Assembly (NCBI GenBank): GCA_040754075.1 | Contig: JBFMDH010000019.1 | Location: 1 to 64,000 of the forward strand | DNA from: Acidobacteriota bacterium | GTDB taxonomy: Bacteria; Acidobacteriota; Blastocatellia; UBA7656 | DNA: 64,000 nucleotides | Reading direction: 5' to 3' | In this document: piece after piece, positions 1 through 64,000 of the stretch | Numbering within the stretch: the stretch's first letter is position 1 | Layout of the letters: every line of letters begins with the position of its first letter | Translations under genes and position numbers: made by a program | Notes under the pieces: model-generated | Told to the model about the DNA's origin: nothing | The model's database searches: none | What the model saw: the letters and a program-made list of their open reading frames with translations, nothing else

Positions 1-108
1 GAACAGTTTCTGGAGATGATTATTTCAAAGTTAGCTCTGGAGCCAAGTTTGATAAAAAATCATCCTGAATACGATTCGTTACGAAATTATGCGGTTATTG
101 CCGCTTAG
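1..108 (+). CDS. C-terminal end of an unknown protein (cut by window start)
   Basis: An open frame enters from the left edge and ends at a TAG at 106-108, giving the last 35 residues of a protein ending in ...YAVIAA. The visible part is helical in character and has no motif I recognise, so no function is given. It converges on the sigma-54 regulator to its right; a hairpin at 149-177 lies between the two stops. Confidence 0.55.
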   Translation, partial: EQFLEMIISKLALEPSLIKNHPEYDSLRNYAVIAA

Positions 109-142
109 TTTTGTCCGAACCATTGGTCTTACTGAGGCTAAT

Positions 143-177
143 AAAAAAAGCAGAACCACAAATCTTCTGGTTCTGCT
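143..177 (-). terminator. Rho-independent terminator for the sigma-54 regulator
   Basis: A 10-bp perfect inverted repeat (AGCAGAACCA at 149-158, TGGTTCTGCT at 168-177) has a 9-nt loop. Read on the minus strand it runs into a U-tract made by the A-run at 143-149. It lies just past the regulator's stop at 201 and may also stop the converging plus-strand gene. Confidence 0.85.
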
Positions 178-200
178 CTTTCAGTGAAAATAAAACGAGA

Positions 201-1586
201 TTAGAAATTCGTAATTCTACGGGTTCGGGTCAGTCCATAGGATTTCAATTGACGGTATAACGTACTTGGTGAAATCCCCAACATTTCCGAAGCTTTTCCC
301 TGATGCCAGCCGGTTTGTTCCAGAACATTGAGAATCTGCTTGCGTTTCAATTCGTCGAGATTTGCCGGAATATCTTCCTCTTGCATTGATGGATTGAAAA
401 TATCTATTCGTTCATTCCGCACCTCGATGGGGAGATCGTCTGGAGTAATTTCTTGATTGGGACAGAGAATCACCGCCCGTTCAACGACATTTTTCAGCTC
501 GCGAACATTGCCCGGGAAGTTATAACTTAACAGACATTCCATAGCTTCTTTGCTGAATCGTATCTGGCGATTGCCGCGAATCTGATTTAAAAAAGTTTCC
601 CCAAGTGCCGGAATGTCTTCGGGTCTTTCTCGCAAAGACGGTAATTTGATGGTGAAATTATTAATGCGGTAGAGTAAATCACCCCGGAACTTGCCCTCGG
701 TCACATCCTTTTCTAAATCCCGATTGGTGGCAGCAACAATACGAACATCAACTTCGACTTTTTTGGTTCCCCCGACGCGATAGAAAGATTGCGTTTCCAG
801 TACACGTAATAATTTGGATTGTAAGGTCAGATTCATTTCCCCGATTTCATCAAGAAAAAGCGTGCCATGATTTGCCAGTTCAAATAATCCCAGTTTGCGT
901 TTTTGTGCGCCGGTAAAAGCGCCGGGTTCATAACCGAAAAGTTCGGATTCAAGCAGCGTTTCCTGAATTGCCGCACAACTAATGTCGATAAATGGGCCAT
1001 TGAATCGTTGTGAAAAATGGTGAATGGTGTTGGCGATCAGTTCTTTGCCGGTGCCGGATTCGCCGGTCACCAAAACGATGGCATTCGATGAAGCGACTTT
1101 GCGAACCAGATCAAGAATAACGCGCATTTTATCGCTGCGGATAACAATGTCGGGCGCTTTTTCTTTGTATCGCAGACGCGATTGCAGCACCAGGTTTTCC
1201 TGCCGCAGTTGCCGTTTTTCAAAGGCTTTTTGCAGAATGGCGTCGAGTTCGCTGATCAGACAGGGTTTGGTCAGATAATCGTAAGCCCCCATCTTCATGG
1301 CTTGCAGAGCGGTTTCAACCGTCGCGTGTCCGGTCATCATCAGCACTTCAGGAGGCTGTTCAAGTTCTCGCAATTCTCGTAAAACCTCTAAACCGCTTCG
1401 ACCCGGCATCATGATATCCAGCAAAGCGATGTCAAAATCATTCTCCTTGGCAACTTGAACTGCGGCTTCACCGTCATGAACCAGGGTGACACGATGCCCC
1501 AATCGCGTCAATTCCCGCTGTAAAACAATGCCTAGATTTTTTTCATCTTCGGCAATCAGCAAATTGATACTGGCATTTGCGCTCAT
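201..1586 (-). CDS. NtrC-family sigma-54-dependent response regulator
   Basis: A 461-residue activator in three parts. Residues 8-120 are a receiver with acidic pair E13/D14, phospho-acceptor D57 and K107. A central AAA+ domain has Walker A GESGTGKE near 175-182 and the sigma-54 contact loop GAFTGA near 222-227. The C-terminal Fis-type helix-turn-helix lies near residues 420-455. By family, the phosphorylated protein forms a ring that uses ATP to open sigma-54 promoters. Its start codon overlaps the stop of the upstream histidine kinase by 4 nt (ATGA), so the two are co-translated partners. Target genes cannot be told from the sequence. Confidence 0.95.
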   Translation of the reverse strand: MSANASINLLIAEDEKNLGIVLQRELTRLGHRVTLVHDGEAAVQVAKENDFDIALLDIMMPGRSGLEVLRELRELEQPPEVLMMTGHATVETALQAMKMGAYDYLTKPCLISELDAILQKAFEKRQLRQENLVLQSRLRYKEKAPDIVIRSDKMRVILDLVRKVASSNAIVLVTGESGTGKELIANTIHHFSQRFNGPFIDISCAAIQETLLESELFGYEPGAFTGAQKRKLGLFELANHGTLFLDEIGEMNLTLQSKLLRVLETQSFYRVGGTKKVEVDVRIVAATNRDLEKDVTEGKFRGDLLYRINNFTIKLPSLRERPEDIPALGETFLNQIRGNRQIRFSKEAMECLLSYNFPGNVRELKNVVERAVILCPNQEITPDDLPIEVRNERIDIFNPSMQEEDIPANLDELKRKQILNVLEQTGWHQGKASEMLGISPSTLYRQLKSYGLTRTRRITNF

Positions 1587-4252
1587 TGAACCCTCTCTGT
1601 TTCAATTGGACGACTATGTAGTCGTTGGGACGACATAAAAGGGGCAGGTTCGGAAATGGGTAAGAGAATGCGGAACGTCGCGCCGTGACCTTCGATAGAA
1701 TCAACTTCGATTTTTCCGCCATGATCGGTGACAATTCCATAACACACGGATAAACCGAGTCCGGTTCCTCTGCCGATGGGTTTGGTGGTAAAAAACGGGT
1801 CGAATATTTTTAATAGATTGGCAGAGGAAATCCCGCAACCGGTGTCGATAAATTCTGCGGACACCTGTTTTTCAGGGTTTTTTAAGGCTTTTGTGCGAAT
1901 CGTCAGGGTGCCATCGCCGTTCATCGAATCATAGGCGTTGGAAATCAGGGCGATAAAAATCTGTTTCATTTGCCCTTCATTGACATAGACCGGCGCAACT
2001 TCATCATCAAGTTCTTTCACAATCGTCATCTTGCCGATCTTGGGATGATGTTTGACGAGGTGCAGCGTTTGATCAATGATCTGGTTAATATCACATAAAA
2101 ATTTCTCGGATTGCCGTTGATGAGAAAACTCCAATAAATTATTGGTGATGGTTTTACACCGGAAAGCTTCGTCTTTGACGATTTGCAAATACTCTTTGAA
2201 ATCAACCTGGGTATCGTCGCCTTGAATATCTGAAATACGTGAAAGCAGGGCTTCGGCACAGGCGGCAATGGTTGCCAGCGGATTATTAATTTCGTGAACC
2301 ACGCCGGCGGCGAGTCTGCCGATGGATGCCAGTTTTTCCGCGTGAATCACCGCTTCATTCATCTTTTTCTGATCGGTGATGTCTTCACCAACCGTGATGA
2401 CATGAGAGACTTCGGCATTATCCACCCGCATGGGAATTTTATTTATTTTCCAGATTTTTTTCTGACCGTCTTCAAAGGTTTCCTGTTCGAGCGAAATAAT
2501 TTTTCCGGTGCGGAAGACATCCAAGAATTCTTCCTGGAGTTTAAGGCGGGGTTGTCGCATTAAAACCTTAAAGACATTTTTCCCAAGCACGGCTTCTCGA
2601 CTGATGCCGCTTCCACCCAACTCTCGGTTGCGATTCCAAGCCACGATTCGCAGGTCTCTATCCACGACATAAAGCGAAACCGGAAGCGAGTCGATAATCT
2701 TTTCGGTAAATCGTTTCTGTTCCTCAATCTCTTTGGTTCGGGCAGAGACTTCGACTGCAAGGTTTATCGAAGTATCTTTGGAATTTTGATAAAGCTCGAT
2801 GTTTCTGATAGCTAGACTCAGTTGTTGAGCGACGGAAATCAATAGACGCTGGTCATCCGAACTCATCGGTCGCGAAACATAACTACCACAAACCACCATC
2901 CCCAGGATGGTGCCGTCGAATTCCAATGTCGCGATGGTTTCAAGGGAGATATTTTTATCCTTGAGAATTTTTTCGGAAATCCGAATTTCAATTGACGGTT
3001 GTAAATTGTTCGGCTCAATTTTTTCAAGGAAATTTTTTACCTTGGCGCTATCAAACCAGTTTTCTTTATTTGCGCCTTCGCTCTGTACACGCGAATATTT
3101 CGCGGCTGCCAGGTGCTCAAGATTATCTTCCTGTTTGATAATCACCGCGCAAACATCACAAGCCAGCGCCTTGCCAACCGAAAAAACCGCATAGCTCAAC
3201 AACTGGTCAAGTTCCAGAGAGGTCATCAAATTGTTGCCGAGATTGTAAACGAAAGACAGTTGTGAGGCGCTCTTTTTGGTTTCGATATACAATCGCGCAT
3301 TTTCCAGAGCGATACTCAACTGGTTACAGATGGTTGAGAGCAACCCGGCATTTTGTTTTAAAAAACCTTGCGGTGAATTGGAGAAAAGACAGATGGCACC
3401 GGTAATACTGCCGTTGATACCGAAAGGCGCGCAAATGAGCGTTCTTAACTGCGAAAGCGGTTCGCCGAGTCGTTTGATACAGGATGATTCAGGAATATCA
3501 TGAAGAATGAAAGGGGTATCCTGAATTGAAAAAGCGGTTCCAAAATAAAAATCAATCAGACAACCTTCCATCTCCCGGTCATTAAATTCAAATCCGTAAT
3601 GCGCAGCGAGATTGACCGATTGAGAAAGCGGATTTCGCTGATAGATAACCCCGGCATCGGCATGGAAATCATTAACCAACACCTTCAAGGTTCCCTGGAG
3701 TAAAACGTCAGGGTCGAGCGAACTGGCAAGCACCGTGCTGACGGAATGGAGAATGTTTAATTGTTCAAATTTCTCCGATTTTTCGATGTCTTCGCCCCAG
3801 GATTTCACCAGAGATTTTACCCGCGAAATCAACTCGCCTTTGGTATAAGGCTTGGCTAATATAGCGGTCGCTCCGGCTTCAAGCCATGCCACTTTATCCT
3901 TGCTATTTTGCGTTTTGGTTATAACCAGAATCGGAAATTCAGCGGGTATCGAATAACTTCGTAAATCTTTAATCAGTTCGAGCGCGCGTTTCGCCCAATC
4001 CAGTTTCCAGAGGGTTGATGAGGGTTCATCCAAGTGAGTTGGGGTCAGTTGACCGGTTACTTTTGAGGCGGATGATTCAATGATAAATAATGAGGTTAAA
4101 TTTGTTGAGATTTGTGAATAAGCCGATTCGACCGAAGTCGCAATCAATGCTCGATAACCGGTAGTTTCAAGCACCCGTTTTAAGGCGACAGCCGATTTTT
4201 GCTCGTCCCCTAAAATTACAATCTGGTATTTGCCGTATGAATGATTTTTCAT
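1583..4252 (-). CDS. GAF/PAS sensor histidine kinase with N-terminal pseudo-receiver
   Basis: An 889-residue kinase with no obvious membrane segment, so probably cytoplasmic. In order: a receiver-like domain (about 1-150), two GAF-like domains (about 170-310 and 335-490), a PAS domain (about 515-640), HisKA with the phospho-acceptor His in HEINNP (about 650), and a C-terminal ATPase domain with DTGCGI and GRGTGLGL boxes. The N-terminal receiver keeps the LAKPY lysine, but at the acceptor-Asp position it reads LFIIES, so it has no normal phosphorylation site. It also carries an insert of roughly 30 residues. Its partner is the NtrC-type regulator whose start overlaps its stop. The sensed signal is unknown; GAF and PAS domains commonly bind small molecules, haem or redox ligands. 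Confidence 0.92.
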
Positions 4253-4455
4253 CTTGGAAAATCAATAGTGCTGGAATGCCGTAACCTTCGGGAGGGGCAG
4301 CGGGGTATTTTTTGAGGGGCAGGATTTTAAGAAAATCTTCGTCCGAAATTTAAGTCAAAATGAATGAAGTGTCAATACAAAGAATAGGTTTGAAACCAGT
4401 TCAGTCAAGTTGAACGATGTTAAAAAGCCGTCTATTTAAAGAGTGGAATGGTAAA

Positions 4456-4492
4456 TAAAAAGAGCCGGAAATATCATTCATTACCCGGCTCT
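4456..4492 (-). terminator. Rho-independent terminator of the tol-pal operon
   Basis: AGAGCCGG (4461-4468) pairs with CCGGCTCT (4485-4492). On the minus strand the stem is followed by a U-rich tract from the A-rich stretch at 4456-4460. It sits just after the stop of the last tol-pal gene at 4500. The rest of the 247-bp gap up to the histidine kinase start shows nothing else clear. Confidence 0.8.
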
Positions 4493-4499
4493 TACCAAA

Positions 4500-5297
4500 T
4501 TATTGACCCCCATCCAGGCGTTGTTTGGCTAAAACCGCTTCATTGCTTTTGGGATAGAGTTTCAGCAAGGCTTGAAATTCCGCCCTGGCAAGATCGCTTT
4601 GACCAAGTTCGCTCAACGCCAACGCCTTTTTAAAGCGCGCCGCCGGAACCTTATCGCCTTTGGCAAAAATCGTAATCACCTTGTCAAATTCGGTTACCGC
4701 TTCGGCAAATCTTCCTTTGGCGAAAAGCGTTTCCCCAATCCAATACTGGGCGTTATCTGCCATTTCACTGGATGGATAGGTTTCCACATATTGACGAAAT
4801 TCGCTAATCGCCAGGTCGTAATTGCCGCGCGAATAATCGCCATAAGCGGCGGCGAAAAGCTGGTCGGGGTTGCCTGGCGTAATCTGTGTGAAGGTTGGAA
4901 GTTTTGGCAGGTTTTCCACCGTCTTCTTTAAATCCGCCAGTTGTTCCGACAGTTTATCAATGCGTTGATTGGTTGCCGATAATCGTTCACCCAGACCATT
5001 GACTTCATTGACCGCGCTCATCGCACCTTCCGCGACGCGGCTTTGACCCTGTCGAATGGCGTTGACGTTGTCAACGATTTGGGTAATCAGCGTGTTCAAT
5101 TGACCGCTGTTTCTATCCATCGATTCCTGCATCGTTCGCACCTGTCTTTGCAGAACGATGAGTTCGGCTTTTAATTCATCAACCGTTTGCTTGAGTTCAA
5201 GAATTTGCGCCTCTTTCTTATCCTCAGCAAGGGCGCTGATTGATAGCGTCAACACCAGCACAAAACCCAGCAAACCAGACCATCGTTTTGAAAACAT
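4500..5297 (-). CDS. cpoB: Tol-Pal system TPR protein CpoB/YbgF
   Basis: A 265-residue periplasmic protein. An N-terminal signal peptide ends near SALAED. A coiled coil rich in E, L, Q and K follows (about residues 25-130), then three TPR-like repeats (about 145-260) containing YxxGNYDLAISEF and GRFAEAVTEFDKV. This matches CpoB, which links Tol-Pal to cell-wall synthesis during constriction in E. coli. The ATG at 5297 is chosen because it has AAGGTGA just upstream and starts the signal peptide; an in-frame ATG 39 nt further upstream would put a polar leader before it. It is the last gene of the tol operon, 48 nt after pal, with a terminator after it. Confidence 0.9.
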   Translation of the reverse strand: MFSKRWSGLLGFVLVLTLSISALAEDKKEAQILELKQTVDELKAELIVLQRQVRTMQESMDRNSGQLNTLITQIVDNVNAIRQGQSRVAEGAMSAVNEVNGLGERLSATNQRIDKLSEQLADLKKTVENLPKLPTFTQITPGNPDQLFAAAYGDYSRGNYDLAISEFRQYVETYPSSEMADNAQYWIGETLFAKGRFAEAVTEFDKVITIFAKGDKVPAARFKKALALSELGQSDLARAEFQALLKLYPKSNEAVLAKQRLDGGQ

Positions 5298-5345
5298 AAA
5301 AATCACCTTTGTTTTGAGAAAACCGGACAGTGTCACAGTTTTACC

Positions 5346-6311
5346 CTAATTGGAACCGCCACTGATGTAAATGAAATCATCACGTCGGTCTTTAGCCCAA
5401 CCGGATTCACCTGCACCTGTGGCGTTTTCTTCACCGTAACTGACTGTTGAAATACGACTCGCATCGACGCCTGCGGCGACCAGAAATTCACGTGCGGATT
5501 GAGCGCGGCGTTCGCCAAGACCGATATTATACTCTTCGGTTCCGCGTGGGTCGCAATTTCCTTCAATACGAAAAGCAATTGAACGATTCGTCCCCTGGGT
5601 GAGCCAAGCCGCCGCTTGTCGAAGTTTTTCTTTTGACTCTTCAGAAAGGTCAGCACTGTCAAAATCGAAATAGATGGCTTGCACCCTTTGACTGAAGGTT
5701 AAAGCCACACTCGGATTTGTCGGTGAACCGATGGTGCGAGGACGGTCTTCGGTGACCCCCGAAGGTGTTGCCGGAGAAGTCACGGTCACACGAGCTGAGG
5801 CATTGGCGGTGCCGCCGGGACCCAAGGCAGTTGCCGTATAGGTTGTGGATTGTGATGGGCTGACGGCGCGCGAACCCGCAGCAGGAACCGAACCCAAATC
5901 AGAAATTGACACGCGGTCGGCGTTGGTTGAATTCCAGCGAATGGTCGTGCTTTGACCCCTTTCAATTGCCCCTTGATCGGCGGTAATGGAAATGGTCGGC
6001 GCGGCGGCGCGTGGGTCTACATTGACAACCTTACTATCGCGGGCTTCCTTTTTTCCGCGCGTTGCGACCGCTGTGTAGGTGGTTGTCGAATTCGGCAGAT
6101 AAACTTTGGTTCCGGTTTTATCGACCTTTTCACCGTTAATGGTTACCTCTTTAGCATCTTTGGAATTCCAGGTGACGCGGACATCTTCACCCTGTTGAAT
6201 GCGATCACGATTGACCGAAAGTTGTACTTTGGGTTTAGCGCAGGCAGTGAGAAAGACTGCGAGCGCCAAAATAAAGAGAATTGCAAGACTTCGATTATTT
6301 GGTTGTTTCAT
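5346..6311 (-). CDS. pal: Pal-like OmpA-domain lipoprotein with two Ig-like domains
   Basis: A 321-residue lipoprotein. The signal peptide ends in a lipobox LTAC with the lipid-carrying Cys at about 24. Two tandem Ig-like domains of about 80 residues follow (each with a W-N-S-x-A/D segment and STTYTA near its end; about 29-98 and 107-183). The C-terminal OmpA domain (about 208-321) has the peptidoglycan-binding pattern with YFDFDSADL and RAQSAREFL. By family it tethers the outer membrane to peptidoglycan and binds TolB. Typical Pal is only about 170 residues, so the Ig-like part is an added spacer between lipid anchor and OmpA domain. It lies 27 nt after tolB. Confidence 0.9.
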   Translation of the reverse strand: MKQPNNRSLAILFILALAVFLTACAKPKVQLSVNRDRIQQGEDVRVTWNSKDAKEVTINGEKVDKTGTKVYLPNSTTTYTAVATRGKKEARDSKVVNVDPRAAAPTISITADQGAIERGQSTTIRWNSTNADRVSISDLGSVPAAGSRAVSPSQSTTYTATALGPGGTANASARVTVTSPATPSGVTEDRPRTIGSPTNPSVALTFSQRVQAIYFDFDSADLSEESKEKLRQAAAWLTQGTNRSIAFRIEGNCDPRGTEEYNIGLGERRAQSAREFLVAAGVDASRISTVSYGEENATGAGESGWAKDRRDDFIYISGGSN

Positions 6312-6338
6312 CCTGAATCTCCTTTCAGATTTATGAAT

Positions 6339-7628
6339 TTATTTTCCCCAACTCGGAGAGCGTCCTCCACCTTTTGACACCTGACGTTGCCCTGTGCCAT
6401 CGATATGCATTTGCCAAACTTCCAATCTCCCGCTTCGGGTTGATTGAAAGGCGATGTGACGGCTGTCAGGCGACCAGGTTGGACTTTCATTTCGACCTTC
6501 ACTGGTTAATTGCAATAACTGACCGGAGGCAACATCGGTTACGAATATTTGATACCCGCCCGCGCCACCATAAGTAAACGCGATATAGCGACCATCCGGC
6601 GACCACGACGGCGAATCTGCATGACCGCCACGCCCAACCAGCACACGTTGATTTGCGCCGCTGGCATCCATGACATAAACCGTAGGCGACCCGCCTCTAT
6701 CGGAAATAAAAGCGATTTCGCGACCCGTTGCAGGATTCCAGCGCGGCGAAATATTCACGGTTTTATTGGTCTTTGTCAGTCTTCTCAACCCTGAGCCATC
6801 AAGGCTGGATACATAAATTTCCATCGACCCATCGTTGCTGATTGCCGAACTGAATGCCAGTTGACCGCTCGGTGAAATTGATGGCGAAGATGTCGTCGAA
6901 CGAAAATTGGTGCCACCAACTAATCCGCCTCCCACCGCGCGAACCACGATGTTGGGCACCCCGGTTTTGAAACTGACATAGGCAATATAGCGACCATCGG
7001 GTGAAAATTGCGGGAACCGATTGCGTGACCCATCACTGGCAAACCCACCGGCATTGAATCCATCATAATCCATCAAGTTTATCGCATTGCCTGAAACATA
7101 AGCGATTCGCGAGGTCGCAATGCCGTCACGTCCGGTTAGCAATTTCACAATTTCATCGGCAAACTCATGCGCTATGCGTCGCGCATTGCCGGTGTGTCGC
7201 GAAGCAATCAGTTGCGCTTTGGTTTTGACATCAAACAGATAGCAATCCGATGCCAGACCGCTTTGAATATTGCCAAAGGCAACGTAGTCGGCTTTTGTGG
7301 GGTCGCTGCTCCATTCCTCATATTTCAAAGACGCGGGGTCGGGAACCAGTGATTTGGGATTTAAACTTTTACCGACAATTCCTGAAATTGCGGCGAACTC
7401 CAAATCGGCAAGCAAAGTCTGGTTGAATTCATTGACCGCGCTATCGATGCCGCTGGAACGCGCCACGAAATCAGCAAGCGCAAGATTCGGACCATTGCCG
7501 GGTGTGACGATGATCGTGCCAACCTGCTTTTTGATGTCAGTTTGATTTTCCTGAGCAAAAATTGCAGGCATCAAGCAAGATGCCAACGGTGTTAAGAATG
7601 CAAGTTTGTTAAATTGCCGTCTATTCAT
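6339..7628 (-). CDS. tolB: TolB periplasmic beta-propeller protein
   Basis: A 429-residue exported protein with signal sequence MNRRQFNKLAFLTPLASCLM. The early RR pair is Tat-like but not a full twin-arginine motif. An N-terminal alpha/beta domain is followed by a beta-propeller built from PD40-type repeats such as FSPDGRYIAYVS, WNPATGREIAFIS, WSPDGRYIAFTY and WSPDSRHIAFQS (about residues 200-425). TolB shuttles between Pal and other envelope partners in the periplasm. It is followed closely by pal. Length and repeat number match the family. Confidence 0.93.
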   Translation of the reverse strand: MNRRQFNKLAFLTPLASCLMPAIFAQENQTDIKKQVGTIIVTPGNGPNLALADFVARSSGIDSAVNEFNQTLLADLEFAAISGIVGKSLNPKSLVPDPASLKYEEWSSDPTKADYVAFGNIQSGLASDCYLFDVKTKAQLIASRHTGNARRIAHEFADEIVKLLTGRDGIATSRIAYVSGNAINLMDYDGFNAGGFASDGSRNRFPQFSPDGRYIAYVSFKTGVPNIVVRAVGGGLVGGTNFRSTTSSPSISPSGQLAFSSAISNDGSMEIYVSSLDGSGLRRLTKTNKTVNISPRWNPATGREIAFISDRGGSPTVYVMDASGANQRVLVGRGGHADSPSWSPDGRYIAFTYGGAGGYQIFVTDVASGQLLQLTSEGRNESPTWSPDSRHIAFQSTRSGRLEVWQMHIDGTGQRQVSKGGGRSPSWGK

Positions 7629-7701
7629 AAATTTTTAATTGAAGGTTATTGAGCGACAAAAATTTTACCAATGAATAATGATGGATGACCAATCGCAATA
7701 T

Positions 7702-8550
7702 TTATTTTGGAAAACGAAATCTGACTTCGGCTACGGCTTCCTGCACATTTGAAAGAAATCCCGCAGGAAATGCCGGTAAGGGATTTGCTGCGAGCACGGC
7801 TCTTTCAGCCGCATTATTGACCAGCGCAATCGAACTTCGTTGTTTGATGTATTGTGGCGCAACTCGTCCACCGGAAATTGAAAGTATCTGACCATCTCTG
7901 GCGATTCGCAACAAGATGATGACTTCCTGTGGCGGGGAATTTTCATTTACCGGTGGATTATAATTGCGACTGAGAATCTGTTGAATCAAGCGACCATAGG
8001 CAGACCCGCCCGGCAATCCTGTGCCGCCTCCGTACCCGCTGCCATTTCCAAGACTGACGCCGCCAACCGCGCCGGGAGTTGGTGAGCCGTAACTGCGACC
8101 GACCTGTGCCGATTGCGAGGTTGACCCGCCGCGTTCCTCTTTGCCGGTAAAAACTTTTTCTTCCTGTGGCGCAACCGGTCTATCGGTTTTTATCGCGTCA
8201 GGTTTTGATGTTGGTTTTTCAGTTGGTGGCAGCAAGGCTTCATCATCCGGTTGAGATTCCGGTCTTTCGGTTTCCATCCGGGTATTGTTTATCGGGTTAT
8301 TTTCATCGCCAACGAAAGAAACATTTTGAGGTTTGGCGAAGCCTAAAATTTGTGAGGCATCAGCGACGCCGATTTGAATTGCCCCACCGCCACCTTCGCC
8401 GCCTTCACCTTCGCCCGCCGCGATGATTTGCTGAACCGATGGGCTTTGAAACCAGTAAAACAATCCGGCAAGCAGGGTTAAATGAAAAACCAATGAGCCA
8501 ATCAACCCGAATCGCCCGGTTTTATTGGATTGTTTTGATGATTTCGTCAC
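7702..8550 (-). CDS. tolA: TolA/TonB-like energy-transducing protein
   Basis: A 282-residue protein with one N-terminal membrane helix (about 14-34), a Gly-rich stretch near 45-58, a Pro/Glu/Lys-rich and then Gly/Ser-rich linker (about 85-185), and a C-terminal TonB/TolA-type domain (about 190-282). Position between tolR and tolB argues for TolA, which carries the energy of TolQR across the periplasm. It starts at a GTG (8550). The long helical TolA-II domain of enterobacteria is replaced by a disordered Pro/Gly linker, as in many non-proteobacterial versions. Confidence 0.85.
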   Translation of the reverse strand: MTKSSKQSNKTGRFGLIGSLVFHLTLLAGLFYWFQSPSVQQIIAAGEGEGGEGGGGAIQIGVADASQILGFAKPQNVSFVGDENNPINNTRMETERPESQPDDEALLPPTEKPTSKPDAIKTDRPVAPQEEKVFTGKEERGGSTSQSAQVGRSYGSPTPGAVGGVSLGNGSGYGGGTGLPGGSAYGRLIQQILSRNYNPPVNENSPPQEVIILLRIARDGQILSISGGRVAPQYIKQRSSIALVNNAAERAVLAANPLPAFPAGFLSNVQEAVAEVRFRFPK

Positions 8551-8609
8551 AGCGTTCGCTCAAACTTAATTTTGAATGTTGATTATACTCTCGGCAATTT
8601 AATGGATGA

Positions 8610-9044
8610 CTATTTCTTCTTCACGGTTGGCTCGGTAACCAAACTGACCTCGGCACTAGCCTGTTTCGCCAAATCCAAAACATAAGCGATGATTCGATAG
8701 GGTGTTTCACCGTCGCCGCGTATGTAAACTTTGCGCTCACCGCTGCTTCCCAATTTATCTTTTAATAATTTCGGCAAATCATTCACATTTACCTGTTTGG
8801 CTTCTGATTGGGTGCTTAAAAAAATATTTCCGTCCTTATCAATACTCACTACAACGGCATTGGCTTTGGGTTGTTCAGTTTTTGTTTCGCTGGTTTTGGG
8901 TAAATTGACATCGATGCCGGTTTGAATGATCGGAGCCGTAACCATAAAAATCACCAGCAACACCAACATTACATCAACGAGTGGTGTGACGTTAATCTCT
9001 GAAAGTGATGTTTGGGTTCGCCCTTGTTGATCTTTGAATGCCAT
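8610..9044 (-). CDS. tolR: TolR/ExbD biopolymer transport protein
   Basis: A 144-residue protein with a short cytoplasmic start, one membrane helix (about 20-42) opening with the family pattern NVTPLVDVMLVLLVIFMVTA, and a periplasmic domain. The Asp in VDVML is the proton-pathway residue of the ExbD/TolR family. It forms the proton channel with TolQ. It lies 69 nt after tolQ and 59 nt before tolA, in operon order. Confidence 0.95.
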   Translation of the reverse strand: MAFKDQQGRTQTSLSEINVTPLVDVMLVLLVIFMVTAPIIQTGIDVNLPKTSETKTEQPKANAVVVSIDKDGNIFLSTQSEAKQVNVNDLPKLLKDKLGSSGERKVYIRGDGETPYRIIAYVLDLAKQASAEVSLVTEPTVKKK

Positions 9045-9113
9045 ATCGAATTGCCTGTTTTTTTACCTTTGGGGTAACGCTTTCGAGTATTACGCTGAAC
9101 CGGTGTTTAAAAA

Positions 9114-9827
9114 CTATTTCACATAATTCCTTTCGATGATGTTCAACATTTCCAGAGAGAAGCGATCCATTTTTGCGCTTAGTGATTTTATGCGATTGAG
9201 AAAATAGTTGTAAAAAATCGAAGCGGGTACGGCGGCGGCAATCCCCGCGGCTGTAGCAATGAGCGCTTCGGCAATGCCGGGCGCAACCGATTGAATCGAA
9301 GAGGTGGATGCGGCACTCAACCCTTGAAAGGCGATGATAATGCCGACCACAGTTCCGAATAGCCCGATAAATGGTGAGGCATTCGCAGCCGTCGCCAGCC
9401 AGCTTAAACTTTTTTCCATATCGCTGACTTCGTTGATGGTCGCCGATTGCAGTACGCGATTGATGGCATCGAGACTCTGGACGCGACCCGCGCCACCGCT
9501 GATTTGATTGGTCACCTCGTCATATCCGGCGGCAAAAATTCGCGCCAGCGGACTGGCTTTGTGATAATCCGATTCCATCATTAAATCGGATAGTTTTTTA
9601 TCGCGTTTACCAAAAGAGGTCAGGAAATCATCAGTCGCGCTTTCGGCATTTTTGAGCGCGCGCCATTTGGAAAAAATGATTGCCCAGGACGCGATTGAGA
9701 AAAGCAATAAAAGGATGAGAACGCCTTTGGCAATCGGGCTGGCTTTTAACAATAAATCGACTAACGAAATTCCTTGATTCTGTGGTGCTTGAATAACCAG
9801 AAAAAATAAATTGATTAAAGCGAACAA
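9114..9827 (-). CDS. tolQ: TolQ/ExbB proton channel protein
   Basis: A 237-residue membrane protein with three predicted helices (about 25-50, 135-165 and 180-205). The family segments WLATAANASPFIGLFGTVVGI and EALIATAAGIAAAVPA are present. It is the first gene of the Tol-Pal operon and powers the system with the proton gradient. The start is a TTG at 9827: no ATG exists before the first membrane helix, and a strong AAGGAGAGGG ribosome site sits just upstream at 9832-9842. Confidence 0.93.
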   Translation of the reverse strand: MFALINLFFLVIQAPQNQGISLVDLLLKASPIAKGVLILLLLFSIASWAIIFSKWRALKNAESATDDFLTSFGKRDKKLSDLMMESDYHKASPLARIFAAGYDEVTNQISGGAGRVQSLDAINRVLQSATINEVSDMEKSLSWLATAANASPFIGLFGTVVGIIIAFQGLSAASTSSIQSVAPGIAEALIATAAGIAAAVPASIFYNYFLNRIKSLSAKMDRFSLEMLNIIERNYVK

Positions 9828-9860
9828 TCTGCCCTCTCCTTAAAATTTCTACCAGTAATC

Positions 9861-9888
9861 ATTATGGAATGATAAAAACGAGTGTTAA
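9861..9888 (-). promoter_or_regulatory. Probable sigma-70-type promoter of the tol-pal operon
   Basis: On the minus strand TTAACA (9888-9883) and CATAAT (9866-9861) are separated by 16 nt, each one base from consensus. The start site would fall about 25-30 nt before the TTG of tolQ. The 109-bp gap is shared with the divergent potCD-like gene. Confidence 0.5.
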
Positions 9889-9936
9889 TTCTAAACAGTG
9901 AAAAGGCAACTGACAAACGAATGATGGGCTTGACGA

Positions 9937-11796
9937 ATGGTGAAAGCTCAAAGATATTCAACCCCTATGAAAAAGCGAAACCGATGGATTCCCAATGGAC
10001 TGAGCGTCTTTACCTCTTCGGTTTACCTCTTTCTTTACGCGCCGATAATCGTACTGGTGGTGCTTTCGTTTAACAATTCGCGGTTCAGCGCCATCTGGCA
10101 AGGCTTTTCCTGGCGCTGGTATCAACTGGCTTACAAAGATAATGAATTGATCGCTTCGTTAAGGATGAGTCTGATTATCGCGACCTTAACGACAATTATT
10201 GCCACTTTGATTGGTACGGCTGCGGCAATGGCGCTGGCGCGTTACCGTTGGCGTTATCGTCAGGCAACCGAATCACTGGTTTATCTGCCGGTCATCATTC
10301 CTGAAATCGTTATCGGTTTTGCGAGCGCAGCCTTGTTCGGATTAGTCGGTTTTAAGTTTGGCATTTCAACCGTCGTCATCGCCCATGTGGCGTTTGCCGT
10401 GTCGTATGTAATTTTTGTAGTGCGCGCCAGAGTCGCGGGGTTCGACCGGCGACTTGAAGATGCCGCGATGGATTTAGGCGCGACGCCACTGCAAACCTTT
10501 TTCCGCGTGACGCTGCCGATTATTTTGCCGGGGATTATTTCAGCCGCCTTACTGGTTTTTACGATTTCTCTTGATGATTTTGTCATCACCAGTTTTGTGG
10601 CAGGACCTGGGGCGGCAACCTTGCCGATAAAAATTTATTCGATGGTAAAGACCGGCGTAACGCCTGAAATCAATGCCATCTCAACGATTTTATTACTCGT
10701 CACCATTTTGTTGGTTTTTGTTTCTGAAAAAATTTCATCAGGCAAATCATCGAAATGGGTTGGCGTAGCGGGAATCGCGGCTATCGGCGTCCTGACCTTT
10801 TTTGCCTTCGGCGGGCAGGCGAAATCAACTCAAGGCGGCGAATTGAATATTTTTATCTGGTCAAATTATCTGCCTGACCAGGTCGTTCAGGAATTTGAAG
10901 CAAAATATGGTACGAAATTAAATATCGAACTTTATGATTCAAATGAAGCGTTGCTTGCTAAATTACAATCCGGCGGCGCAAGTTACGACCTCATCGTTCC
11001 CAGCGATTACATGGTTTCGGTGTTAAAAGCTCAAGGGCTAATCGAAGAAATCAACCTTGATGCGATTGCCAATTTTTCCAACCTTGATTCGCAATTTGTC
11101 GGTCTGCCTTATGACCCGCAAAACCGGTTTTCAATCGCTTATATGTGGGGAACCACTGGTATCGCCTATCGAAAGGATAAAATTACAGAACCGATTGAGA
11201 GTTGGTCGTCGCTGCTGGATGAAAAATATCGCGACCGCATTGCCATGCTTGATGATGTCCGCGAAACCCTTGGCGCGATGTTGAAATATCAAGGGTACTC
11301 ATTGAACAGTAAAAACGAAGCGGAAATTTCCAGTGCGGCAAAACTGTTATCCGGGCAGAAACCGCTTGTCAAAGCCTATGATTCAGGTGGCTTTGATCAG
11401 ATGTTGCTATCGGGTGACATATGGATTACTCAGGCTTACAGCGGGCAGATTGCCAAGGTGATGGCTGATAATCCCAATATCGGTTATGTCGTCCCAAAAG
11501 AAGGTTGCACGATTTTTGTTGATAACCTTTGCATTCCAAAATCTGCGCGCCATAAAGCACTGGCTTTGGAATTTATCGACTTTGTTTTAGACCAGCGAAT
11601 TGCTGCCGAAATCGCTAACGATACAGGTTTTTCTTCGCCCAATCGCGCTGCCCGGGGCTTAATCAAACCGGAATTATTAACTAATGAAGCGGCGTATCCA
11701 CCAATCGAATTGCTTGAACGTTGTGAATTTATCGAAGAGCTTGGCGAGGCGATAAACATTTATGACCGGCTATGGACGCAAATAAAATCCGAGTAG
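9937..11796 (+). CDS. Fused ABC permease and binding protein, polyamine type (PotC-PotD)
   Basis: A 619-residue fusion. Residues about 15-275 form a PotC-like permease with six predicted helices. Its ABC-coupling EAA loop reads DAAMDLGATPLQTFFRVTLP. A membrane segment near 285-300 then leads into a PotD-like binding domain (about 305-619) opening with LNIFIWSNYLPDQVVQEFE and containing YDLIVPSDYMV and the later Trp/Tyr/Asp pocket region. By family it imports spermidine or putrescine. The binding domain is thus tethered to the outer face of the inner membrane. No ATPase (PotA) or second permease (PotB) is in the window. The start is uncertain; an in-frame ATG at 9967 is equally possible. Confidence 0.88.
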   Translation: MVKAQRYSTPMKKRNRWIPNGLSVFTSSVYLFLYAPIIVLVVLSFNNSRFSAIWQGFSWRWYQLAYKDNELIASLRMSLIIATLTTIIATLIGTAAAMALARYRWRYRQATESLVYLPVIIPEIVIGFASAALFGLVGFKFGISTVVIAHVAFAVSYVIFVVRARVAGFDRRLEDAAMDLGATPLQTFFRVTLPIILPGIISAALLVFTISLDDFVITSFVAGPGAATLPIKIYSMVKTGVTPEINAISTILLLVTILLVFVSEKISSGKSSKWVGVAGIAAIGVLTFFAFGGQAKSTQGGELNIFIWSNYLPDQVVQEFEAKYGTKLNIELYDSNEALLAKLQSGGASYDLIVPSDYMVSVLKAQGLIEEINLDAIANFSNLDSQFVGLPYDPQNRFSIAYMWGTTGIAYRKDKITEPIESWSSLLDEKYRDRIAMLDDVRETLGAMLKYQGYSLNSKNEAEISSAAKLLSGQKPLVKAYDSGGFDQMLLSGDIWITQAYSGQIAKVMADNPNIGYVVPKEGCTIFVDNLCIPKSARHKALALEFIDFVLDQRIAAEIANDTGFSSPNRAARGLIKPELLTNEAAYPPIELLERCEFIEELGEAINIYDRLWTQIKSE

Positions 11797-11908
11797 TATT
11801 ATTTCATCGTTTTAATTGCAAATTCGTTTCCAGCACATTCAATTTCAATCCAGGCATTTTGAAAACCATAACGAGAGATGGGCTTTGAATTGCTGGGTGT
11901 GTTTAAAT

Positions 11909-11984
11909 GAGCCTTATCCTGAATAGTTGAATAAAAAAATCGCAAGGGAAATTTTTTTATTCATTCTATCGTTTCGTAAGGCTC
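11909..11984. repeat. Nested inverted repeats in the gap after potCD
   Basis: An outer repeat GAGCCTTA (11909-11916) / TAAGGCTC (11977-11984) encloses a 13-bp perfect inner repeat (11928-11940 / 11951-11963; A/T-rich, core AAAAAAA/TTTTTTT) with a 10-nt loop. The inner arm carries a seven-T run, so it could end transcription of the potCD-like gene weakly, but the stem is not GC-rich. It could also be the remnant of a small mobile element. The rest of this 272-bp gap holds one more small palindrome (12018-12035). Confidence 0.5.
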
Positions 11985-12017
11985 TGCAAACAAGGGTGTC
12001 TGTCCTTGTGTCAACTT

Positions 12018-12035
12018 CGTAATCACGGGATTACG
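12018..12035. promoter_or_regulatory. Short palindrome upstream of the exported protease cluster
   Basis: CGTAATC (12018-12024) and GATTACG (12029-12035) form a 7-bp perfect palindrome with a 4-nt centre, ending 33 nt before the first gene of the cluster. It could be an operator or an mRNA hairpin. No clear sigma-70 boxes were fixed around it. Confidence 0.35.
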
Positions 12036-12068
12036 TATCTTTCAAAAACAATTAGGAGATAGGAACTG

Positions 12069-12542
12069 ATGAAAGTGAAAACAACTTTTGTGGGGATGGT
12101 TCTGGCTGTATTTCTTTTACCCTTAATTCATACCGGCTCATTGGTTGAGGCAAGCGCCGCGCAAAAAGGCAAAGGTAAAGTTGTGGAATCGCACGCTCAA
12201 AAAAGTCGCGGGGGCGGAGCCGATGAAAATATAAAAAGCGATTCGGACACCAATAGCACGAGCAGTAATATACCGGCTCCTCCGAAAAAAGGTGGGGCGC
12301 GGAGCAAAGGTGCCGGTACGTGCGCCGTCTTTGTTGATAATCGAACCGGCTTTTATATTCGCATCTACGTGGATGGAAGCTATCGCGGCACGCTTTCACC
12401 CTGGGGCGATGCGTACTGCTACACCGGTTCAGGAGCCACCAAATTATATGCGGTCGCCATATTTGATGATGGCAGCCGCTTTACCTGGGGACCCAACGCG
12501 GTGAATTGTTTAGACAGCTACACCTGGCGGTTGTATCAGTAA
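12069..12542 (+). CDS. Small exported protein with C-terminal Cys-containing beta domain
   Basis: A 157-residue protein with a signal peptide (cleavage probably after VEASA, about residue 31), a Lys/Gly/Ser/Asn-rich unstructured stretch (about 32-80), and a compact C-terminal domain of about 70 residues with three Cys. That domain contains FVDNRTGFYIRIYVDG and GTLSPWGDAYCY. I do not recognise a named family. The ribosome site AGGAGATAG lies just upstream of the ATG. It is the first gene of a cluster with three large exported proteases, 73 nt ahead of the caspase-like gene, so it may be a substrate, inhibitor or surface partner; that role is inference. Confidence 0.75.
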   Translation: MKVKTTFVGMVLAVFLLPLIHTGSLVEASAAQKGKGKVVESHAQKSRGGGADENIKSDSDTNSTSSNIPAPPKKGGARSKGAGTCAVFVDNRTGFYIRIYVDGSYRGTLSPWGDAYCYTGSGATKLYAVAIFDDGSRFTWGPNAVNCLDSYTWRLYQ

Positions 12543-12615
12543 TTTGCGGATTTATCGGGGCAACGCTGGGGTTGCCCCGTTGGCTAATTCGAGGATGTAA
12601 CCCGGAGTCGTTGAG

Positions 12616-15099
12616 ATGGTACGGAAATTCTTTTTTACTTTTTTGATTTTAGTTTTATCGTTTTCGCAGATTTCAAAAAGCGATACGGCTGAAGCAATAA
12701 ACCATCCCAATCAAGCTGTTCAATCATCGACCCGACGCGCGCTTTTAGTGGGCATCAATTTATATCAACCTGGTGTTGGTTTGAATCAATGCAAACCGGA
12801 TGGAGAATTCAGTGAACCTACCGCCGTTAAACCGCAAAAAAGTAAGGTTGCGATAACCAAATCTCAAAGAGTTCCAGCCGTTAAGAATTCATCTGGACAA
12901 GCCAAAGGCGGCGCGGTGAGCGGCACCCCCGGACGCAGCGCTTTCGGAAATCTTTGTGGCCCGGCAAAAGATATTGAAGAGATGGAAACCGTTCTGAAAT
13001 CAAAATTCGGGTTTACCGAAATAACCGTTTTAAAAGACCAGGAAGCCACCCGCGAAAATATTTTGCAGACCTTTCAAAAACATCTGATTGACGATACGAA
13101 ACCCGGTGATATTTGCTTTTTCTTTTATTCGGGACATGGCTCGAAAGTAAAAAATTCGGCATCAATCGAAGATGATAAATATGATGAGAGCATCGTTCCG
13201 GCTGATTCTTTCAAAGGCGCGCGCGATATTCGCGATAAGGAATTAGCCGACCTTTATAATCGAGCCATTGATAAAGGTGTGGTGTTGACGGTGATTTCCG
13301 ATAGTTGCCACAGCGGTTCAAATGCGCGCGGAGCCGGTTATCCGATAGCTGAACGAGTTCGCGCTTTACCGTTTGATGAAAATGATGTGAAGGACGGCAA
13401 ACGCCCGGAAAAATCTGCCGAAGAACGTGGCGCGTTGGTGATTGCCGCGGCACAGGATTATCAGGAAGCCAAAGAACGCATGCGAAACGGTATCTGGCGC
13501 GGCAATCTTGCATATTCTCTGGTTAATGTATTGAAATCACCGACGGTTTCGCCCAACGAATCGGCTGAAAAAATTTATCAACGGGTTGTCGCGTTTATGA
13601 AAGGCGATGGGGTGAATGAACAGCCGGTGATTTCCGGTGAAGCCCGTCGCTTGAAAAGAGCCTTGTTTGGATGGGATGCCGCCTCAACCGATTTGCCGAC
13701 GGTTGCCGTTATCAGTAAGGATGGCAATCTGGTAACGCTTCAAGGCGGGTTGGCAATGGGTTTAAATACTGATTGTGAGTTAAAAAAGCAAACCGCCACC
13801 AAAGAGCCGCCGGTTCGCCTGAAAATAACCAAATTGAACGGCATCGATTCCTGCGATGCGCTGGTTATTGAAGGCAATGCGAAAAACATCACGAAAGGCG
13901 ATATTTTCGTCTTAGACCGTTGGGTGACTCGCGACCACGCCATTTTAACCGTGTGGATTCCACAGGCTGTGGATTTTCGAGATATTGAAAAACAGACAGC
14001 AGAAATTAATAAATTAAAGTCATCGCCAAAAATCGAATGGTTAGATGACCCGACAGAAATTAGTAAATCACCCGCAAATTTACCATTGGCGATTATATTC
14101 TATGACAATGGTTGGAAATTGAAGCTTGCGGAAACGGTGGAGAATTTAGGCGCGAATATTGTCGCCAGCGATGTCATCGCCAAATTGAGTGAAGTGAAAA
14201 AAATTAAATTATTTATTCACCTGCCGCCGGTAAAAGAGATTGCTCAAAACTTGCAAATCGGCAAAGGGACACGCAGGGAAGCGATTGCAGTATCAAATTC
14301 CCCTGACAATGCCCAATACTTTCTTGTTGGGCGAATGATTGAAAGCAGTTTGGAATATGCCTGGGTTCGTCCCGGTAGCAGATTGGCGACTAGTACATCG
14401 GCAAATGACCCGTTACCTTCACGAAGTGATTGGTTCAGGCTTGAAGGAACGGGAGAGACCTGGAATCAAACCATTGAAAGCTTAACCGACCGTGTAGTGA
14501 CGCTCGGAAAAATTCGCGGGTGGTTACAACTGGATGCGCCCAATGAAGGTCGCAATTTCCCTTATAAACTTGCCTTGAGAAATACCGACACCGGTGAACT
14601 GGTAACCGGCAATTGTCGAAAAAACGGAGAGCCGGTTCCGTGTGAAGTCAAAGAAGGGCAGAAATTTGATTTGGTGCTGGTCGCCGATAAAGGGCAATTG
14701 AAACCGGATATCAAACCCCAACGGGTTTATGTGTTTACCATTGATAGCGAAGGAACCGGCTATTTATTGTTTAATCGCTTTGGCAATGTCGAAAATAAAA
14801 TCCCCAAAAATCCGAGCAACCCACAGCCGGTTGAATTACTGGGCACTCCCGGAATGATTAAATATGTTCCGCCATTCGGACTGGATACTTATATTCTGAT
14901 AACCACGGATGATGAAGTCGGATTAAGCGACCCCAAGGTTTTGGAATTTACCGGCGCGATTCAACGAAAAGGCGGACAAGGGATGTTTGAGAGTTTAATT
15001 GATGATTTACGCACAGGCACGCGCGGTCCTGTCGCAGAAGTTCCGCTTAACTGGTCAATCGAAAGATTGTTTATTCGCAGTGTTGCTAAAAATAATTAG
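12616..15099 (+). CDS. Exported caspase-like (C14) protease with C-terminal DUF4384-like region
   Basis: An 827-residue protein. A signal peptide (about 1-25) is followed by a caspase/metacaspase-type domain (about 40-350). The catalytic pair appears as His174 in YSGHGS and Cys231 in SDSCHSG, both in their usual setting after hydrophobic strands. RRALLVGINLY at about 40 is the first strand of this fold. The middle (about 370-600) is beta-rich and unassigned. The C-terminal part (about 620-790), with YVFTIDSEGTGYLLFNRFG and PPFG, resembles the DUF4384 domain often joined to bacterial caspases. It lies 73 nt after the small exported protein and 45 nt before the M48 gene. Cleavage after Arg or Lys is usual for metacaspases, but specificity cannot be read here. 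Confidence 0.88.
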   Translation: MVRKFFFTFLILVLSFSQISKSDTAEAINHPNQAVQSSTRRALLVGINLYQPGVGLNQCKPDGEFSEPTAVKPQKSKVAITKSQRVPAVKNSSGQAKGGAVSGTPGRSAFGNLCGPAKDIEEMETVLKSKFGFTEITVLKDQEATRENILQTFQKHLIDDTKPGDICFFFYSGHGSKVKNSASIEDDKYDESIVPADSFKGARDIRDKELADLYNRAIDKGVVLTVISDSCHSGSNARGAGYPIAERVRALPFDENDVKDGKRPEKSAEERGALVIAAAQDYQEAKERMRNGIWRGNLAYSLVNVLKSPTVSPNESAEKIYQRVVAFMKGDGVNEQPVISGEARRLKRALFGWDAASTDLPTVAVISKDGNLVTLQGGLAMGLNTDCELKKQTATKEPPVRLKITKLNGIDSCDALVIEGNAKNITKGDIFVLDRWVTRDHAILTVWIPQAVDFRDIEKQTAEINKLKSSPKIEWLDDPTEISKSPANLPLAIIFYDNGWKLKLAETVENLGANIVASDVIAKLSEVKKIKLFIHLPPVKEIAQNLQIGKGTRREAIAVSNSPDNAQYFLVGRMIESSLEYAWVRPGSRLATSTSANDPLPSRSDWFRLEGTGETWNQTIESLTDRVVTLGKIRGWLQLDAPNEGRNFPYKLALRNTDTGELVTGNCRKNGEPVPCEVKEGQKFDLVLVADKGQLKPDIKPQRVYVFTIDSEGTGYLLFNRFGNVENKIPKNPSNPQPVELLGTPGMIKYVPPFGLDTYILITTDDEVGLSDPKVLEFTGAIQRKGGQGMFESLIDDLRTGTRGPVAEVPLNWSIERLFIRSVAKNN

Positions 15100-15144
15100 G
15101 TCTGACATTGTTCGAGAATCATTTTCCGTGTTCGGTGATTTTAT

Positions 15145-17070
15145 ATGAATGAATCCACAGCCTTGTTTAATCCATCGGGTAAAACACATCTGGCAAAGCA
15201 ACTCCTCGCAATCCTTTTTTGTTGCTTTTTCATCGCGATTTTTCAAATTGCTGCACAGGCGCAGTCCAGGGTTGAACTGGGAAGAGGCATTGACCCCGCT
15301 GACCCGAATATCATTTTATTAAAAGATGTTTGGGCTAAAACTCTTAGTAATGCCAAAGCGCCCGCAGGCATTAAATTTCCTCCCTTCCTATATGTCATTT
15401 CGGAAGACGAACAGAAGGGAATGAATAAAGACCCCAATGTGCCGGATGCCTTTGCAACCTTAGTGAGCATCCAGAGCCAGTATTATCCGGTTGTAGTTGT
15501 GAATATGTCTTTGCTGACGAAAATTATCGAAGGCAACGATGCGCGCCTGGCATACGTGCTTGGGCATGAAATTTCCCATCATACCCTGGGGCATGTAAAA
15601 GCCGTGCGGGCAACCGGAAAGACCAAATTTTTATTGACTGCTTTTTCCCGCGAACAGGAACTGAATGCTGATAAAAACGGCATGATGCTGACGCTGGCAT
15701 CCGGTTATGCGTTTCAAGATGCGCTTGGCGGAATGCGTCGCTTCATCGAATTGGGAATGGAGTATTCGCCGCTTGAAGCGATTTCGGTTTCTCACCCTTC
15801 GTGGTCACAGCGGCTCGAAAAGATGGATAAGGAACGCGCCACGCTCTGGTCATCAATGAGCGCCTTTCGCAGCGGGGTAGTGTTTTTAGCGGTTGAACAA
15901 TTCGGTTCGGCAGAGCGCTGTTTTGATTTGGTGGTCAAACAATTTCCCGATTGTTACGAAGCCTGGGCAAACCTCGGATATGCCCGGTTGATGCAATATT
16001 GCGACCTGCTCAGTCCCGATGATATTCGCGATTTTGATGTCGGGCATATCTTGACGACGGGATTTTACACTCGTCCAAGAAGTCTGGAAGACCGTGGTCG
16101 CGGGAAGGATGCGAACCTTTGGCGACAGGCGGTCGAGGCATTAAATCAGGCATTAACCCTGAATCCCCATTTAACTCTGGCGAAAGCCAATCTCGGAATT
16201 GCCTATCTGGTTAAACCCGATGGCAAGGATGCAAAGTCTGCCACACAGTTTTTGGAAGAAGCGGTTGGAGATTTAAAAGATGATAAAGACCTTGATTTAT
16301 TAAGGCGGATTGTGATTTTGGCGAATGCCGGAGTGGCAAATCTGGCTGCGGGAAATTTAGAGTTGAGCGGTAAACGAACACTTGAGGCATTCGATTTGGG
16401 TGGGAACAAAAGTTTGCTTACGGCTCCGGCGATTCTTTACAACTATGCGGTCGCGCTCGAACGCGAAGGCACACCGGAACAGAAAAAGAAAGCCGCGCAG
16501 ATTCTATATGATTATTTAAGAGTGGCGAGCCGTTCATCGGTGTGGTTTCCCATCGGCAACGAGCGTTACCAGCATTTGTGTAGTGAACAGTCATTGGCAT
16601 GTAAACCTGCCGAATCGATTGTGATGGTTGCCAATCGCCTGATTTTCGGTCTGGAATTGGGAAAAGGGCGAACCGTAGGGTTGACGGATTCAATGGCGAA
16701 TGTTGAAAAATCATTAGGAAAACCCGTGCCTATCCCGGTGGTGAAAAATGCCAGTATCCGAAAGTTAAAATATCCGCAAATGGGAATCGAAATATTGGGA
16801 CGTGAACAGGTGATGGCGATTTCACTTTTGACGCCGGCGGCTCCACCGATTTCCGTTCGTCGTCGCGGACTTGGCAGTCAGGCGAATCTGTTACGAGTCG
16901 GAATGCCCGAAGCGCAATTTACCAGCATTGTCGGTAAAGAATTTACCGACACCAAAATCATCAACCCTTTAATTCCATATCGCTTTTATCCTGACCTCGG
17001 CATCGCCGCTCGATTTATAAAAGGTGTGGTTTCGGAAATCATGATTGTTCAGGTTCCCAGGGAAAAATGA
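15145..17070 (+). CDS. Exported M48-family metalloprotease with TPRs
   Basis: A 641-residue protein with a signal peptide ending near AAQAQS (about residue 40). The peptidase domain (about 45-230) has the zinc motif HEISH (His141, Glu142, His145) and the third ligand region ELNAD (Glu172, Asp176), typical of M48 peptidases such as BepA. TPR-like helices follow (about 240-480; EQFGSAERCFDLVVKQFPDCYEAWANLG is cut here to its theme of repeat hairpins). A beta-rich C-terminal domain of about 130 residues is unassigned. Soluble M48-TPR proteins of this type act in the periplasm on misfolded envelope proteins. It lies 45 nt after the caspase-like gene and 26 nt before the CHAT gene. Confidence 0.88.
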   Translation: MNESTALFNPSGKTHLAKQLLAILFCCFFIAIFQIAAQAQSRVELGRGIDPADPNIILLKDVWAKTLSNAKAPAGIKFPPFLYVISEDEQKGMNKDPNVPDAFATLVSIQSQYYPVVVVNMSLLTKIIEGNDARLAYVLGHEISHHTLGHVKAVRATGKTKFLLTAFSREQELNADKNGMMLTLASGYAFQDALGGMRRFIELGMEYSPLEAISVSHPSWSQRLEKMDKERATLWSSMSAFRSGVVFLAVEQFGSAERCFDLVVKQFPDCYEAWANLGYARLMQYCDLLSPDDIRDFDVGHILTTGFYTRPRSLEDRGRGKDANLWRQAVEALNQALTLNPHLTLAKANLGIAYLVKPDGKDAKSATQFLEEAVGDLKDDKDLDLLRRIVILANAGVANLAAGNLELSGKRTLEAFDLGGNKSLLTAPAILYNYAVALEREGTPEQKKKAAQILYDYLRVASRSSVWFPIGNERYQHLCSEQSLACKPAESIVMVANRLIFGLELGKGRTVGLTDSMANVEKSLGKPVPIPVVKNASIRKLKYPQMGIEILGREQVMAISLLTPAAPPISVRRRGLGSQANLLRVGMPEAQFTSIVGKEFTDTKIINPLIPYRFYPDLGIAARFIKGVVSEIMIVQVPREK

Positions 17071-17096
17071 TTTTTAAATCAGACAGGTAGGATGTT

Positions 17097-20000
17097 GTGA
17101 CAAAAATTCATTGCAAAATTTTTGTTTGCCTGAATATTTTTTTCCTCCTGCAATCCACAGGTCTGGCAACTCCTTTTATTCAACAACCGCAAAACCCGAT
17201 AAGCAACTCCACACAAAAAGCAGCCGTGCCGGATGAGAAAATTCAAAAACGCATCAATGAATTATTGGAACAAGGGAACACCTTGCTTGCAGCATATGAG
17301 GTTCAAAAAATCTTTCCACTTCTTGAAGAAGGTCTAAAGTTATCCAGACAGATTCAATCGCTTGATTCAGAGGTTGGCTTCCTGGCGTTGTTTACCAGTT
17401 CCTATTATGTCGCCGGTGATAAAGCAAAATCGATTGATTATGGAAAGCAACTGATCGACAAGATTGATGCAACGGATGCCAAAGACGAAAAATTTGTTTT
17501 TCTCGGACTAATCGCCAAAGCCAGCAAAGATTTACAACGATACGATGAGGCAATCAACTATTATCAGCAATGCCTCGCGGCGTTGAGTGCTCTTAAAGAA
17601 AAGCCCGATACCCTCGCTCAATATGAACTCACGACCTTGATAAACCTTGGAGAGTTATTACTGTTATTGAAACGCTTTGATGCCTGTATAGGGGTTTATA
17701 CACGCTCTGTTGAACTGACACGGAAATTGAACCAACCGGGTAATCAAGGGCTGCTGTTGGTTCTGTTGGCTAAATCCTATATTGGCAATAATGAAAACGA
17801 GAAAGGGATTAGCCAACTCGACCTAGCCAAACCGATGCTGAAAGACACCAAAGATAGTGAATTAAAAATTCTGGAGATGTTGGTCAGAGGGGAAGCGAAT
17901 TTGAATCTCGGTCGGTTTGAAGAAGCCCTGAAAATATTTTCTTCCGCTTACCTAACCGCGCAACAATTAAACGCCCGGATTTACCTGATTTCTTTAAGCA
18001 ATATGATAGGGCGTTGCCATTTAGGAATGGGAAATTATGATGAAGCCTTTAAACTCTTTGATCGGTCGTTGGCGTTGGTACGCGATACCCAATCGAATCG
18101 TCAAGCGGGTATACAAGAGATATTGAGCATAGCCGGAAACGAAGGCGATTTACTCAATAGTATCGGGCAGATTTACAGCGATACCGGACAACATGAGCGG
18201 GCGCTGGAATATTTTAAACAGGCAAGAGAGGCATCGCATAAAATCGGGGCAATTACTTATGAACTTGCCGCGATCAATAATATCGGGCAATCCTATACCT
18301 ACCTTCGCAATCATACCGAAGCCCGCAAGTATTACCTTCTGGCGCTCGACCTGCAAAAGCAGATTTCCAATCGGGCAATGGAAGCCTTGATTTTAAATAA
18401 TCTGGCATCCACGCATCTGATGAGCGGAGAAACCGATGAAGCAATCCATTATTTCAAACGCGCCATAGAAATTTCTCAGGAAACCCGTCAACGAATAGCC
18501 GAATCGTGGGCTTTACAAAATTATGGGTATGCCCTGCAACGCAAGGGCGAACTCGATCAGGCGATGGAAAATTATCTGAAAGCCCTCATGCTGGCGCGTG
18601 AGTTGAAAAATATCCGCAGCGAAAGTTTTGTCCTGACCCTTTTAATGCTCGGTTGGATGGAAAAAGCCAATCCCAAACTGGCAATATTTTTCGGGAAACA
18701 GGCAATCAATCTGTTTCAAAAAACTCGCAAACAATTGGTTAATATCGATAAAGATTCCCAACAAAGTTTCATTCAGGAACGCAAAGATGTTTATAAAATT
18801 CTGGCGGATTTGTTGATTGAAGAAGGGCGATTGCCGGAAGCGCAACAGGTTTTGGATTTGCTCAAACAGGAAGAGTTTTACGAGTTTGTCCGGCGCGATA
18901 GCAACGCGACAACCGATGCAAAAAATGCTGAGTTGAGTAGCGAAGAAAGTCAATGGGAGCAGCGTTATTTACAAATCGCCGACCGGGTGACTTCGATTGG
19001 CTTTGAATATAATTCGTTGTTAAGCAAGCTCAACCGCACCTCGGCTGATGAAACCCGGTTGGTTGAATTGGAAAAAGATTTGGAGGTTGCCGGACAGGCT
19101 TTTCAAAAATTCATTAATGACTTAAAAAATGAAGCCGCGACCCGGCAAACCTCATCGAATCGCATTGCTCAAATTGAAGAGAACCAGGGACTCCGAAACG
19201 ACCTCGAAGAGTTAGGTGATAATTCGGTGGCGCTGTATACGCTGGTGTTAAAAGATAAGCTGAGAATCATTTTAATCACTCCGAAAACACAGAAGGCTGC
19301 CGAATTTGCGATACCCGAAGCGGAACTGAGCAAAAAAATATTTGCCTTTCGCCAAGCCTTACAAACTCCGGCGATTGACCCGCAACCGCTGGCACAGGAA
19401 CTTTATAAAATCATCTTTGCGCCGATTGCGAAAGATTTAGAAGGCGCGCGCGCCAGAACGTTGATGTGGTCATTGGAAGGCATTCTCAGATATTTGCCCA
19501 TCGCGGCATTACATGATGGCAATCAATATCTGGTGGAAAAATATCGAAACGTGATTTTTACGCCCGCGAGTAATGCCAGGTTGAAAGACCCCGTCAGTCC
19601 AAAATGGCGTGGCATCGGACTCGGTGTTTCAAAAGGCGCGGATGGCTTCGTGCCTTTGCCGGGGGTGCTCAAAGAGTTGAATACAATTTTTAATATTGAA
19701 AATAGAGATAAACCCAATCCAATGGCTGGCGGCATTTTACCGGGAGTGGTAAAACTCGATGAAGAGTTTACCGCTGAGGCTTTTAAAGCGGCGCTCAGGC
19801 AAAAAGTTCCGGTCGTTCACATCGCCTCGCATTTTCAATTTAAACCGGGGAACGAGACCAATTCATTTTTACTGCTTGGCGATGGTTCGCATTTGTCGCT
19901 TGCAGAACTCAAACGCCTGCCGAGCATTTTCAATGGGGTCGAATTATTGACGCTTTCAGCCTGTCAAACTGCGGTTGGCAGCACTTCGGATGATGGTAAA

Positions 20001-20336
20001 GAGGTTGATGGACTTGCGATTGTTGCTCAACAACAAGGCGCGAAGGCGATCATCGCCTCTTTGTGGTCGGTTGCCGATGAGAGCACGAGTTTATTGATGC
20101 GGGAATTTTATTCTTTGCGGGAATCCAATAAAGGATTGTCAAAAGCCGAGGCGTTACGTCAGGCGCAGCTTAAATTGTTAAACGGTAAAGTGACCGGAAA
20201 ACCTCTGACTCAAATGCAAAGAGGACCCATTTCCGAAGATTTAAACAAAGAGAAAAAATTTGTTGTAAACCCGAAAGCGCCTTTTGCGCACCCCTACTTT
20301 TGGGCGCCGTTTATTCTGATTGGCAACTGGAAGTAA
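17097..20336 (+). CDS. Exported TPR-CHAT protease-like protein
   Basis: A 1079-residue protein starting at a GTG (an ATG 5 nt upstream is followed at once by a stop); the ribosome site CAGGTAGGA lies before it. A hydrophobic leader suggests export. About ten TPR-type repeats span roughly 60-590, many with the pattern NLG..Y...G....A..Y. A coiled region leads to a CHAT domain (about 780-1079), a caspase-related fold. The expected catalytic pair is His912 (HIASHF) and Cys956 (SACQTA). The C-terminal block with AIIASLWSVADESTSLLM is the conserved end of the domain. It closes the four-gene cluster. TPRs probably recruit partners or substrates. Confidence 0.9.
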   Translation: MTKIHCKIFVCLNIFFLLQSTGLATPFIQQPQNPISNSTQKAAVPDEKIQKRINELLEQGNTLLAAYEVQKIFPLLEEGLKLSRQIQSLDSEVGFLALFTSSYYVAGDKAKSIDYGKQLIDKIDATDAKDEKFVFLGLIAKASKDLQRYDEAINYYQQCLAALSALKEKPDTLAQYELTTLINLGELLLLLKRFDACIGVYTRSVELTRKLNQPGNQGLLLVLLAKSYIGNNENEKGISQLDLAKPMLKDTKDSELKILEMLVRGEANLNLGRFEEALKIFSSAYLTAQQLNARIYLISLSNMIGRCHLGMGNYDEAFKLFDRSLALVRDTQSNRQAGIQEILSIAGNEGDLLNSIGQIYSDTGQHERALEYFKQAREASHKIGAITYELAAINNIGQSYTYLRNHTEARKYYLLALDLQKQISNRAMEALILNNLASTHLMSGETDEAIHYFKRAIEISQETRQRIAESWALQNYGYALQRKGELDQAMENYLKALMLARELKNIRSESFVLTLLMLGWMEKANPKLAIFFGKQAINLFQKTRKQLVNIDKDSQQSFIQERKDVYKILADLLIEEGRLPEAQQVLDLLKQEEFYEFVRRDSNATTDAKNAELSSEESQWEQRYLQIADRVTSIGFEYNSLLSKLNRTSADETRLVELEKDLEVAGQAFQKFINDLKNEAATRQTSSNRIAQIEENQGLRNDLEELGDNSVALYTLVLKDKLRIILITPKTQKAAEFAIPEAELSKKIFAFRQALQTPAIDPQPLAQELYKIIFAPIAKDLEGARARTLMWSLEGILRYLPIAALHDGNQYLVEKYRNVIFTPASNARLKDPVSPKWRGIGLGVSKGADGFVPLPGVLKELNTIFNIENRDKPNPMAGGILPGVVKLDEEFTAEAFKAALRQKVPVVHIASHFQFKPGNETNSFLLLGDGSHLSLAELKRLPSIFNGVELLTLSACQTAVGSTSDDGKEVDGLAIVAQQQGAKAIIASLWSVADESTSLLMREFYSLRESNKGLSKAEALRQAQLKLLNGKVTGKPLTQMQRGPISEDLNKEKKFVVNPKAPFAHPYFWAPFILIGNWK

Positions 20337-20370
20337 ATCCTCTCTGCTTGCTAACTGCCAAATAAATTCC

Positions 20371-20542
20371 GTCCAACGCTCCCAATCAGCGGAGCTGCTA
20401 GCGGCATTGCGGGCATGATGAGAAAATCGCATCGCGGCATCTGAAGAAACTCCGTCATAAAATTGGCTAACGCAAACATATCTCTCCTGTACGCCTGTGA
20501 TTTATCGCTTTCTGCTATTTCCGCTGCAACGCCTTGTTAAAC
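20371..20542 (-). repeat. attC-like integron recombination site behind mazF
   Basis: On the plus strand GTCCAAC (20371-20377), nine bases, CAGCGGA (20387-20393) is mirrored by TCCGCTG (20520-20526), nine bases, GTTAAAC (20536-20542). The ends fit the attC core rules RYYYAAC and GTTRRRY and pair fully if G-T pairs are allowed; the inner boxes pair perfectly at matching distance, as L boxes do. The site begins 2 nt after the mazF stop, as in integron cassettes. At 172 bp it is longer than most attC sites. No integrase gene is in the window. The rest of the 208-bp gap shows no gene. Confidence 0.5.
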
Positions 20543-20544
20543 CG

Positions 20545-20880
20545 CTACTTGGTACAGACGTCTAATACTTCCAGAGTATCTTCCACAAGTTCCGTCGGAG
20601 CCTTTTCAATGAACTTGGCTTTTCTTGCTGTATAGTCAATGGATTTGACCTGATCGACCATGACAAAGCCGGTTAGCGATGACGTAGCCGGAACCGGCAA
20701 ATGAAAGGGGATATTGCGGTTGGTGCTGGTTATTGGACAGACAATTGCCAGCCCTGTGTGCTTATTAAACAAATAATTACTGATTACCAGCGCGGGCCGC
20801 CGCCCTTTCTGCTCGTGTCCAGATTGCGGATCGAATGACAGAGCGATGAAGTCGCCTTTCTGAGGGACATATTTCGCCAT
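20545..20880 (-). CDS. mazF: MazF-family mRNA-cleaving toxin
   Basis: A 111-residue protein of usual MazF length. The N-terminal GDFIALSFDPQSGHEQKGRRPALVIS segment is the family signature (its Arg and the later PITST Thr form the usual active site), and the C-terminal half reads FVMVDQVKSID. It cuts RNA at short sequences and is held inactive by MazE. Its ATG follows the mazE stop with no gap (TAAATG), so translation is coupled. It is directly followed by an attC-like site. Confidence 0.93.
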   Translation of the reverse strand: MAKYVPQKGDFIALSFDPQSGHEQKGRRPALVISNYLFNKHTGLAIVCPITSTNRNIPFHLPVPATSSLTGFVMVDQVKSIDYTARKAKFIEKAPTELVEDTLEVLDVCTK

Positions 20881-21123
20881 TTACCATTCTTCCTTGCCGA
20901 CTGGTTTACCCAAGAATTCTTCGTGAGGTTTGTAATTGCGAGGCATGCGAGAAACCATTTCGGCTAAGTCAAATTTCCTTTTGGATATTTTCTTTATGGT
21001 GATTTGACCTTCTTGAGGGATGACCTCGACATTGTCCCCGACAGAGATATCGGCGCTCTCCAACACATGCTTCGGAAGCCGTAAGCCTTGGCTGTTGCCC
21101 CATCTTTGAACCTTGGACATCAT
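20881..21123 (-). CDS. mazE: MazE-family AbrB-type antitoxin
   Basis: An 80-residue protein. Residues 3-47 form an AbrB/MazE swapped-hairpin DNA-binding domain (VQRWGNSQGLRLPKHVLE.. and VGDNVEV), and the acidic/aromatic C-terminal tail is the usual MazF-blocking peptide. Two start Met codons are adjacent; a ribosome site AGGAG is 7-11 nt upstream. The pair likely represses its own promoter, which lies 33-61 nt upstream. Confidence 0.92.
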   Translation of the reverse strand: MMSKVQRWGNSQGLRLPKHVLESADISVGDNVEVIPQEGQITIKKISKRKFDLAEMVSRMPRNYKPHEEFLGKPVGKEEW

Positions 21124-21155
21124 ATCAAAACTCCTATCGCATCGCGTTTATCCAG

Positions 21156-21184
21156 TGTATATACCTAAACTAGAGCGTAGTCAA
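21156..21184 (-). promoter_or_regulatory. Promoter of mazEF
   Basis: TTGACT (21184-21179) and TATACA (21161-21156) are 17 nt apart on the minus strand, a near-ideal sigma-70 promoter. The palindrome GTATATAC overlaps the -10 box and is a plausible MazE operator. Confidence 0.7.
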
Positions 21185-21200
21185 GGGGCGACCTAAAGCG

Positions 21201-21209
21201 GTCTAACGC
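21201..21209 (-). repeat. Upstream cassette boundary core site (GCGTTAGAC)
   Basis: On the minus strand GCGTTAGAC fits the integron core GTTRRRY exactly and lies upstream of the mazEF promoter. With the attC-like site behind mazF it would bound one cassette in the same orientation as mazEF. I did not find a complete partner attC further upstream. A separate 7-bp hairpin (GGGCAGC 21264-21270 / GCTGCCC 21278-21284) lies between this site and the trkA-like gene. Confidence 0.35.
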
Positions 21210-21390
21210 TGTAATGAGCGTATTTCTATAGCGGTTTGCGAAAGAAGGTAAGGATAAATGTTGGGGCAGCCCGAGTAGCTGCCCGGATGTTGCGAAGCTG
21301 CATTCAATTGCCGTTCTATAATCCACGCAGCCATCGATGGTTCCCTCATTAGGCGCTCAATAAAATCATTCGCCAACTGCATCAAGCACT

Positions 21391-22533
21391 TTAGCCGAGT
21401 ATGGCATGTTGTAATTCCGGTGCCTGTTCCTTGCTCACCAGCGCCATAACCAAATCTCCTGAATTGAGTTGCGTATCTCCGCGTGGCACTACCATTGTGT
21501 CGCCGCGAAGTATGGCTACCAGATTACATTGAACCGGAAGATTAATATCGCGCACGGTTTTCCCGGTTGCCGGTGAGGTTTCATCAAGCAGGTATTCGAG
21601 AATCTGAAATGTGCCATCCTGTAGATTCAACATGGTTTTAATGCGAACCGTCGGCAATTCGCGTTCGATAACCTGTTGAATGATGGCTGTCGAACTGACT
21701 GTTGAATCAACTCCCAACCGCGCCATCACATCTTCGTTTTTCGGGTTTGAGGCGCGGGCAATGGTTTGCGGAACTCCGAAAACTTTTTTAGCAATTTGAC
21801 AGGCGATTAAGTTATCCTGGTCGCTTCCGGTTGCGGCAACGAAAACTCTGGCGCGGGTGGCACCGGCGCTTTCGAGAATATCGTGAGTTGACGAATCGCC
21901 AATAAAAATCGGGCAATCCAAACGATTCGATAGGGAAGCGGCGCGAATCGGGTCACGTTCGATGACGGCGACTTCGTGACCTGAGGAGAGCAAGCCGCGA
22001 GCCAGATTGATTCCAACCTTTCCCCCACCGGCGATTAAAATGTAGCGGGAATCATCAGTAAGCGGGAGGTGCGGTTGAGCCGGGACGACTGGCGGTTCGG
22101 CAGCGCGACGGGGTTCTGTCGGCGCTGAAATCCCTTTATCGACCATTTCATTTAGTAAATCTACGGCAAGCAAAGTTGGACATAAGACAATTAACTTTGA
22201 ATCTTCCTGAGTGGCTTCGGCGTGACTGGGTTCATAGACTCTGGCAATGGCTCTCGGAACCTGAAAATGGGTTCTTGCGACCTGCGCTGCCATCAGGTTG
22301 ACATTGTCATCCATCGTGACTGCCAGCAATAATTCTGCTTCAGCCATTCCCGCTTCGCGTTGGATGTCAACATCGATGCCGTTTCCTTGAATTAATTCGA
22401 CCCCTTCATAATGAGCGGCTAGCGCAAGCCTGGAGCCTTCCTTGTCAATCAACGAAATTTCATGCCCATGTTCGGATAGTGTTTTAACTAGTCGTGAACC
22501 AACACGCCCATACCCCAATACAACTATTTTCAT
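21391..22533 (-). CDS. trkA: TrkA-like K+ channel regulator with two RCK-N domains
   Basis: A 380-residue cytoplasmic protein. Two Rossmann NAD-binding RCK domains each open with a Gly-rich loop (VVLGYGRVGSRLVKTL at 3 and ILIAGGGKVGINLARGL at about 168). A TrkA-C domain follows only the second one (about 300-380, ending with GDTQLNSGDLVMALVS). E. coli TrkA (458 residues) has a TrkA-C after each RCK-N; here the first is missing and replaced by a Pro-rich linker (about 140-160). The family gates TrkH/KtrB potassium channels in response to nucleotides. No channel gene lies in the window. Confidence 0.85.
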   Translation of the reverse strand: MKIVVLGYGRVGSRLVKTLSEHGHEISLIDKEGSRLALAAHYEGVELIQGNGIDVDIQREAGMAEAELLLAVTMDDNVNLMAAQVARTHFQVPRAIARVYEPSHAEATQEDSKLIVLCPTLLAVDLLNEMVDKGISAPTEPRRAAEPPVVPAQPHLPLTDDSRYILIAGGGKVGINLARGLLSSGHEVAVIERDPIRAASLSNRLDCPIFIGDSSTHDILESAGATRARVFVAATGSDQDNLIACQIAKKVFGVPQTIARASNPKNEDVMARLGVDSTVSSTAIIQQVIERELPTVRIKTMLNLQDGTFQILEYLLDETSPATGKTVRDINLPVQCNLVAILRGDTMVVPRGDTQLNSGDLVMALVSKEQAPELQHAILG

Positions 22534-22634
22534 GAATATCTACTCTCTTTCTACAAAGCATAAGGAATAAAAAATCTCAATCATCACGATGAACTAAAAG
22601 TTTTAATGGCTTCATAGGAAAACGCAAGTCCGAT

Positions 22635-25466
22635 TTATTCGTCCCCACCTGTGCCAATAAAATAGGTTTCCTTTGCGGGTCGAACGGGACGAGCAAACCA
22701 AAGCGGGCGACGAAGCCCGTTGGGACCCGGAGCCGGCCGGGTCTTTTTCAACCATTCCTGATAAATCGCAAAGGATTTTTTGGTATCGACAAAAATATCG
22801 CCATACCGGTCGTCTTCCGTAGCCTTTTCAACTCGAACATTTTGGTGCCAGCAATGCATTCCGCTTACCGGGTCGGGATGCACAGGGAAGGTTAGATTTT
22901 GATTGACTCCCGAATCTTTCCACCAGATGCGTTCGGAATCCGGGTCATCACTTGTGAAAGGTTGCACGCCCTCGATTTGCCGCATCAACCACTGACCTTC
23001 ATCCAACGCCTGCAAATCAACCAGCGCCGAAGCCCAGCGGTCGGTTCCCGCTTCTTTTTGCAAACGCCAGCGACCGAGATGATGTGAGCAAGCGACCACA
23101 CCGGGTTTGATTCCCTCGGTAATCCATATGCGATTCACAAAATATCCGATGTCGGTATTCACCCGCACCAATTCACCATTTTGTAATTCCAGTTTTTCCG
23201 CATCTTTTGAATGAATCCACAGCGGATTGGTGTGGGAAATTTCATATAGCCATTTGGCATTGCCCGAACGCGTGTGAATCAAGGTCGGCAGCCGGAAGGT
23301 GGGAACCAGAATAAATTCGCCGCGCTTAAAATTCCTATCCTTCCAATAGACATGAGTTTTGATGTAAGTTGGCAGCGTATATTCATTCCATTTCCAGTCC
23401 TGCATGGTCTTCGAGAAAAATTCGAGTTTGCGTGACGGGGTATTGAACCCTTTTAACGGTTGACCATCAATTACTACACCGATGGTTGCGCCCTGATGAA
23501 TAATTTTTCCGGTTGTCGAGTCAACCTCAGCGTTTTGCATCTCGGATTCGGGAACCGTTGATTCATGCAGTTCCAAAACAGACTGTTTCACCTCAAATGC
23601 CCCGAACTGCCGCATGTATTCGAGAGGTGTGAGGTTTTCTTTGGCTGCGGCTTCGGGCAATCCCGGAATGCTGTTTTCAAAAATCCATTGGTAGTATTCG
23701 CTGATAGTGATTTTTTCGCCCGGACGATAAGGCGATTCAAAATATTGGCGAATGCCGAGTTCGCCCGTGGGGTCTATGCGCCACGAAAGTTCAATCCAGA
23801 ATTCATCTTCTTCCCAGACCTCACCGGGGTTGGCTTCATAAGTGAAGTTTATTTTTTCGCCCTGACGTTCTTTATAGACGCGCCAGACCGGTTGACGAAA
23901 TGAAATCCATTGACCGGCGTGGGTTTCCTGACTCATCAAGTCGTGGCGCTCAGCCGCCACTCCCATCGGTAAAACATAATCGGCAAACCAGGCGGTTTCA
24001 CTCCAAACCGGGGTCAAGGCTGCGTGAAGTTCGACCTTTGCTTCATCCTTTAATACCTCAACCCAGGTACAGCCATCGGGGTTTGTCCAAATCGGATTAT
24101 AGACACGGGTAAAATAGGCAGCGATTTTTCCGCGCCCTTCCTTTAAAAAATGCGGAAGCAAAAAACTGAGTTCGTGATGGGACAGCGGATATTCACGAGG
24201 GAAGAGAATTTCGCTCCAGACCTTTTGCGGCGACGGTTTGATAAACGGAGTCGCAACAAATTTATTCCAGGCATTTGGTGAAACGCCGCCTGCGGTTCCG
24301 ATGCTCCCGGTCAATACATTCAACAGCATCAAAGCGCGCGCCACCTGCCAACCGCCGAGATTTCCGGCAGCCGTATTGCGCCACACATGAGCGGCAAAGG
24401 CGGAACCGGCTTCGGCAATCTGTTTGGCGACTTCGATAATGATTTCTTTATCAACCCCGCATTCACCTTCGGCAAATTCCGGCGTGTATTTCGCGTAAAC
24501 CAGTTTTAATTCTTTAATGAAGGTTTCAAAAGAACAGGGTTTGTCCGCATGTTCTGCGCGTAAATATTCTTCCCAGTTGACCCAACGACGTAAAAAATCC
24601 CGGTTAAAACTTTCATCCTTTAAAATCACATTTGCCATTGCCAGAAGCAATGCGGCTTCGGTGCCGGGATAAGGAGAGAGCCAGTAATCCGACATCGACG
24701 CGGTATTCGAGAGGCGCACATCGATGGTGGCGATTTTAGCGCCACGCATTTTTCCATCAATGATACGCTGGGCGTGGGGATTGAAATAATGTCCGGTTTC
24801 GAGATGCGAACTTAACAGTAAAATAAATTTTGCGTTGGCGTGGTCGGGCGAAGGGCGGTCAGCTCCTTGCCAGAGCGCATAACCGACTCTGGCTGATGAA
24901 GAACAAATATTAGTGTGCGAATTATGCCCATCAACTCCCCAAGCCTGTAACACGCGGTCCATGTAACCGTCGTGACCGGGGCGACCGACGTGATACATCA
25001 CTTCGCTTCTCCGGTCTTCAATAATTGCCTGACGGATTTTTTTTGCGAAGGTATCAAGCACTTCGTCCCAGGTTGTGCGTTCCCAGCCGCCCTCACCACG
25101 ATTGCCGGTGCGCTTCATCGGGTAGAGAATGCGTTCGGGGTCATAGATTTGATTAATCGTGGCGGGACCTTTGGCACAATTGCGACCGCGCGAACCGGGA
25201 TGCAGGGGATTGCCTTCGAGTTTGCGTATCTCACCCATTGATTTATCTACATAGGCAAGAAGCCCGCAGGCGGCTTCGCAATTAAAACAGACCGTAGGGA
25301 TTAGGGAATAATGGTTTTCAATTTTCGTGGGCCAACTTTTGGCGTCGTACTCCACCCAGTCATCCCACTTTTCGCGAGGCGGAGCTGATGAGTAACGCCA
25401 CCCGCCTTCCGTTTCAAAATTGAATCGTTCATTATCCGAGTCGGTATTTTGTTCGATGGGTCTCAT
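22635..25466 (-). CDS. Molybdopterin oxidoreductase catalytic subunit (DMSO reductase family)
   Basis: A 943-residue subunit. Near residue 60 the motif CFNCEAAC, with a later Cys in GRNCAKGP, gives a CxxCxxxC-x27-C 4Fe-4S site (FS0). The molybdopterin-binding domains follow, and a C-terminal beta-barrel binds the cofactor (HTRSGNAKWLYE..., ELVRVNTDIGYF). The family reduces or oxidises substrates such as formate, polysulfide, arsenate or nitrate; the substrate is not determined here. No twin-arginine signal is seen at the N-terminus, which is acidic and polar, so this subunit probably faces the cytoplasm. It lies 18 nt after the fused FeS/NrfD gene and must form one complex with it. Confidence 0.88.
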   Translation of the reverse strand: MRPIEQNTDSDNERFNFETEGGWRYSSAPPREKWDDWVEYDAKSWPTKIENHYSLIPTVCFNCEAACGLLAYVDKSMGEIRKLEGNPLHPGSRGRNCAKGPATINQIYDPERILYPMKRTGNRGEGGWERTTWDEVLDTFAKKIRQAIIEDRRSEVMYHVGRPGHDGYMDRVLQAWGVDGHNSHTNICSSSARVGYALWQGADRPSPDHANAKFILLLSSHLETGHYFNPHAQRIIDGKMRGAKIATIDVRLSNTASMSDYWLSPYPGTEAALLLAMANVILKDESFNRDFLRRWVNWEEYLRAEHADKPCSFETFIKELKLVYAKYTPEFAEGECGVDKEIIIEVAKQIAEAGSAFAAHVWRNTAAGNLGGWQVARALMLLNVLTGSIGTAGGVSPNAWNKFVATPFIKPSPQKVWSEILFPREYPLSHHELSFLLPHFLKEGRGKIAAYFTRVYNPIWTNPDGCTWVEVLKDEAKVELHAALTPVWSETAWFADYVLPMGVAAERHDLMSQETHAGQWISFRQPVWRVYKERQGEKINFTYEANPGEVWEEDEFWIELSWRIDPTGELGIRQYFESPYRPGEKITISEYYQWIFENSIPGLPEAAAKENLTPLEYMRQFGAFEVKQSVLELHESTVPESEMQNAEVDSTTGKIIHQGATIGVVIDGQPLKGFNTPSRKLEFFSKTMQDWKWNEYTLPTYIKTHVYWKDRNFKRGEFILVPTFRLPTLIHTRSGNAKWLYEISHTNPLWIHSKDAEKLELQNGELVRVNTDIGYFVNRIWITEGIKPGVVACSHHLGRWRLQKEAGTDRWASALVDLQALDEGQWLMRQIEGVQPFTSDDPDSERIWWKDSGVNQNLTFPVHPDPVSGMHCWHQNVRVEKATEDDRYGDIFVDTKKSFAIYQEWLKKTRPAPGPNGLRRPLWFARPVRPAKETYFIGTGGDE

Positions 25467-25484
25467 AACTATATTTATTAAAAT

Positions 25485-27026
25485 TTAACTCAACGGCACC
25501 GCCTGCCCGGCTTCTACCCAGATGTGCTCCCAGAGGTAAACCCCTGCAAGCGCCAGCAGGGCGGTTAATAATCCGGTAATATCAAAATGTGCTGCTCCGG
25601 TTGCAAGTAATAGAATCGGGAGCACGGTTCCTATGCCCGCTGCGCCGATCCAGAAAAGTTTGCTGAACATCCCATCTTTGATAAATCGTTGGGCGCGAGA
25701 TTTTTCCGGGTTTTCTTCGGGCAGAAAAACTTCTCCGGCAATTAACGCGCCGTGCGCGACCAAGGCTCCGAGTAGTTCATAGACTAAATATTCGTCGGTT
25801 GGTTCGGGATACAATTTCATCCCTAACCAATAACCGAGGACGGAAACTATCAGTAAACTCGCGGAACCGGCGACCATCGCCTGTGCCAGCAAATGAACCG
25901 GCGTGAAAATGCTATTCCAAAAAACTCTGCCGCGCGCCTGTTTAAATAAAAATGCCGAATAAATTGCCGTTAAAACTGCAAACAAACCACCCAACCAGAT
26001 AATCGGCGTCATCAAGGTGAATAGCTCGAACCATTGCGCGATGAACCAAAGCGATAGCAGGGCTGCGTATACCATGAGGATATACCCACCAATGACCAAC
26101 CAGGATTTCCATTGTGGTTTTAACAGGATATAAAAAAACCGCTCCGGTCGTTTTAAATCCCAGATGAGAAACCCCAGCGTTATCGTTAAAAACACCAGAC
26201 TGATTAGCGAGGCAACCGTGCCCATCAACCAATCGCCGGGTTTGGTTAGACCGATTAGCATGGCTAAAGCGGCAACAAAGAATGCTCCGGCAGCGATGGA
26301 TTTTGTCCAGAGGTATGCCGAAACTTTCCAACCCCAGGGGCGGTCATGCGAGACATCATAAGTGGTTCGGGCTTTCGCTTCAGCGGCAGACAGGGCTTGC
26401 TCATCGTTCATCAATTGATGCAACTGCGGTTCAGCCCAGAGGTATCCGCCGGTGTGCGTTTGTTCGGTTGGCACGATTGATGAGGGATTCACATTGATGT
26501 AATAGAGTTTGGGTTTGGTTTGCGCTTCGGGCTTTCTCACAGCGGTTTTATTTGACGATAGCATCTGTGAAATCAAGGATTGATTATCATCCAAATCGCC
26601 TGAAAGAATTGCTTGGGTCGGACAGACTACTTCACATGCCGGTTGCATTCCGACCTCAACCCGGTGAGCACAGAAATTACATTTGGCGGCGGTGTTTGAG
26701 CGCGGGTCAATATAAAGCGCGTCATAGGGACAAGCCTGCATACAGGATTTGCAACCGATGCAGTTCTGGTTATTAAAATCGACGATGCCATTTTCTCGTT
26801 TAAATAGCGCAGTCGTCGGGCAGATGGTTACGCAGGGTGCATCCACACAATGGTTGCATCGCAGGACTGAGAAAAATCTTTTGGTATCCGGGTAGTCGCC
26901 TTTTTCAATATATTTGACCCAGGTGCGATAGGTGCCGATTGGAACATCGTGTTCGGATTTACAAGCAACTGTGCAGGCATGGCAACCGATACATTTGCGA
27001 TGATCAATTAAAAAACCGATTTTCAT
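25485..27026 (-). CDS. Fused four-cluster FeS protein and NrfD/PsrC-type membrane subunit
   Basis: A 513-residue fusion. The N-terminal DmsB/PsrB-like part (about 1-165) has four Cys groups: CIGCHACTVAC, CNHCVDAPCVTIC, CIGCKSCMQAC and CNFCAHRVEVGMQPACEVVC, enough for four 4Fe-4S clusters. A linker (about 165-245) leads to an NrfD-like membrane part (about 250-513) with eight or so predicted helices. By family the FeS chain carries electrons between the molybdenum site and quinone in the membrane part. These two parts are usually separate proteins. It is the first gene of a two-gene operon with the catalytic subunit. Confidence 0.9.
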   Translation of the reverse strand: MKIGFLIDHRKCIGCHACTVACKSEHDVPIGTYRTWVKYIEKGDYPDTKRFFSVLRCNHCVDAPCVTICPTTALFKRENGIVDFNNQNCIGCKSCMQACPYDALYIDPRSNTAAKCNFCAHRVEVGMQPACEVVCPTQAILSGDLDDNQSLISQMLSSNKTAVRKPEAQTKPKLYYINVNPSSIVPTEQTHTGGYLWAEPQLHQLMNDEQALSAAEAKARTTYDVSHDRPWGWKVSAYLWTKSIAAGAFFVAALAMLIGLTKPGDWLMGTVASLISLVFLTITLGFLIWDLKRPERFFYILLKPQWKSWLVIGGYILMVYAALLSLWFIAQWFELFTLMTPIIWLGGLFAVLTAIYSAFLFKQARGRVFWNSIFTPVHLLAQAMVAGSASLLIVSVLGYWLGMKLYPEPTDEYLVYELLGALVAHGALIAGEVFLPEENPEKSRAQRFIKDGMFSKLFWIGAAGIGTVLPILLLATGAAHFDITGLLTALLALAGVYLWEHIWVEAGQAVPLS

Positions 27027-27148
27027 AAATGGTGAACTTTCAAATCACAACAACCCGCCATCTGGAAACGACACTCAACCGATGAATATCATCAGACATT
27101 GAAACAGAGGTCGTTTAAAATTGAGCGGCAATTCTAATCTTGAAGCAT

Positions 27149-27784
27149 TTATTTAGGCAAACCGATTGCATTTAATATTCGGTCAGCCAAATCCTCGCCG
27201 GCAATTTCCAATCGATACCCTCCCGGGTAAGTGGTTCGCGGTGTGGTGCGGGGAATGATGGTTCCCTGGCGTGTATAAATCCGACCGGAAGTTTTAGATT
27301 TGCCGGTTTCGGGCAGATAGAGGGTGAAACTAACGATGGAAGGAATTGACCGATCACTTTCGCCGATTTCATTTTCCAATTCAAACCACAACACATAGGT
27401 ATCTTTGCTGGCTTTGGCGAAATCCGAGGCTTCCTTCCGATTCATCTCTTTTCCGGGTCTGGCGCTAACCAAAGCAGATTCCTGAAGTCGGTTCAGACAC
27501 CCCGACAAGACAATATCCGAATAAGCATCGGGGTGCATAATATTTGATTTGTAATAAACCACCAGAATCTGAATGCCGGGTTCTGGTTTTTTCGTCGTCT
27601 GGGAGGCTTCAGGTTGATCATTATCCGGTTGAGTTTGTTGAGGCGGTGAGGCAGGTTGTTTTTTCGGATTTTGCCGATTGCGTCCCGATTGCCCAAATAA
27701 AGGAAGGGTTAGCAGAATGATGATGAAAATTAAAAAATAAACCTGTCGGTTTTTTAATTTAGTTATTGGTGGTTGTGGGAGCAT
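27149..27784 (-). CDS. Exported protein of unknown function, Pro/Gln-rich linker
   Basis: A 211-residue protein with a positively charged start, one hydrophobic segment (about 15-31; signal peptide or anchor ending near LFGQSG), a Pro/Gln/Lys-rich linker (about 35-70), and a C-terminal alpha/beta domain (about 72-211) including ILVVYYKSN and LEIAGEDLADRILNAIG. I do not recognise the family. It overlaps no neighbour; cysteine dioxygenase follows 69 nt upstream on the same strand. Confidence 0.65.
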   Translation of the reverse strand: MLPQPPITKLKNRQVYFLIFIIILLTLPLFGQSGRNRQNPKKQPASPPQQTQPDNDQPEASQTTKKPEPGIQILVVYYKSNIMHPDAYSDIVLSGCLNRLQESALVSARPGKEMNRKEASDFAKASKDTYVLWFELENEIGESDRSIPSIVSFTLYLPETGKSKTSGRIYTRQGTIIPRTTPRTTYPGGYRLEIAGEDLADRILNAIGLPK

Positions 27785-27853
27785 GAATGGTTACCTCTAC
27801 AAAGCCTTGTTGAAAAAGCGCGACCTCACAAATCACTTTACACAACCTGAAGG

Positions 27854-28438
27854 TTAGATACCTGCCCCACCGGTGAAATAGCCTTCGCGCCATTTTTTGA
27901 CTCGCCCATTGATTTGACTGAAGGTATTTAAAACCGAAAGCGGGGGGGAATAACAGTGAAGCGTGACCAGGTCTTTCCCTTCGGGTTGTAAATTTAATAA
28001 CTGATGAATGTCCTGTACGTCTGCACCGGTGATGCCGCCGGGCGACCACCGAAAGGTGTTAAACGGTTTAACCGTTCCATTCGGATTGCGCTCATACATG
28101 GTTTCGGTCAGCAACCCTTCGACAACCATCACCACGCCAATCGAGCCGCCGTGGTCGTGAATCGGGGTTCGTTGCCCTGAGCGCCAACAAAGCATTAGGA
28201 GTTCAGCGTATGGACTGCGGGCTACCAGGTTTCGTGCATACTTCTTATCGGTAAAGGTGCGAAAGGCTTCGTAATCTCGTTGACGTAAGAGCAGGGAAGC
28301 GAATTTTTCGATGATTTGCTGTGAAGTGGGAAGTTCCTGTAGATGATTTATAAATTCAGCCAGTTCCGCGATGGTCAATTCCTGATTTGCCGAAAGCGGC
28401 GATGCGGCAACCGCAGCGGTTGTATCTTTGACTTTCAT
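27854..28438 (-). CDS. Cysteine dioxygenase type I
   Basis: A 194-residue cupin enzyme. The iron ligands are seen as His-x-His in PIHDHGGS (about 103-105) and the later His of LHCYSPPL (about 158). The Tyr after it is the usual active-site Tyr. The enzyme adds O2 to cysteine to make cysteine sulfinate, opening cysteine breakdown to sulfate or hypotaurine. Length matches the bacterial family. Related thiol dioxygenases acting on 3-mercaptopropionate share this motif, so substrate is inferred. Confidence 0.88.
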   Translation of the reverse strand: MKVKDTTAAVAASPLSANQELTIAELAEFINHLQELPTSQQIIEKFASLLLRQRDYEAFRTFTDKKYARNLVARSPYAELLMLCWRSGQRTPIHDHGGSIGVVMVVEGLLTETMYERNPNGTVKPFNTFRWSPGGITGADVQDIHQLLNLQPEGKDLVTLHCYSPPLSVLNTFSQINGRVKKWREGYFTGGAGI

Positions 28439-28532
28439 AACTTATTCCTGACGATGAATGGCATTGATCCTTTAGGGTAAAAATAGCAACGCCTCTAGTC
28501 TATATTTGCGACCCTCAAAGTCAAGCGATTTG

Positions 28533-29513
28533 TTAAATCCATTTTTTAACCTTGAAGTAAATGAGCATCAGCAAGGCAAGCACAAATAGTCCCGCAGTGA
28601 TCATCCATATTCCGATGGGATTTTTAGTTAAAGGGATATAGTCAAAATTCATTCCGAAAAACCCGGTAATCAAAGTTAAAGGTAACATGATGGTAGCGAG
28701 TATGGTTAAACCTTTAACAATATCATTGGTGCGATTCGCCATTTGCGTCAGGTAAATATCCAGACCCCCAGCCACCAAATCTCTGTAGGTTTCAACCAAA
28801 TCCATAGCGCGAACGGTGTGGTCATAAACATCTCTGAAGTAAGCGGTCATATCATCTTTGATGAATTCGGATTCATCACGAACAATGGCATTGAGTAATT
28901 CGCGTTGCGATGAGACCGCTCGACGAAATTGTAGTAACCCGCGTTTGAGACTGAACATGGTTTCCAAAATTTCCGGTCGCGGATTGATGAGCAAATCATC
29001 TTCAACTTCATCTATGGTGTCACCGATATTATCAAGAGTCGGAAGGTAACGATCAACGACGATGTCGAGAATGGCGTGAAGCAATTTGTCCGGGCTAAGC
29101 GATTGATGAGATTTTCCGTTTAACCGTTTCTCGACTTCTTCTATTGCCAAACTTTTACCATAGTGCACGGTGATGAGGTAATCCTTGCCGATATAGACAT
29201 CGATTTCTTTGGTCTTCACCTCGCAGGGGGATTGAGAAAAATGGGTGGTGTTGATGATGATAAACGAATAGTCATCATAATAATCAATTTTTGCGAGTTG
29301 CAACCCCTGGCGGCAATCTTCAACGGTTAATTCATGGAACCCATATTTTTCGGCGAGATGGTCAAGGGCTTGATGCATCGGGTCATCAAGGTCTAACCAG
29401 AGAAAATCCGCAGTCTCAATGACTTTTTTCAATCCCTTTTTTTTCGGTGAGTTATTTACGGAAGGTATTTGCGCCATTATTTGATGGGAGATTTTACCGG
29501 CAGGCGCAATCAA
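28533..29513 (-). CDS. corA: CorA-type magnesium/cobalt channel
   Basis: A 326-residue protein with a long acidic, helical cytoplasmic domain (about 1-260) and two C-terminal membrane helices joined by the family signature GMN (in FFGMNFDYIP, about 287-296). It forms a pentameric divalent-cation channel in the inner membrane. Length and motif are standard. It ends 94 nt after the small membrane protein gene ends on the same strand. Confidence 0.93.
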   Translation of the reverse strand: MIAPAGKISHQIMAQIPSVNNSPKKKGLKKVIETADFLWLDLDDPMHQALDHLAEKYGFHELTVEDCRQGLQLAKIDYYDDYSFIIINTTHFSQSPCEVKTKEIDVYIGKDYLITVHYGKSLAIEEVEKRLNGKSHQSLSPDKLLHAILDIVVDRYLPTLDNIGDTIDEVEDDLLINPRPEILETMFSLKRGLLQFRRAVSSQRELLNAIVRDESEFIKDDMTAYFRDVYDHTVRAMDLVETYRDLVAGGLDIYLTQMANRTNDIVKGLTILATIMLPLTLITGFFGMNFDYIPLTKNPIGIWMITAGLFVLALLMLIYFKVKKWI

Positions 29514-29545
29514 AACCGGTTGCGCCTGCCAATGGTCAATGAGCC

Positions 29546-29866
29546 TTATCGTCTTCGTTTTGTTGACCGGTTTACTTTTCTTCGCTGAGGCGTTGTCGTC
29601 GGTTGTGTGGTTGATGTGGCTAACATCGGTTCAAGTGGGGAGTTGGTTGACGGCGCATGCTTTTCAACTTTATCCAAGTTGATGCCATAATCAATCGCAA
29701 TCAAATAAAGCAAGACGCAGATCGCCACAGTGAGCAGCATATAACCGATATTAAGGGCACGCCCGCCCAAATACACAAAACCGACAATCACCGCACCGGC
29801 GACGATTAGAAAAAATACACGTTTAAAGGTCACCTGACCGGATTTAATCAATTTATCTTCAGCCAT
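29546..29866 (-). CDS. Small two-helix membrane protein
   Basis: A 106-residue protein. Two hydrophobic helices (about 13-32 and 37-58) are followed by a polar, Ser/Thr/Pro-rich tail ending in a strongly basic stretch (RKVNRSTKRRR). The N-terminus is charged and cytoplasmic. I do not recognise the family. It lies 33 nt upstream of corA on the same strand and may be co-transcribed with it. A ribosome site GGAG precedes the ATG. Confidence 0.65.
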   Translation of the reverse strand: MAEDKLIKSGQVTFKRVFFLIVAGAVIVGFVYLGGRALNIGYMLLTVAICVLLYLIAIDYGINLDKVEKHAPSTNSPLEPMLATSTTQPTTTPQRRKVNRSTKRRR

Positions 29867-30082
29867 AATTATTCTCCGAAATGTTTATAAAAGAGTTTTG
29901 AGGTCGAATCGTTAAAAAGTTTTATTGATTCTTTCAGAGTCCTAAAGCAATAGGAAAAACCTGAAACTCTGAACTTGCTATGCTAGCACAAACGCTGATG
30001 AACTCGAAAGTAATTGGCGAAAATATGTCAATTGATTTTTTAAGAAAGCTTTCTTATTCAAGGCAGGCAATGGTCTCAAACG

Positions 30083-30176
30083 AAAAAAGGCGAGACGTTG
30101 AGGAATTATCTTTAAACCGGGGAGTAAGAGTTTTAAGCATAAAACTCCTACCTAGATAATTCCACCGCGCCTCGCC
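30083..30176 (-). ncRNA. Rod-shaped structured element with U-tract (candidate sRNA or large terminator)
   Basis: Three nested perfect stems stack on one axis: GGCGAG (30089-30094) / CTCGCC (30171-30176), a 10-bp stem (30102-30111 / 30154-30163) and GAGTTTTA / TAAAACTC (30128-30135 / 30140-30147) closed by a 4-nt loop. On the minus strand the last pairing is followed by six U (A-run at 30083-30088). It sits in the 345-bp gap between the pseudopilin gene and the small membrane protein. Two more hairpins flank it (30180-30195 and 30197-30214, the latter overlapping the pseudopilin stop). The remaining part of the gap (29867-30082) has a weaker inverted repeat TTCAGAGT/ACTCTGAA (29933-29940 / 29966-29973). 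No open reading frame of note is present. Confidence 0.55.
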
Positions 30177-30211
30177 AGTGTGGCAACGATGCCACTTAGT
30201 CTAGCGACAGA

Positions 30212-30688
30212 CTATTCGATTTCGATAATTCCGGCAGCTGACACATTGACTCGTTTGGAATCACGGCTGTTACGGACAACGATGCTGGGTTCTTTGGAAT
30301 TTTTATTCAATTTCCCGTTTCGGGAAAATATGACCAGCCCATCCTGAGAGATGGATATGCCATCAGGCATTTCTTCGGTTTCCACGCTTTCCAGCCGCCC
30401 GTTATTGTTTCTATCGATTCCAAAGAGATTGTCTTTTGAATCAAAGATGACTGAAACTTCCTGATTTTGATTTATTGCCATCTGCTTAGCATTCTCTAAT
30501 TTCTCGGCAACGCTGTTAGCACCCGAACTCAACTTGTACATCGCTAATCCGAGATTAACCAGGTGAAGGGCAATAAACCCGATAATAGCGGCGATCAAAA
30601 CGCCTACTATTATTTCCATCAATCCCATGCCGAATTCTCCGACACGGATGATCTGGGGTCGTTGTTTAATAAGTTGCTTATCGCTCAT
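30212..30688 (-). CDS. GspH/FimT-like type IV pseudopilin
   Basis: A 158-residue protein. A polar leader ends in GEFGMGLMEIIVGVLIAAIIG: the prepilin-peptidase site is Gly followed by Met-Gly-Leu-Met-Glu, with the key Glu at mature position 5. The hydrophobic helix is followed by an amphipathic stretch (LENAKQMAINQNQEVSVIFD) and a small beta domain, as in GspH/FimT. The family primes type IV pili or type II secretion pseudopili. No other pilus gene lies in the window, so it is isolated. Its stop codon lies inside a 6-bp hairpin. Confidence 0.75.
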   Translation of the reverse strand: MSDKQLIKQRPQIIRVGEFGMGLMEIIVGVLIAAIIGFIALHLVNLGLAMYKLSSGANSVAEKLENAKQMAINQNQEVSVIFDSKDNLFGIDRNNNGRLESVETEEMPDGISISQDGLVIFSRNGKLNKNSKEPSIVVRNSRDSKRVNVSAAGIIEIE

Positions 30689-30843
30689 AACACCTCATAC
30701 AAGAGTCCATCCGCAGTAGGAGCAATTCGCTTGCCAATAGAGGTAATGGGGAAGATTCATTTATAAATGATTCAAATTCAATGTGTTTTAGGCGATTTAG
30801 AAATTACCGCTTGTCTTCTGGTGTTACTTTTATCGTCAGTTTA

Positions 30844-32691
30844 TTACCGATTTTCCATAACCATCGGGGACTTATAAAGCGGCAAACGACAATGAAAGGT
30901 AGTTCCCTGATGATCGCTTTTGTCAATCGTTACGTCGCCTCCGTGGCCGACCAGTATCTTTTGAACAATGGCTAACCCGATACCATAGCCACGGGTTTTC
31001 GTGGTAAAGAAGGGAATAAAAATATGCGGTAAATCTTCGGGAGAGATTCCACTGCCTGAATCCTTGATTTTGATATGGGCGTAAGGTTTTTCGTCGGTGC
31101 GGTCGATAATCCCTTCAATGATGATTTCTCGAATCGTCGCTTCCTGATCGATGGCTTCAACACCATTGCGAATCAGATTGATGAAGGCTCGCTTTAACAA
31201 CAATTCATCGCCCGATATACAGGTGAAGCTTCCAATCATTTTCACCTTGACCCGGTGTTGCTGCAAAAATTGTGAAATTTCGCCTAAACAATCCTGAATG
31301 AGTTCACCGAGATCGAGTTGCGTCAGACTCAGTTTCTGAGGTCTTGCGAAATTCAGAAAATCAGTAACCAGTCGTGAAAGTAAGGAAATTTCTTTGATTA
31401 ATGCCGCCGTGGTTTTCTGTTTCAGTTGCATGGAATTTGCCACATTTTGCGATTCAAATAACTGCGCGTATCCTTGAATGGTCGCCAGAGAGTTTTTAAA
31501 TTCATGGGCAATCCCGGCTGCCATCTCGCCCAAGTTTGCCAAGGTTTCCTGTACCTTTATCCGCTCTCTCAATTCGGTTACTTCGGTGATATCCGTCATC
31601 ATGCATAGCGCGCCTTCGATGTGTTGGTAAGTATCAATAATTGGCGTGATACTTAAACCAATTTGTCTTTTCTGATTAAGCACATTGGTGATTTGAACCT
31701 CTTCGCGTTTGTAGGCTTGCCCGGTCGATAAGCAGCTTTGAATCATCTCCACCATTCGAGGTGCGGCTTTGAAGAATTCCCGGTAATCAAGCGAAAAGGC
31801 GTTTGGTTGTAAATCCAGAGAATCGGTTAGCCCGGTGGATTTTCCATGAAAATAAATTAATTTCTTAGCCTGGAGATTTACCGAAGTCAGATTGCCCTTG
31901 GAATCAACTGCAACCAGGGCACTCGGAATATTGGCAATCAATCGTTCACTGAATCGTTCAGAGCGTTCGGCACGAATACGTTCGAGGGAATGTAATCTTT
32001 CTAGTTCAATCTCTTTAGCCTGCAATTGTTTTATCAACGCTTGAAAGGTATTCACCACAAACTCGCCTTCGTTGGTTTCAGTCGATGCCCTGATTGGACT
32101 TCTTTGTGCCGCCTTTACCATCCGGTTATAAGGGCGTAACAGCCAACGAATGAGCAGATAAATTAGCGCGATCCCAAATATCAAAGCGATAATTTGATAG
32201 CTGAAAAGGGACACCGCATAATAGGACGAACTGCCATCTATGGGGGTTGATATAAATAGGATTTTATCTGAGCCGATTTCGGATGCCGCCAGTAGATTAC
32301 CACTCTCCGTTTTAAATTTTATGGTTGAAGCCAGACTGTTGCCTTGCTCTATAAAATCTTTTGTAAAGGTGAGTCCATGTCTTGGAAGTTTTTCGATGGT
32401 CAGACTCGACGCTAACAAATTCCCTTGCTTATCATAAAGTGCCGCCTGCGAATGACCGCCATTACCGGATAAGAGGTCTTTTAAGGTTGAGTCATTAATG
32501 TCAAATTTAGGATTGGTTAAAACCAGCGAAACCAGATTAACTTCGATGCGAAACTGATTGAGGTGTTGAACGTTTAATTCCTGTCGTGCCTGAGAATACA
32601 GGCTGAAGCTCAAGGCAATTATTAACAGTAAAGCTAAAACAAAAAGAGAAATTGCAATTCGCGCTTTGTTTTCGACTCTTCCTAAATTCAT
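30844..32691 (-). CDS. Membrane-bound PAS sensor histidine kinase (orphan)
   Basis: A 615-residue kinase. An N-terminal helix (about 13-33), an extracytoplasmic sensor region (about 34-160), a second helix (about 162-182), a HAMP-like stretch, a PAS domain (about 250-370), HisKA with the acceptor His in AHEFKNSL (about 390) and an ATPase domain (DSGSGI, GYGIGLAI) are visible. No response regulator adjoins it. The NtrC-type regulator at 41117 also lacks a kinase, so the two might pair; that is inference. Confidence 0.9.
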   Translation of the reverse strand: MNLGRVENKARIAISLFVLALLLIIALSFSLYSQARQELNVQHLNQFRIEVNLVSLVLTNPKFDINDSTLKDLLSGNGGHSQAALYDKQGNLLASSLTIEKLPRHGLTFTKDFIEQGNSLASTIKFKTESGNLLAASEIGSDKILFISTPIDGSSSYYAVSLFSYQIIALIFGIALIYLLIRWLLRPYNRMVKAAQRSPIRASTETNEGEFVVNTFQALIKQLQAKEIELERLHSLERIRAERSERFSERLIANIPSALVAVDSKGNLTSVNLQAKKLIYFHGKSTGLTDSLDLQPNAFSLDYREFFKAAPRMVEMIQSCLSTGQAYKREEVQITNVLNQKRQIGLSITPIIDTYQHIEGALCMMTDITEVTELRERIKVQETLANLGEMAAGIAHEFKNSLATIQGYAQLFESQNVANSMQLKQKTTAALIKEISLLSRLVTDFLNFARPQKLSLTQLDLGELIQDCLGEISQFLQQHRVKVKMIGSFTCISGDELLLKRAFINLIRNGVEAIDQEATIREIIIEGIIDRTDEKPYAHIKIKDSGSGISPEDLPHIFIPFFTTKTRGYGIGLAIVQKILVGHGGDVTIDKSDHQGTTFHCRLPLYKSPMVMENR

Positions 32692-32779
32692 AAATAGACA
32701 TTCACAATCGAACCCATCCTAAATCATTTGAGTCAGTGTGAGAAGCGTTCTTTCGGCAATGGAAGATAATCACAATTTT

Positions 32780-33952
32780 CTACAGCGGTTGATTTTTCAA
32801 ATAGGATTTAATGAGATTTTGGGCGATGATAATTTTTTGAACCTCTGAAGTTCCCGCGCCAATGGTTCCGAGTCTGGCGTCTCTATAAAAACGTTCAACC
32901 GGATAATCCTGCATGTATCCATAACCTCCAAAAATTTGGACAGCGTCATAGGCAACTTTAATCGAGGCTTCGGTAGTCATCAGTTTGGCGATTGCCGCTT
33001 CTGCCATTGCAGACTTTCCCTGTTGTTTTAACCAGGCAACCCTGTAGATCAATAATCGGGTCGATTCTATCGCGACCTTCATGTTTACCAGTTTATGTTG
33101 GATTGCCTGAAATTCGGCAATTGGCGTGTTAAATTGTTTTCGAGCTTTGGCATAGTTCGTACAAACTTCCAGAATAAATTCCATGCCGCCGATGATTGGC
33201 GCAATCATACAACTTCTTTCCCATTCCAGGGTTTCTTTGCCGACTGCCAGAAACCCTGCATCCTGAACCCCTAAGATATTTTCTTCAGGAACTTCACAAT
33301 CAACGAAAATCACTTCGGAAGTGGTTGAGGTGCGATTTCCCATTTTATTTAATTCTTTGCCGGTCGCCAGACCTTTAAAGCCTTTTTCAATGATGAAGGC
33401 AGAAATGCCTTTATTGCCGGTTGCAGGATTGGTAGAGGCAAACACGATGAAGACATCGGCGACCGGAGCATTGGTAATAAACATCTTTGAGCCGTTTAAA
33501 ATCCAGCGGTCGCCTTGTTTAATCGCCGTGGTTTTCATCGCTGCGGCATCGGAACCGCTTCCGGGTTCAGTTAAACCAAAAGCACCAATCCACTCGCCTG
33601 AACTGAGTTTTGGTAAATACTTCTCCTTTTGCCTGGCAGTTCCCAATAACCAAATGGGAACGCCAACTAAAAAAGTATGCGCCCCCCAGGCGAGAGTAGT
33701 TCCTGAATCAACGCCTGCGCGGCTTACCGCTTCCATCGCCAGACAGGTTGCCAGAGGAGTGGCATCCGACCCGCCAAACTGCTCAGGAAAGGGAAGACCG
33801 AGCAAGCCCATCGCCGCCAGTTCCTGCCAATTTTCACGGCTGAAATTTCCCGCTGCATCAAGCGCCTGAGCGCGAGGCGCGAGTCTATCCTTGGAAAATT
33901 GCAAGACCGCTTCTTTGAAATCGAGATATTCCTGTGGGATGCTAAAGTTCAA
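32780..33952 (-). CDS. Acyl-CoA dehydrogenase
   Basis: A 390-residue FAD enzyme of normal family length. Family segments include AFGLTEPGSGSDAAAMKTTA (FAD and substrate contact), KMFITNAPVADVFIVFA, and the C-terminal DAVQIFGGYGYMQDYPVERFYRDARL with AGTSEVQKIII. It introduces a double bond next to the CoA thioester in fatty-acid or branched-chain amino-acid breakdown. Chain-length preference cannot be told. No other beta-oxidation gene is near. Confidence 0.92.
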   Translation of the reverse strand: MNFSIPQEYLDFKEAVLQFSKDRLAPRAQALDAAGNFSRENWQELAAMGLLGLPFPEQFGGSDATPLATCLAMEAVSRAGVDSGTTLAWGAHTFLVGVPIWLLGTARQKEKYLPKLSSGEWIGAFGLTEPGSGSDAAAMKTTAIKQGDRWILNGSKMFITNAPVADVFIVFASTNPATGNKGISAFIIEKGFKGLATGKELNKMGNRTSTTSEVIFVDCEVPEENILGVQDAGFLAVGKETLEWERSCMIAPIIGGMEFILEVCTNYAKARKQFNTPIAEFQAIQHKLVNMKVAIESTRLLIYRVAWLKQQGKSAMAEAAIAKLMTTEASIKVAYDAVQIFGGYGYMQDYPVERFYRDARLGTIGAGTSEVQKIIIAQNLIKSYLKNQPL

Positions 33953-34149
33953 GGTTAAATCTCATTCCTTTCCCGACAATAAGAAAATCCTTTAAGTGTC
34001 GTAACGCCGACAATCAATCCATTACTTTAACTCTGATCTTGAGTAATCGCCCTGATGTTGGTTGATGATGGTATCGATTTTTCTCAGCGCCCGCAAATAA
34101 AAACTGTCTGAAAACCAAGCTTAATGGAAAATGTCATGTCACTCGGATT

Positions 34150-34176
34150 GAGATAGGTGATAAAATCACTCATCTC
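34150..34176 (+). promoter_or_regulatory. Imperfect palindrome just before the SbcC-like gene
   Basis: GAGATAGGTGAT (34150-34161) and ATCACTCATCTC (34165-34176) pair at 10 of 12 positions around a 3-nt centre, 26 nt before the ATG. It could be an operator or a leader hairpin of the gene. No other feature was fixed in the 249-bp gap. Confidence 0.3.
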
Positions 34177-34201
34177 GTGATTCAAGTATTAAAGGATAGC
34201 G

Positions 34202-37200
34202 ATGCGCATAACCAAAGTTGAAATCGAGAATATCAAAAATGCGGAACATGCCGTTTACACGTTTGAACCGGGGATAACGGCGATTAGCGGTCCGAACGGG
34301 GCTGGAAAGACCACCATCATCGAAGCGATTGCCTATGCGATTTTCGATCACCTGCCATTTAGAAAAGAAGAGTTCATTAAACGCGGAGCCAAAAAGGGCA
34401 GCGTCCGGGTGAATTTTATCTCGTCGATTGATGGGCGCGAATACACCGTCTACAGAGATACCGGAAGCCTGTATTATGTCCTTGATCCGATTACCGGCGG
34501 GCGGTTGGTTGAACAAAAAGCTCAGGTTTCCAGATGGATTCAGGAACACCTGGGAGTTGAGACAACCGCCGATTTGAAAACCCTGTTTATTTCAACCATA
34601 GGGGTGCCGCAAGGGACGTTTACTAATGATTTCGCCGAACAACCCGCCAAACGAAAACAGAGTTTCGATAAAGTGTTAAGAGTTGAGGAATATCAGAAAG
34701 CCGCGGACGAAATGCGACTGTTGGTAAAGTCGCTTGAAACCCAGGAGGTTGAGTTTCGTGAAAAGGTGCTACTGATGGAGGCTGAAATTGCCGATTTAAA
34801 TTCATTACAGGCAGAGCATCAACGCTTGAACAAACTCCTCCAAACCTTGAATGATGAAATTAGTGAAATAGAAGATAAAAAATCGGCGTTGCGAAGCGCC
34901 TTAGACCAACTCGAATCAATCAACAAAGCAATTGATGAGGTTAAAAACGAAATTCAACAGACGCAAATTCGCATTGAAGGATTGCAACACCATCAGTTGT
35001 CCGTATCGCAAGGCGTTGAATTATCGAGAACGGCGGCTGAGGTTGTGAAAGCGGCGCAAAAAGGCTATGAGGTTTATCAACAAGCGCAGATTGATTTGAA
35101 AGCATTAGAACCACAAATTGCCATACGGGACAACCTTCAACAGGAAATTCATGAGAACCAAAAGGAACGCATTCGCCTTGAGGTGTTCATCCAGGCGCAG
35201 AAAGCGAAACTCGAACAGGTTACTTTATTCAAAAGTGAGTTGGCGAATTTAAAAGATAAGCTTGTCGCTCAACATCAACTTGAAGAAAAAATCATTACAC
35301 TGGAAAACCAACTGACAGAGATTAAGGTTTTCAATACTACCCTTGAAAAAGAGGAGAAATCACTTAAACACCTGAGAGTTGATTTTCAACGGCTGGTTAA
35401 ATCTATCGAAGAAGGTGAAGGGTTTCGGGATTTGGCAGAGCAGTTACCTGAATTTGAAAAACAGAAACAGTTATTGGATGCAGAACTTAAGAGTGCTCAG
35501 ATATTACATGAAAGGTATTTGTTGAACCTCCGCGAACTGGATAAATCAACTGCTAAAATAACTGATTTAAGGAAAGAGATAAAACGAACAGAGAATACCC
35601 TTGCGGATATTAAAAAGTTTGAAGTTCTGGCAAATCGCTTGCCCGAATTTGAGATGCGGGGAGCCGAATTGACGGAACAAATCACCATTTTGAAAACCAA
35701 TATAACCAGAGAGGACAAAATGGTTGCCGAAATTAAAAATGGACTCTGTCCGTTGCTTTCGCAAAAGTGTCTGAATATGGAACCTGGGGTGGGTCTAGAC
35801 AAATTTTTTAAAATCCAAATTCATCAAGATCGGGAAAGCTTAAGCAAACTTCAAAAACAAAATGAATCAATCCACCAAGAAATTCAGACTGCTCGTCAGG
35901 CGTTAAACGAATTAACCCGGTTATCTGCCCAACAAACTCATTATGAGCGTATCGGTCAGGAGCTTAATCAGGTAATCGAAAACCACCGGAAATTAAATGA
36001 AGAAATTGATGCCGGTCGTCACCTAGCTGAACAGATTAAAGATTTAAATGACCAACAGGAATCCCTCAATCAACAGTTGATGATTGCAAGACAGGCTTTC
36101 GCAAAATTTTCGAGTGTGGCGGTATTAAAGGAGCAACTCGAAAGAATTACTCTGGAAGGTCAAAAGCGAAAAGAATACGTTGAAAATTTGAAGGCCAAAA
36201 TCGCCAGCGGCGATTCGGTTGTAGATGAATTGAACCAAAGCCGGGATGAGTTGAGCATTCTAGGTGATCCGAAAGGTCGCTCAAAAGTGCTACAGATTGA
36301 AATCGACCGGGAATCTGAGTATCGTTCGGCACTTGCCGAACATGAAAAATCAATAGCGAAAATCCAAAGGTTATTAGCGGATAAAGAATCACGGTTAGCG
36401 CAATATAAAAATCTTGATTTACAGGTAGCGAAGACTCGTGACTTGATCAGTGAGAATTTAGCCGATTTTCACGCCTATATTGAAAACCTTTCAACTGCAC
36501 AGTTACTCGAATCTCGAATTGAAGAAGAGGATAAAGTAAAGCGTGAGCTGGAATCTCTGAGAAACCATAGTGCTTTAAAAAGCGTGATGATGAGCCAGTT
36601 AATGGCTCAATATGATGGTCAAAAACATGCTCGATTTAAACAACAACTGGAGCAATATTTGCAACTTCAGGCGACTAAAAGTAGTGAGCAGAAAAATTCG
36701 CAATTGAAATATGATGAAGTGGAGAAGGAGATCAAACGGTTACTAATCATAAAAGGTCAACTGGACGAGATAAAACAATCTCAAACGAAAATTGAATGGT
36801 TAAAAAATCTGGTTGAGTTAATCAGGGAGGTCTTAAAAAAATCTGGCCCGTTTATCACCGAGGCTCACTTAAAAACGATCTCCATCGAAGCCAATCAATT
36901 ATTCAGGGAGATAACCGGAAATCCGATGGTTTCGCTACGTTGGGATACGGGGTATGAAGTGGTTTATGAAGAAGCGGGGTTTGAACGCTCCTTTGGCAGT
37001 TTGTCAGGCGGGGAACAGATGGCGGCAGCGCTCTCGGTAAGGCTGGCGCTTTTGAAAGAATTGTCAGACATTCGTTTCGCGTTTTTTGATGAACCCACGA
37101 CCAACATGGATGAGGAGCGCCGTCGTAATCTCGCAGAACAGATTGGACGAATCAAGGATTTGAATCAACTTCTGGTCATCAGTCACGACGATACCTTTGA

Positions 37201-37246
37201 AGGGTTTACCGATAATGTTCTGGAACTGAGAAGGGAAGACCGATGA
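34202..37246 (+). CDS. SbcC/Rad50-like coiled-coil ATPase (no SbcD partner)
   Basis: A 1014-residue SMC-type ATPase. Walker A GPNGAGKTTIIEAIAY lies near 31, the signature LSGGEQMAAALS near 940, and Walker B FAFFDEPTTNMD near 960. Two long coiled coils (about 170-500 and 540-880) flank a central hook with Cys516 and Cys523 (CPLLSQKC), a CX6C in place of the Rad50 CXXC zinc hook. Such proteins tether and process DNA ends, usually with the nuclease SbcD/Mre11. No such nuclease gene adjoins it on either side. The ATG follows AAAGGATAGCG. Confidence 0.85.
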   Translation: MRITKVEIENIKNAEHAVYTFEPGITAISGPNGAGKTTIIEAIAYAIFDHLPFRKEEFIKRGAKKGSVRVNFISSIDGREYTVYRDTGSLYYVLDPITGGRLVEQKAQVSRWIQEHLGVETTADLKTLFISTIGVPQGTFTNDFAEQPAKRKQSFDKVLRVEEYQKAADEMRLLVKSLETQEVEFREKVLLMEAEIADLNSLQAEHQRLNKLLQTLNDEISEIEDKKSALRSALDQLESINKAIDEVKNEIQQTQIRIEGLQHHQLSVSQGVELSRTAAEVVKAAQKGYEVYQQAQIDLKALEPQIAIRDNLQQEIHENQKERIRLEVFIQAQKAKLEQVTLFKSELANLKDKLVAQHQLEEKIITLENQLTEIKVFNTTLEKEEKSLKHLRVDFQRLVKSIEEGEGFRDLAEQLPEFEKQKQLLDAELKSAQILHERYLLNLRELDKSTAKITDLRKEIKRTENTLADIKKFEVLANRLPEFEMRGAELTEQITILKTNITREDKMVAEIKNGLCPLLSQKCLNMEPGVGLDKFFKIQIHQDRESLSKLQKQNESIHQEIQTARQALNELTRLSAQQTHYERIGQELNQVIENHRKLNEEIDAGRHLAEQIKDLNDQQESLNQQLMIARQAFAKFSSVAVLKEQLERITLEGQKRKEYVENLKAKIASGDSVVDELNQSRDELSILGDPKGRSKVLQIEIDRESEYRSALAEHEKSIAKIQRLLADKESRLAQYKNLDLQVAKTRDLISENLADFHAYIENLSTAQLLESRIEEEDKVKRELESLRNHSALKSVMMSQLMAQYDGQKHARFKQQLEQYLQLQATKSSEQKNSQLKYDEVEKEIKRLLIIKGQLDEIKQSQTKIEWLKNLVELIREVLKKSGPFITEAHLKTISIEANQLFREITGNPMVSLRWDTGYEVVYEEAGFERSFGSLSGGEQMAAALSVRLALLKELSDIRFAFFDEPTTNMDEERRRNLAEQIGRIKDLNQLLVISHDDTFEGFTDNVLELRREDR

Positions 37247-37402
37247 CTTCCATCTGATAACGAAAATTATTCACGGAAGGTTTGTGAGGCAGGACAATTT
37301 CAGGAAAAATGCAGGTAAATTTTAGCGTGGGCAACAATTACCATTTGGTATTCGTCACATAACTCCATCCATTTTGCAGTCTATTAATTTTGGAGGTATT
37401 AA

Positions 37403-39034
37403 ATGCCAACCGACACCTTACATTTCCGCAGCGGGAAATTTTTTATTCTGACGTTTATTTTGGTTTTCAGTTTTCAAGCCAGCTTTTTCGCGCAAAACCG
37501 CAAGGCTAAATCTTCGGTGCCCGGACAAGTGAACCAATCCGGCGTCATTGCTGAAGATACCGTTTTAAGTATGCGGATGGATACTCCATTGAATTCAAAA
37601 ACCTCCAGGGTCGGCGATAAATTTACTGCGACGGTCACAGTTCCAGTTTATGTTGATGGAAAAGAAGCGATTCCCGCGGGCACAATCGTTGAAGGGATAG
37701 TTACCCAGGTCACCCCCGCCAGGCGTATGAATAAGGGAGGATCGATTGCCGTTGAATTTGAGGAGATTATTCTTCCGAATGGGCTAAGCACGAAGATTGA
37801 CGGGATATTGACTTCTGATGACCCGGAAGTACAAAAAAAGATTGATGATGAAAATCGAGTGTCAGGTGGAAAATCCAAAGATACATTGGTTTTTGTTGGT
37901 CAAACCGGTGCGATTGGTGCAGTCTTAGGAGCGATTGGCGGCGGCGGAAAAGGTGCCGCTGCCGGTGGAGCCATTGGAGCGGGGATCGGTCTTGCAAGTG
38001 TGCTGTTTAGTAAAGGCGAGGAAGCCTATGTGAATTCAGGAACCCCCTTCGGCATCCGACTTAAACAAGCTTTGCCGGTTCCGGATGACACTGCATTTGC
38101 CAATAATAGTAATACTGCCAACCCGCCAATAGATAATTCCAACGCGCAATCGAACTTTCCGACTAGTGCTGATTCAACAAAAACGACAGATAGAAATTTG
38201 CCGGATGAGCCTGCAAAAATCGAAAATCCAACCCCTGAGAATTCCACCCCGAAGGTCTCAGACTCCGCTAAACCTACATCGATTGAAGACCATGACCTGC
38301 CTGATGCCGCAACTGAAACGATGCCTTTGGATTCACCGGTAATGATTCAAAGAGCGCAACAGGCTTTAAAGGAAAAAGGTTATTATGAAGGTGAAATGAA
38401 TGGAGAATTGACGCCAAGAACCGAGCGCGCACTGAGGGTTTTCCAGAAAGAAAATCAGCTTGATGAAACGGGAAGTTTAGACGAGCAGACTGCCCGAAAA
38501 TTAGGCATCATCAATGGGCAGAGAAGGCAACCGGGGCAATCAGGTCCGGTGATGAATTCAACTACGGGTGTGGGTGACCCTAGAACTTCGACACCGCAGA
38601 ACCGTTCATCGGCTAGAGAAAATGTATCTTTAGAACCTTCAATCAAATCTTCGGCAACTACGATTCAGAATATTTCAATGACTTTATTGAGTGATTACCA
38701 ACGGATGATTGGCGCGCGCGTAACCGATAATGGGGTGGAATATGAAAATGGCAGCCATCCATCGGATGCCGATGTGGATTTGCTGTTCAGTTTGGAGGCA
38801 TTTTCAAATGCCGCAAAATTATTTAACCGAATAGCCCCTTCTCTTCGCTCGAACGAATCTTTGCGCAATGCGACGCTCAATTTGGCAAAAGAAGGTCGAA
38901 GAACGGATAAAGTTTTAACCACGAGCAGCAGTCGCTGGGTAAACCAACTGAATCCGCAATGGGATGCTTTGCGGCAGGAGGTATTAAAATTGATGCAAAC
39001 CTATAACATTCAACTTTCAGAAATCGAAAATTAA
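37403..39034 (+). CDS. Exported protein with a peptidoglycan-binding domain
   Basis: A 543-residue protein with a signal peptide (about 12-30, ending near FFAQ). A beta domain (about 45-140; DTVLSMRMDTPLNSKTSRVGDKF) leads to a Gly-rich glycine-zipper-like stretch (about 172-200; IGAVLGAIGGGG, GGAIGAGIG) that may insert in a membrane. A Ser/Thr/Pro-rich linker (about 220-300) leads to a PG_binding_1-type domain (about 310-372). A helical C-terminal domain (about 420-543) is unassigned. It probably sits in the periplasm against the cell wall. The ribosome site GGAGG precedes the ATG. Confidence 0.8.
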   Translation: MPTDTLHFRSGKFFILTFILVFSFQASFFAQNRKAKSSVPGQVNQSGVIAEDTVLSMRMDTPLNSKTSRVGDKFTATVTVPVYVDGKEAIPAGTIVEGIVTQVTPARRMNKGGSIAVEFEEIILPNGLSTKIDGILTSDDPEVQKKIDDENRVSGGKSKDTLVFVGQTGAIGAVLGAIGGGGKGAAAGGAIGAGIGLASVLFSKGEEAYVNSGTPFGIRLKQALPVPDDTAFANNSNTANPPIDNSNAQSNFPTSADSTKTTDRNLPDEPAKIENPTPENSTPKVSDSAKPTSIEDHDLPDAATETMPLDSPVMIQRAQQALKEKGYYEGEMNGELTPRTERALRVFQKENQLDETGSLDEQTARKLGIINGQRRQPGQSGPVMNSTTGVGDPRTSTPQNRSSARENVSLEPSIKSSATTIQNISMTLLSDYQRMIGARVTDNGVEYENGSHPSDADVDLLFSLEAFSNAAKLFNRIAPSLRSNESLRNATLNLAKEGRRTDKVLTTSSSRWVNQLNPQWDALRQEVLKLMQTYNIQLSEIEN

Positions 39035-39056
39035 AAATAGATTCGAGTTATTTTTG

Positions 39057-39092
39057 AGCTACAGGATTTTCAATTCCTGTAGCTTTTTTTTT
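39057..39092 (+). terminator. Rho-independent terminator
   Basis: AGCTACAGGA (39057-39066) pairs perfectly with TCCTGTAGCT (39075-39084), followed by a run of T to 39092. It ends the peptidoglycan-binding gene before the glycerate kinase gene. Confidence 0.92.
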
Positions 39093-39110
39093 GTTTAAGG
39101 TTCAAATAAA

Positions 39111-40445
39111 ATGGGTGCAAAATTTTCCGCATTGGTCGAAAGAATGAAACTATCTGAAGAAGGAAAATTGATTTTCCTCGAAACCCTGAACGCCATAAAT
39201 CTGCGAACCTTATTGAATAATCGAATTTTAATCAAAGATGACGAATTAAAATTCGATTCAAAAACGATCGACTTAAAATTATTTGAAAGGTTCCTGATTA
39301 TCGGATTTGGAAAAGCCGGGGTGGAGATGGGAAGTGCCATTGAAGCGATATTTAAATCTCGGTCAACAACGGGCGTAATCGTTACGAATCGAGTGGTTTC
39401 TAAATCATTAGCCTGCGAAATCATAATTTCCAGTCACCCGCTGCCTGATCAAAACAGTCTGTTAGCCGCAAAAAAAATAATTGACTTAATTAATCGAGCA
39501 TCAGAAAAAACCTTAATTATTTTTCTGATTTCGGGCGGGGGGTCATCCTTGGTGGAATTACCTGTCGAAGGCATATCGCTTGATGACCTCAGGGATTTAA
39601 ACCGGCTATTAGTAAATTCAGGTGCGACGATTGCTGAAATCAATCAGGTGCGAAAATACTTGTCGCAAATAAAGGGCGGAAAACTGGCAGGGGTTTTAAA
39701 AAAACGTAAAGCGTTGGCAATTTATCTGTCGGATGTCAATCATGGCGATGTCGCTTCAATTGCCTCCGGTCCCTTAATTCCAGACTCGATTTCACAGGGC
39801 GATGTCCTTTCAATATTAAAAAAATATAAACTTGAAAAAAAAATCCCTAAACCCGTCCTGACTGTTTTAAAGCATCAACCTTCGGCTGACTTATCGACTC
39901 AACGGAGCCACATTGAGCATTTTATTTTACTGGAAAATCGGGAGGTGATTGCAATTGCCGCGCAACGCGCGCGTGAGAGAGGGTTCCGAGTTGAGATTTA
40001 TCCGGATTTGGTGAATGAAGATTATCGAAAAATTGCTGACCATCTGATTATTCAACTCATCAAGCTACAAAAAAAATATCCTAGCGAAAAGGTTGCTCTG
40101 ATTGGTGGTGGGGAAGTAAATTGTCAAGTTAAGAGCAAGGGAATAGGTGGGCGGAATCAGGAATTCGTGTTATACTCCGCCTCCCGGTTTGCTGCAAAAA
40201 GACTACCAATTGACGCAGCCTTTCTGGCAATGGGGACGGATGGAATAGATGGAAACAGCATTGCAGATGGTGCGGTATTAGGAAGCTTGAAGCCGGGATT
40301 TTCCGAGCAGACATTTTTAATAAATAATGATTCACATTCTCTGATAAAAAAAATTGGCGGGCTGTTGGTAACTGGACCGAGTGGCAATAATGTTCGGGAT
40401 TTATATATTTTCCTGGCATCTCCTGAAGGCTGGATTTCAGATTAA
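39111..40445 (+). CDS. Glycerate 2-kinase (GckA/MOFRL family)
   Basis: A 444-residue enzyme of the usual length. Family segments include GFGKAGVEMG, SSHPLPDQNS, LISGGGSSLVELP, VRKYLSQIKGGKLA, SDVNHGDVASIASGP and the MOFRL-domain block GIGGRNQEFVL and AMGTDGIDGNS. It phosphorylates D-glycerate to 2-phosphoglycerate, feeding glycolysis, serine or glyoxylate pathways. Older names include hydroxypyruvate reductase TtuD. An in-frame Met at residue 13 is an alternative start; no clear ribosome site precedes the first ATG. Confidence 0.9.
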   Translation: MGAKFSALVERMKLSEEGKLIFLETLNAINLRTLLNNRILIKDDELKFDSKTIDLKLFERFLIIGFGKAGVEMGSAIEAIFKSRSTTGVIVTNRVVSKSLACEIIISSHPLPDQNSLLAAKKIIDLINRASEKTLIIFLISGGGSSLVELPVEGISLDDLRDLNRLLVNSGATIAEINQVRKYLSQIKGGKLAGVLKKRKALAIYLSDVNHGDVASIASGPLIPDSISQGDVLSILKKYKLEKKIPKPVLTVLKHQPSADLSTQRSHIEHFILLENREVIAIAAQRARERGFRVEIYPDLVNEDYRKIADHLIIQLIKLQKKYPSEKVALIGGGEVNCQVKSKGIGGRNQEFVLYSASRFAAKRLPIDAAFLAMGTDGIDGNSIADGAVLGSLKPGFSEQTFLINNDSHSLIKKIGGLLVTGPSGNNVRDLYIFLASPEGWISD

Positions 40446-40516
40446 GCAGAACCTTTTATCAGGACAGTTTTTAATCAAATCAAGGCTGTATTAATTTCAC
40501 AATCGAGGAGAATGTT

Positions 40517-40996
40517 ATGCTCAAAAAACTTTCATTTCTTACCATCGTGCTCTTCCTTGTAGCCTGTGGGCAAAAACCGGTAGACCAAACCGCGAAACCC
40601 CAAACCGCAAAGGACCCGAAACTCGTGAAGTTTGAAGAAAACATTGCCAAGACTACCCCGGAAGGAAAGGACTTCATTGAAAAAGCCAAAGCGATGAAGC
40701 CAAAAGTGAATGACCAGATTTCATCCAAAACTCTTGGCGAATTGATCGAAGATTATTCAAAAAATAAAGGGGATTTTAATATCAAACCAATTGGTTGGGC
40801 ATCCGAAGAGAAGAAAACCAATAAAAACTGGAAGCTGGTTTTCTATTATCAGGATTTTTCCAATCAATACCTCTCAGCAGAGTGGGAATATAATCCTCAG
40901 ACCAAGGAACTCTATCCGTTTGAATTTACCAATGCACCGCAGTTTTGGACAGGCGTGGGAGCAGAGTCCAACACTAACGCGAAGCCGAAGAAGTAA
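40517..40996 (+). CDS. Lipoprotein of unknown function
   Basis: A 159-residue protein with a lipobox LVAC (lipid Cys at about 17), a Lys/Gln/Thr-rich linker, and an alpha/beta domain with KTTPEGKDFIEKAKAMKP and ENKNWKLVF-like strands. No family recognised. The ATG has GAGGAGAATGTT upstream. It stands alone between two gene ends and is closed by a terminator. Confidence 0.75.
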   Translation: MLKKLSFLTIVLFLVACGQKPVDQTAKPQTAKDPKLVKFEENIAKTTPEGKDFIEKAKAMKPKVNDQISSKTLGELIEDYSKNKGDFNIKPIGWASEEKKTNKNWKLVFYYQDFSNQYLSAEWEYNPQTKELYPFEFTNAPQFWTGVGAESNTNAKPKK

Positions 40997-41025
40997 GTCA
41001 TCATCCGCGCGTTTAAATTTAAGAG

Positions 41026-41076
41026 AGCCTTTATAAGCCATAGATTTTTCTTGCTTATAAGGGCTTTTCTTTTTTA
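41026..41076 (+). terminator. Rho-independent terminator
   Basis: AGCCTTTATAAGC (41026-41038) pairs with GCTTATAAGGGCT (41053-41065) over 13 bp with one G-T pair, followed by a T-rich tract to about 41076. It ends the lipoprotein gene. Confidence 0.88.
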
Positions 41077-41116
41077 TGGTGAATTTGAGATTAAAATAAA
41101 CCTCGAGGAATAAAAA

Positions 41117-42523
41117 ATGAGAGGAACAATATTAGTTATTGACGATGAATCGTCGGCACGATATGGCATTCGGCGAGCGTTGGAAAAGGAAGGGTACACC
41201 ATTCTTGAAGCCGAGAATTTAACCGAAGCCGAAAAGGAAATGGCTGCAAATTCTCCGCAGGTGGTGCTTTTGGATGTTCGACTGGCAAAGGAATCGGGGT
41301 TGGATTTTTTACCCAATCTTACGTCATTACCCAATCCGCCATTGGTGATTGTTATGACGGCACATGGTTCGGAAAAACTCGCAGTCGAAGTCATTAAAAA
41401 AGGGGCATACAATTATCTGGCGAAACCTTTTGACATAGAAGAACTGCGAATCGTGGTTGGCAATGCTTTTGAAACCTATTCCTTGAGGCAGGAAAATTCG
41501 ACTCTCCGCCAGGAATTGTCGCAATCAACTACTTTTGGAAACCTCATCGGCTCTTCAAAACCGATGCGAGGGGTGTACTCGTTAATAGAAAAAGTCGCCC
41601 AGACCAATGTGAGTGTTTTAATCACTGGAGAATCGGGGACCGGGAAGGAGATGGTTGCAAGAGAAATTCACCGGCGAAGTTTGGCGCGGACGGGGCAATT
41701 CGTGGCGATCAATTGTGCGGCAATGCCTGAACAATTAATCGAATCCGAACTTTTTGGTCATGAAAAAGGCGCTTTTACAGGGGCGAACTCCCGACGCCTT
41801 GGGAAATTTGAAGCGGCAGATAAAGGCACCCTTTTTTTAGACGAGATTGGTGATATGAGCCTGGTCACTCAGGCGAAAGTTTTAAGGATATTAGAAGATA
41901 AAACCTTTCAACGATTGGGGAGCAACGAGTCGATTACTACGGATGTTCGGATTATCAGCGCGACGAATAAGGACTTGGAGAAGGCGGTTGACCAGAATAT
42001 ATTCCGAGGCGATCTTTATTACCGGTTATGTGTAGTTAAAATTAATTTGCCACCACTTAGAGAGCGAAAAGAGGATATTCTGGAATTGATTCACCATTAT
42101 GGGAAAACCTATGCCATCCTTTATAAAAAGGAGGTTAAAATGCCCTCGAACGAAACCCTTAAAGTTTTATTGGACTACTCGTGGCCCGGAAATATTCGGC
42201 AATTAAAAAATGTTATTGAAAGAGCTGTTGTGCTTGCCGATAGCCGAGAAATTACTTTAAATGAAATACCTGATGAAATCAGCTCTAAATCTGAGAAAAT
42301 AAATCAAAATATGGAACCATCATACTTTAATGATTTGTTGTTAAAAGAGTTTTCAGAAGCTAAAAAAGAATTTGAACGAATGTATATTGAAAACTGCCTT
42401 ACTCGAACCGGTGGGAATATAACGCAGGCTGCGGCATTGATTGGCATTCACCGCCAGAGCCTACAGCACAAAATCAAAGAACTCGGATTGACTAAACGCT
42501 TTATTATTGATCGAGAAGATTAA
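41117..42523 (+). CDS. NtrC-family sigma-54 response regulator (orphan)
   Basis: A 468-residue activator. The receiver (about 1-120) has D9/D10, acceptor D53 and a Lys in YLAKP. The AAA+ domain has Walker A GESGTGKEM (about 174), GAFTGA (about 220) and LFLDEIGDM as Walker B. The Fis-type helix-turn-helix is at the end. It has no neighbouring kinase; the orphan kinase at 30844 is a possible partner. The domain plan is the same as the regulator at 201 but the sequence is clearly distinct. Confidence 0.95.
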   Translation: MRGTILVIDDESSARYGIRRALEKEGYTILEAENLTEAEKEMAANSPQVVLLDVRLAKESGLDFLPNLTSLPNPPLVIVMTAHGSEKLAVEVIKKGAYNYLAKPFDIEELRIVVGNAFETYSLRQENSTLRQELSQSTTFGNLIGSSKPMRGVYSLIEKVAQTNVSVLITGESGTGKEMVAREIHRRSLARTGQFVAINCAAMPEQLIESELFGHEKGAFTGANSRRLGKFEAADKGTLFLDEIGDMSLVTQAKVLRILEDKTFQRLGSNESITTDVRIISATNKDLEKAVDQNIFRGDLYYRLCVVKINLPPLRERKEDILELIHHYGKTYAILYKKEVKMPSNETLKVLLDYSWPGNIRQLKNVIERAVVLADSREITLNEIPDEISSKSEKINQNMEPSYFNDLLLKEFSEAKKEFERMYIENCLTRTGGNITQAAALIGIHRQSLQHKIKELGLTKRFIIDRED

Positions 42524-42550
42524 AACCGGGGTGTCGCCGACACCCCGGTT
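42524..42550 (-). terminator. Strong hairpin between the convergent regulator and ssb genes
   Basis: A 12-bp perfect stem (AACCGGGGTGTC 42524-42535 / GACACCCCGGTT 42539-42550) has a 3-nt loop. On the minus strand it continues as TTTTAAT, so it can end ssb; on the plus strand it starts in the last base of the regulator stop and lacks a T-run. Confidence 0.75.
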
Positions 42551-42556
42551 GCAAAA

Positions 42557-42988
42557 TTAGAAGGGAATATCATCGTCAGATAAGTTTCCGGAGGATTCAT
42601 TGGCAACCTGAGGTTTTGCCGCCGGACGTTCTTCTCTTGGGGCAAAATCGCCCTCCGACCTTGAACCTAAAAATTGGATATCGGTCGCCTGTACATCGAG
42701 CGAGGTGCGCGTATTGCCATCGCGGTCTTGATATTCATTGGCGGATAAACGCCCTTCGATGTAAACCTGCTTTCCTTTGCTGAGGTATTGATTCGCGAGT
42801 TCTGCCTGGCGACGCCAAACGCTCACCTTAAACCAGGTGGTGACATCTTGAAATTCGCCTGATTTATCCTTTTTTCGTTCAGTTGTGGCAACTGAAAAAC
42901 TGCAAACCGGGGTGCCGTCAGAGGTATATCTGATTTCCGGGTCGCGCCCCAAATATCCTACGATGGTTATTTTATTAAACGATGCCAT
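42557..42988 (-). CDS. ssb: Single-stranded DNA-binding protein
   Basis: A 143-residue protein with the OB-fold (about 4-108; NKITIVGYLGRDPEIRYT, TTWFKVSVWRRQAE, GKQVYIEGRL), a short Pro/Glu/Ala-rich linker and the acidic tip DDDIPF that binds partner proteins. It protects single strands in replication and repair. Length is at the short end of the family. Confidence 0.97.
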   Translation of the reverse strand: MASFNKITIVGYLGRDPEIRYTSDGTPVCSFSVATTERKKDKSGEFQDVTTWFKVSVWRRQAELANQYLSKGKQVYIEGRLSANEYQDRDGNTRTSLDVQATDIQFLGSRSEGDFAPREERPAAKPQVANESSGNLSDDDIPF

Positions 42989-43011
42989 AAGGTCTCCTTT
43001 TCTGTAGAACT

Positions 43012-43500
43012 TTACATTTTATAATCCGAAGCATCATCAAAAACATCATTCAGCCATTCATCATCTGAATCTGTCGATGAAGCCTCTTCAATAATCGTCG
43101 ATGCCGAACTATTAATCACCTCTTCATTGACATATATCGGGCAATCGACACGCAGGGCAATGGCGATTGCATCGCTTGGGCGTGCATCGAGAAACATCGC
43201 TTGCTTATTTTTCAAGATTTCGATAACCGCATAAAAGGTATTGTTTTTTAAGTCTGTGATAATAATTCGCCTGACGATTCCTCCAAATTCGGTAATTAGA
43301 TTTTTAATCAGGTCGTGCGTCATCGGTCTTTGGACGGGGAGCTTTTCAATCTCCTGGGCAATCGCATTCGCTTCAAATGCGCCAACCCAGATGGGAAGCA
43401 TTGCATCACCATTAACATCTTTTAGGATGATGATGGGGGTATTGGCTGAAGGGTCCATCATCAAACCGCGAATTTTCATTTCTATTTCCATGATTTTCAC
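43012..43500 (-). CDS. Bifunctional-nuclease-domain protein (DUF151)
   Basis: A 162-residue cytoplasmic protein whose first 130 residues fit the BFN/DUF151 domain: LPIWVGAFEANAIA, RPMTHDLI, ARPSDAIAIALRV. An acidic tail of about 30 residues follows (EASSTDSDDEWLNDVFDD). Plant members have DNase and RNase activity; the bacterial role is not settled. It lies 23 nt upstream of ssb on the same strand, so the two are probably co-transcribed. The first Met has a weak ribosome site; Met at residue 4 or 8 is possible. Confidence 0.85.
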   Translation of the reverse strand: MKIMEIEMKIRGLMMDPSANTPIIILKDVNGDAMLPIWVGAFEANAIAQEIEKLPVQRPMTHDLIKNLITEFGGIVRRIIITDLKNNTFYAVIEILKNKQAMFLDARPSDAIAIALRVDCPIYVNEEVINSSASTIIEEASSTDSDDEWLNDVFDDASDYKM

Positions 43501-43655
43501 CTCTGTGCAGGTTTTTAAATTAAATCATAAGTGAACTTTAATGTCCAAATTAAGGAAAGGCATATGCGGATGAAAATTAAAATCACCTGAGGTTTTCAAT
43601 TCAAATTGAATCATGAAAAAATTTTTTTGAAATGATTGATGGTTTTTAGCCTCGC

Positions 43656-43685
43656 TTGACATGGTTATTTAATTGCGATTAGGAT
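43656..43685 (+). promoter_or_regulatory. Promoter of parAB
   Basis: TTGACA (43656-43661, perfect) and TAGGAT (43680-43685) are 18 nt apart. The ATG at 43684 lies inside the -10 box, so it cannot be the start, and translation begins at 43720. Confidence 0.65.
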
Positions 43686-43719
43686 GCAAAAGCTCTCAAC
43701 AATTGGAGGATTTGCAGGA

Positions 43720-44475
43720 ATGGTCATCTCGATTACGAATCAGAAGGGCGGGGTAGGCAAAACCACAACGGCAATTAATCTCTCCGCAGCCCTGGCACTT
43801 GCAGGGAAAAAGGTGCTTTTAATAGACATCGATCCCCAGGGCAACAGCTCCATTTCGTTTTTAAATCAACAGGTGATTAATCTCTCAGTTTATGATTTGT
43901 TAACCGAGACGAATATTCAACCCTTGGATGTGGTTTATAAGACCGCCAATCCCAATCTTGATGTGGTCCCCTCCAGAATCAATCTTGCCAAATTTGAAAG
44001 TAAGTTGATTGGTGAATTCGATGCCCCCTTCCGCTTGAAGGATAGGTTGGAAGGATTGGTTAAACTGTATGACATTGTGGTTATCGATACACCGCCAACG
44101 CTCGGCTTGATTACGGTTAATGCTTTGGTGGCATCAAACTTCGTAATTATCCCGATTCAACCTTCATATTTTGCTTTAGAAGGGACTGACGATTTGCTTG
44201 AAACCATTGAAAAAATCAAATCGAGACCTAATCCAAACCTTCATATATTGGGGGTACTGATTACTTTAATGGATAAACGCACAACCTTGGGTAGGGATAT
44301 TAATGATCAGATTCGCACGGTGTTTGGTGAGAAAGTATTTGAAACGGTAATCAGCAAATCCATTCGATTGGAAGAAAGCCCAGCTTATAAAGAAACCATC
44401 TTCAGTTTTGCTCCGAATTCCAGCGGCGCAATCGAATACAATCATTTATGTGAGGAGGTATTGAAACGTGTCTAA
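43720..44475 (+). CDS. parA: ParA/Soj chromosome-partitioning ATPase
   Basis: A 251-residue ATPase. The deviant Walker [10 protein letters not shown] lies at about 9-17, [10 protein letters not shown] near 36 and DTPPTLGL near 120. The ATG at 43720 is chosen because GGAGG lies 11 nt upstream and the family opens directly with the ISITNQKGG strand; an ATG 36 nt earlier overlaps the promoter. It segregates the chromosome with ParB, whose GTG start overlaps its end by 8 nt. Confidence 0.95.
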
Positions 44476-45289
44476 AAGAGGTCTACCAGCCAATTTTAAG
44501 TTGAGACATGATACGCATTATGTGGAGGCTTTAACCGGCAGAAGCGCTGGCGCGCCGATTGGTCGAATGATCCCCATCGATAAACTGGCACCCAATCCCA
44601 ATCAACCCCGGGTGGAAATCGGCGATCTCTCGGAATTGATTGCCTCAATTCGCGAAGTCGGGGTTCTTGAACCTCTCTTGGTGCGACCGAGCGAAGTCGG
44701 GCGGTTTATGATTATCAGTGGCGAACGGCGCTTTCGTGCCAGTCTGGAGGTTGGCCTAACCGAACTTCCATGTATAGAAATGGAAGTAGATGATCGGGTG
44801 GTTGCGGAAATCTCATTGATTGAAAACCTCCAACGGAAAGATTTGAATTGCTTTGAGGAGGCAGATGGATTGAAGGTGTTAGCCGATAAGTTTGGCTATA
44901 CCCATGAAGAAATCGCTAAAAAAATTGGTAAATCGCGAACCTCAATCACTGAATCGCTCGCCCTTGCCGCCATCCCAACCGAGGTGCGCGAGTTATGTCG
45001 GCGCGCCGACATAATCTCTAAATCTACGCTTTTACAGGTAGTTAGGCAGCCGACGGTGAATGAGATGGTGGAGTTTGTCGGCAGGATTCAAACCGGCGGA
45101 TTTACCCGCGATGATGCCCGCCGGGCTAGAAAAGAGAAGCTGGGCGTGGCGCAAAAGTCCAAGCCGTTCAACTATAAATTTACCGGGAAGGGAAAGGCAT
45201 TCACCCTAAATCTCAATTTTAAGAAAAGCCGCGTGACGACGGGTGAGATTAAGGAATCGCTTCAGGAAGCCTTGGATAATTTGGAATGA
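44468..45289 (+). CDS. parB: ParB/Spo0J chromosome-partitioning protein
   Basis: A 273-residue protein. Residues about 34-125 form the ParB N-terminal domain with the CTP-binding GERRFRAS motif. A helix-turn-helix follows (about 135-185; [17 protein letters not shown]), then a short C-terminal dimer domain. It binds parS and slides along DNA as a clamp. The start is GTG, with overlap to parA. No good parS (TGTTTCACGTGAAACA) was seen in the window. Confidence 0.95.
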
Positions 45290-45298
45290 GCAGATCGC

Positions 45299-45835
45299 TT
45301 ATCTTTTTCCCTTTTCCATTTCCTGGCGATATTTTTTCGCTAAATTTTTAGCAAACCTATCCAACCAGGGTTTAAACGGTTTCAGGAGTTTTACACGCCA
45401 GCCCCCCTCAGTCTCACGCCATTTTTCAAACATTTTTTCGGTATAACTGCGACAGGCTAATTCAAGCTGAGTTTTCTTAATCCCTTTCGCCAACGTCAGG
45501 TAATAATGTTGAGCAACGAGAGAAAAAACCACTTGTGCCAGATTAGACTTCAAGGTTAATCCTACCAATAAATTTTGCGGGAATTTTTTCTTGGGTTTGA
45601 CGACATCCATAGCGATTTCCGCCCAAGCCATCTGCCCGCCCATTCTCGGGTGGTATAGTGCCGGTAGATTAGCTCTCTGCTCAGCAGCAATTCGCGGCTC
45701 ATTTATGGAATCCACAAAAACGATTTTATTTAAACCACGCAGATGTTCTGATGGAATTAAGGTGAGTGAACGTTCAACTTTTTCTTGAAGTTTAACGGTA
45801 TCGACGACGGATTTATGTTCAATTTTTACATTCAT
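45299..45835 (-). CDS. Unknown protein; possible degenerate zincin
   Basis: A 178-residue protein, soluble by composition and strongly basic at its end. An early stretch reads LIPSEHLRGLNKIVFVD and ALYHPRMGGQMAWAEI, a strand pattern known from small metal-protease-like families. At the place where such proteins have HExxH, residues 103-112 read VFSLVAQHYY, so the zinc ligands appear lost, and LELACRSYTEKM follows as the usual Glu/Ala/Tyr helix. This family assignment is inference. It converges with parB (stop to stop 10 nt). Confidence 0.6.
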   Translation of the reverse strand: MNVKIEHKSVVDTVKLQEKVERSLTLIPSEHLRGLNKIVFVDSINEPRIAAEQRANLPALYHPRMGGQMAWAEIAMDVVKPKKKFPQNLLVGLTLKSNLAQVVFSLVAQHYYLTLAKGIKKTQLELACRSYTEKMFEKWRETEGGWRVKLLKPFKPWLDRFAKNLAKKYRQEMEKGKR

Positions 45836-45888
45836 AAAAGCTATCTATTTTCTGTAAACAAAATATCTGAGGCGCTTCTCCTGATCAA

Positions 45889-46914
45889 TTACTTTAACTG
45901 GCGTTCAACGCTGTTTAATCGCTTCTCCAATTCTTTAACGGTTCTCAACAGGTCAGGAAGTTTCGGAATGATGGCAGAGGTTTTTAACCATAAGCGTTGA
46001 TTAATTGCCGGTGAACCCGAAATCGTGGTGTCGGCGCTGATTGAATGGGGAATGCCGGTTTGCGCAATGGCAATCACATTATCACCGATGGATAAATGAC
46101 CGGCAGCGCCCACTTGCCCAGCCAGAATGACATTTTTTCCGACCTGAGTTGATCCCGCGAGTCCCACTTGCGCGCAAATCAGGGAATTTTGATCAATCGA
46201 ACAACCATGCCCGAGGTGAACCAGGTTATCGATTCGGGCTCCTTGTTTAATCCGGGTTTCCCCCAAAGTCGCTCGATCAATCGTTGTACCTGCGCCAATT
46301 TCAACATCATCTTCGATGATTACCGTACCCACCTGGGATATCGGATACCAACTTCCATCTTCCAGTTTGGCATAACCGAAGCCATCTGAGCCGATAATCG
46401 TATTGCTTTGAATTTTGCAATTTGCCCCGATTATTACGCCCTCTCTAATATGGCAACCGGAGTGGATGGCACTGTTTTTTCCGATTTGAACATTTTTTTG
46501 AATTGAGATATGACTTTCTAAAATAACTTGGTCGCCAATCACAGCCCCTTCAGCGATTGTGCAATATGGCCCGACATAGACCTGCTCACCAAGTTGGGCT
46601 TCGGGAGAAATGATAGCCGTGGGGTGAATGACGCCGGATAATATCTGTCTGGGATAAAATAATTCGATAGCTTTGGCGAAACAATGATAAGCATTCCGAT
46701 GGCGGATAAGCGGTTTATCAAGTGCCGGACAATTCCTATCCACAATAATGGCTGAAGCTTTGGTTTCCTGTGCCTGTTTAAAATATTTCCGATTGGTAAA
46801 GAAACTGAGTTGCCCTGTCCGCGCTGCATCAAGGGTATTGATTCCTTCTATTTCTAAATTTTCATCCCCTTCAAGGTCGCCAGCTAATAATTTGGCAATT
46901 TCACCTAATTTCAT
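45889..46914 (-). CDS. lpxD: UDP-3-O-acylglucosamine N-acyltransferase LpxD
   Basis: A 341-residue enzyme. An N-terminal uridine-binding domain (about 1-100) is followed by a left-handed beta helix made of hexapeptide repeats (about 105-300), with the acceptor His region HLGHGCSI near 232-239 and the C-terminal helix (about 315-341). It adds the second acyl chain in lipid A synthesis. The rest of the lipid A pathway is not nearby. It proves an LPS-bearing outer membrane. Confidence 0.95.
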   Translation of the reverse strand: MKLGEIAKLLAGDLEGDENLEIEGINTLDAARTGQLSFFTNRKYFKQAQETKASAIIVDRNCPALDKPLIRHRNAYHCFAKAIELFYPRQILSGVIHPTAIISPEAQLGEQVYVGPYCTIAEGAVIGDQVILESHISIQKNVQIGKNSAIHSGCHIREGVIIGANCKIQSNTIIGSDGFGYAKLEDGSWYPISQVGTVIIEDDVEIGAGTTIDRATLGETRIKQGARIDNLVHLGHGCSIDQNSLICAQVGLAGSTQVGKNVILAGQVGAAGHLSIGDNVIAIAQTGIPHSISADTTISGSPAINQRLWLKTSAIIPKLPDLLRTVKELEKRLNSVERQLK

Positions 46915-47073
46915 CCTTTTGGTATCCGTTAGCAGTAATCTGGTTTAGAGTTGATGAGCACTACACCTTCAACTTTCCCTTAACATCCCCTGGTGTATGA
47001 TGTTTAATTTTAAAAACATTAATATGGCAAAGTAGAATCTACCCGTCAACTCGGAGCTTTGAAAGGGGAAAAA

Positions 47074-47955
47074 ATGAAAATGGATATTGAATCAAGGTTT
47101 CTTGGTTATTTGAGAGTGGAGCGCGGTCTATCGAATAATTCATTAATCGCTTACCAAAGCGATCTCGCAAAAATCGCTGCCTTTGCAACATCCAGAAATA
47201 AAGATTTCCTTACTCTGGAAAGAACCGATTTGATGGAATTCATTCGCCATCTGCATGGGGCGGGTCTTGAGGCTAAGAGTATTGCAAGAACTTTAGTAAC
47301 GGTTCGCAATTTGTTTAAATTCCTACTCCTCGACGGACTCATCAAGCGCGACCCCAGTGAGAATCTAGAAAGCCCGAAATCCTGGCAATCGCTACCCAAA
47401 TTTCTGGTCGCCGACGAAGTTGAGAGATTACTTGAAGGACCGGATATAACTTCAGTAACCGGAATAAGAGATAAAGCGATGCTTGAGGTGTTATATGCTA
47501 CAGGATTGAGGGTATCCGAGTTAGTATCCCTTAAACTAAACGATTTAAACCTTGATATGGGGTATTTAACCACCTTAGGCAAGGGAGCCAAAGAGAGAAC
47601 TGTACCGATAGGCAATAGCGCCTCAAGGTGGATAAAAAAATACCTCCCGCAACGGCTGAAATTGCTGGCAGGAAAAAATTCCAATTATTTGTTTGTAAAT
47701 CAAAGAGGGCTACCGCTCACCAGACAGACCTTCTGGAAATTGATTGTTGAATATGGGGAGAAGGCAAGAATCGGTCATATTACACCACATCTTTTAAGGC
47801 ATAGTTTTGCCACTCATCTGCTGGAAAATGGAGCTGATTTACGTTCAGTTCAAATGATGCTCGGACATAGCGACATCAGCACGACGCAAATTTATACACA
47901 CATTACCAATGAACGCCTGCGCGAGATATATAAGAAATTTCATCCCAGGGCTTAG
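47074..47955 (+). CDS. xerD: XerC/XerD-type tyrosine recombinase
   Basis: A 293-residue recombinase. The N-terminal SAM-like domain (about 1-90) precedes the catalytic domain. Catalytic residues: Arg in TGLRVSEL, Lys in LGKGAKERTVP, His-x-x-Arg in HLLRHSFATHL, the His of LGHSDISTT, and Tyr in QIYTHI. It resolves chromosome dimers at dif. The ATG at 47074 is chosen because GAAAGGGGA lies just upstream; an in-frame TTG 15 nt earlier would sit before that ribosome site. No dif site was located. Confidence 0.92.
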   Translation: MKMDIESRFLGYLRVERGLSNNSLIAYQSDLAKIAAFATSRNKDFLTLERTDLMEFIRHLHGAGLEAKSIARTLVTVRNLFKFLLLDGLIKRDPSENLESPKSWQSLPKFLVADEVERLLEGPDITSVTGIRDKAMLEVLYATGLRVSELVSLKLNDLNLDMGYLTTLGKGAKERTVPIGNSASRWIKKYLPQRLKLLAGKNSNYLFVNQRGLPLTRQTFWKLIVEYGEKARIGHITPHLLRHSFATHLLENGADLRSVQMMLGHSDISTTQIYTHITNERLREIYKKFHPRA

Positions 47956-47972
47956 CGAGTCGAAGGTAAAAC

Positions 47973-48254
47973 TTATTCATTGATATGCGGACTTCTGGTG
48001 AACATCTCGATTAAATAATCATGAAGGTAATTATATAACTGTCTTTGAAAGTCCCAGACGAAAGCGTGCGCCTCAATCTCTCTTGGGGTCAGGTGGAATT
48101 TATAAGCATCCTCATGGATACCTTCATATTTCAGGTGGACATAAACGTCCACACCGCCAGCAACTTCAAAAGCTTCCCAGATAAACAGCGGGTGTTCATA
48201 CCTGGCTAATTCCTGTTTAACCTTTTCAATATGACTTTGTTTGATGGTAGCCAA
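47973..48254 (-). CDS. Small conserved-looking protein of unknown function
   Basis: A 93-residue protein with a mixed alpha/beta pattern and many aromatic residues (FIWEAFEVAGGVDVYVHLKY). No signal peptide, no membrane helix, no Cys. Convergent with xerD, 18 nt apart. I cannot name a family. Confidence 0.6.
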   Translation of the reverse strand: MATIKQSHIEKVKQELARYEHPLFIWEAFEVAGGVDVYVHLKYEGIHEDAYKFHLTPREIEAHAFVWDFQRQLYNYLHDYLIEMFTRSPHINE

Positions 48255-48401
48255 ATTTTCCCCTTTGGGTTTTCGGAGTTCAATTGAATGCCGTCGGTAT
48301 CGATTTAACCAAGGTGAAAAAATTTATGCAAATTGACAAAGTAAAATAGGCTCACTAGCATACCATTTAGACAATCGTAAAAACGAAGGTCGGCAATCCT
48401 A

Positions 48402-49508
48402 ATGATGAATAATCCTGAAAAGCAACTATTAACCGAGATTGGAGCCATTTCGATTCCAGCGTTAAACAAAACCCTTGCCGAATTAAAATCAATCCAATCG
48501 TTAAGGCTCCAAAATCAAACCCTGATTCTTGAAATCGAGATACCGACCCCGGCAGAGCGTTTCAGGAATCAAATTGAACAGCGCATTAACCGTTTAATCG
48601 CGAACCACCAAGCGATTCAACGACTCGACCTGCGATTTATATTAGCGGTTCCATCAGGAAAAGAGGCTGAAGGTAAGCAAGCCGTTCCGGGCATAAAAAA
48701 TATTATTGCAGTAAGTTCCGGAAAGGGCGGGGTTGGCAAATCCACGATTGCGGTCAACCTGGCGGTTTCACTTGCACAATGGGGGGCTAAAGTCGGGTTA
48801 CTCGATACGGACGTTTATGGACCGAATGTTCCAATCATGGTTGGCGTTGATCAAGACCCGATTGTGCAGGGTCAAAAACTGGTGCCGCATACTGCCTATT
48901 CGGTTAAGGTCATGTCCATAGGGTTTTTAAATCGCGGAGATAAGCCAGTGGTTTGGCGCGGTCCTATGTTGCATACGGCGGTCAGACAATTTTTGTATGA
49001 CGTTTTGTGGGGGGAACTTGATTACCTGATTGTCGATATGCCACCGGGAACCGGGGATGCGCAATTAAGTCTTGCGCAACTGGTGCCGGTTCAAGGAGCG
49101 ATTGTGGTGACGACGCCTCAAGAGGTATCTATGAGCGATGTCAGAAAGGCGATTAACATGTTCGAGCAGGTTCATATTCCTATTCTCGGGGTAGTGGAAA
49201 ATATGAGCTATTTCATGTGTAATAAATGTGCTGAAAAACATTATATTTTTGGTACCGGTGGCGGTGAGGAACTGGCAAGAAAATTCAATATCAAATTACT
49301 GGGACAGGTTCCCCTGGCAACCAATGTCAGAGAAGGCGGAGATGCCGGTTTACCTGTGGTGGTCGGCGATAAGGGAAGTCCACAAGCAACTGCCTTAACT
49401 GAAATAGCTGAAAATGTCGCTATGGAGATTGTCGTCAAAAGTTTGTCTGAAAGCCGACTCCCGGTTATTAACCTGGGTGACAGCCGCGGGGATAGTTTTT
49501 CGGTTTAA
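48402..49508 (+). CDS. Mrp/NBP35-type Fe-S cluster carrier ATPase
   Basis: A 368-residue protein. An N-terminal MIP18-like region (about 1-85) is followed by the ATPase with SSGKGGVGKST (about 106-116), LLDTDVYGPNVPIM, IVDMPPGTGDAQLS, and the CxxC pair CNKC near 271-274 that binds the bridging cluster. The C-terminal part has FGTGGGEELARKF. It delivers 4Fe-4S clusters to apoproteins. The erpA-like gene follows 120 nt later. Confidence 0.93.
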   Translation: MMNNPEKQLLTEIGAISIPALNKTLAELKSIQSLRLQNQTLILEIEIPTPAERFRNQIEQRINRLIANHQAIQRLDLRFILAVPSGKEAEGKQAVPGIKNIIAVSSGKGGVGKSTIAVNLAVSLAQWGAKVGLLDTDVYGPNVPIMVGVDQDPIVQGQKLVPHTAYSVKVMSIGFLNRGDKPVVWRGPMLHTAVRQFLYDVLWGELDYLIVDMPPGTGDAQLSLAQLVPVQGAIVVTTPQEVSMSDVRKAINMFEQVHIPILGVVENMSYFMCNKCAEKHYIFGTGGGEELARKFNIKLLGQVPLATNVREGGDAGLPVVVGDKGSPQATALTEIAENVAMEIVVKSLSESRLPVINLGDSRGDSFSV

Positions 49509-49628
49509 GCAATGGAAAGTTGAAAAGCGATGAACGGCAAACTATAATCTGGATTGAACAGTAGATTGAAGTCAGGATTGAGAAAACTCCAATATAATTT
49601 TGAAACCATTTTTAAGAGGAAAAAATAG

Positions 49629-49976
49629 ATGAGCGCAACACTAACAATGGATTTGACACTTACGGAAGCCGCGATTGGCGAAGTCAAGAAATTTATGGAA
49701 GCTGAGAATGCCGGAGAAGAAGCGGGTTTAAGAATTCGTGTGGTTCCCGGCGGTTGCAGCGGTTTTTCCTATTCCATGCAAATTGAAGATAGCCCACGCC
49801 CTGGTGATGATATTCTCACCCAGAATGGCTTGAAAGTTTTCGTCGATAAATTTTCCAGACAATATCTGGAAGGCGTTCAAGTTGATTTTGTCAATTCAGT
49901 AATGGGGTCAGGATTTACCTTCAATAATCCGAATGCCACAGGGAGTTGTGGCTGCGGCAGTTCATTTTCGGTTTAA
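49629..49976 (+). CDS. A-type Fe-S carrier (ErpA/IscA family)
   Basis: A 115-residue protein with the HesB fold. The three conserved Cys lie in GGCSGFSY and in SCGCGSSFSV at the end. It carries nascent clusters to target proteins. Length is typical. The ribosome site AGGA lies upstream of the ATG. Confidence 0.93.
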   Translation: MSATLTMDLTLTEAAIGEVKKFMEAENAGEEAGLRIRVVPGGCSGFSYSMQIEDSPRPGDDILTQNGLKVFVDKFSRQYLEGVQVDFVNSVMGSGFTFNNPNATGSCGCGSSFSV

Positions 49977-49993
49977 TTCATTAGTCCTTATTC

Positions 49994-50070
49994 GATTAAT
50001 TGCCCTTTATTTTTCCGCCTGTTGATTTAAAATTCAACTCGCTCAATGAACCATTAAAGGGCAATTAATC
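49994..50070. repeat. 16-bp perfect inverted repeat element
   Basis: GATTAATTGCCCTTTA (49994-50009) returns as its exact reverse complement at 50055-50070, with 45 nt between that hold a small GTTGA/TCAAC stem. There is no T-run on either strand, so it is not an ordinary terminator, and I saw no target-site duplication. It lies 17 nt after the erpA-like stop in a 260-bp gap with no other feature fixed. Confidence 0.6.
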
Positions 50071-50236
50071 AAACTCAAGCAATTTTGCAGTACACGGTAG
50101 TATTCAAAACACAAGTAGGTTTTGCCTGGAAATTCAACGAAGGGTAAGTTTCCGGGCATCATCTAAAACCAACCCTACTGAGACGCTCAGTAAGCCTCAG
50201 AATCCATTGGATCCTAAATTTTAATAAGGAGAGATT

Positions 50237-51037
50237 ATGCTACCAGTGTCATTTACAGACCTTCCATTTTTGTTGATTCAGGGAAAGCCGTTTAAACTGC
50301 CAGACGATTTTCAATCACATTTTGACATGGCACTCATGTGGTTGCATTTCATCGCGGGTATCATCTGGATTGGGCATCTCTATTTCCTCAATTTTGTGAA
50401 CGTCAATTTGATGAAAGTGCTTGATGGACCGACCAAAAGCAAACTCATTCCGCAATTGATGCCCAGAGTTTTCTGGTGGTTTCGTTGGGGAGCGGTGATA
50501 ACCGTGTTTGTCGGCATAACCTACTATGCCATGTTTATTCTAGGCTCCAGCGCGAGAAATGCGAGAAGTGGCGGAATGACATCTGCCAATACCTGGTTGA
50601 TTTTCTTCATCTGGTTGGTGATCGTGTGTATCACTTTTGCCGTAACTCATCAAATCATCCATCGGGTTGATAATGGAAGCAATGGCTGGATCATTGCAAT
50701 ATTGGTTGGCGTAGTGATCACCTTAATGGGAATTGGGATTGTCAAGTATATGGATGGGGCGCTTGCCAATTATGCAAGTAACAAGGTGTTTTCAATTGGC
50801 ATCGGTGGCGGAATGGGCGTCATTATGATGTTGAATGTTTGGGGAATCATCTGGCCCAATCAAAAACGCATCATTGGCTGGACCTATGAAAATGCCGAGA
50901 AGGGAACCGCCATTCCAGCGGAATCCGCGAAACTTGCGCGAAAAGCCTTATTGGCATCGAGAATGAACCTTTGGCTTTCCATCCCGATGTTATTTCTCAT
51001 GCGGGCATCCACACACTTTACGATGTTTGGGCAATAG
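50237..51037 (+). CDS. PuuD-like (urate hydroxylase N-terminal type) membrane protein
   Basis: A 266-residue membrane protein with about six predicted helices; key features include DMALMWLHFIAGIIWIGHLYF, MPRVFWWFRWGAV and MLNVWGIIWPNQKRIIG. These fit the DUF989/PuuD membrane domain. PuuD has an added C-terminal cytochrome c domain of about 130 residues, which is absent here, so urate oxidation is doubtful. The ribosome site AAGGAGAG precedes the ATG. Confidence 0.75.
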   Translation: MLPVSFTDLPFLLIQGKPFKLPDDFQSHFDMALMWLHFIAGIIWIGHLYFLNFVNVNLMKVLDGPTKSKLIPQLMPRVFWWFRWGAVITVFVGITYYAMFILGSSARNARSGGMTSANTWLIFFIWLVIVCITFAVTHQIIHRVDNGSNGWIIAILVGVVITLMGIGIVKYMDGALANYASNKVFSIGIGGGMGVIMMLNVWGIIWPNQKRIIGWTYENAEKGTAIPAESAKLARKALLASRMNLWLSIPMLFLMRASTHFTMFGQ

Positions 51038-51096
51038 GTCGAAAGCGGCAATGTAGCGATTTCCCTTTTGATCAGGAAATTATTGAGGTAAAAAAA

Positions 51097-51627
51097 ATGA
51101 AGTTAAATAGAATCATAATAACCATGTTCATGCTTTTGTCTCTGGTTGGTTCAGGGTTATCGAACCAACCGGAGGTGGGAGATCAGGCACCGGATTTCAA
51201 ACTGATGAATCAGGAGGGCAAACCGGTTCGGCTAAAAGATTTTCGCGGGAAATGGGTCGTTCTTTATTTCTACCCGAAAGATTTCACCTCCGGTTGTACG
51301 CTTGAAGCGAGAAATTTTCAAAAAGATTTAGCGCTTTATGAAGAGCACCAAGCGGTAATTTTAGGGGTGAGTGTAGATGATGTGGAATCGCACAAAAATT
51401 TCTGCGCCAAAGAAGGGTTGAATTTTAAACTGCTGGCAGATACCGACCAGAAGGTATCGGAAATGTACGATTCGTTAAAAGATTACAACGGTAAAAAATA
51501 TTCTGCACGGAATACCTTCATCATCGACCCGAAAGGCAAAATTGCCAAGGTCTTTATTGACGTCAAACCCGCAAAACACAGCGAAGAAGTGCTTGCCGCT
51601 TTAGCCGAACTAAAGGGTAAAAAGTAA
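51097..51627 (+). CDS. Exported peroxiredoxin (Bcp/PrxQ type)
   Basis: A 176-residue protein. A signal peptide (about 1-23) is followed by the thiol peroxidase domain with peroxidatic Cys in FTSGCTLEARNF, opening with VGDQAPDFKL and KDFRGKWVVLYFYPKDF. Most Bcp proteins are cytoplasmic; here the leader sends it to the periplasm. The ATG at 51097 is chosen because it starts the leader with GAGG upstream; earlier in-frame codons lie in the preceding gene's end. Confidence 0.9.
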   Translation: MKLNRIIITMFMLLSLVGSGLSNQPEVGDQAPDFKLMNQEGKPVRLKDFRGKWVVLYFYPKDFTSGCTLEARNFQKDLALYEEHQAVILGVSVDDVESHKNFCAKEGLNFKLLADTDQKVSEMYDSLKDYNGKKYSARNTFIIDPKGKIAKVFIDVKPAKHSEEVLAALAELKGKK

Positions 51628-51649
51628 ACCTGTACAGATGAGTTGGTGT

Positions 51650-51687
51650 AAGCTCAGGTTTGTGGTTTTACCTGGGCTTATTTTTTT
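51650..51687 (+). terminator. Rho-independent terminator
   Basis: AAGCTCAGGT (51650-51659) pairs with ACCTGGGCTT (51670-51679) with one G-T pair, then A and seven T (51681-51687). It ends the peroxiredoxin gene. Confidence 0.9.
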
Positions 51688-51819
51688 GCTGCCGATTAAA
51701 GCGAAGTCTAGGGTGTGTTTGCTAATTCGTTGTTTTAAAAATAGTTTAAATGAATGCAAGGTTAGTATTAACTTTAAATGTCGGCGAGCCTACGTTTAAA
51801 GTGCTAGCCAGGAAGGAAT

Positions 51820-52920
51820 ATGATGGCTGAAAATTTTTTAACCAATCAATCCCCATTAATTGATACCCATAAAATGTTGGGTGCCACCTTTTTGGATGAC
51901 TCGGGGTCTCAGATGCCTGCTCGATATGGTTCGATTGAAGAAGAAATCCACCTCGTAAGAAATCAAGTCGGATTAATGGATTTATCAAACACCGGCATAA
52001 TAAAAATCGGCGGTTCGGAGGGAGCGCAATTCCTGCAAGGGCTGGTTTCAAACGATGTGAAAATGCTTCAAGTGAATCAAGGAGTGCGGGCTGCTTTTTT
52101 GACCGGTCACGGAAAAGTAAAAGCTTTTTGCCTGATAATTAAATTGGAAAATGAGTATCTGGTAATCAATGACCCGCAAACCCATCAAAAGATATTCAAT
52201 TATGTTTTTCCATTTTCGTATGCCGGCGATTTTTTGGTTGAAGATATTTCAAGTAATCTCAAAATTTTATCGATTCAGGGACCTAACGCTTTACTGGTTT
52301 TAAAAGAAGTTAGTTTTGAACCGGTGGAACTTTCGGACAATTATTCGTGGATGAAGACTGTCATCGCTGACCACCAGGTTATCATTATCAAGCACAGTCG
52401 AACCGGAGAATTGGGATTTGACCTTGTGGTTCCGGGAAACGGATTAATCGAAGTTTGGGATTTCCTGATGATGAAAGGTAAGTTTCATTCGCTGGCGACT
52501 GTTGGATTAAATGCTCTGGATATACTGCGTATTGAAGCCGGTGTTCCTAAATATGGATTGGATATTGATGAATCGAATATGTTATTGGAAGCTAACTTGG
52601 AAGATATTGTGAGCTTTACTAAAGGGTGTTACACAGGACAGGAAGCCGTTGCCATGGCTACCTATAGAGGTCATGTGAGTAAAAAGCTGACGGGTATCCT
52701 GATGGATGAAAAGGTGAGTATTGAAACCGGAGATCAAGTTTTTTCCGGAGATAAGGAGATTGGGAAAATAGCCAGTTTCGCAAGCTCTCCGACTTTAAGA
52801 AAGAAAATTGCGCTTTCCTGTATAAAATACGGCTATTTTGATAAAGCAATTCCTGTCGAAATCAGAACGGCTCAGGGAATTGTTGAAGGTAACTTAACTC
52901 AACTACCTTTTATTCATTAG
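51820..52920 (+). CDS. ygfZ: YgfZ-type folate-binding Fe-S repair protein (GcvT-like)
   Basis: A 366-residue protein with GcvT-like fold. The YgfZ signature KGCYTGQEAVAMA with its key Cys lies near 268-280, and DILRIEAGVPKYG precedes it. It helps keep Fe-S enzymes such as MiaB active using folate. Two Met codons are adjacent at the start; AGGAA lies just upstream. It fits the nearby Mrp and ErpA-type genes. Confidence 0.88.
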   Translation: MMAENFLTNQSPLIDTHKMLGATFLDDSGSQMPARYGSIEEEIHLVRNQVGLMDLSNTGIIKIGGSEGAQFLQGLVSNDVKMLQVNQGVRAAFLTGHGKVKAFCLIIKLENEYLVINDPQTHQKIFNYVFPFSYAGDFLVEDISSNLKILSIQGPNALLVLKEVSFEPVELSDNYSWMKTVIADHQVIIIKHSRTGELGFDLVVPGNGLIEVWDFLMMKGKFHSLATVGLNALDILRIEAGVPKYGLDIDESNMLLEANLEDIVSFTKGCYTGQEAVAMATYRGHVSKKLTGILMDEKVSIETGDQVFSGDKEIGKIASFASSPTLRKKIALSCIKYGYFDKAIPVEIRTAQGIVEGNLTQLPFIH

Positions 52921-52956
52921 ATTAAGAATAGTAAGCTGAGAAGCCAATTGATAGTT

Positions 52957-53769
52957 TTAGAATAGTGAAAGTTGTGGATTTAAAGTTTCAGGTGAAACTA
53001 CTTTTAGTCCAAGTAGAGTTTTAAACTCATTACAGCTTCCGGGTGAATGTCCTTGAAAATGGTTATTGAAGTAGGCATAAATGCGCTGGTTACGCATTTG
53101 GAGTTTTTGAAAAATCGAAAGCCAGAGTAAAAATTCTTCCCGGCGATTGATCTGTATCCTGCCAAAATCGGTTAACTCACGAACCCCAAGCCACCTGATA
53201 TAGGAAAAGTCGATTCGCTGATAATCGACAATTTCAGGAAGTTTGGCTCTGGGAAGCCATCGGCTATCGGTTAAAGCGAATGCCACGTTTACCCTTTCCA
53301 AAGTTTCAACAACCGCTTCAGTGAGCCATCCTGAGTCGCGGAACTCAACGGCGAAATGATAACCTTCGGGAAGAATTTCTAAAAACTTTTTCAAGGCGGG
53401 ATGTTCGCCTGGTGATAAGTCAGGAGGGAGTTGAATCAAAATACAACCCAGTTTAGTGCCTAACAAACTCACTCGACCTACGTATTCCCGGAGCAGAGAG
53501 TGACAATCTCGTAGGCGATTTTTGTGGGTGATTTCCGAAAGCAATTTCAATGAGAAAATGAAATCATCAGGAGTTTTGTCATTCCAACCTTTCAGGGTAT
53601 TTTCTGAAGGGATTGCATAGAAAGTAGAATCCACTTCAACGGAATTGAAAATTTTTGAATACAGGGTAAGGAGGTCGCTTTTCGGAGTTTTAGGCGGGTA
53701 GAATGGCCCAAACCAATCAGCATAATTCCACCCTTGCGTTCCGATATAAACCTCTTGATTAATCATCAA
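52957..53769 (-). CDS. DUF72 (YecE-family) protein
   Basis: A 270-residue protein with a TIM-barrel pattern: YIGTQGWNYADWFGPFYP at the start, FNSVEVDSTFYAIPS, FSLKLLSEITH, GCILIQLPPDLS, and FAVEFRDSGWL. These mark DUF72/YecE. Biochemical role is not known. Convergent with the YgfZ gene. Confidence 0.88.
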   Translation of the reverse strand: MMINQEVYIGTQGWNYADWFGPFYPPKTPKSDLLTLYSKIFNSVEVDSTFYAIPSENTLKGWNDKTPDDFIFSLKLLSEITHKNRLRDCHSLLREYVGRVSLLGTKLGCILIQLPPDLSPGEHPALKKFLEILPEGYHFAVEFRDSGWLTEAVVETLERVNVAFALTDSRWLPRAKLPEIVDYQRIDFSYIRWLGVRELTDFGRIQINRREEFLLWLSIFQKLQMRNQRIYAYFNNHFQGHSPGSCNEFKTLLGLKVVSPETLNPQLSLF

Positions 53770-53800
53770 ACTTCCTCAAATGATTAACCTGAATTGAGAT

Positions 53801-54172
53801 TCAGCTGGCGGCGTTATTGGCATTCCAGTAACGGTTATCGTAGTATTTGCGAATTTCATCTGTGCCTTCAACCAGCGCGGTTTTTAGGGACTCATCATCC
53901 AAATTATTTCCAGTCACTAAGTATTCACCATTGGCTTCGGGCTTAATCGTAATAATTCCTTTGGGGGTTGCCATTTCAATGGTGCCATGCCATTTCGATT
54001 CATCAAAAACAATGACACTTTTATTGCCGCCAAAAGCATAAACCCGCTCATCGCCGGCTTTCACGAAAGAGACGCCGTGTTCACTCCACAATTTCTCCAT
54101 CAATTCCTGGAGCGACGATAATTCTTTTGAAAATTTGCCTTTAAAACTTAACTTATCTATTGATGTAGACAT
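53801..54172 (-). CDS. Small unknown protein
   Basis: A 123-residue protein; a helical start (about 1-35) leads to beta strands (VYAFGGNKSVIVFDE, GIITIKPEANGEYLVTG). It ends in YDNRYWNANNAAS. The ATG at 54172 is chosen because GAGGC lies upstream; an earlier in-frame Met lacks a site. No family recognised. It lies 57 nt after the glutaredoxin-like gene and may share a transcript. Confidence 0.7.
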   Translation of the reverse strand: MSTSIDKLSFKGKFSKELSSLQELMEKLWSEHGVSFVKAGDERVYAFGGNKSVIVFDESKWHGTIEMATPKGIITIKPEANGEYLVTGNNLDDESLKTALVEGTDEIRKYYDNRYWNANNAAS

Positions 54173-54229
54173 TTTTTTGCCTCGATAGTTTTGGGGACTT
54201 AGGCAACTGCCCAAGTATTAGTGAACCGT

Positions 54230-54445
54230 TCAGCCGCGACCTTCCCAGCCAATCTGTTTGAGATTCCCATTTTCGACGATTACCGGAACCGTTGGGTCGT
54301 CATTTGAGTAAGAAAACATTTCCTTGCGATATTGTAAATTATCCTGAGCATTGCGATCCTCGAAAGGGATGCCTCTTTGTGTGTAATGCTCTCTGGCTTT
54401 TTGACAATGTGGGCAACCCGGTTTGGTATAAATAATAACACTCAT
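54230..54445 (-). CDS. Glutaredoxin-like redox protein
   Basis: A 71-residue protein with the active-site CPHC in YTKPGCPHCQKA, the cis-Pro segment TVPVIV and a short end. It reduces disulfides or binds glutathione or other thiols. The start at 54445 (MSVIIY) has AAGGAG 8 nt upstream; the 16-residue extension before it does not fit the family. Confidence 0.88.
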   Translation of the reverse strand: MSVIIYTKPGCPHCQKAREHYTQRGIPFEDRNAQDNLQYRKEMFSYSNDDPTVPVIVENGNLKQIGWEGRG

Positions 54446-54589
54446 TGTACGCTCCTTAATTGTAATCCATTTAACTTTTGCACAGTTTAGCAAAGCGTGT
54501 CATACCTGCCAAGTTTATGGGAGAGCATACTATCTGGCAAAATCAACCATCGGGTGCTATGTTTTACCGCAATCCAAAAATAAAAAGGA

Positions 54590-55291
54590 ATGAATGGTAT
54601 CGTGAAAGATGAGCGTGAAAAATTAAAAGCCGATGCTGCGAGGCGAGCGGTCGAATTTGTAAAACCGAGCATGATTGTTGGGTTAGGGACAGGGTCAACG
54701 GTTTTTTATGCCTTACAGGAAATCGGAAAGCTGATCTCAAATGGTTTGGAAATAACCGGAGTGGCAACCTCGATTGGCACCGAGAATCTGGCGAATGAAT
54801 TAAACATTCCGCTTATAAGTTTTAATGAGGCAGAAACCATTGACCTGGTAATTGATGGCGCAGATGAAATAGACCCCGAATTGAATATGATTAAAGGCGG
54901 CGGCGGGGCACTTACCAGAGAGAAATTGATTGCCCTAAATGCGAAGCAGCGCATCATCATCATTGATGAGACAAAACTGGTTTCCCGATTAGGAGAAAAA
55001 TACCGGTTGCCGGTTGAGGTTTTACCCTTTTGCTGGAGACCCGTCAGTAACCAATTAGTGATGCTCAATTGTTCGCCGCAGCTTAGAAGAAATTCAAATT
55101 CCATACTTGAGACTGATAACGGAAATTATATCCTTGATTGTCAATTTCCGGGGATTGATGAGGCGGGCGAGTTGGAGAGGGAAATCAAATTAATATCCGG
55201 GATAGTTGAATCGGGATTATTTATAGGGCTGGCCGATATCGTTGTGGTGGCAGGCGCAACTGGAGTCAACCTGCTTTATAAAAAGGGTTGA
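54590..55291 (+). CDS. rpiA: Ribose-5-phosphate isomerase A
   Basis: A 233-residue enzyme with the family boxes GLGTGSTV, DGADEIDPELN, KGGGGALTREK and IVVVAGATGVNLLYKKG. It interconverts ribose 5-phosphate and ribulose 5-phosphate in the pentose phosphate pathway. The start is an ATG at 54590 close after the divergent glutaredoxin-like promoter region. Confidence 0.95.
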   Translation: MNGIVKDEREKLKADAARRAVEFVKPSMIVGLGTGSTVFYALQEIGKLISNGLEITGVATSIGTENLANELNIPLISFNEAETIDLVIDGADEIDPELNMIKGGGGALTREKLIALNAKQRIIIIDETKLVSRLGEKYRLPVEVLPFCWRPVSNQLVMLNCSPQLRRNSNSILETDNGNYILDCQFPGIDEAGELEREIKLISGIVESGLFIGLADIVVVAGATGVNLLYKKG

Positions 55292-55381
55292 TCGATTATT
55301 TTCACTCCATAACACGGGTTGCCTTTTGAACCTGAAAAGGCAATTAAAAAAAATGGTCTGTCATCAATGAGGGGGAGTGTA

Positions 55382-55690
55382 TTGGAAAACCTGGATTGGC
55401 GGGATCAGATTTTCGGAAAGTTTCAACGATTGGTTCAAATTCATCTCTGTAATCAGATTGTTGAGGTGCCGGAAAATAATAATCTGTTACGCTGCTTTCA
55501 ATTCATCAAGGTTGAGGCGATTTCGTTAGGCGATTATTGCTGGAACGGGGATTGTAGCAATTGCCTTGTTGATTACCGGCAGGAAAACGGGGAAATCAAA
55601 ACCGCCATGGCCTGTCGTATGAATGTCAAGCCAGGGTTGATCATTACGCAATTAAGCGAGAATTTAAAAGATGATTTACTCGGAGGTTAA
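55382..55690 (+). CDS. 2Fe-2S ferredoxin-like protein
   Basis: A 102-residue protein with the plant-type ferredoxin pattern CWNGDCSNC (Cx4CxxC) and a fourth Cys about 22 residues later in AMACRM. It should hold one 2Fe-2S cluster. The TTG at 55382 is chosen because AGGGGGAG lies 4 nt upstream; an in-frame ATG at 55367 has no ribosome site. Its stop shares two bases with the stop of the convergent TetR gene. Confidence 0.75.
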   Translation: MENLDWRDQIFGKFQRLVQIHLCNQIVEVPENNNLLRCFQFIKVEAISLGDYCWNGDCSNCLVDYRQENGEIKTAMACRMNVKPGLIITQLSENLKDDLLGG

Positions 55691-56325
55691 CTCTGTTGAA
55701 GAAAAACGTATCGATAAATCATATCGGTCAACGCATCAATAGCAATCTCCTTATCCAGTTCACAGCATTCGGAAATATAATCCTGCGATAAATCAAAAAC
55801 CACCCGATGGACGATGAAAGCTGCTGTGTCAGGGTCTACCTCACAGGTTAATCCGGCTTTTTTTGCCAGCGAAATCAATTCTCTTAATTTGGAAATCGAT
55901 TTCTGCATCACCGCCTTTCGCCGCTCAGCAAACTCCGAATCTTTAATCACCATTTCATGAATAGCGCGCTGTAAGCCGGTTCTTTTTCCTTCATTATCCA
56001 GCGCATTGGCAATCGCCAGACGAATGTTTCCACGCAGGTCTTTATCGAATAAATGTTCCGGACCAATGGTGTCAAAGATGTCATTGGACAGGTCATTGGA
56101 CAGGCGGTCAAAAATCGTTAATAGAATCTGTCGCTTGTCTGCAAAGTAGGTATAAAAGGAACCGACACTCACCCCAGCTTCAGCGGCTATGTCATTAGAA
56201 GAGGTTTTTTCATAGCCTTTGGTATTGATGAGTTGAATCGCTGCTTGAATGATTTTTTCGCGGGTCTGTTTGCTTCGTTCTTGTTTAGGGGCGGATGATA
56301 TAGATGCCCCTATAGAGTCTGCCAT
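55687..56325 (-). CDS. TetR-family transcription regulator
   Basis: A 212-residue repressor. The helix-turn-helix lies near 20-65 (REKIIQAAIQLINTKGYEKTSSNDIAAEAGVSVGSFYTYF, shown here by its theme of TetR signature residues). The C-terminal ligand domain is helical. Ligand and targets unknown. The ATG at 56325 is chosen since GGAGGA lies just upstream; a GTG 12 nt earlier is also in frame. The two convergent stops overlap with the ferredoxin gene. Confidence 0.9.
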   Translation of the reverse strand: MADSIGASISSAPKQERSKQTREKIIQAAIQLINTKGYEKTSSNDIAAEAGVSVGSFYTYFADKRQILLTIFDRLSNDLSNDIFDTIGPEHLFDKDLRGNIRLAIANALDNEGKRTGLQRAIHEMVIKDSEFAERRKAVMQKSISKLRELISLAKKAGLTCEVDPDTAAFIVHRVVFDLSQDYISECCELDKEIAIDALTDMIYRYVFLQQS

Positions 56326-56430
56326 TTTATCCTCCACTGGGTTAGATTAAAGGAAAATATAGCAGTTAATCGCCAATTAAGTCTAAGTAAAGTTATGTTC
56401 ACCTGCTCTTTTCCGAATGCGGCGGCGCGA

Positions 56431-57597
56431 TTAATTTACTCCTTGAGTCAGAACCGGCAGTTTAATGTGCCGAGGTTTTAAATCTGTGATTTGTAAATCC
56501 TTTTTCTCAATAGGGTGATAAAGCGTATCTCTTTCCACAGGAATGCGTCCGGCTTCGATAACCAATTTTTCAATGTCGGCTTTGGTCAAATGATTGCTAT
56601 TGCCTTCCGCCAGATACGATTCCATCAAGGTTCCCCCGTCATTGATGGTGCCATCCAGGTCATCTGCGCCGAATCGTAAAGCGACTTGAGCAATGGTTTT
56701 TCCGAGCATCACCCAATAGGCTTTGATATGCGGAATATTGTCGAGCATTAAACGGGAAATGGCGATGGTTTTTAATGAATCAATCGCCGAAGGTCCGGGC
56801 AAACCGGATAACTCTGTGCCTTCAGGATGAAATGCCAGCGGGATAAAGCACATAAATCCGCCGGTTTTATCTTGAAGTTCGCGCAGTTGAATCAGGTGAT
56901 CGATGCGGTCTTCGTAAGTTTCAAGGTGGCCATAGAGCATCGTGGCATTGGTTTTAATGCCGTGGTTATGCACTTTCTCCGATAATTCCAACCAGCGTTC
57001 ACCGGAGGTTTTATGGGCGCAAATTTTACTGCGTGTAGGTTCGCGCAAAATTTCTGCGCCGCCACCCGGACAGCTGTCGAGTCCGGCTTCAATCAACCCT
57101 TCGATAACCGCTTCATCGGTCATTCGGCAGGTTCGGGTCAGATGATCCAGTTCGACCATCGTAAAAGCCTTCAAATGCATGTCCGGGAAGTTGGCTTTTA
57201 GCTCCTTTAACATTGAGGTGTAGTAAGCGAATTGAAATCGTGGATGTAATCCCCCGACGATGTGTAGTTCACGCGCGCCCTCTGCATAAGCTTTGCGGGC
57301 GACTTCGACACATTCGTCAACCGACCATTCATAGGCTTCAGGATGGCGAATGCGACGATAGAAGCCACAAAATACACAATCCGAGACGCAGATGTTGGTA
57401 TAGTTCATATGGCGATTCACATTATAGTAGGTCAAATCGCCATTGATGCGCTCACGTGAAAGGTTTGCCATTGCTCCTATGGAAATCAGGTCGTGGTGTG
57501 CGAAAAGTTTTACTCCGTCTTCAAATGACAATCGCTCGCCATTTTGAACCTTCTCGGCAATGGGTTGTAGCTCCTCAGAAATCAAACTAACGGTCAT
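56431..57597 (-). CDS. mqnE: Aminofutalosine synthase MqnE (radical SAM)
   Basis: A 388-residue radical-SAM enzyme. The cluster-binding CVSDCVFC (CxxxCxxC, about 71-78) and the segments [28 protein letters not shown] and [11 protein letters not shown] fit MqnE rather than the cyclase MqnC. It makes aminodeoxyfutalosine from chorismate-derived enolate and SAM in the futalosine menaquinone route. No other mqn gene is in the window. Confidence 0.92.
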
Positions 57598-57678
57598 AAA
57601 GTCTCCAATGGATTTAAAGCTTTAAATGTTCGCTCACCCCGATTATACAAATAAGCGCGGAACCGTCCAAATTAGGCT

Positions 57679-58779
57679 TCAATTCTTTCCGGAAAATAGA
57701 AAAATCAATAGTCCGATTATGATAATGAGCGTCAGAACAAAAAAGAAAATTTTCCAGAAACTATAGGGGCGTTCCCCTTGAACCAAACCGGTTCGCGCGT
57801 TAATCATCACTTGATAAGGTTTTTGACGGAATCGATAAGCGCCTAAAAATACCGGCAGGAGAATATGTTTAAAGGTAATGCCGGAATAATGCGAACGATA
57901 ATGATGAATGCGTTGCTCATCGCCGCCAATATCTTGACGAATGGCGTTTTCTATCGAAGGCACCATCTGTTGTTTGGCAATTTCAAACCCCGCTTGCAAT
58001 TCGATTTCATAACGTTGGGCTTTAAAGCCGGCAATAAAAGCCGGTTCATAGGCTTTCAGGCTATGCAAATCCCAAGGCTCAAGGGTTCTTAATCGTTCTG
58101 TAGCGATAGATTTTGTCGCCGCAACCAGTAAATCATCAAACCAGTTTTCAACCTGTCCACCCGCCGCATACCAACGGGTTTTTTGAACCTGTCGGGTGCG
58201 ACGCACGGAATTTCCCTGAGCGTCGGTTTGGGTAAACTCTTCGGTGACGTAGTAATGTTCGCCGCGCTCGCCCTCATAAAAGGTTGTCGCATGGGCATCG
58301 AAAGTCCAGTAAGGCAGATAGATACCACTTGCTCCTTCGCGGTAAGCCAGGTGCTTTAAGGCGTTCGGCGCGAACCACCGGGTTGACAACCATTTTTTCA
58401 AGGCTTCATCGGCATTTTGTTGGTTTAAGGAAAAGGGAAGAATGCCCTCAGGGGCAACCAAGGGATCAGCAGCCTTTGGCTGAGCGACAATCTGACTTCC
58501 ACAAAACGGACATTCGCCTGCCACCTGCGGAGGCGCGAAAGTAACCGTGGCGCTGCAACTATTACATTTGACCTCAAGGGCATTGGTGTAGAGGACTGCC
58601 AAATGTTTATCTGAGATTTGCAGGTATTGCTCGAATGCCCGTTCATTGACTTCGTCGGCAGATTGCGGAATCGGTTCTTTTCGACCGCAGAATGGGCAAG
58701 TTAAGCAAGCGTCTCTGGCATCATAAAGCAAATCGGCGCTGCAACTCGGGCAGGGGTAGCGATGAATTTTTTCAGCCAT
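57679..58779 (-). CDS. Zinc-ribbon membrane-anchored protein
   Basis: A 366-residue protein. Two zinc-ribbon pairs CPSC...CPFC and CNSC...CPFC (within residues 10-95) give two metal sites. A central beta-rich region (about 110-330) follows and the protein ends in one membrane helix (about 342-362). Similar proteins are often wrongly named primosomal N' factors; no helicase motif is present. Function unknown. Confidence 0.8.
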   Translation of the reverse strand: MAEKIHRYPCPSCSADLLYDARDACLTCPFCGRKEPIPQSADEVNERAFEQYLQISDKHLAVLYTNALEVKCNSCSATVTFAPPQVAGECPFCGSQIVAQPKAADPLVAPEGILPFSLNQQNADEALKKWLSTRWFAPNALKHLAYREGASGIYLPYWTFDAHATTFYEGERGEHYYVTEEFTQTDAQGNSVRRTRQVQKTRWYAAGGQVENWFDDLLVAATKSIATERLRTLEPWDLHSLKAYEPAFIAGFKAQRYEIELQAGFEIAKQQMVPSIENAIRQDIGGDEQRIHHYRSHYSGITFKHILLPVFLGAYRFRQKPYQVMINARTGLVQGERPYSFWKIFFFVLTLIIIIGLLIFLFSGKN

Positions 58780-58800
58780 AGATGGGAAATTCAGTTGAGC

Positions 58801-58849
58801 AAAAAGAAACTCCCACCACCTTTATCACTCCGCGGTAGTGGGAGTTTCT
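58801..58849 (-). terminator. Rho-independent terminator of the ribbon-helix-helix-like gene
   Basis: AGAAACTCCCAC (58805-58816) pairs with GTGGGAGTTTCT (58838-58849) over 12 bp. Reading on the minus strand the stem is followed by a U-tract from the A-run at 58801-58805. It ends the gene at 58890. Confidence 0.88.
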
Positions 58850-58889
58850 TCAAAAAACAGAAACCAGACCTTGAAAAATAAATAGGAAA

Positions 58890-59333
58890 CTATTCATTGC
58901 TGTGAACGATACTTTTTAATTCCGAACGCAAGCGTTCAATCTCTTCGATTTTCTGAGCGATGCTATCGAATAAAGCGAATTGACTTTTAATGCCCTCGCC
59001 GATTAAAAAAGCTGCCGATTCCGAGCGGCTCTTGAAAATTCCCGACTGCACAAGGGCATCAAGTTTTTTAAGCGAATCCTCATTGACCCGAACCATGACG
59101 ACATGGTCGCGCGATGACAGGGCAGATTCAATCGCTTTGCTGATCGACTCCGTGGCTTTACTCATAACTTCTCCGGTCTTCTGCGCGACTTCTTTTACAG
59201 AATCCTTTACAGAAGAAGCGATGTCCTCAAAGGTGTTTGATTGAGGAGGTTCAGGATTATCAATCCGTTTGACAATTATTTCATCATTATCCGGCGATTT
59301 CTCTTCGATAATAACATCTCCTGGTGTATTCAT
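58890..59333 (-). CDS. Helical protein with ribbon-helix-helix-like motif
   Basis: A 147-residue protein. An acidic leader (about 1-35) is followed by a Ser/Lys/Ala-rich amphipathic helix (about 36-70; KDSVKEVAQKTGEVMSKA), a strand-helix-helix stretch (about 75-115; VVMVRVNEDSLKKLDALVQSG..SRSESAAFLIGEG) like Arc/MetJ DNA binders, and a C-terminal coiled coil. The ATG at 59333 has AAGGAG upstream. DNA binding is inference. Confidence 0.7.
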   Translation of the reverse strand: MNTPGDVIIEEKSPDNDEIIVKRIDNPEPPQSNTFEDIASSVKDSVKEVAQKTGEVMSKATESISKAIESALSSRDHVVMVRVNEDSLKKLDALVQSGIFKSRSESAAFLIGEGIKSQFALFDSIAQKIEEIERLRSELKSIVHSNE

Positions 59334-59569
59334 TAAAAATGCTCCTTTCTCAACATCGTTACGATGGTAGTTGTTTCTCCATTTCAAAATTTCACGAAAC
59401 CGGTTTCTTACTGGTTATCTAGAATTTTGGCTTAATCCATTCCAACCTAGCAAGGCAATCAGTAAGAAATAAACAAATATACTGCGACCTGAATTAAAAA
59501 ATAACTGCCTGAAGTAGTGGTTACGAAAGCACTGGCGCGCGGGTTTAAGGGGAATGATTCGCGAGAGCA

Positions 59570-59596
59570 GGGTGGAATGGAATTTTCATTCCACCC
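59570..59596. repeat. 10-bp hairpin after the beta-barrel gene
   Basis: GGGTGGAATG (59570-59579) pairs perfectly with CATTCCACCC (59587-59596), just after the beta-barrel gene's stop at 59608. No T-run follows on either strand, so it is at most a processing or non-canonical stop site. The rest of the 274-bp gap shows nothing clear. Confidence 0.5.
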
Positions 59597-59607
59597 TTAA
59601 ATGCGGG

Positions 59608-61023
59608 TTACAAGAGTCTGCGAAACAGATTAAAGCCGATGACATATTTGCTTAACGGTAATCCGCTAAAACTCGAATTGTAGCGACTGGTTGTGGTGTT
59701 CTGGGAGTTGGTAAAGGTAAGGGCGAAGGCGTGGCGACCCAGCCGTTTTTCAATGCCGAAGCCGATAGCCGGTTTGGAACGATTTTCAAATCCCGTGAAT
59801 TGAAAAGTCACAGGATCAAAAGTCTGAATAACCTGGCCGGTCTTAAATCCAACACGGGGAACAAACTCAAAGAGCAAAGAGGTGCTTGGTCTGATTCGGG
59901 CATTTATGCCGAAACCGAAAGAGCCTGAGTGTTTCCCCAGGCTTAAATTACGCGCGGCTTGAGCAACCTCCGGCGGTTGATTGCGCGGCGATGGATTGAA
60001 GCGACTGTTGCCATTGGCATTCAGATGGAGCGCAGGGGAGAAAAACAGATCGACATATTTCGTCAGGCTGCGAGCCAGCATCGCCTGCAGGTTGAAGGTG
60101 AAATTATCGGTGAAGTTATCATTGCCCTCGACGCTTGCGTAGGTTGACAGGGCGATGGGGGAGTTTCCGGTTTCATCCAATAAATGGTAACCGAATCCGA
60201 GTTCGATGGTTTTACAAAATTCTCTGAATTCACAAAGCGGTGTTCTGTGAGCTTTCAGATATAAGCGATCCGTAACCCCATAAGTAAACGCGAGGGAAGA
60301 GGCGGAAAAACTGTCCAGTCCAAACAACTGGTCAATCCCGCTATCATTGATTGGCGCTGAGAACCTATGGGTGAAATGGACATTCAAAGCATGTTTGGCG
60401 ATGCGTTTGGGAGTCGGAAGGTTGATTATTTGATAATCATAATTTTGAACGGGCATTTGCGGTTGCGAATCTGTTTGCGATACCGATGGGGGCGCGGTTG
60501 ACACGAGTTCCGCTTCGACAGGGGAATAAGATTTGGTGTTGGTATCAATGCGAATTCGTTCGCCATTCACCTCAACATAGGCGACTCCGGAGGATTCAGG
60601 GTCGAAACTCACTTTTATATTTGAGGCGGGTTTGGCTTTTGGTGGCAGGTCAGTAATCGTCAATTCGCTCGATGCGGTAGTCGTCGGGTCACCGAATACT
60701 GGCGAACCGGTTAACCGGAATTTCCCCGGTTTATCAGGAGAAAACTCAATCTTTTCTGTGGCATCTTGATTAACAATTTTGTCGATTCCAAAAGCCGGTA
60801 AGGCGATTTTGTAATCTTGATCAAGCGATTGAATGAAGAGGGTTACGGTTGATCCCTTGGGGACAGCAATTTTTTCAGGGAAGAGTTGCGAATTTACAAC
60901 TGTTATTTTGATCTCGGTTTGGGCAAAGACTTGATAGGTGGTCGAAGCTGAAAAGATGATCGGAAAGGTCAATACCAAAAGCGATGTCAAAATGAGCTGA
61001 ACTGATTTTTGGTAGATGGACAT
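59608..61023 (-). CDS. Exported cupredoxin-like plus DUF5777-like beta-barrel protein
   Basis: A 471-residue protein. A signal peptide (about 1-34) is followed by a cupredoxin-like domain (about 36-128; TVVNSQLFPEKIAVPKGSTVTLF, IEFSPDKPGKFRLT). The usual copper His/Cys/Met ligands are not present at the expected places. A linker leads to a beta-barrel part (about 215-471) with alternating strands and a terminal LFRRLL; it resembles DUF5777 outer-membrane proteins. Likely location is the outer membrane. Confidence 0.75.
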   Translation of the reverse strand: MSIYQKSVQLILTSLLVLTFPIIFSASTTYQVFAQTEIKITVVNSQLFPEKIAVPKGSTVTLFIQSLDQDYKIALPAFGIDKIVNQDATEKIEFSPDKPGKFRLTGSPVFGDPTTTASSELTITDLPPKAKPASNIKVSFDPESSGVAYVEVNGERIRIDTNTKSYSPVEAELVSTAPPSVSQTDSQPQMPVQNYDYQIINLPTPKRIAKHALNVHFTHRFSAPINDSGIDQLFGLDSFSASSLAFTYGVTDRLYLKAHRTPLCEFREFCKTIELGFGYHLLDETGNSPIALSTYASVEGNDNFTDNFTFNLQAMLARSLTKYVDLFFSPALHLNANGNSRFNPSPRNQPPEVAQAARNLSLGKHSGSFGFGINARIRPSTSLLFEFVPRVGFKTGQVIQTFDPVTFQFTGFENRSKPAIGFGIEKRLGRHAFALTFTNSQNTTTSRYNSSFSGLPLSKYVIGFNLFRRLL

Positions 61024-61070
61024 AGCTTATCTCCTTTGTGGCGAAATGGTAAATCGGGATTTTTAGGTAC

Positions 61071-61112
61071 AGCCTGATGCTCAAGAAAAGCGGCATCAGG
61101 CTTTTGCTTTTT
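61071..61112 (+). terminator. Plus-strand-oriented terminator-like hairpin
   Basis: AGCCTGATGC (61071-61080) pairs with GCATCAGGCT (61093-61102), followed on the plus strand by TTTGCTTTTTTT. Both neighbours are on the minus strand, so the orientation does not match a known gene. Confidence 0.65.
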
Positions 61113-61131
61113 TTGAGGAAAGGTTATTTTG

Positions 61132-63198
61132 CTACGCATCCAGCAGTGCAGCAAGTTCCGGTGGTGTGGTAGCAGGGGAGAGACAGGTATAATTTTGACA
61201 CAAATAAGCGGTTGGCAAACCCTGAATGGCAACTTTTCCATCAATTAATTTGAAGTTTGCCATTGCGGTTTTGTCTTCAGGGTCAACCAGAGCAATGACT
61301 TTATTGGGAATGAATCGGGAATAGATTTCCTTTATATATTGCTTGATTTCATGAGACGATGGCTCACCAACCAGCACGAATTCCGCCGCCTCGTCCAGAT
61401 AAAAATCGAGCGCGCAAAGCGCATATCCGAAAGCCGTTGGGTAACGTTTCATTGCCGGTTGAATCATCCGTAAAATCGTCGTGGCATAATTGGCATAGGT
61501 GTGCTCACCGGTAATGATTGCGAGTTTTTGTAAAACCAGTGAGACAACCGAATTACCTGAGGGAATGGCATTATCGAAAAAATCTTTATTGCGGGTAATC
61601 AATGATTCGTGATCTGACGAAGTAAAATAAAACCCTCCATCCTGCTCATCCCAGAAATATTGAAGCATCTGGTCAGCAAGTGATTTAGCCTGATTGAAGT
61701 AAGTAATCTCAAAGGTACATTCATAAAGTGATAAAAATCCTTCGGCGGCGAAGGCATAATCTTCAAGATAAGCGTTCAACTTCGACAATTGATTTTTATA
61801 GGTGCGGAGCAATCGACCTTGGCGAATTAAATTTTGCATAATGAAATCGCCATTTCTTCGCGCAATTTCCCGGTAATCATCACGCCCCAGTATATTGGCA
61901 GCTTCGGCAAAAGCCGTGAGCATCAAGCCGTTCCAGGAGGTGATGATTTTGTCATCCAACCCCGGGCGAATCCTTTGCAGGCGTTTATAAAAAAGGGCTT
62001 TGCGACCTTGCTGGAGGATATCGTTTAATCTGGCAGTGGAAAGTTGATGCTCCTGGGCAAAGCTGTCCAAGGGCTTCTTTATATGGATGATGGAATTTTG
62101 GCGCTCAAAATTTCCGGCTTCGGAAATGTCATAAAAATCGCAAAAAATTTCACCGACCTCCTCACCCAGTAACTCAACGACCTCATTTCGTTGCCAGACA
62201 TAAAACTTTCCCTCGACGCCTTCACTGTCGGCGTCTTCCGCTGAATAAAAACCGCCGGTTTTATCGGTTAAATCTCTATAGATATATTCGAGAATCTCTT
62301 CGGCGATTCGACTATAAAAGGGATTTTGGGTGATTTGAAAGGTCTGTAAAAAAGCTCTCGCGAGGAGCGCATTATCATAAAGCATCTTTTCAAAGTGGGG
62401 AACCAGCCAAAATTGATCGACAGAATATCTGGCGAATCCGCCTCCGAGGTGATCGTAGAGACCACCGTTGGCCATCTGTTGCAAAGTTTCTTCCACCATT
62501 TTTAAAGCGTCCGGCGATTGCGTCCTCCGGTAATACCGTAATAAAAACATTAACGTCATCGACGGAGGAAATTTTGGAGCGTTGCCAAAGCCGCCGTATT
62601 GCGGATCAAAACTCAGGGAGAGGGAATTGAAGGCGTTATGTAAAAGCTCGACGGTGAGCATTTCATTCGACACAAAAAAGCGATTGGTTTTTTGTAGCTC
62701 CTCGGTAATTGCCTTGGCGCTGTCCTCAATCTCATTGCGTTTGGTGTGATAGGCATCGGCAATGGTTCGCAAAACCTTGGGAAAGCCGGGCATTCCTCTG
62801 CGGTCTTCCGGTGGAAAATAGGTGCCGCCGTAGAACGGTTTAAGCTGGGGGGTTAAGAAAACTGTCAGTGGCCAGCCGCCATGTCCTGTCAGCATTTGAA
62901 TGGCATTCATATAAATGGCATCGATATCGGGTCGTTCTTCGCGGTCAATTTTTATACAAATAAATAGTTCATTCATCAGCGTAGCAATCGCCGCATTTTC
63001 AAAGGATTCGTGAGCCATGACATGGCACCAATGACATGCCGAGTAGCCGATTGATAAAAGAATGGGCTTATCTTCCCGCCGTGATTTTTCAATTGCTTCA
63101 TCGCTCCAGGGATACCAGTCAACAGGGTTGTAAGCGTGCTGCGCGAGGTAAGGGCTGGTTTCGTTGATTAAGCGATTAGCTGGAGACTTTGGTTTCAT
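61132..63198 (-). CDS. YyaL-type thioredoxin-domain protein (DUF255)
   Basis: A 688-residue protein. The N-terminal thioredoxin-like DUF255 domain (about 1-165) opens with [21 protein letters not shown] and has [13 protein letters not shown] (CxxC). The remainder is an alpha/alpha-barrel with glycosidase-like fold. Related human SSP411 proteins have no settled function. The ATG at 63198 is taken; an in-frame TTG at 63210 is possible. Confidence 0.88.
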
Positions 63199-63377
63199 CG
63201 GTAAACTCAATAATGGGATTTCGCTTTCAACTATATAAGGTTTATTTAATCTGAGCGAATCGGTCGGTCGGCAACCGAAGTTAAGAGAGTCTGATAACGA
63301 CTTGCGAATGGATAGTTTGGAATAGATTCATAAGGCGGCTGTGAGGGTAAATGACGAATTGTTAAGTTGACGAATGT

Positions 63378-64000
63378 TTAAAAGGTACTCCGAGTTGAAG
63401 CAATGACTTTTTGGTTATCAATGTTTTGTCCAAGCAAACGGAATTGCATGAGTCCATTTGAAGAATAGGGAACTGAAGGGGTAGTGATTGTAAAGGTAGC
63501 TTTTCCGGGAGAACCGGTAGCAAGGGTTAATGGAATGGCTTTATTTATGGTTTTCCCGGACGACAGGCTGACTGTAATCATTAAATAATCCCAATGAATT
63601 AACCTCCCGCTTTCGTTGCCGATTTGGAAAGCCATTTGATAAAAAACTCCTTGTGACCCGTTTCTTGATTGAGAACTCAATAATCTGAATGGAACGCCTG
63701 CGCTACCAGGGGGAGAGGTTTTCGTATTTGATGAAGTTACAACTTGTGAGTTTCGAGGTTCATTGGGTTGATAAGTTGTTGATGATTTAATTGGCGAAGG
63801 CGGTTGGGGTTGATGCGCATTAATTTGGGGTTTGGAATTACCAGTCGATTCAACTCGAATTGCAGGTGGAGAATTCGGTTTGGTGGGTTGAGGTTCGCGT
63901 GTGTTGTTCGTATCTGATTGAGGTGAAGGGGGAAGGTAAACCTTTACGCCGGGTTGGTCGGGTGTCGAAGGCTTTTGATTATGCGCCTGTAAATCTGTCG
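63378..64000 (-). CDS. C-terminal part of a Pro/Ser/Gln-rich protein (cut by window end)
   Basis: The frame stays open to the right edge, giving at least 207 residues. The visible start is Pro/Gln/Ser/Asn-rich and unstructured (for about 100 residues), and the C-terminal domain (about 100 residues) is beta-rich, with WDYLMITVSLSSGK and ATFTITTPSVPY. Such layout suits a surface or periplasmic protein. The start is outside. No family recognised. Confidence 0.65.
   Translation of the reverse strand, partial: TDLQAHNQKPSTPDQPGVKVYLPPSPQSDTNNTREPQPTKPNSPPAIRVESTGNSKPQINAHQPQPPSPIKSSTTYQPNEPRNSQVVTSSNTKTSPPGSAGVPFRLLSSQSRNGSQGVFYQMAFQIGNESGRLIHWDYLMITVSLSSGKTINKAIPLTLATGSPGKATFTITTPSVPYSSNGLMQFRLLGQNIDNQKVIASTRSTF

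Follow-up and report, generated by a model that had tools for sequence, protein, structure and literature searches.

Described systems closest to the locus

The nearest published precedent for the locus analysed here is the genomic context of ECF54 sigma factors, whose genes are accompanied by those for carboxypeptidase, subtilase and CHAT proteins (PMC8999054). A 2012 listing includes operons in which metacaspase genes accompany sigma factors and proteases (PMC3501461), and some members of the described metacaspase and orthocaspase operons have a probable N-terminal export signal (PMC3501461, PMC6426788). Immune systems built on caspase or CHAT enzymes are described as intracellular (PMC9612521, PMC10028731, PMC8195603). 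Among them, bacterial gasdermin operons place a caspase-like or CHAT protease gene next to the gene for the protein that it cuts, with cleavage reported after Leu or Arg (PMC9612521), and Craspase, of type III-E CRISPR systems, contains the TPR-CHAT protein Csx29 with a His/Cys dyad (PMC10028731, PMC9729208).

The locus examined here lies in a 64,000-nt stretch of Acidobacteriota DNA (the window) and resembles each of these systems in part. As in the metacaspase operons, its C14 protease has a metacaspase-like catalytic region and a probable export signal, whereas a fixed small partner, an exported TPR-CHAT protein and an exchangeable second protease set it apart from them. Related loci come close to the ECF54 neighbourhoods, with their sigma gene near subtilase and CHAT genes: L062, L086 and L092 each hold sigma, anti-sigma-like, subtilase or WD40, exported caspase and TPR-CHAT genes in one run. 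Unlike those neighbourhoods, the window cluster has no adjoining sigma gene, and its small beta-sandwich partner and M48-TPR slot are not mentioned in the available portion of the ECF54 account (PMC8999054). The TPR-CHAT architecture and His/Cys dyad are shared with Craspase, but no CRISPR or gRAMP/Cas7-11 genes were seen nearby, the CHAT protein is probably exported and its partner is a C14 protease. As in gasdermin operons, a protease gene adjoins the gene for a candidate substrate; here, however, that small protein is probably exported, is predicted to be a beta-sandwich with a candidate cut site ahead of the domain, and showed no gasdermin similarity. Finally, the exported M48 domain followed by TPRs recalls the periplasmic BepA-type proteases, but the M48-TPR protein scores 11.4 bits against a BepA-model cut-off of 570 and is linked to caspase and CHAT genes. 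In the literature searched, which took in few subscription journals, we found no description of the small partner, of the exported trio or of the small protein-caspase pairing across phyla.

Organization of the cluster

Four ORFs occupy positions 12069-20336 of the plus strand, separated by gaps of 73, 45 and 26 nt, so that the ORF list bears out the gene count, strand, coordinates and gaps of the preliminary description. They encode, in order, a small protein of 157 aa (12069..12542), a metacaspase/orthocaspase-like C14 protease of 827 aa with a C-terminal region of about 470 aa (12616..15099), an M48-TPR metalloprotease of 641 aa (15145..17070) and a TPR-CHAT protease of 1079 aa (17097..20336), the last from a GTG start with AGGTAGGA upstream. 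The catalytic residues claimed earlier are present at the positions given for them, namely H174/C231 in the caspase, H141-E-I-S-H145 with E172 in the M48 protein and H912/C956 in the CHAT protein. That the four genes form one expression unit is part of our best model, which we hold at somewhat below an even chance. A scan of the cluster for promoters and terminators gave no signal above chance. Between the first two genes lies a hairpin (GGGGCAAC-loop-GTTGCCCC, positions 12556..12579, plus strand) that lacks a T-run and is of unexceptional stability (z -1.2 to -1.8); it could uncouple expression of the small gene from that of the caspase, which counts against the module model. As a conserved element the hairpin was rejected, as relatives differ and the two of seven intergenic regions that fold well below shuffles do not include that of the window.

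Reading of translations indicates a 619-aa ORF at 9937-11796 (plus strand), apparently a polyamine-type ABC permease fused to a periplasmic binding protein, which ends 272 nt upstream of the cluster, and a MazF-like and MazE-like pair directly downstream on the opposite strand (20545-21123). The host is a soil-type bacterium with a genome of 7.58 Mb holding 12 CHAT and 8 C14 genes, of which the cluster caspase is the only C14 gene with a CHAT gene within 10 kb.

Export of the encoded proteins

All four proteins have a hydrophobic N-terminal segment consistent with the export signals claimed in the preliminary description, and judged from sequence all four are very probably exported. A crude rule scores the N-terminus as signal-like in 14 of 15 small proteins and in 52 of 60 family caspases; the background rate among ORFs is 43%. 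In the small protein, cysteines C85 and C147 are jointly present or jointly absent in 14 of 15 homologues (both present in 10, both absent in 4), a co-occurrence consistent with a disulfide and thus with an extracytoplasmic location. In three cyanobacterial loci (L132, L134, L136), C14 proteins that lack an export signal are encoded at distances of 79-117 nt from a CHAT gene; the caspase-CHAT pair thus has a seemingly cytoplasmic version as well.

The same evidence bears on whether the cluster is a cytoplasmic phage-defence or suicide system like the gasdermin-caspase or Craspase loci. Its caspase and CHAT content would fit such a system, and PADLOC gave matches, but these were to generic caspase and TPR models only, plus a weak BovA match. 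The apparent export signals in every part and the paired cysteines speak against it, and no STAND, NACHT, TIR or gasdermin gene was recognised among the neighbours read. Because of export, we rank this reading last and consider it highly improbable. Comparing the cluster with immune and death systems, as in the preliminary description, carries little weight, since the caspase and CHAT immune systems known so far work in the cytoplasm.

The caspase-like protease

The caspase ORF matches Pfam Peptidase_C14 (4e-20), and its structure model has a mean pLDDT of 79. Both by sequence and by fold, the nearest solved structures are the metacaspases MCA2, Arabidopsis MC4/MC9 and GSU0716. The EACC1-type caspase model NF047832, which represents the EACC1-associated conflict systems, gave 23.9 bits against a cut-off of 140. 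Metacaspases cleave after Arg or Lys (PMC6426788, PMC4357240), and two S1-site aspartates are named in TbMCA2 (Asp95 and Asp211, PMC6426788; also PMC4357240). We equated Asp119 and Asp229 of the window caspase with these two by our own motif alignment. Both are invariant, together with H174 and C231, in 33/33 caspase homologues. The protein reads as a metacaspase-like enzyme, and the invariance of acidic residues at its S1 positions predicts cleavage after Arg or Lys. An R238-G239 pair, in a low-confidence loop right after the catalytic Cys (residues 233-242 region), is conserved in 32 of 33 homologues; that it is a site of self-cleavage is speculation.

The small exported protein

The small protein has no family match in Pfam or NCBIfam. 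It consists of a signal peptide, a poorly predicted basic or disordered linker and a C-terminal beta-sandwich, the last modelled confidently by AlphaFold (residues 85-156, block pLDDT 81-89). Matches to this fold are weak, with a best Foldseek E of 0.037 and a best VIA Z of 6.8 (AlgF N-terminal domain). Candidate fold families were scattered over cytolysin domain 4, VHL and carboxypeptidase transthyretin-like domains; as these are unrelated beta-sandwiches, we claim no family.

Just ahead of the folded domain lies a candidate processing site, R-S-K-G (codons at 12300..12317, plus strand; about residues 78-83). S-K-G in the window protein corresponds to T-R-G, S-R-G, N-R-G and similar sites in relatives. 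Within 12 residues ahead of the domain, [STNG][KR][GE] is found in 12 of 14 homologues against 2.2 expected from their own linkers, for a motif picked post hoc, after the alignment had been seen. Its absence from two homologues and the K-rich linker count against the small protein being a substrate. The earlier proposal of the small protein as a substrate is favoured, specifically but post hoc, by the conserved K/R-G site and by the Arg/Lys specificity predicted for the caspase from sequence.

One possible alternative is that the small protein is not a substrate but a stoichiometric inhibitor or chaperone of the caspase, made in excess, with the other proteases acting on outside targets. Such a partner would be paired just as tightly with the caspase, its gene stands first in the unit ahead of a hairpin that could favour its excess, and the modelled protein is a small compact beta-sandwich. 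A cleavable-looking conserved site ahead of the domain in most homologues is not what this alternative leads one to expect, and none of the weak fold matches is to an inhibitor family. We regard it as unlikely.

Linkage of the cluster genes across phyla

Profile scans for the small protein, independent of the caspase, covered 162 genomes of the class and 396 of the phylum (overlapping sets). The small protein was found in six genomes, in all 6/6 within 300 nt of an exported C14 gene on the same strand. Of the 64 C14 genes in eight genomes, 13 lie no more than 10 kb from a CHAT gene, against 3.1 expected; in three family-mate genomes that lack the small protein the count is 0/21. A contig scan with the single caspase sequence gave no matches and an alignment query was needed; with the caspase alignment as query, a scan of 84,980 species yielded 80 loci. 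Among the 57 with a full-length caspase, 12 have the small protein within 500 nt on the same strand, 29 have a CHAT gene no further than 10 kb away and 4 have an M48 gene. The 28 family caspases with no CHAT gene in reach, some of them only through short contigs, count against the module model.

The small protein-caspase pair is also present in Bacteroidota and Terriglobia. The small gene immediately precedes the caspase gene in three contigs from Bacteroidota (L088, L091 and L119, the caspases of the latter two being near identical), in the complete genome of Acidobacteriaceae ZG23-2 (L100, gap of about 10 nt) and in L107; in L109 it immediately follows the caspase gene. The exact four-gene order occurs only in the window among the genomes searched. 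The expectation in the preliminary description that relatives would share the gene order thus held for adjacent pairs and for a CHAT-caspase-M48 trio (L099, L110), but not for the full set. On a caspase tree made by a quick method, the small-protein label changes 9 times and the M48 label 3 times, which indicates that the parts were gained and lost and not inherited as a block.

Exchange of the second protease

The M48 ORF matches Pfam Peptidase_M48 (5e-13) plus TPR, and the CHAT ORF matches PF12770 (1.3e-62) plus TPR. H141, E142, H145 and E172 are invariant in 4/4 M48 homologues, as are H912 and C956 in 31/31 scorable CHAT relatives. A search with M48 alone in 15 genomes had suggested that this protein is unique to the window, an idea dropped when full-length homologues, which share 29-34% identity, were found beside caspases. 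In the Rhodothermia loci L099 and L110, M48-TPR lies directly behind the caspase (48 and 3 nt) and a large TPR-CHAT gene precedes both; in L124, an Acidobacteria contig, an M48-TPR homologue stands head to head with the caspase. In M48-only searches, the gene turned up in just 1 of the 396 genomes of Acidobacteriota, and in 6 of the 245 genomes in the class of the Rhodothermales genome of L110. Two of these six have CHAT-caspase-M48, L173 has CHAT-M48 with no caspase, and the copy in L175 adjoins a TPR-like ORF that runs off the contig. The copies in L174 and L176 are interrupted or truncated and have neither a caspase nor a CHAT gene beside them, which suggests that M48-TPR decays after loss of the module. 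The rarity of M48 and these two broken solitary Rhodothermia copies both count against the module model.

Elsewhere the M48 position is taken by a subtilase (S8; L062, 26 nt from the caspase, L063 and L067), a trypsin-like protease (L090), a second C14 caspase (L100) or a WD40 protein (L086, L027, L120). In six Acidobacteriaceae loci (L112, L113, L115, L118, L125, L129) the family caspase is followed downstream by a second, shorter caspase of about 415 aa. Because a subtilase, a trypsin-like protease or a second caspase can stand in for M48, the class of the second protease appears exchangeable, as expected for an activator or executor and not for a structural part. The recurrence of adjacent pairs in different phyla, together with the replacement of M48 at its position by proteases of unrelated classes, leads us to take the genes as belonging together in one protease module, in agreement with the preliminary description.

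The varying protease class could also be read as secreted scavenging, in which proteases for nutrition or surface turnover are co-transcribed by chance and the small protein serves as an adhesin or surface cap. Every part looks exported, in keeping with this reading. Metacaspase-like and CHAT enzymes are, however, specific and regulated proteases in known cases, and cross-phylum linkage to a 157-aa partner is hard to explain on these terms; we find scavenging quite improbable.

A further possibility is an envelope-stress relay of the ECF54 type, in which exported proteases free or activate a sigma factor via a partner and the small protein is a sensor or signal. In L086 and L092, sigma-like and anti-sigma-like genes come after CHAT, and in L062 such genes stand ahead of the subtilase-caspase genes. 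The carboxypeptidase, subtilase and CHAT genes that surround ECF54 are reported to be conserved, with a proposal of proteolytic control (PMC8999054), and sigma-70 genes are present in four Myxococcus metacaspase operons (PMC3501461). Against this, no sigma or anti-sigma gene was seen among the ORFs beside the window cluster, and a sigma match lies in reach of the caspase at only 4 of the 57 loci. Such a relay seems to us rather unlikely. The sigma-like/anti-sigma-like pairs themselves map to L086:19955-21654, L092:16309-17942 and L062:15093-17085, beside TPR-CHAT or subtilase genes.

Proposed mechanism

The model that we prefer, tentatively and with slightly less than even confidence, is an exported, orthocaspase-centred protease module, expressed as one unit, in which the small protein would be a substrate of the caspase. 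The cascade of the preliminary description, with one protease activating another, is a conjecture, as are its order and its purpose. The small pro-protein, once exported, would be cut by the caspase after the K/R of the conserved (S/T)(K/R)-G site, and the cut would set free its beta-sandwich, usually closed by a disulfide, to act as a ligand or cap. With less weight, the TPRs of the TPR-CHAT and M48-TPR proteins may serve to detect or bind targets and to turn the caspase on or off. Likewise with less weight, CHAT and the second protease might precede or follow the caspase in a short relay located in the envelope. The relay could be extracytoplasmic and resemble complement or clotting in its logic, with an orthocaspase and a CHAT protease (clan CD) and an exchangeable third protease class (M48, S8, S1 or a second C14) acting in series on a dedicated small pro-protein released as signal or effector, an extension to which we give a low probability.

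Implications

Caspase and CHAT enzymes are commonly treated as cytoplasmic death or defence factors, and the finding of pieces of this cluster side by side in distant phyla suggests a proteolytic relay outside the cytoplasm. Few natural substrates of bacterial orthocaspases have been identified; the dedicated small partner, conserved, exported and bearing a candidate cut site, allows the question of substrate to be put directly to two purified proteins. The exchange of protease classes at one position, in turn, offers a natural experiment on the assembly of such relays.
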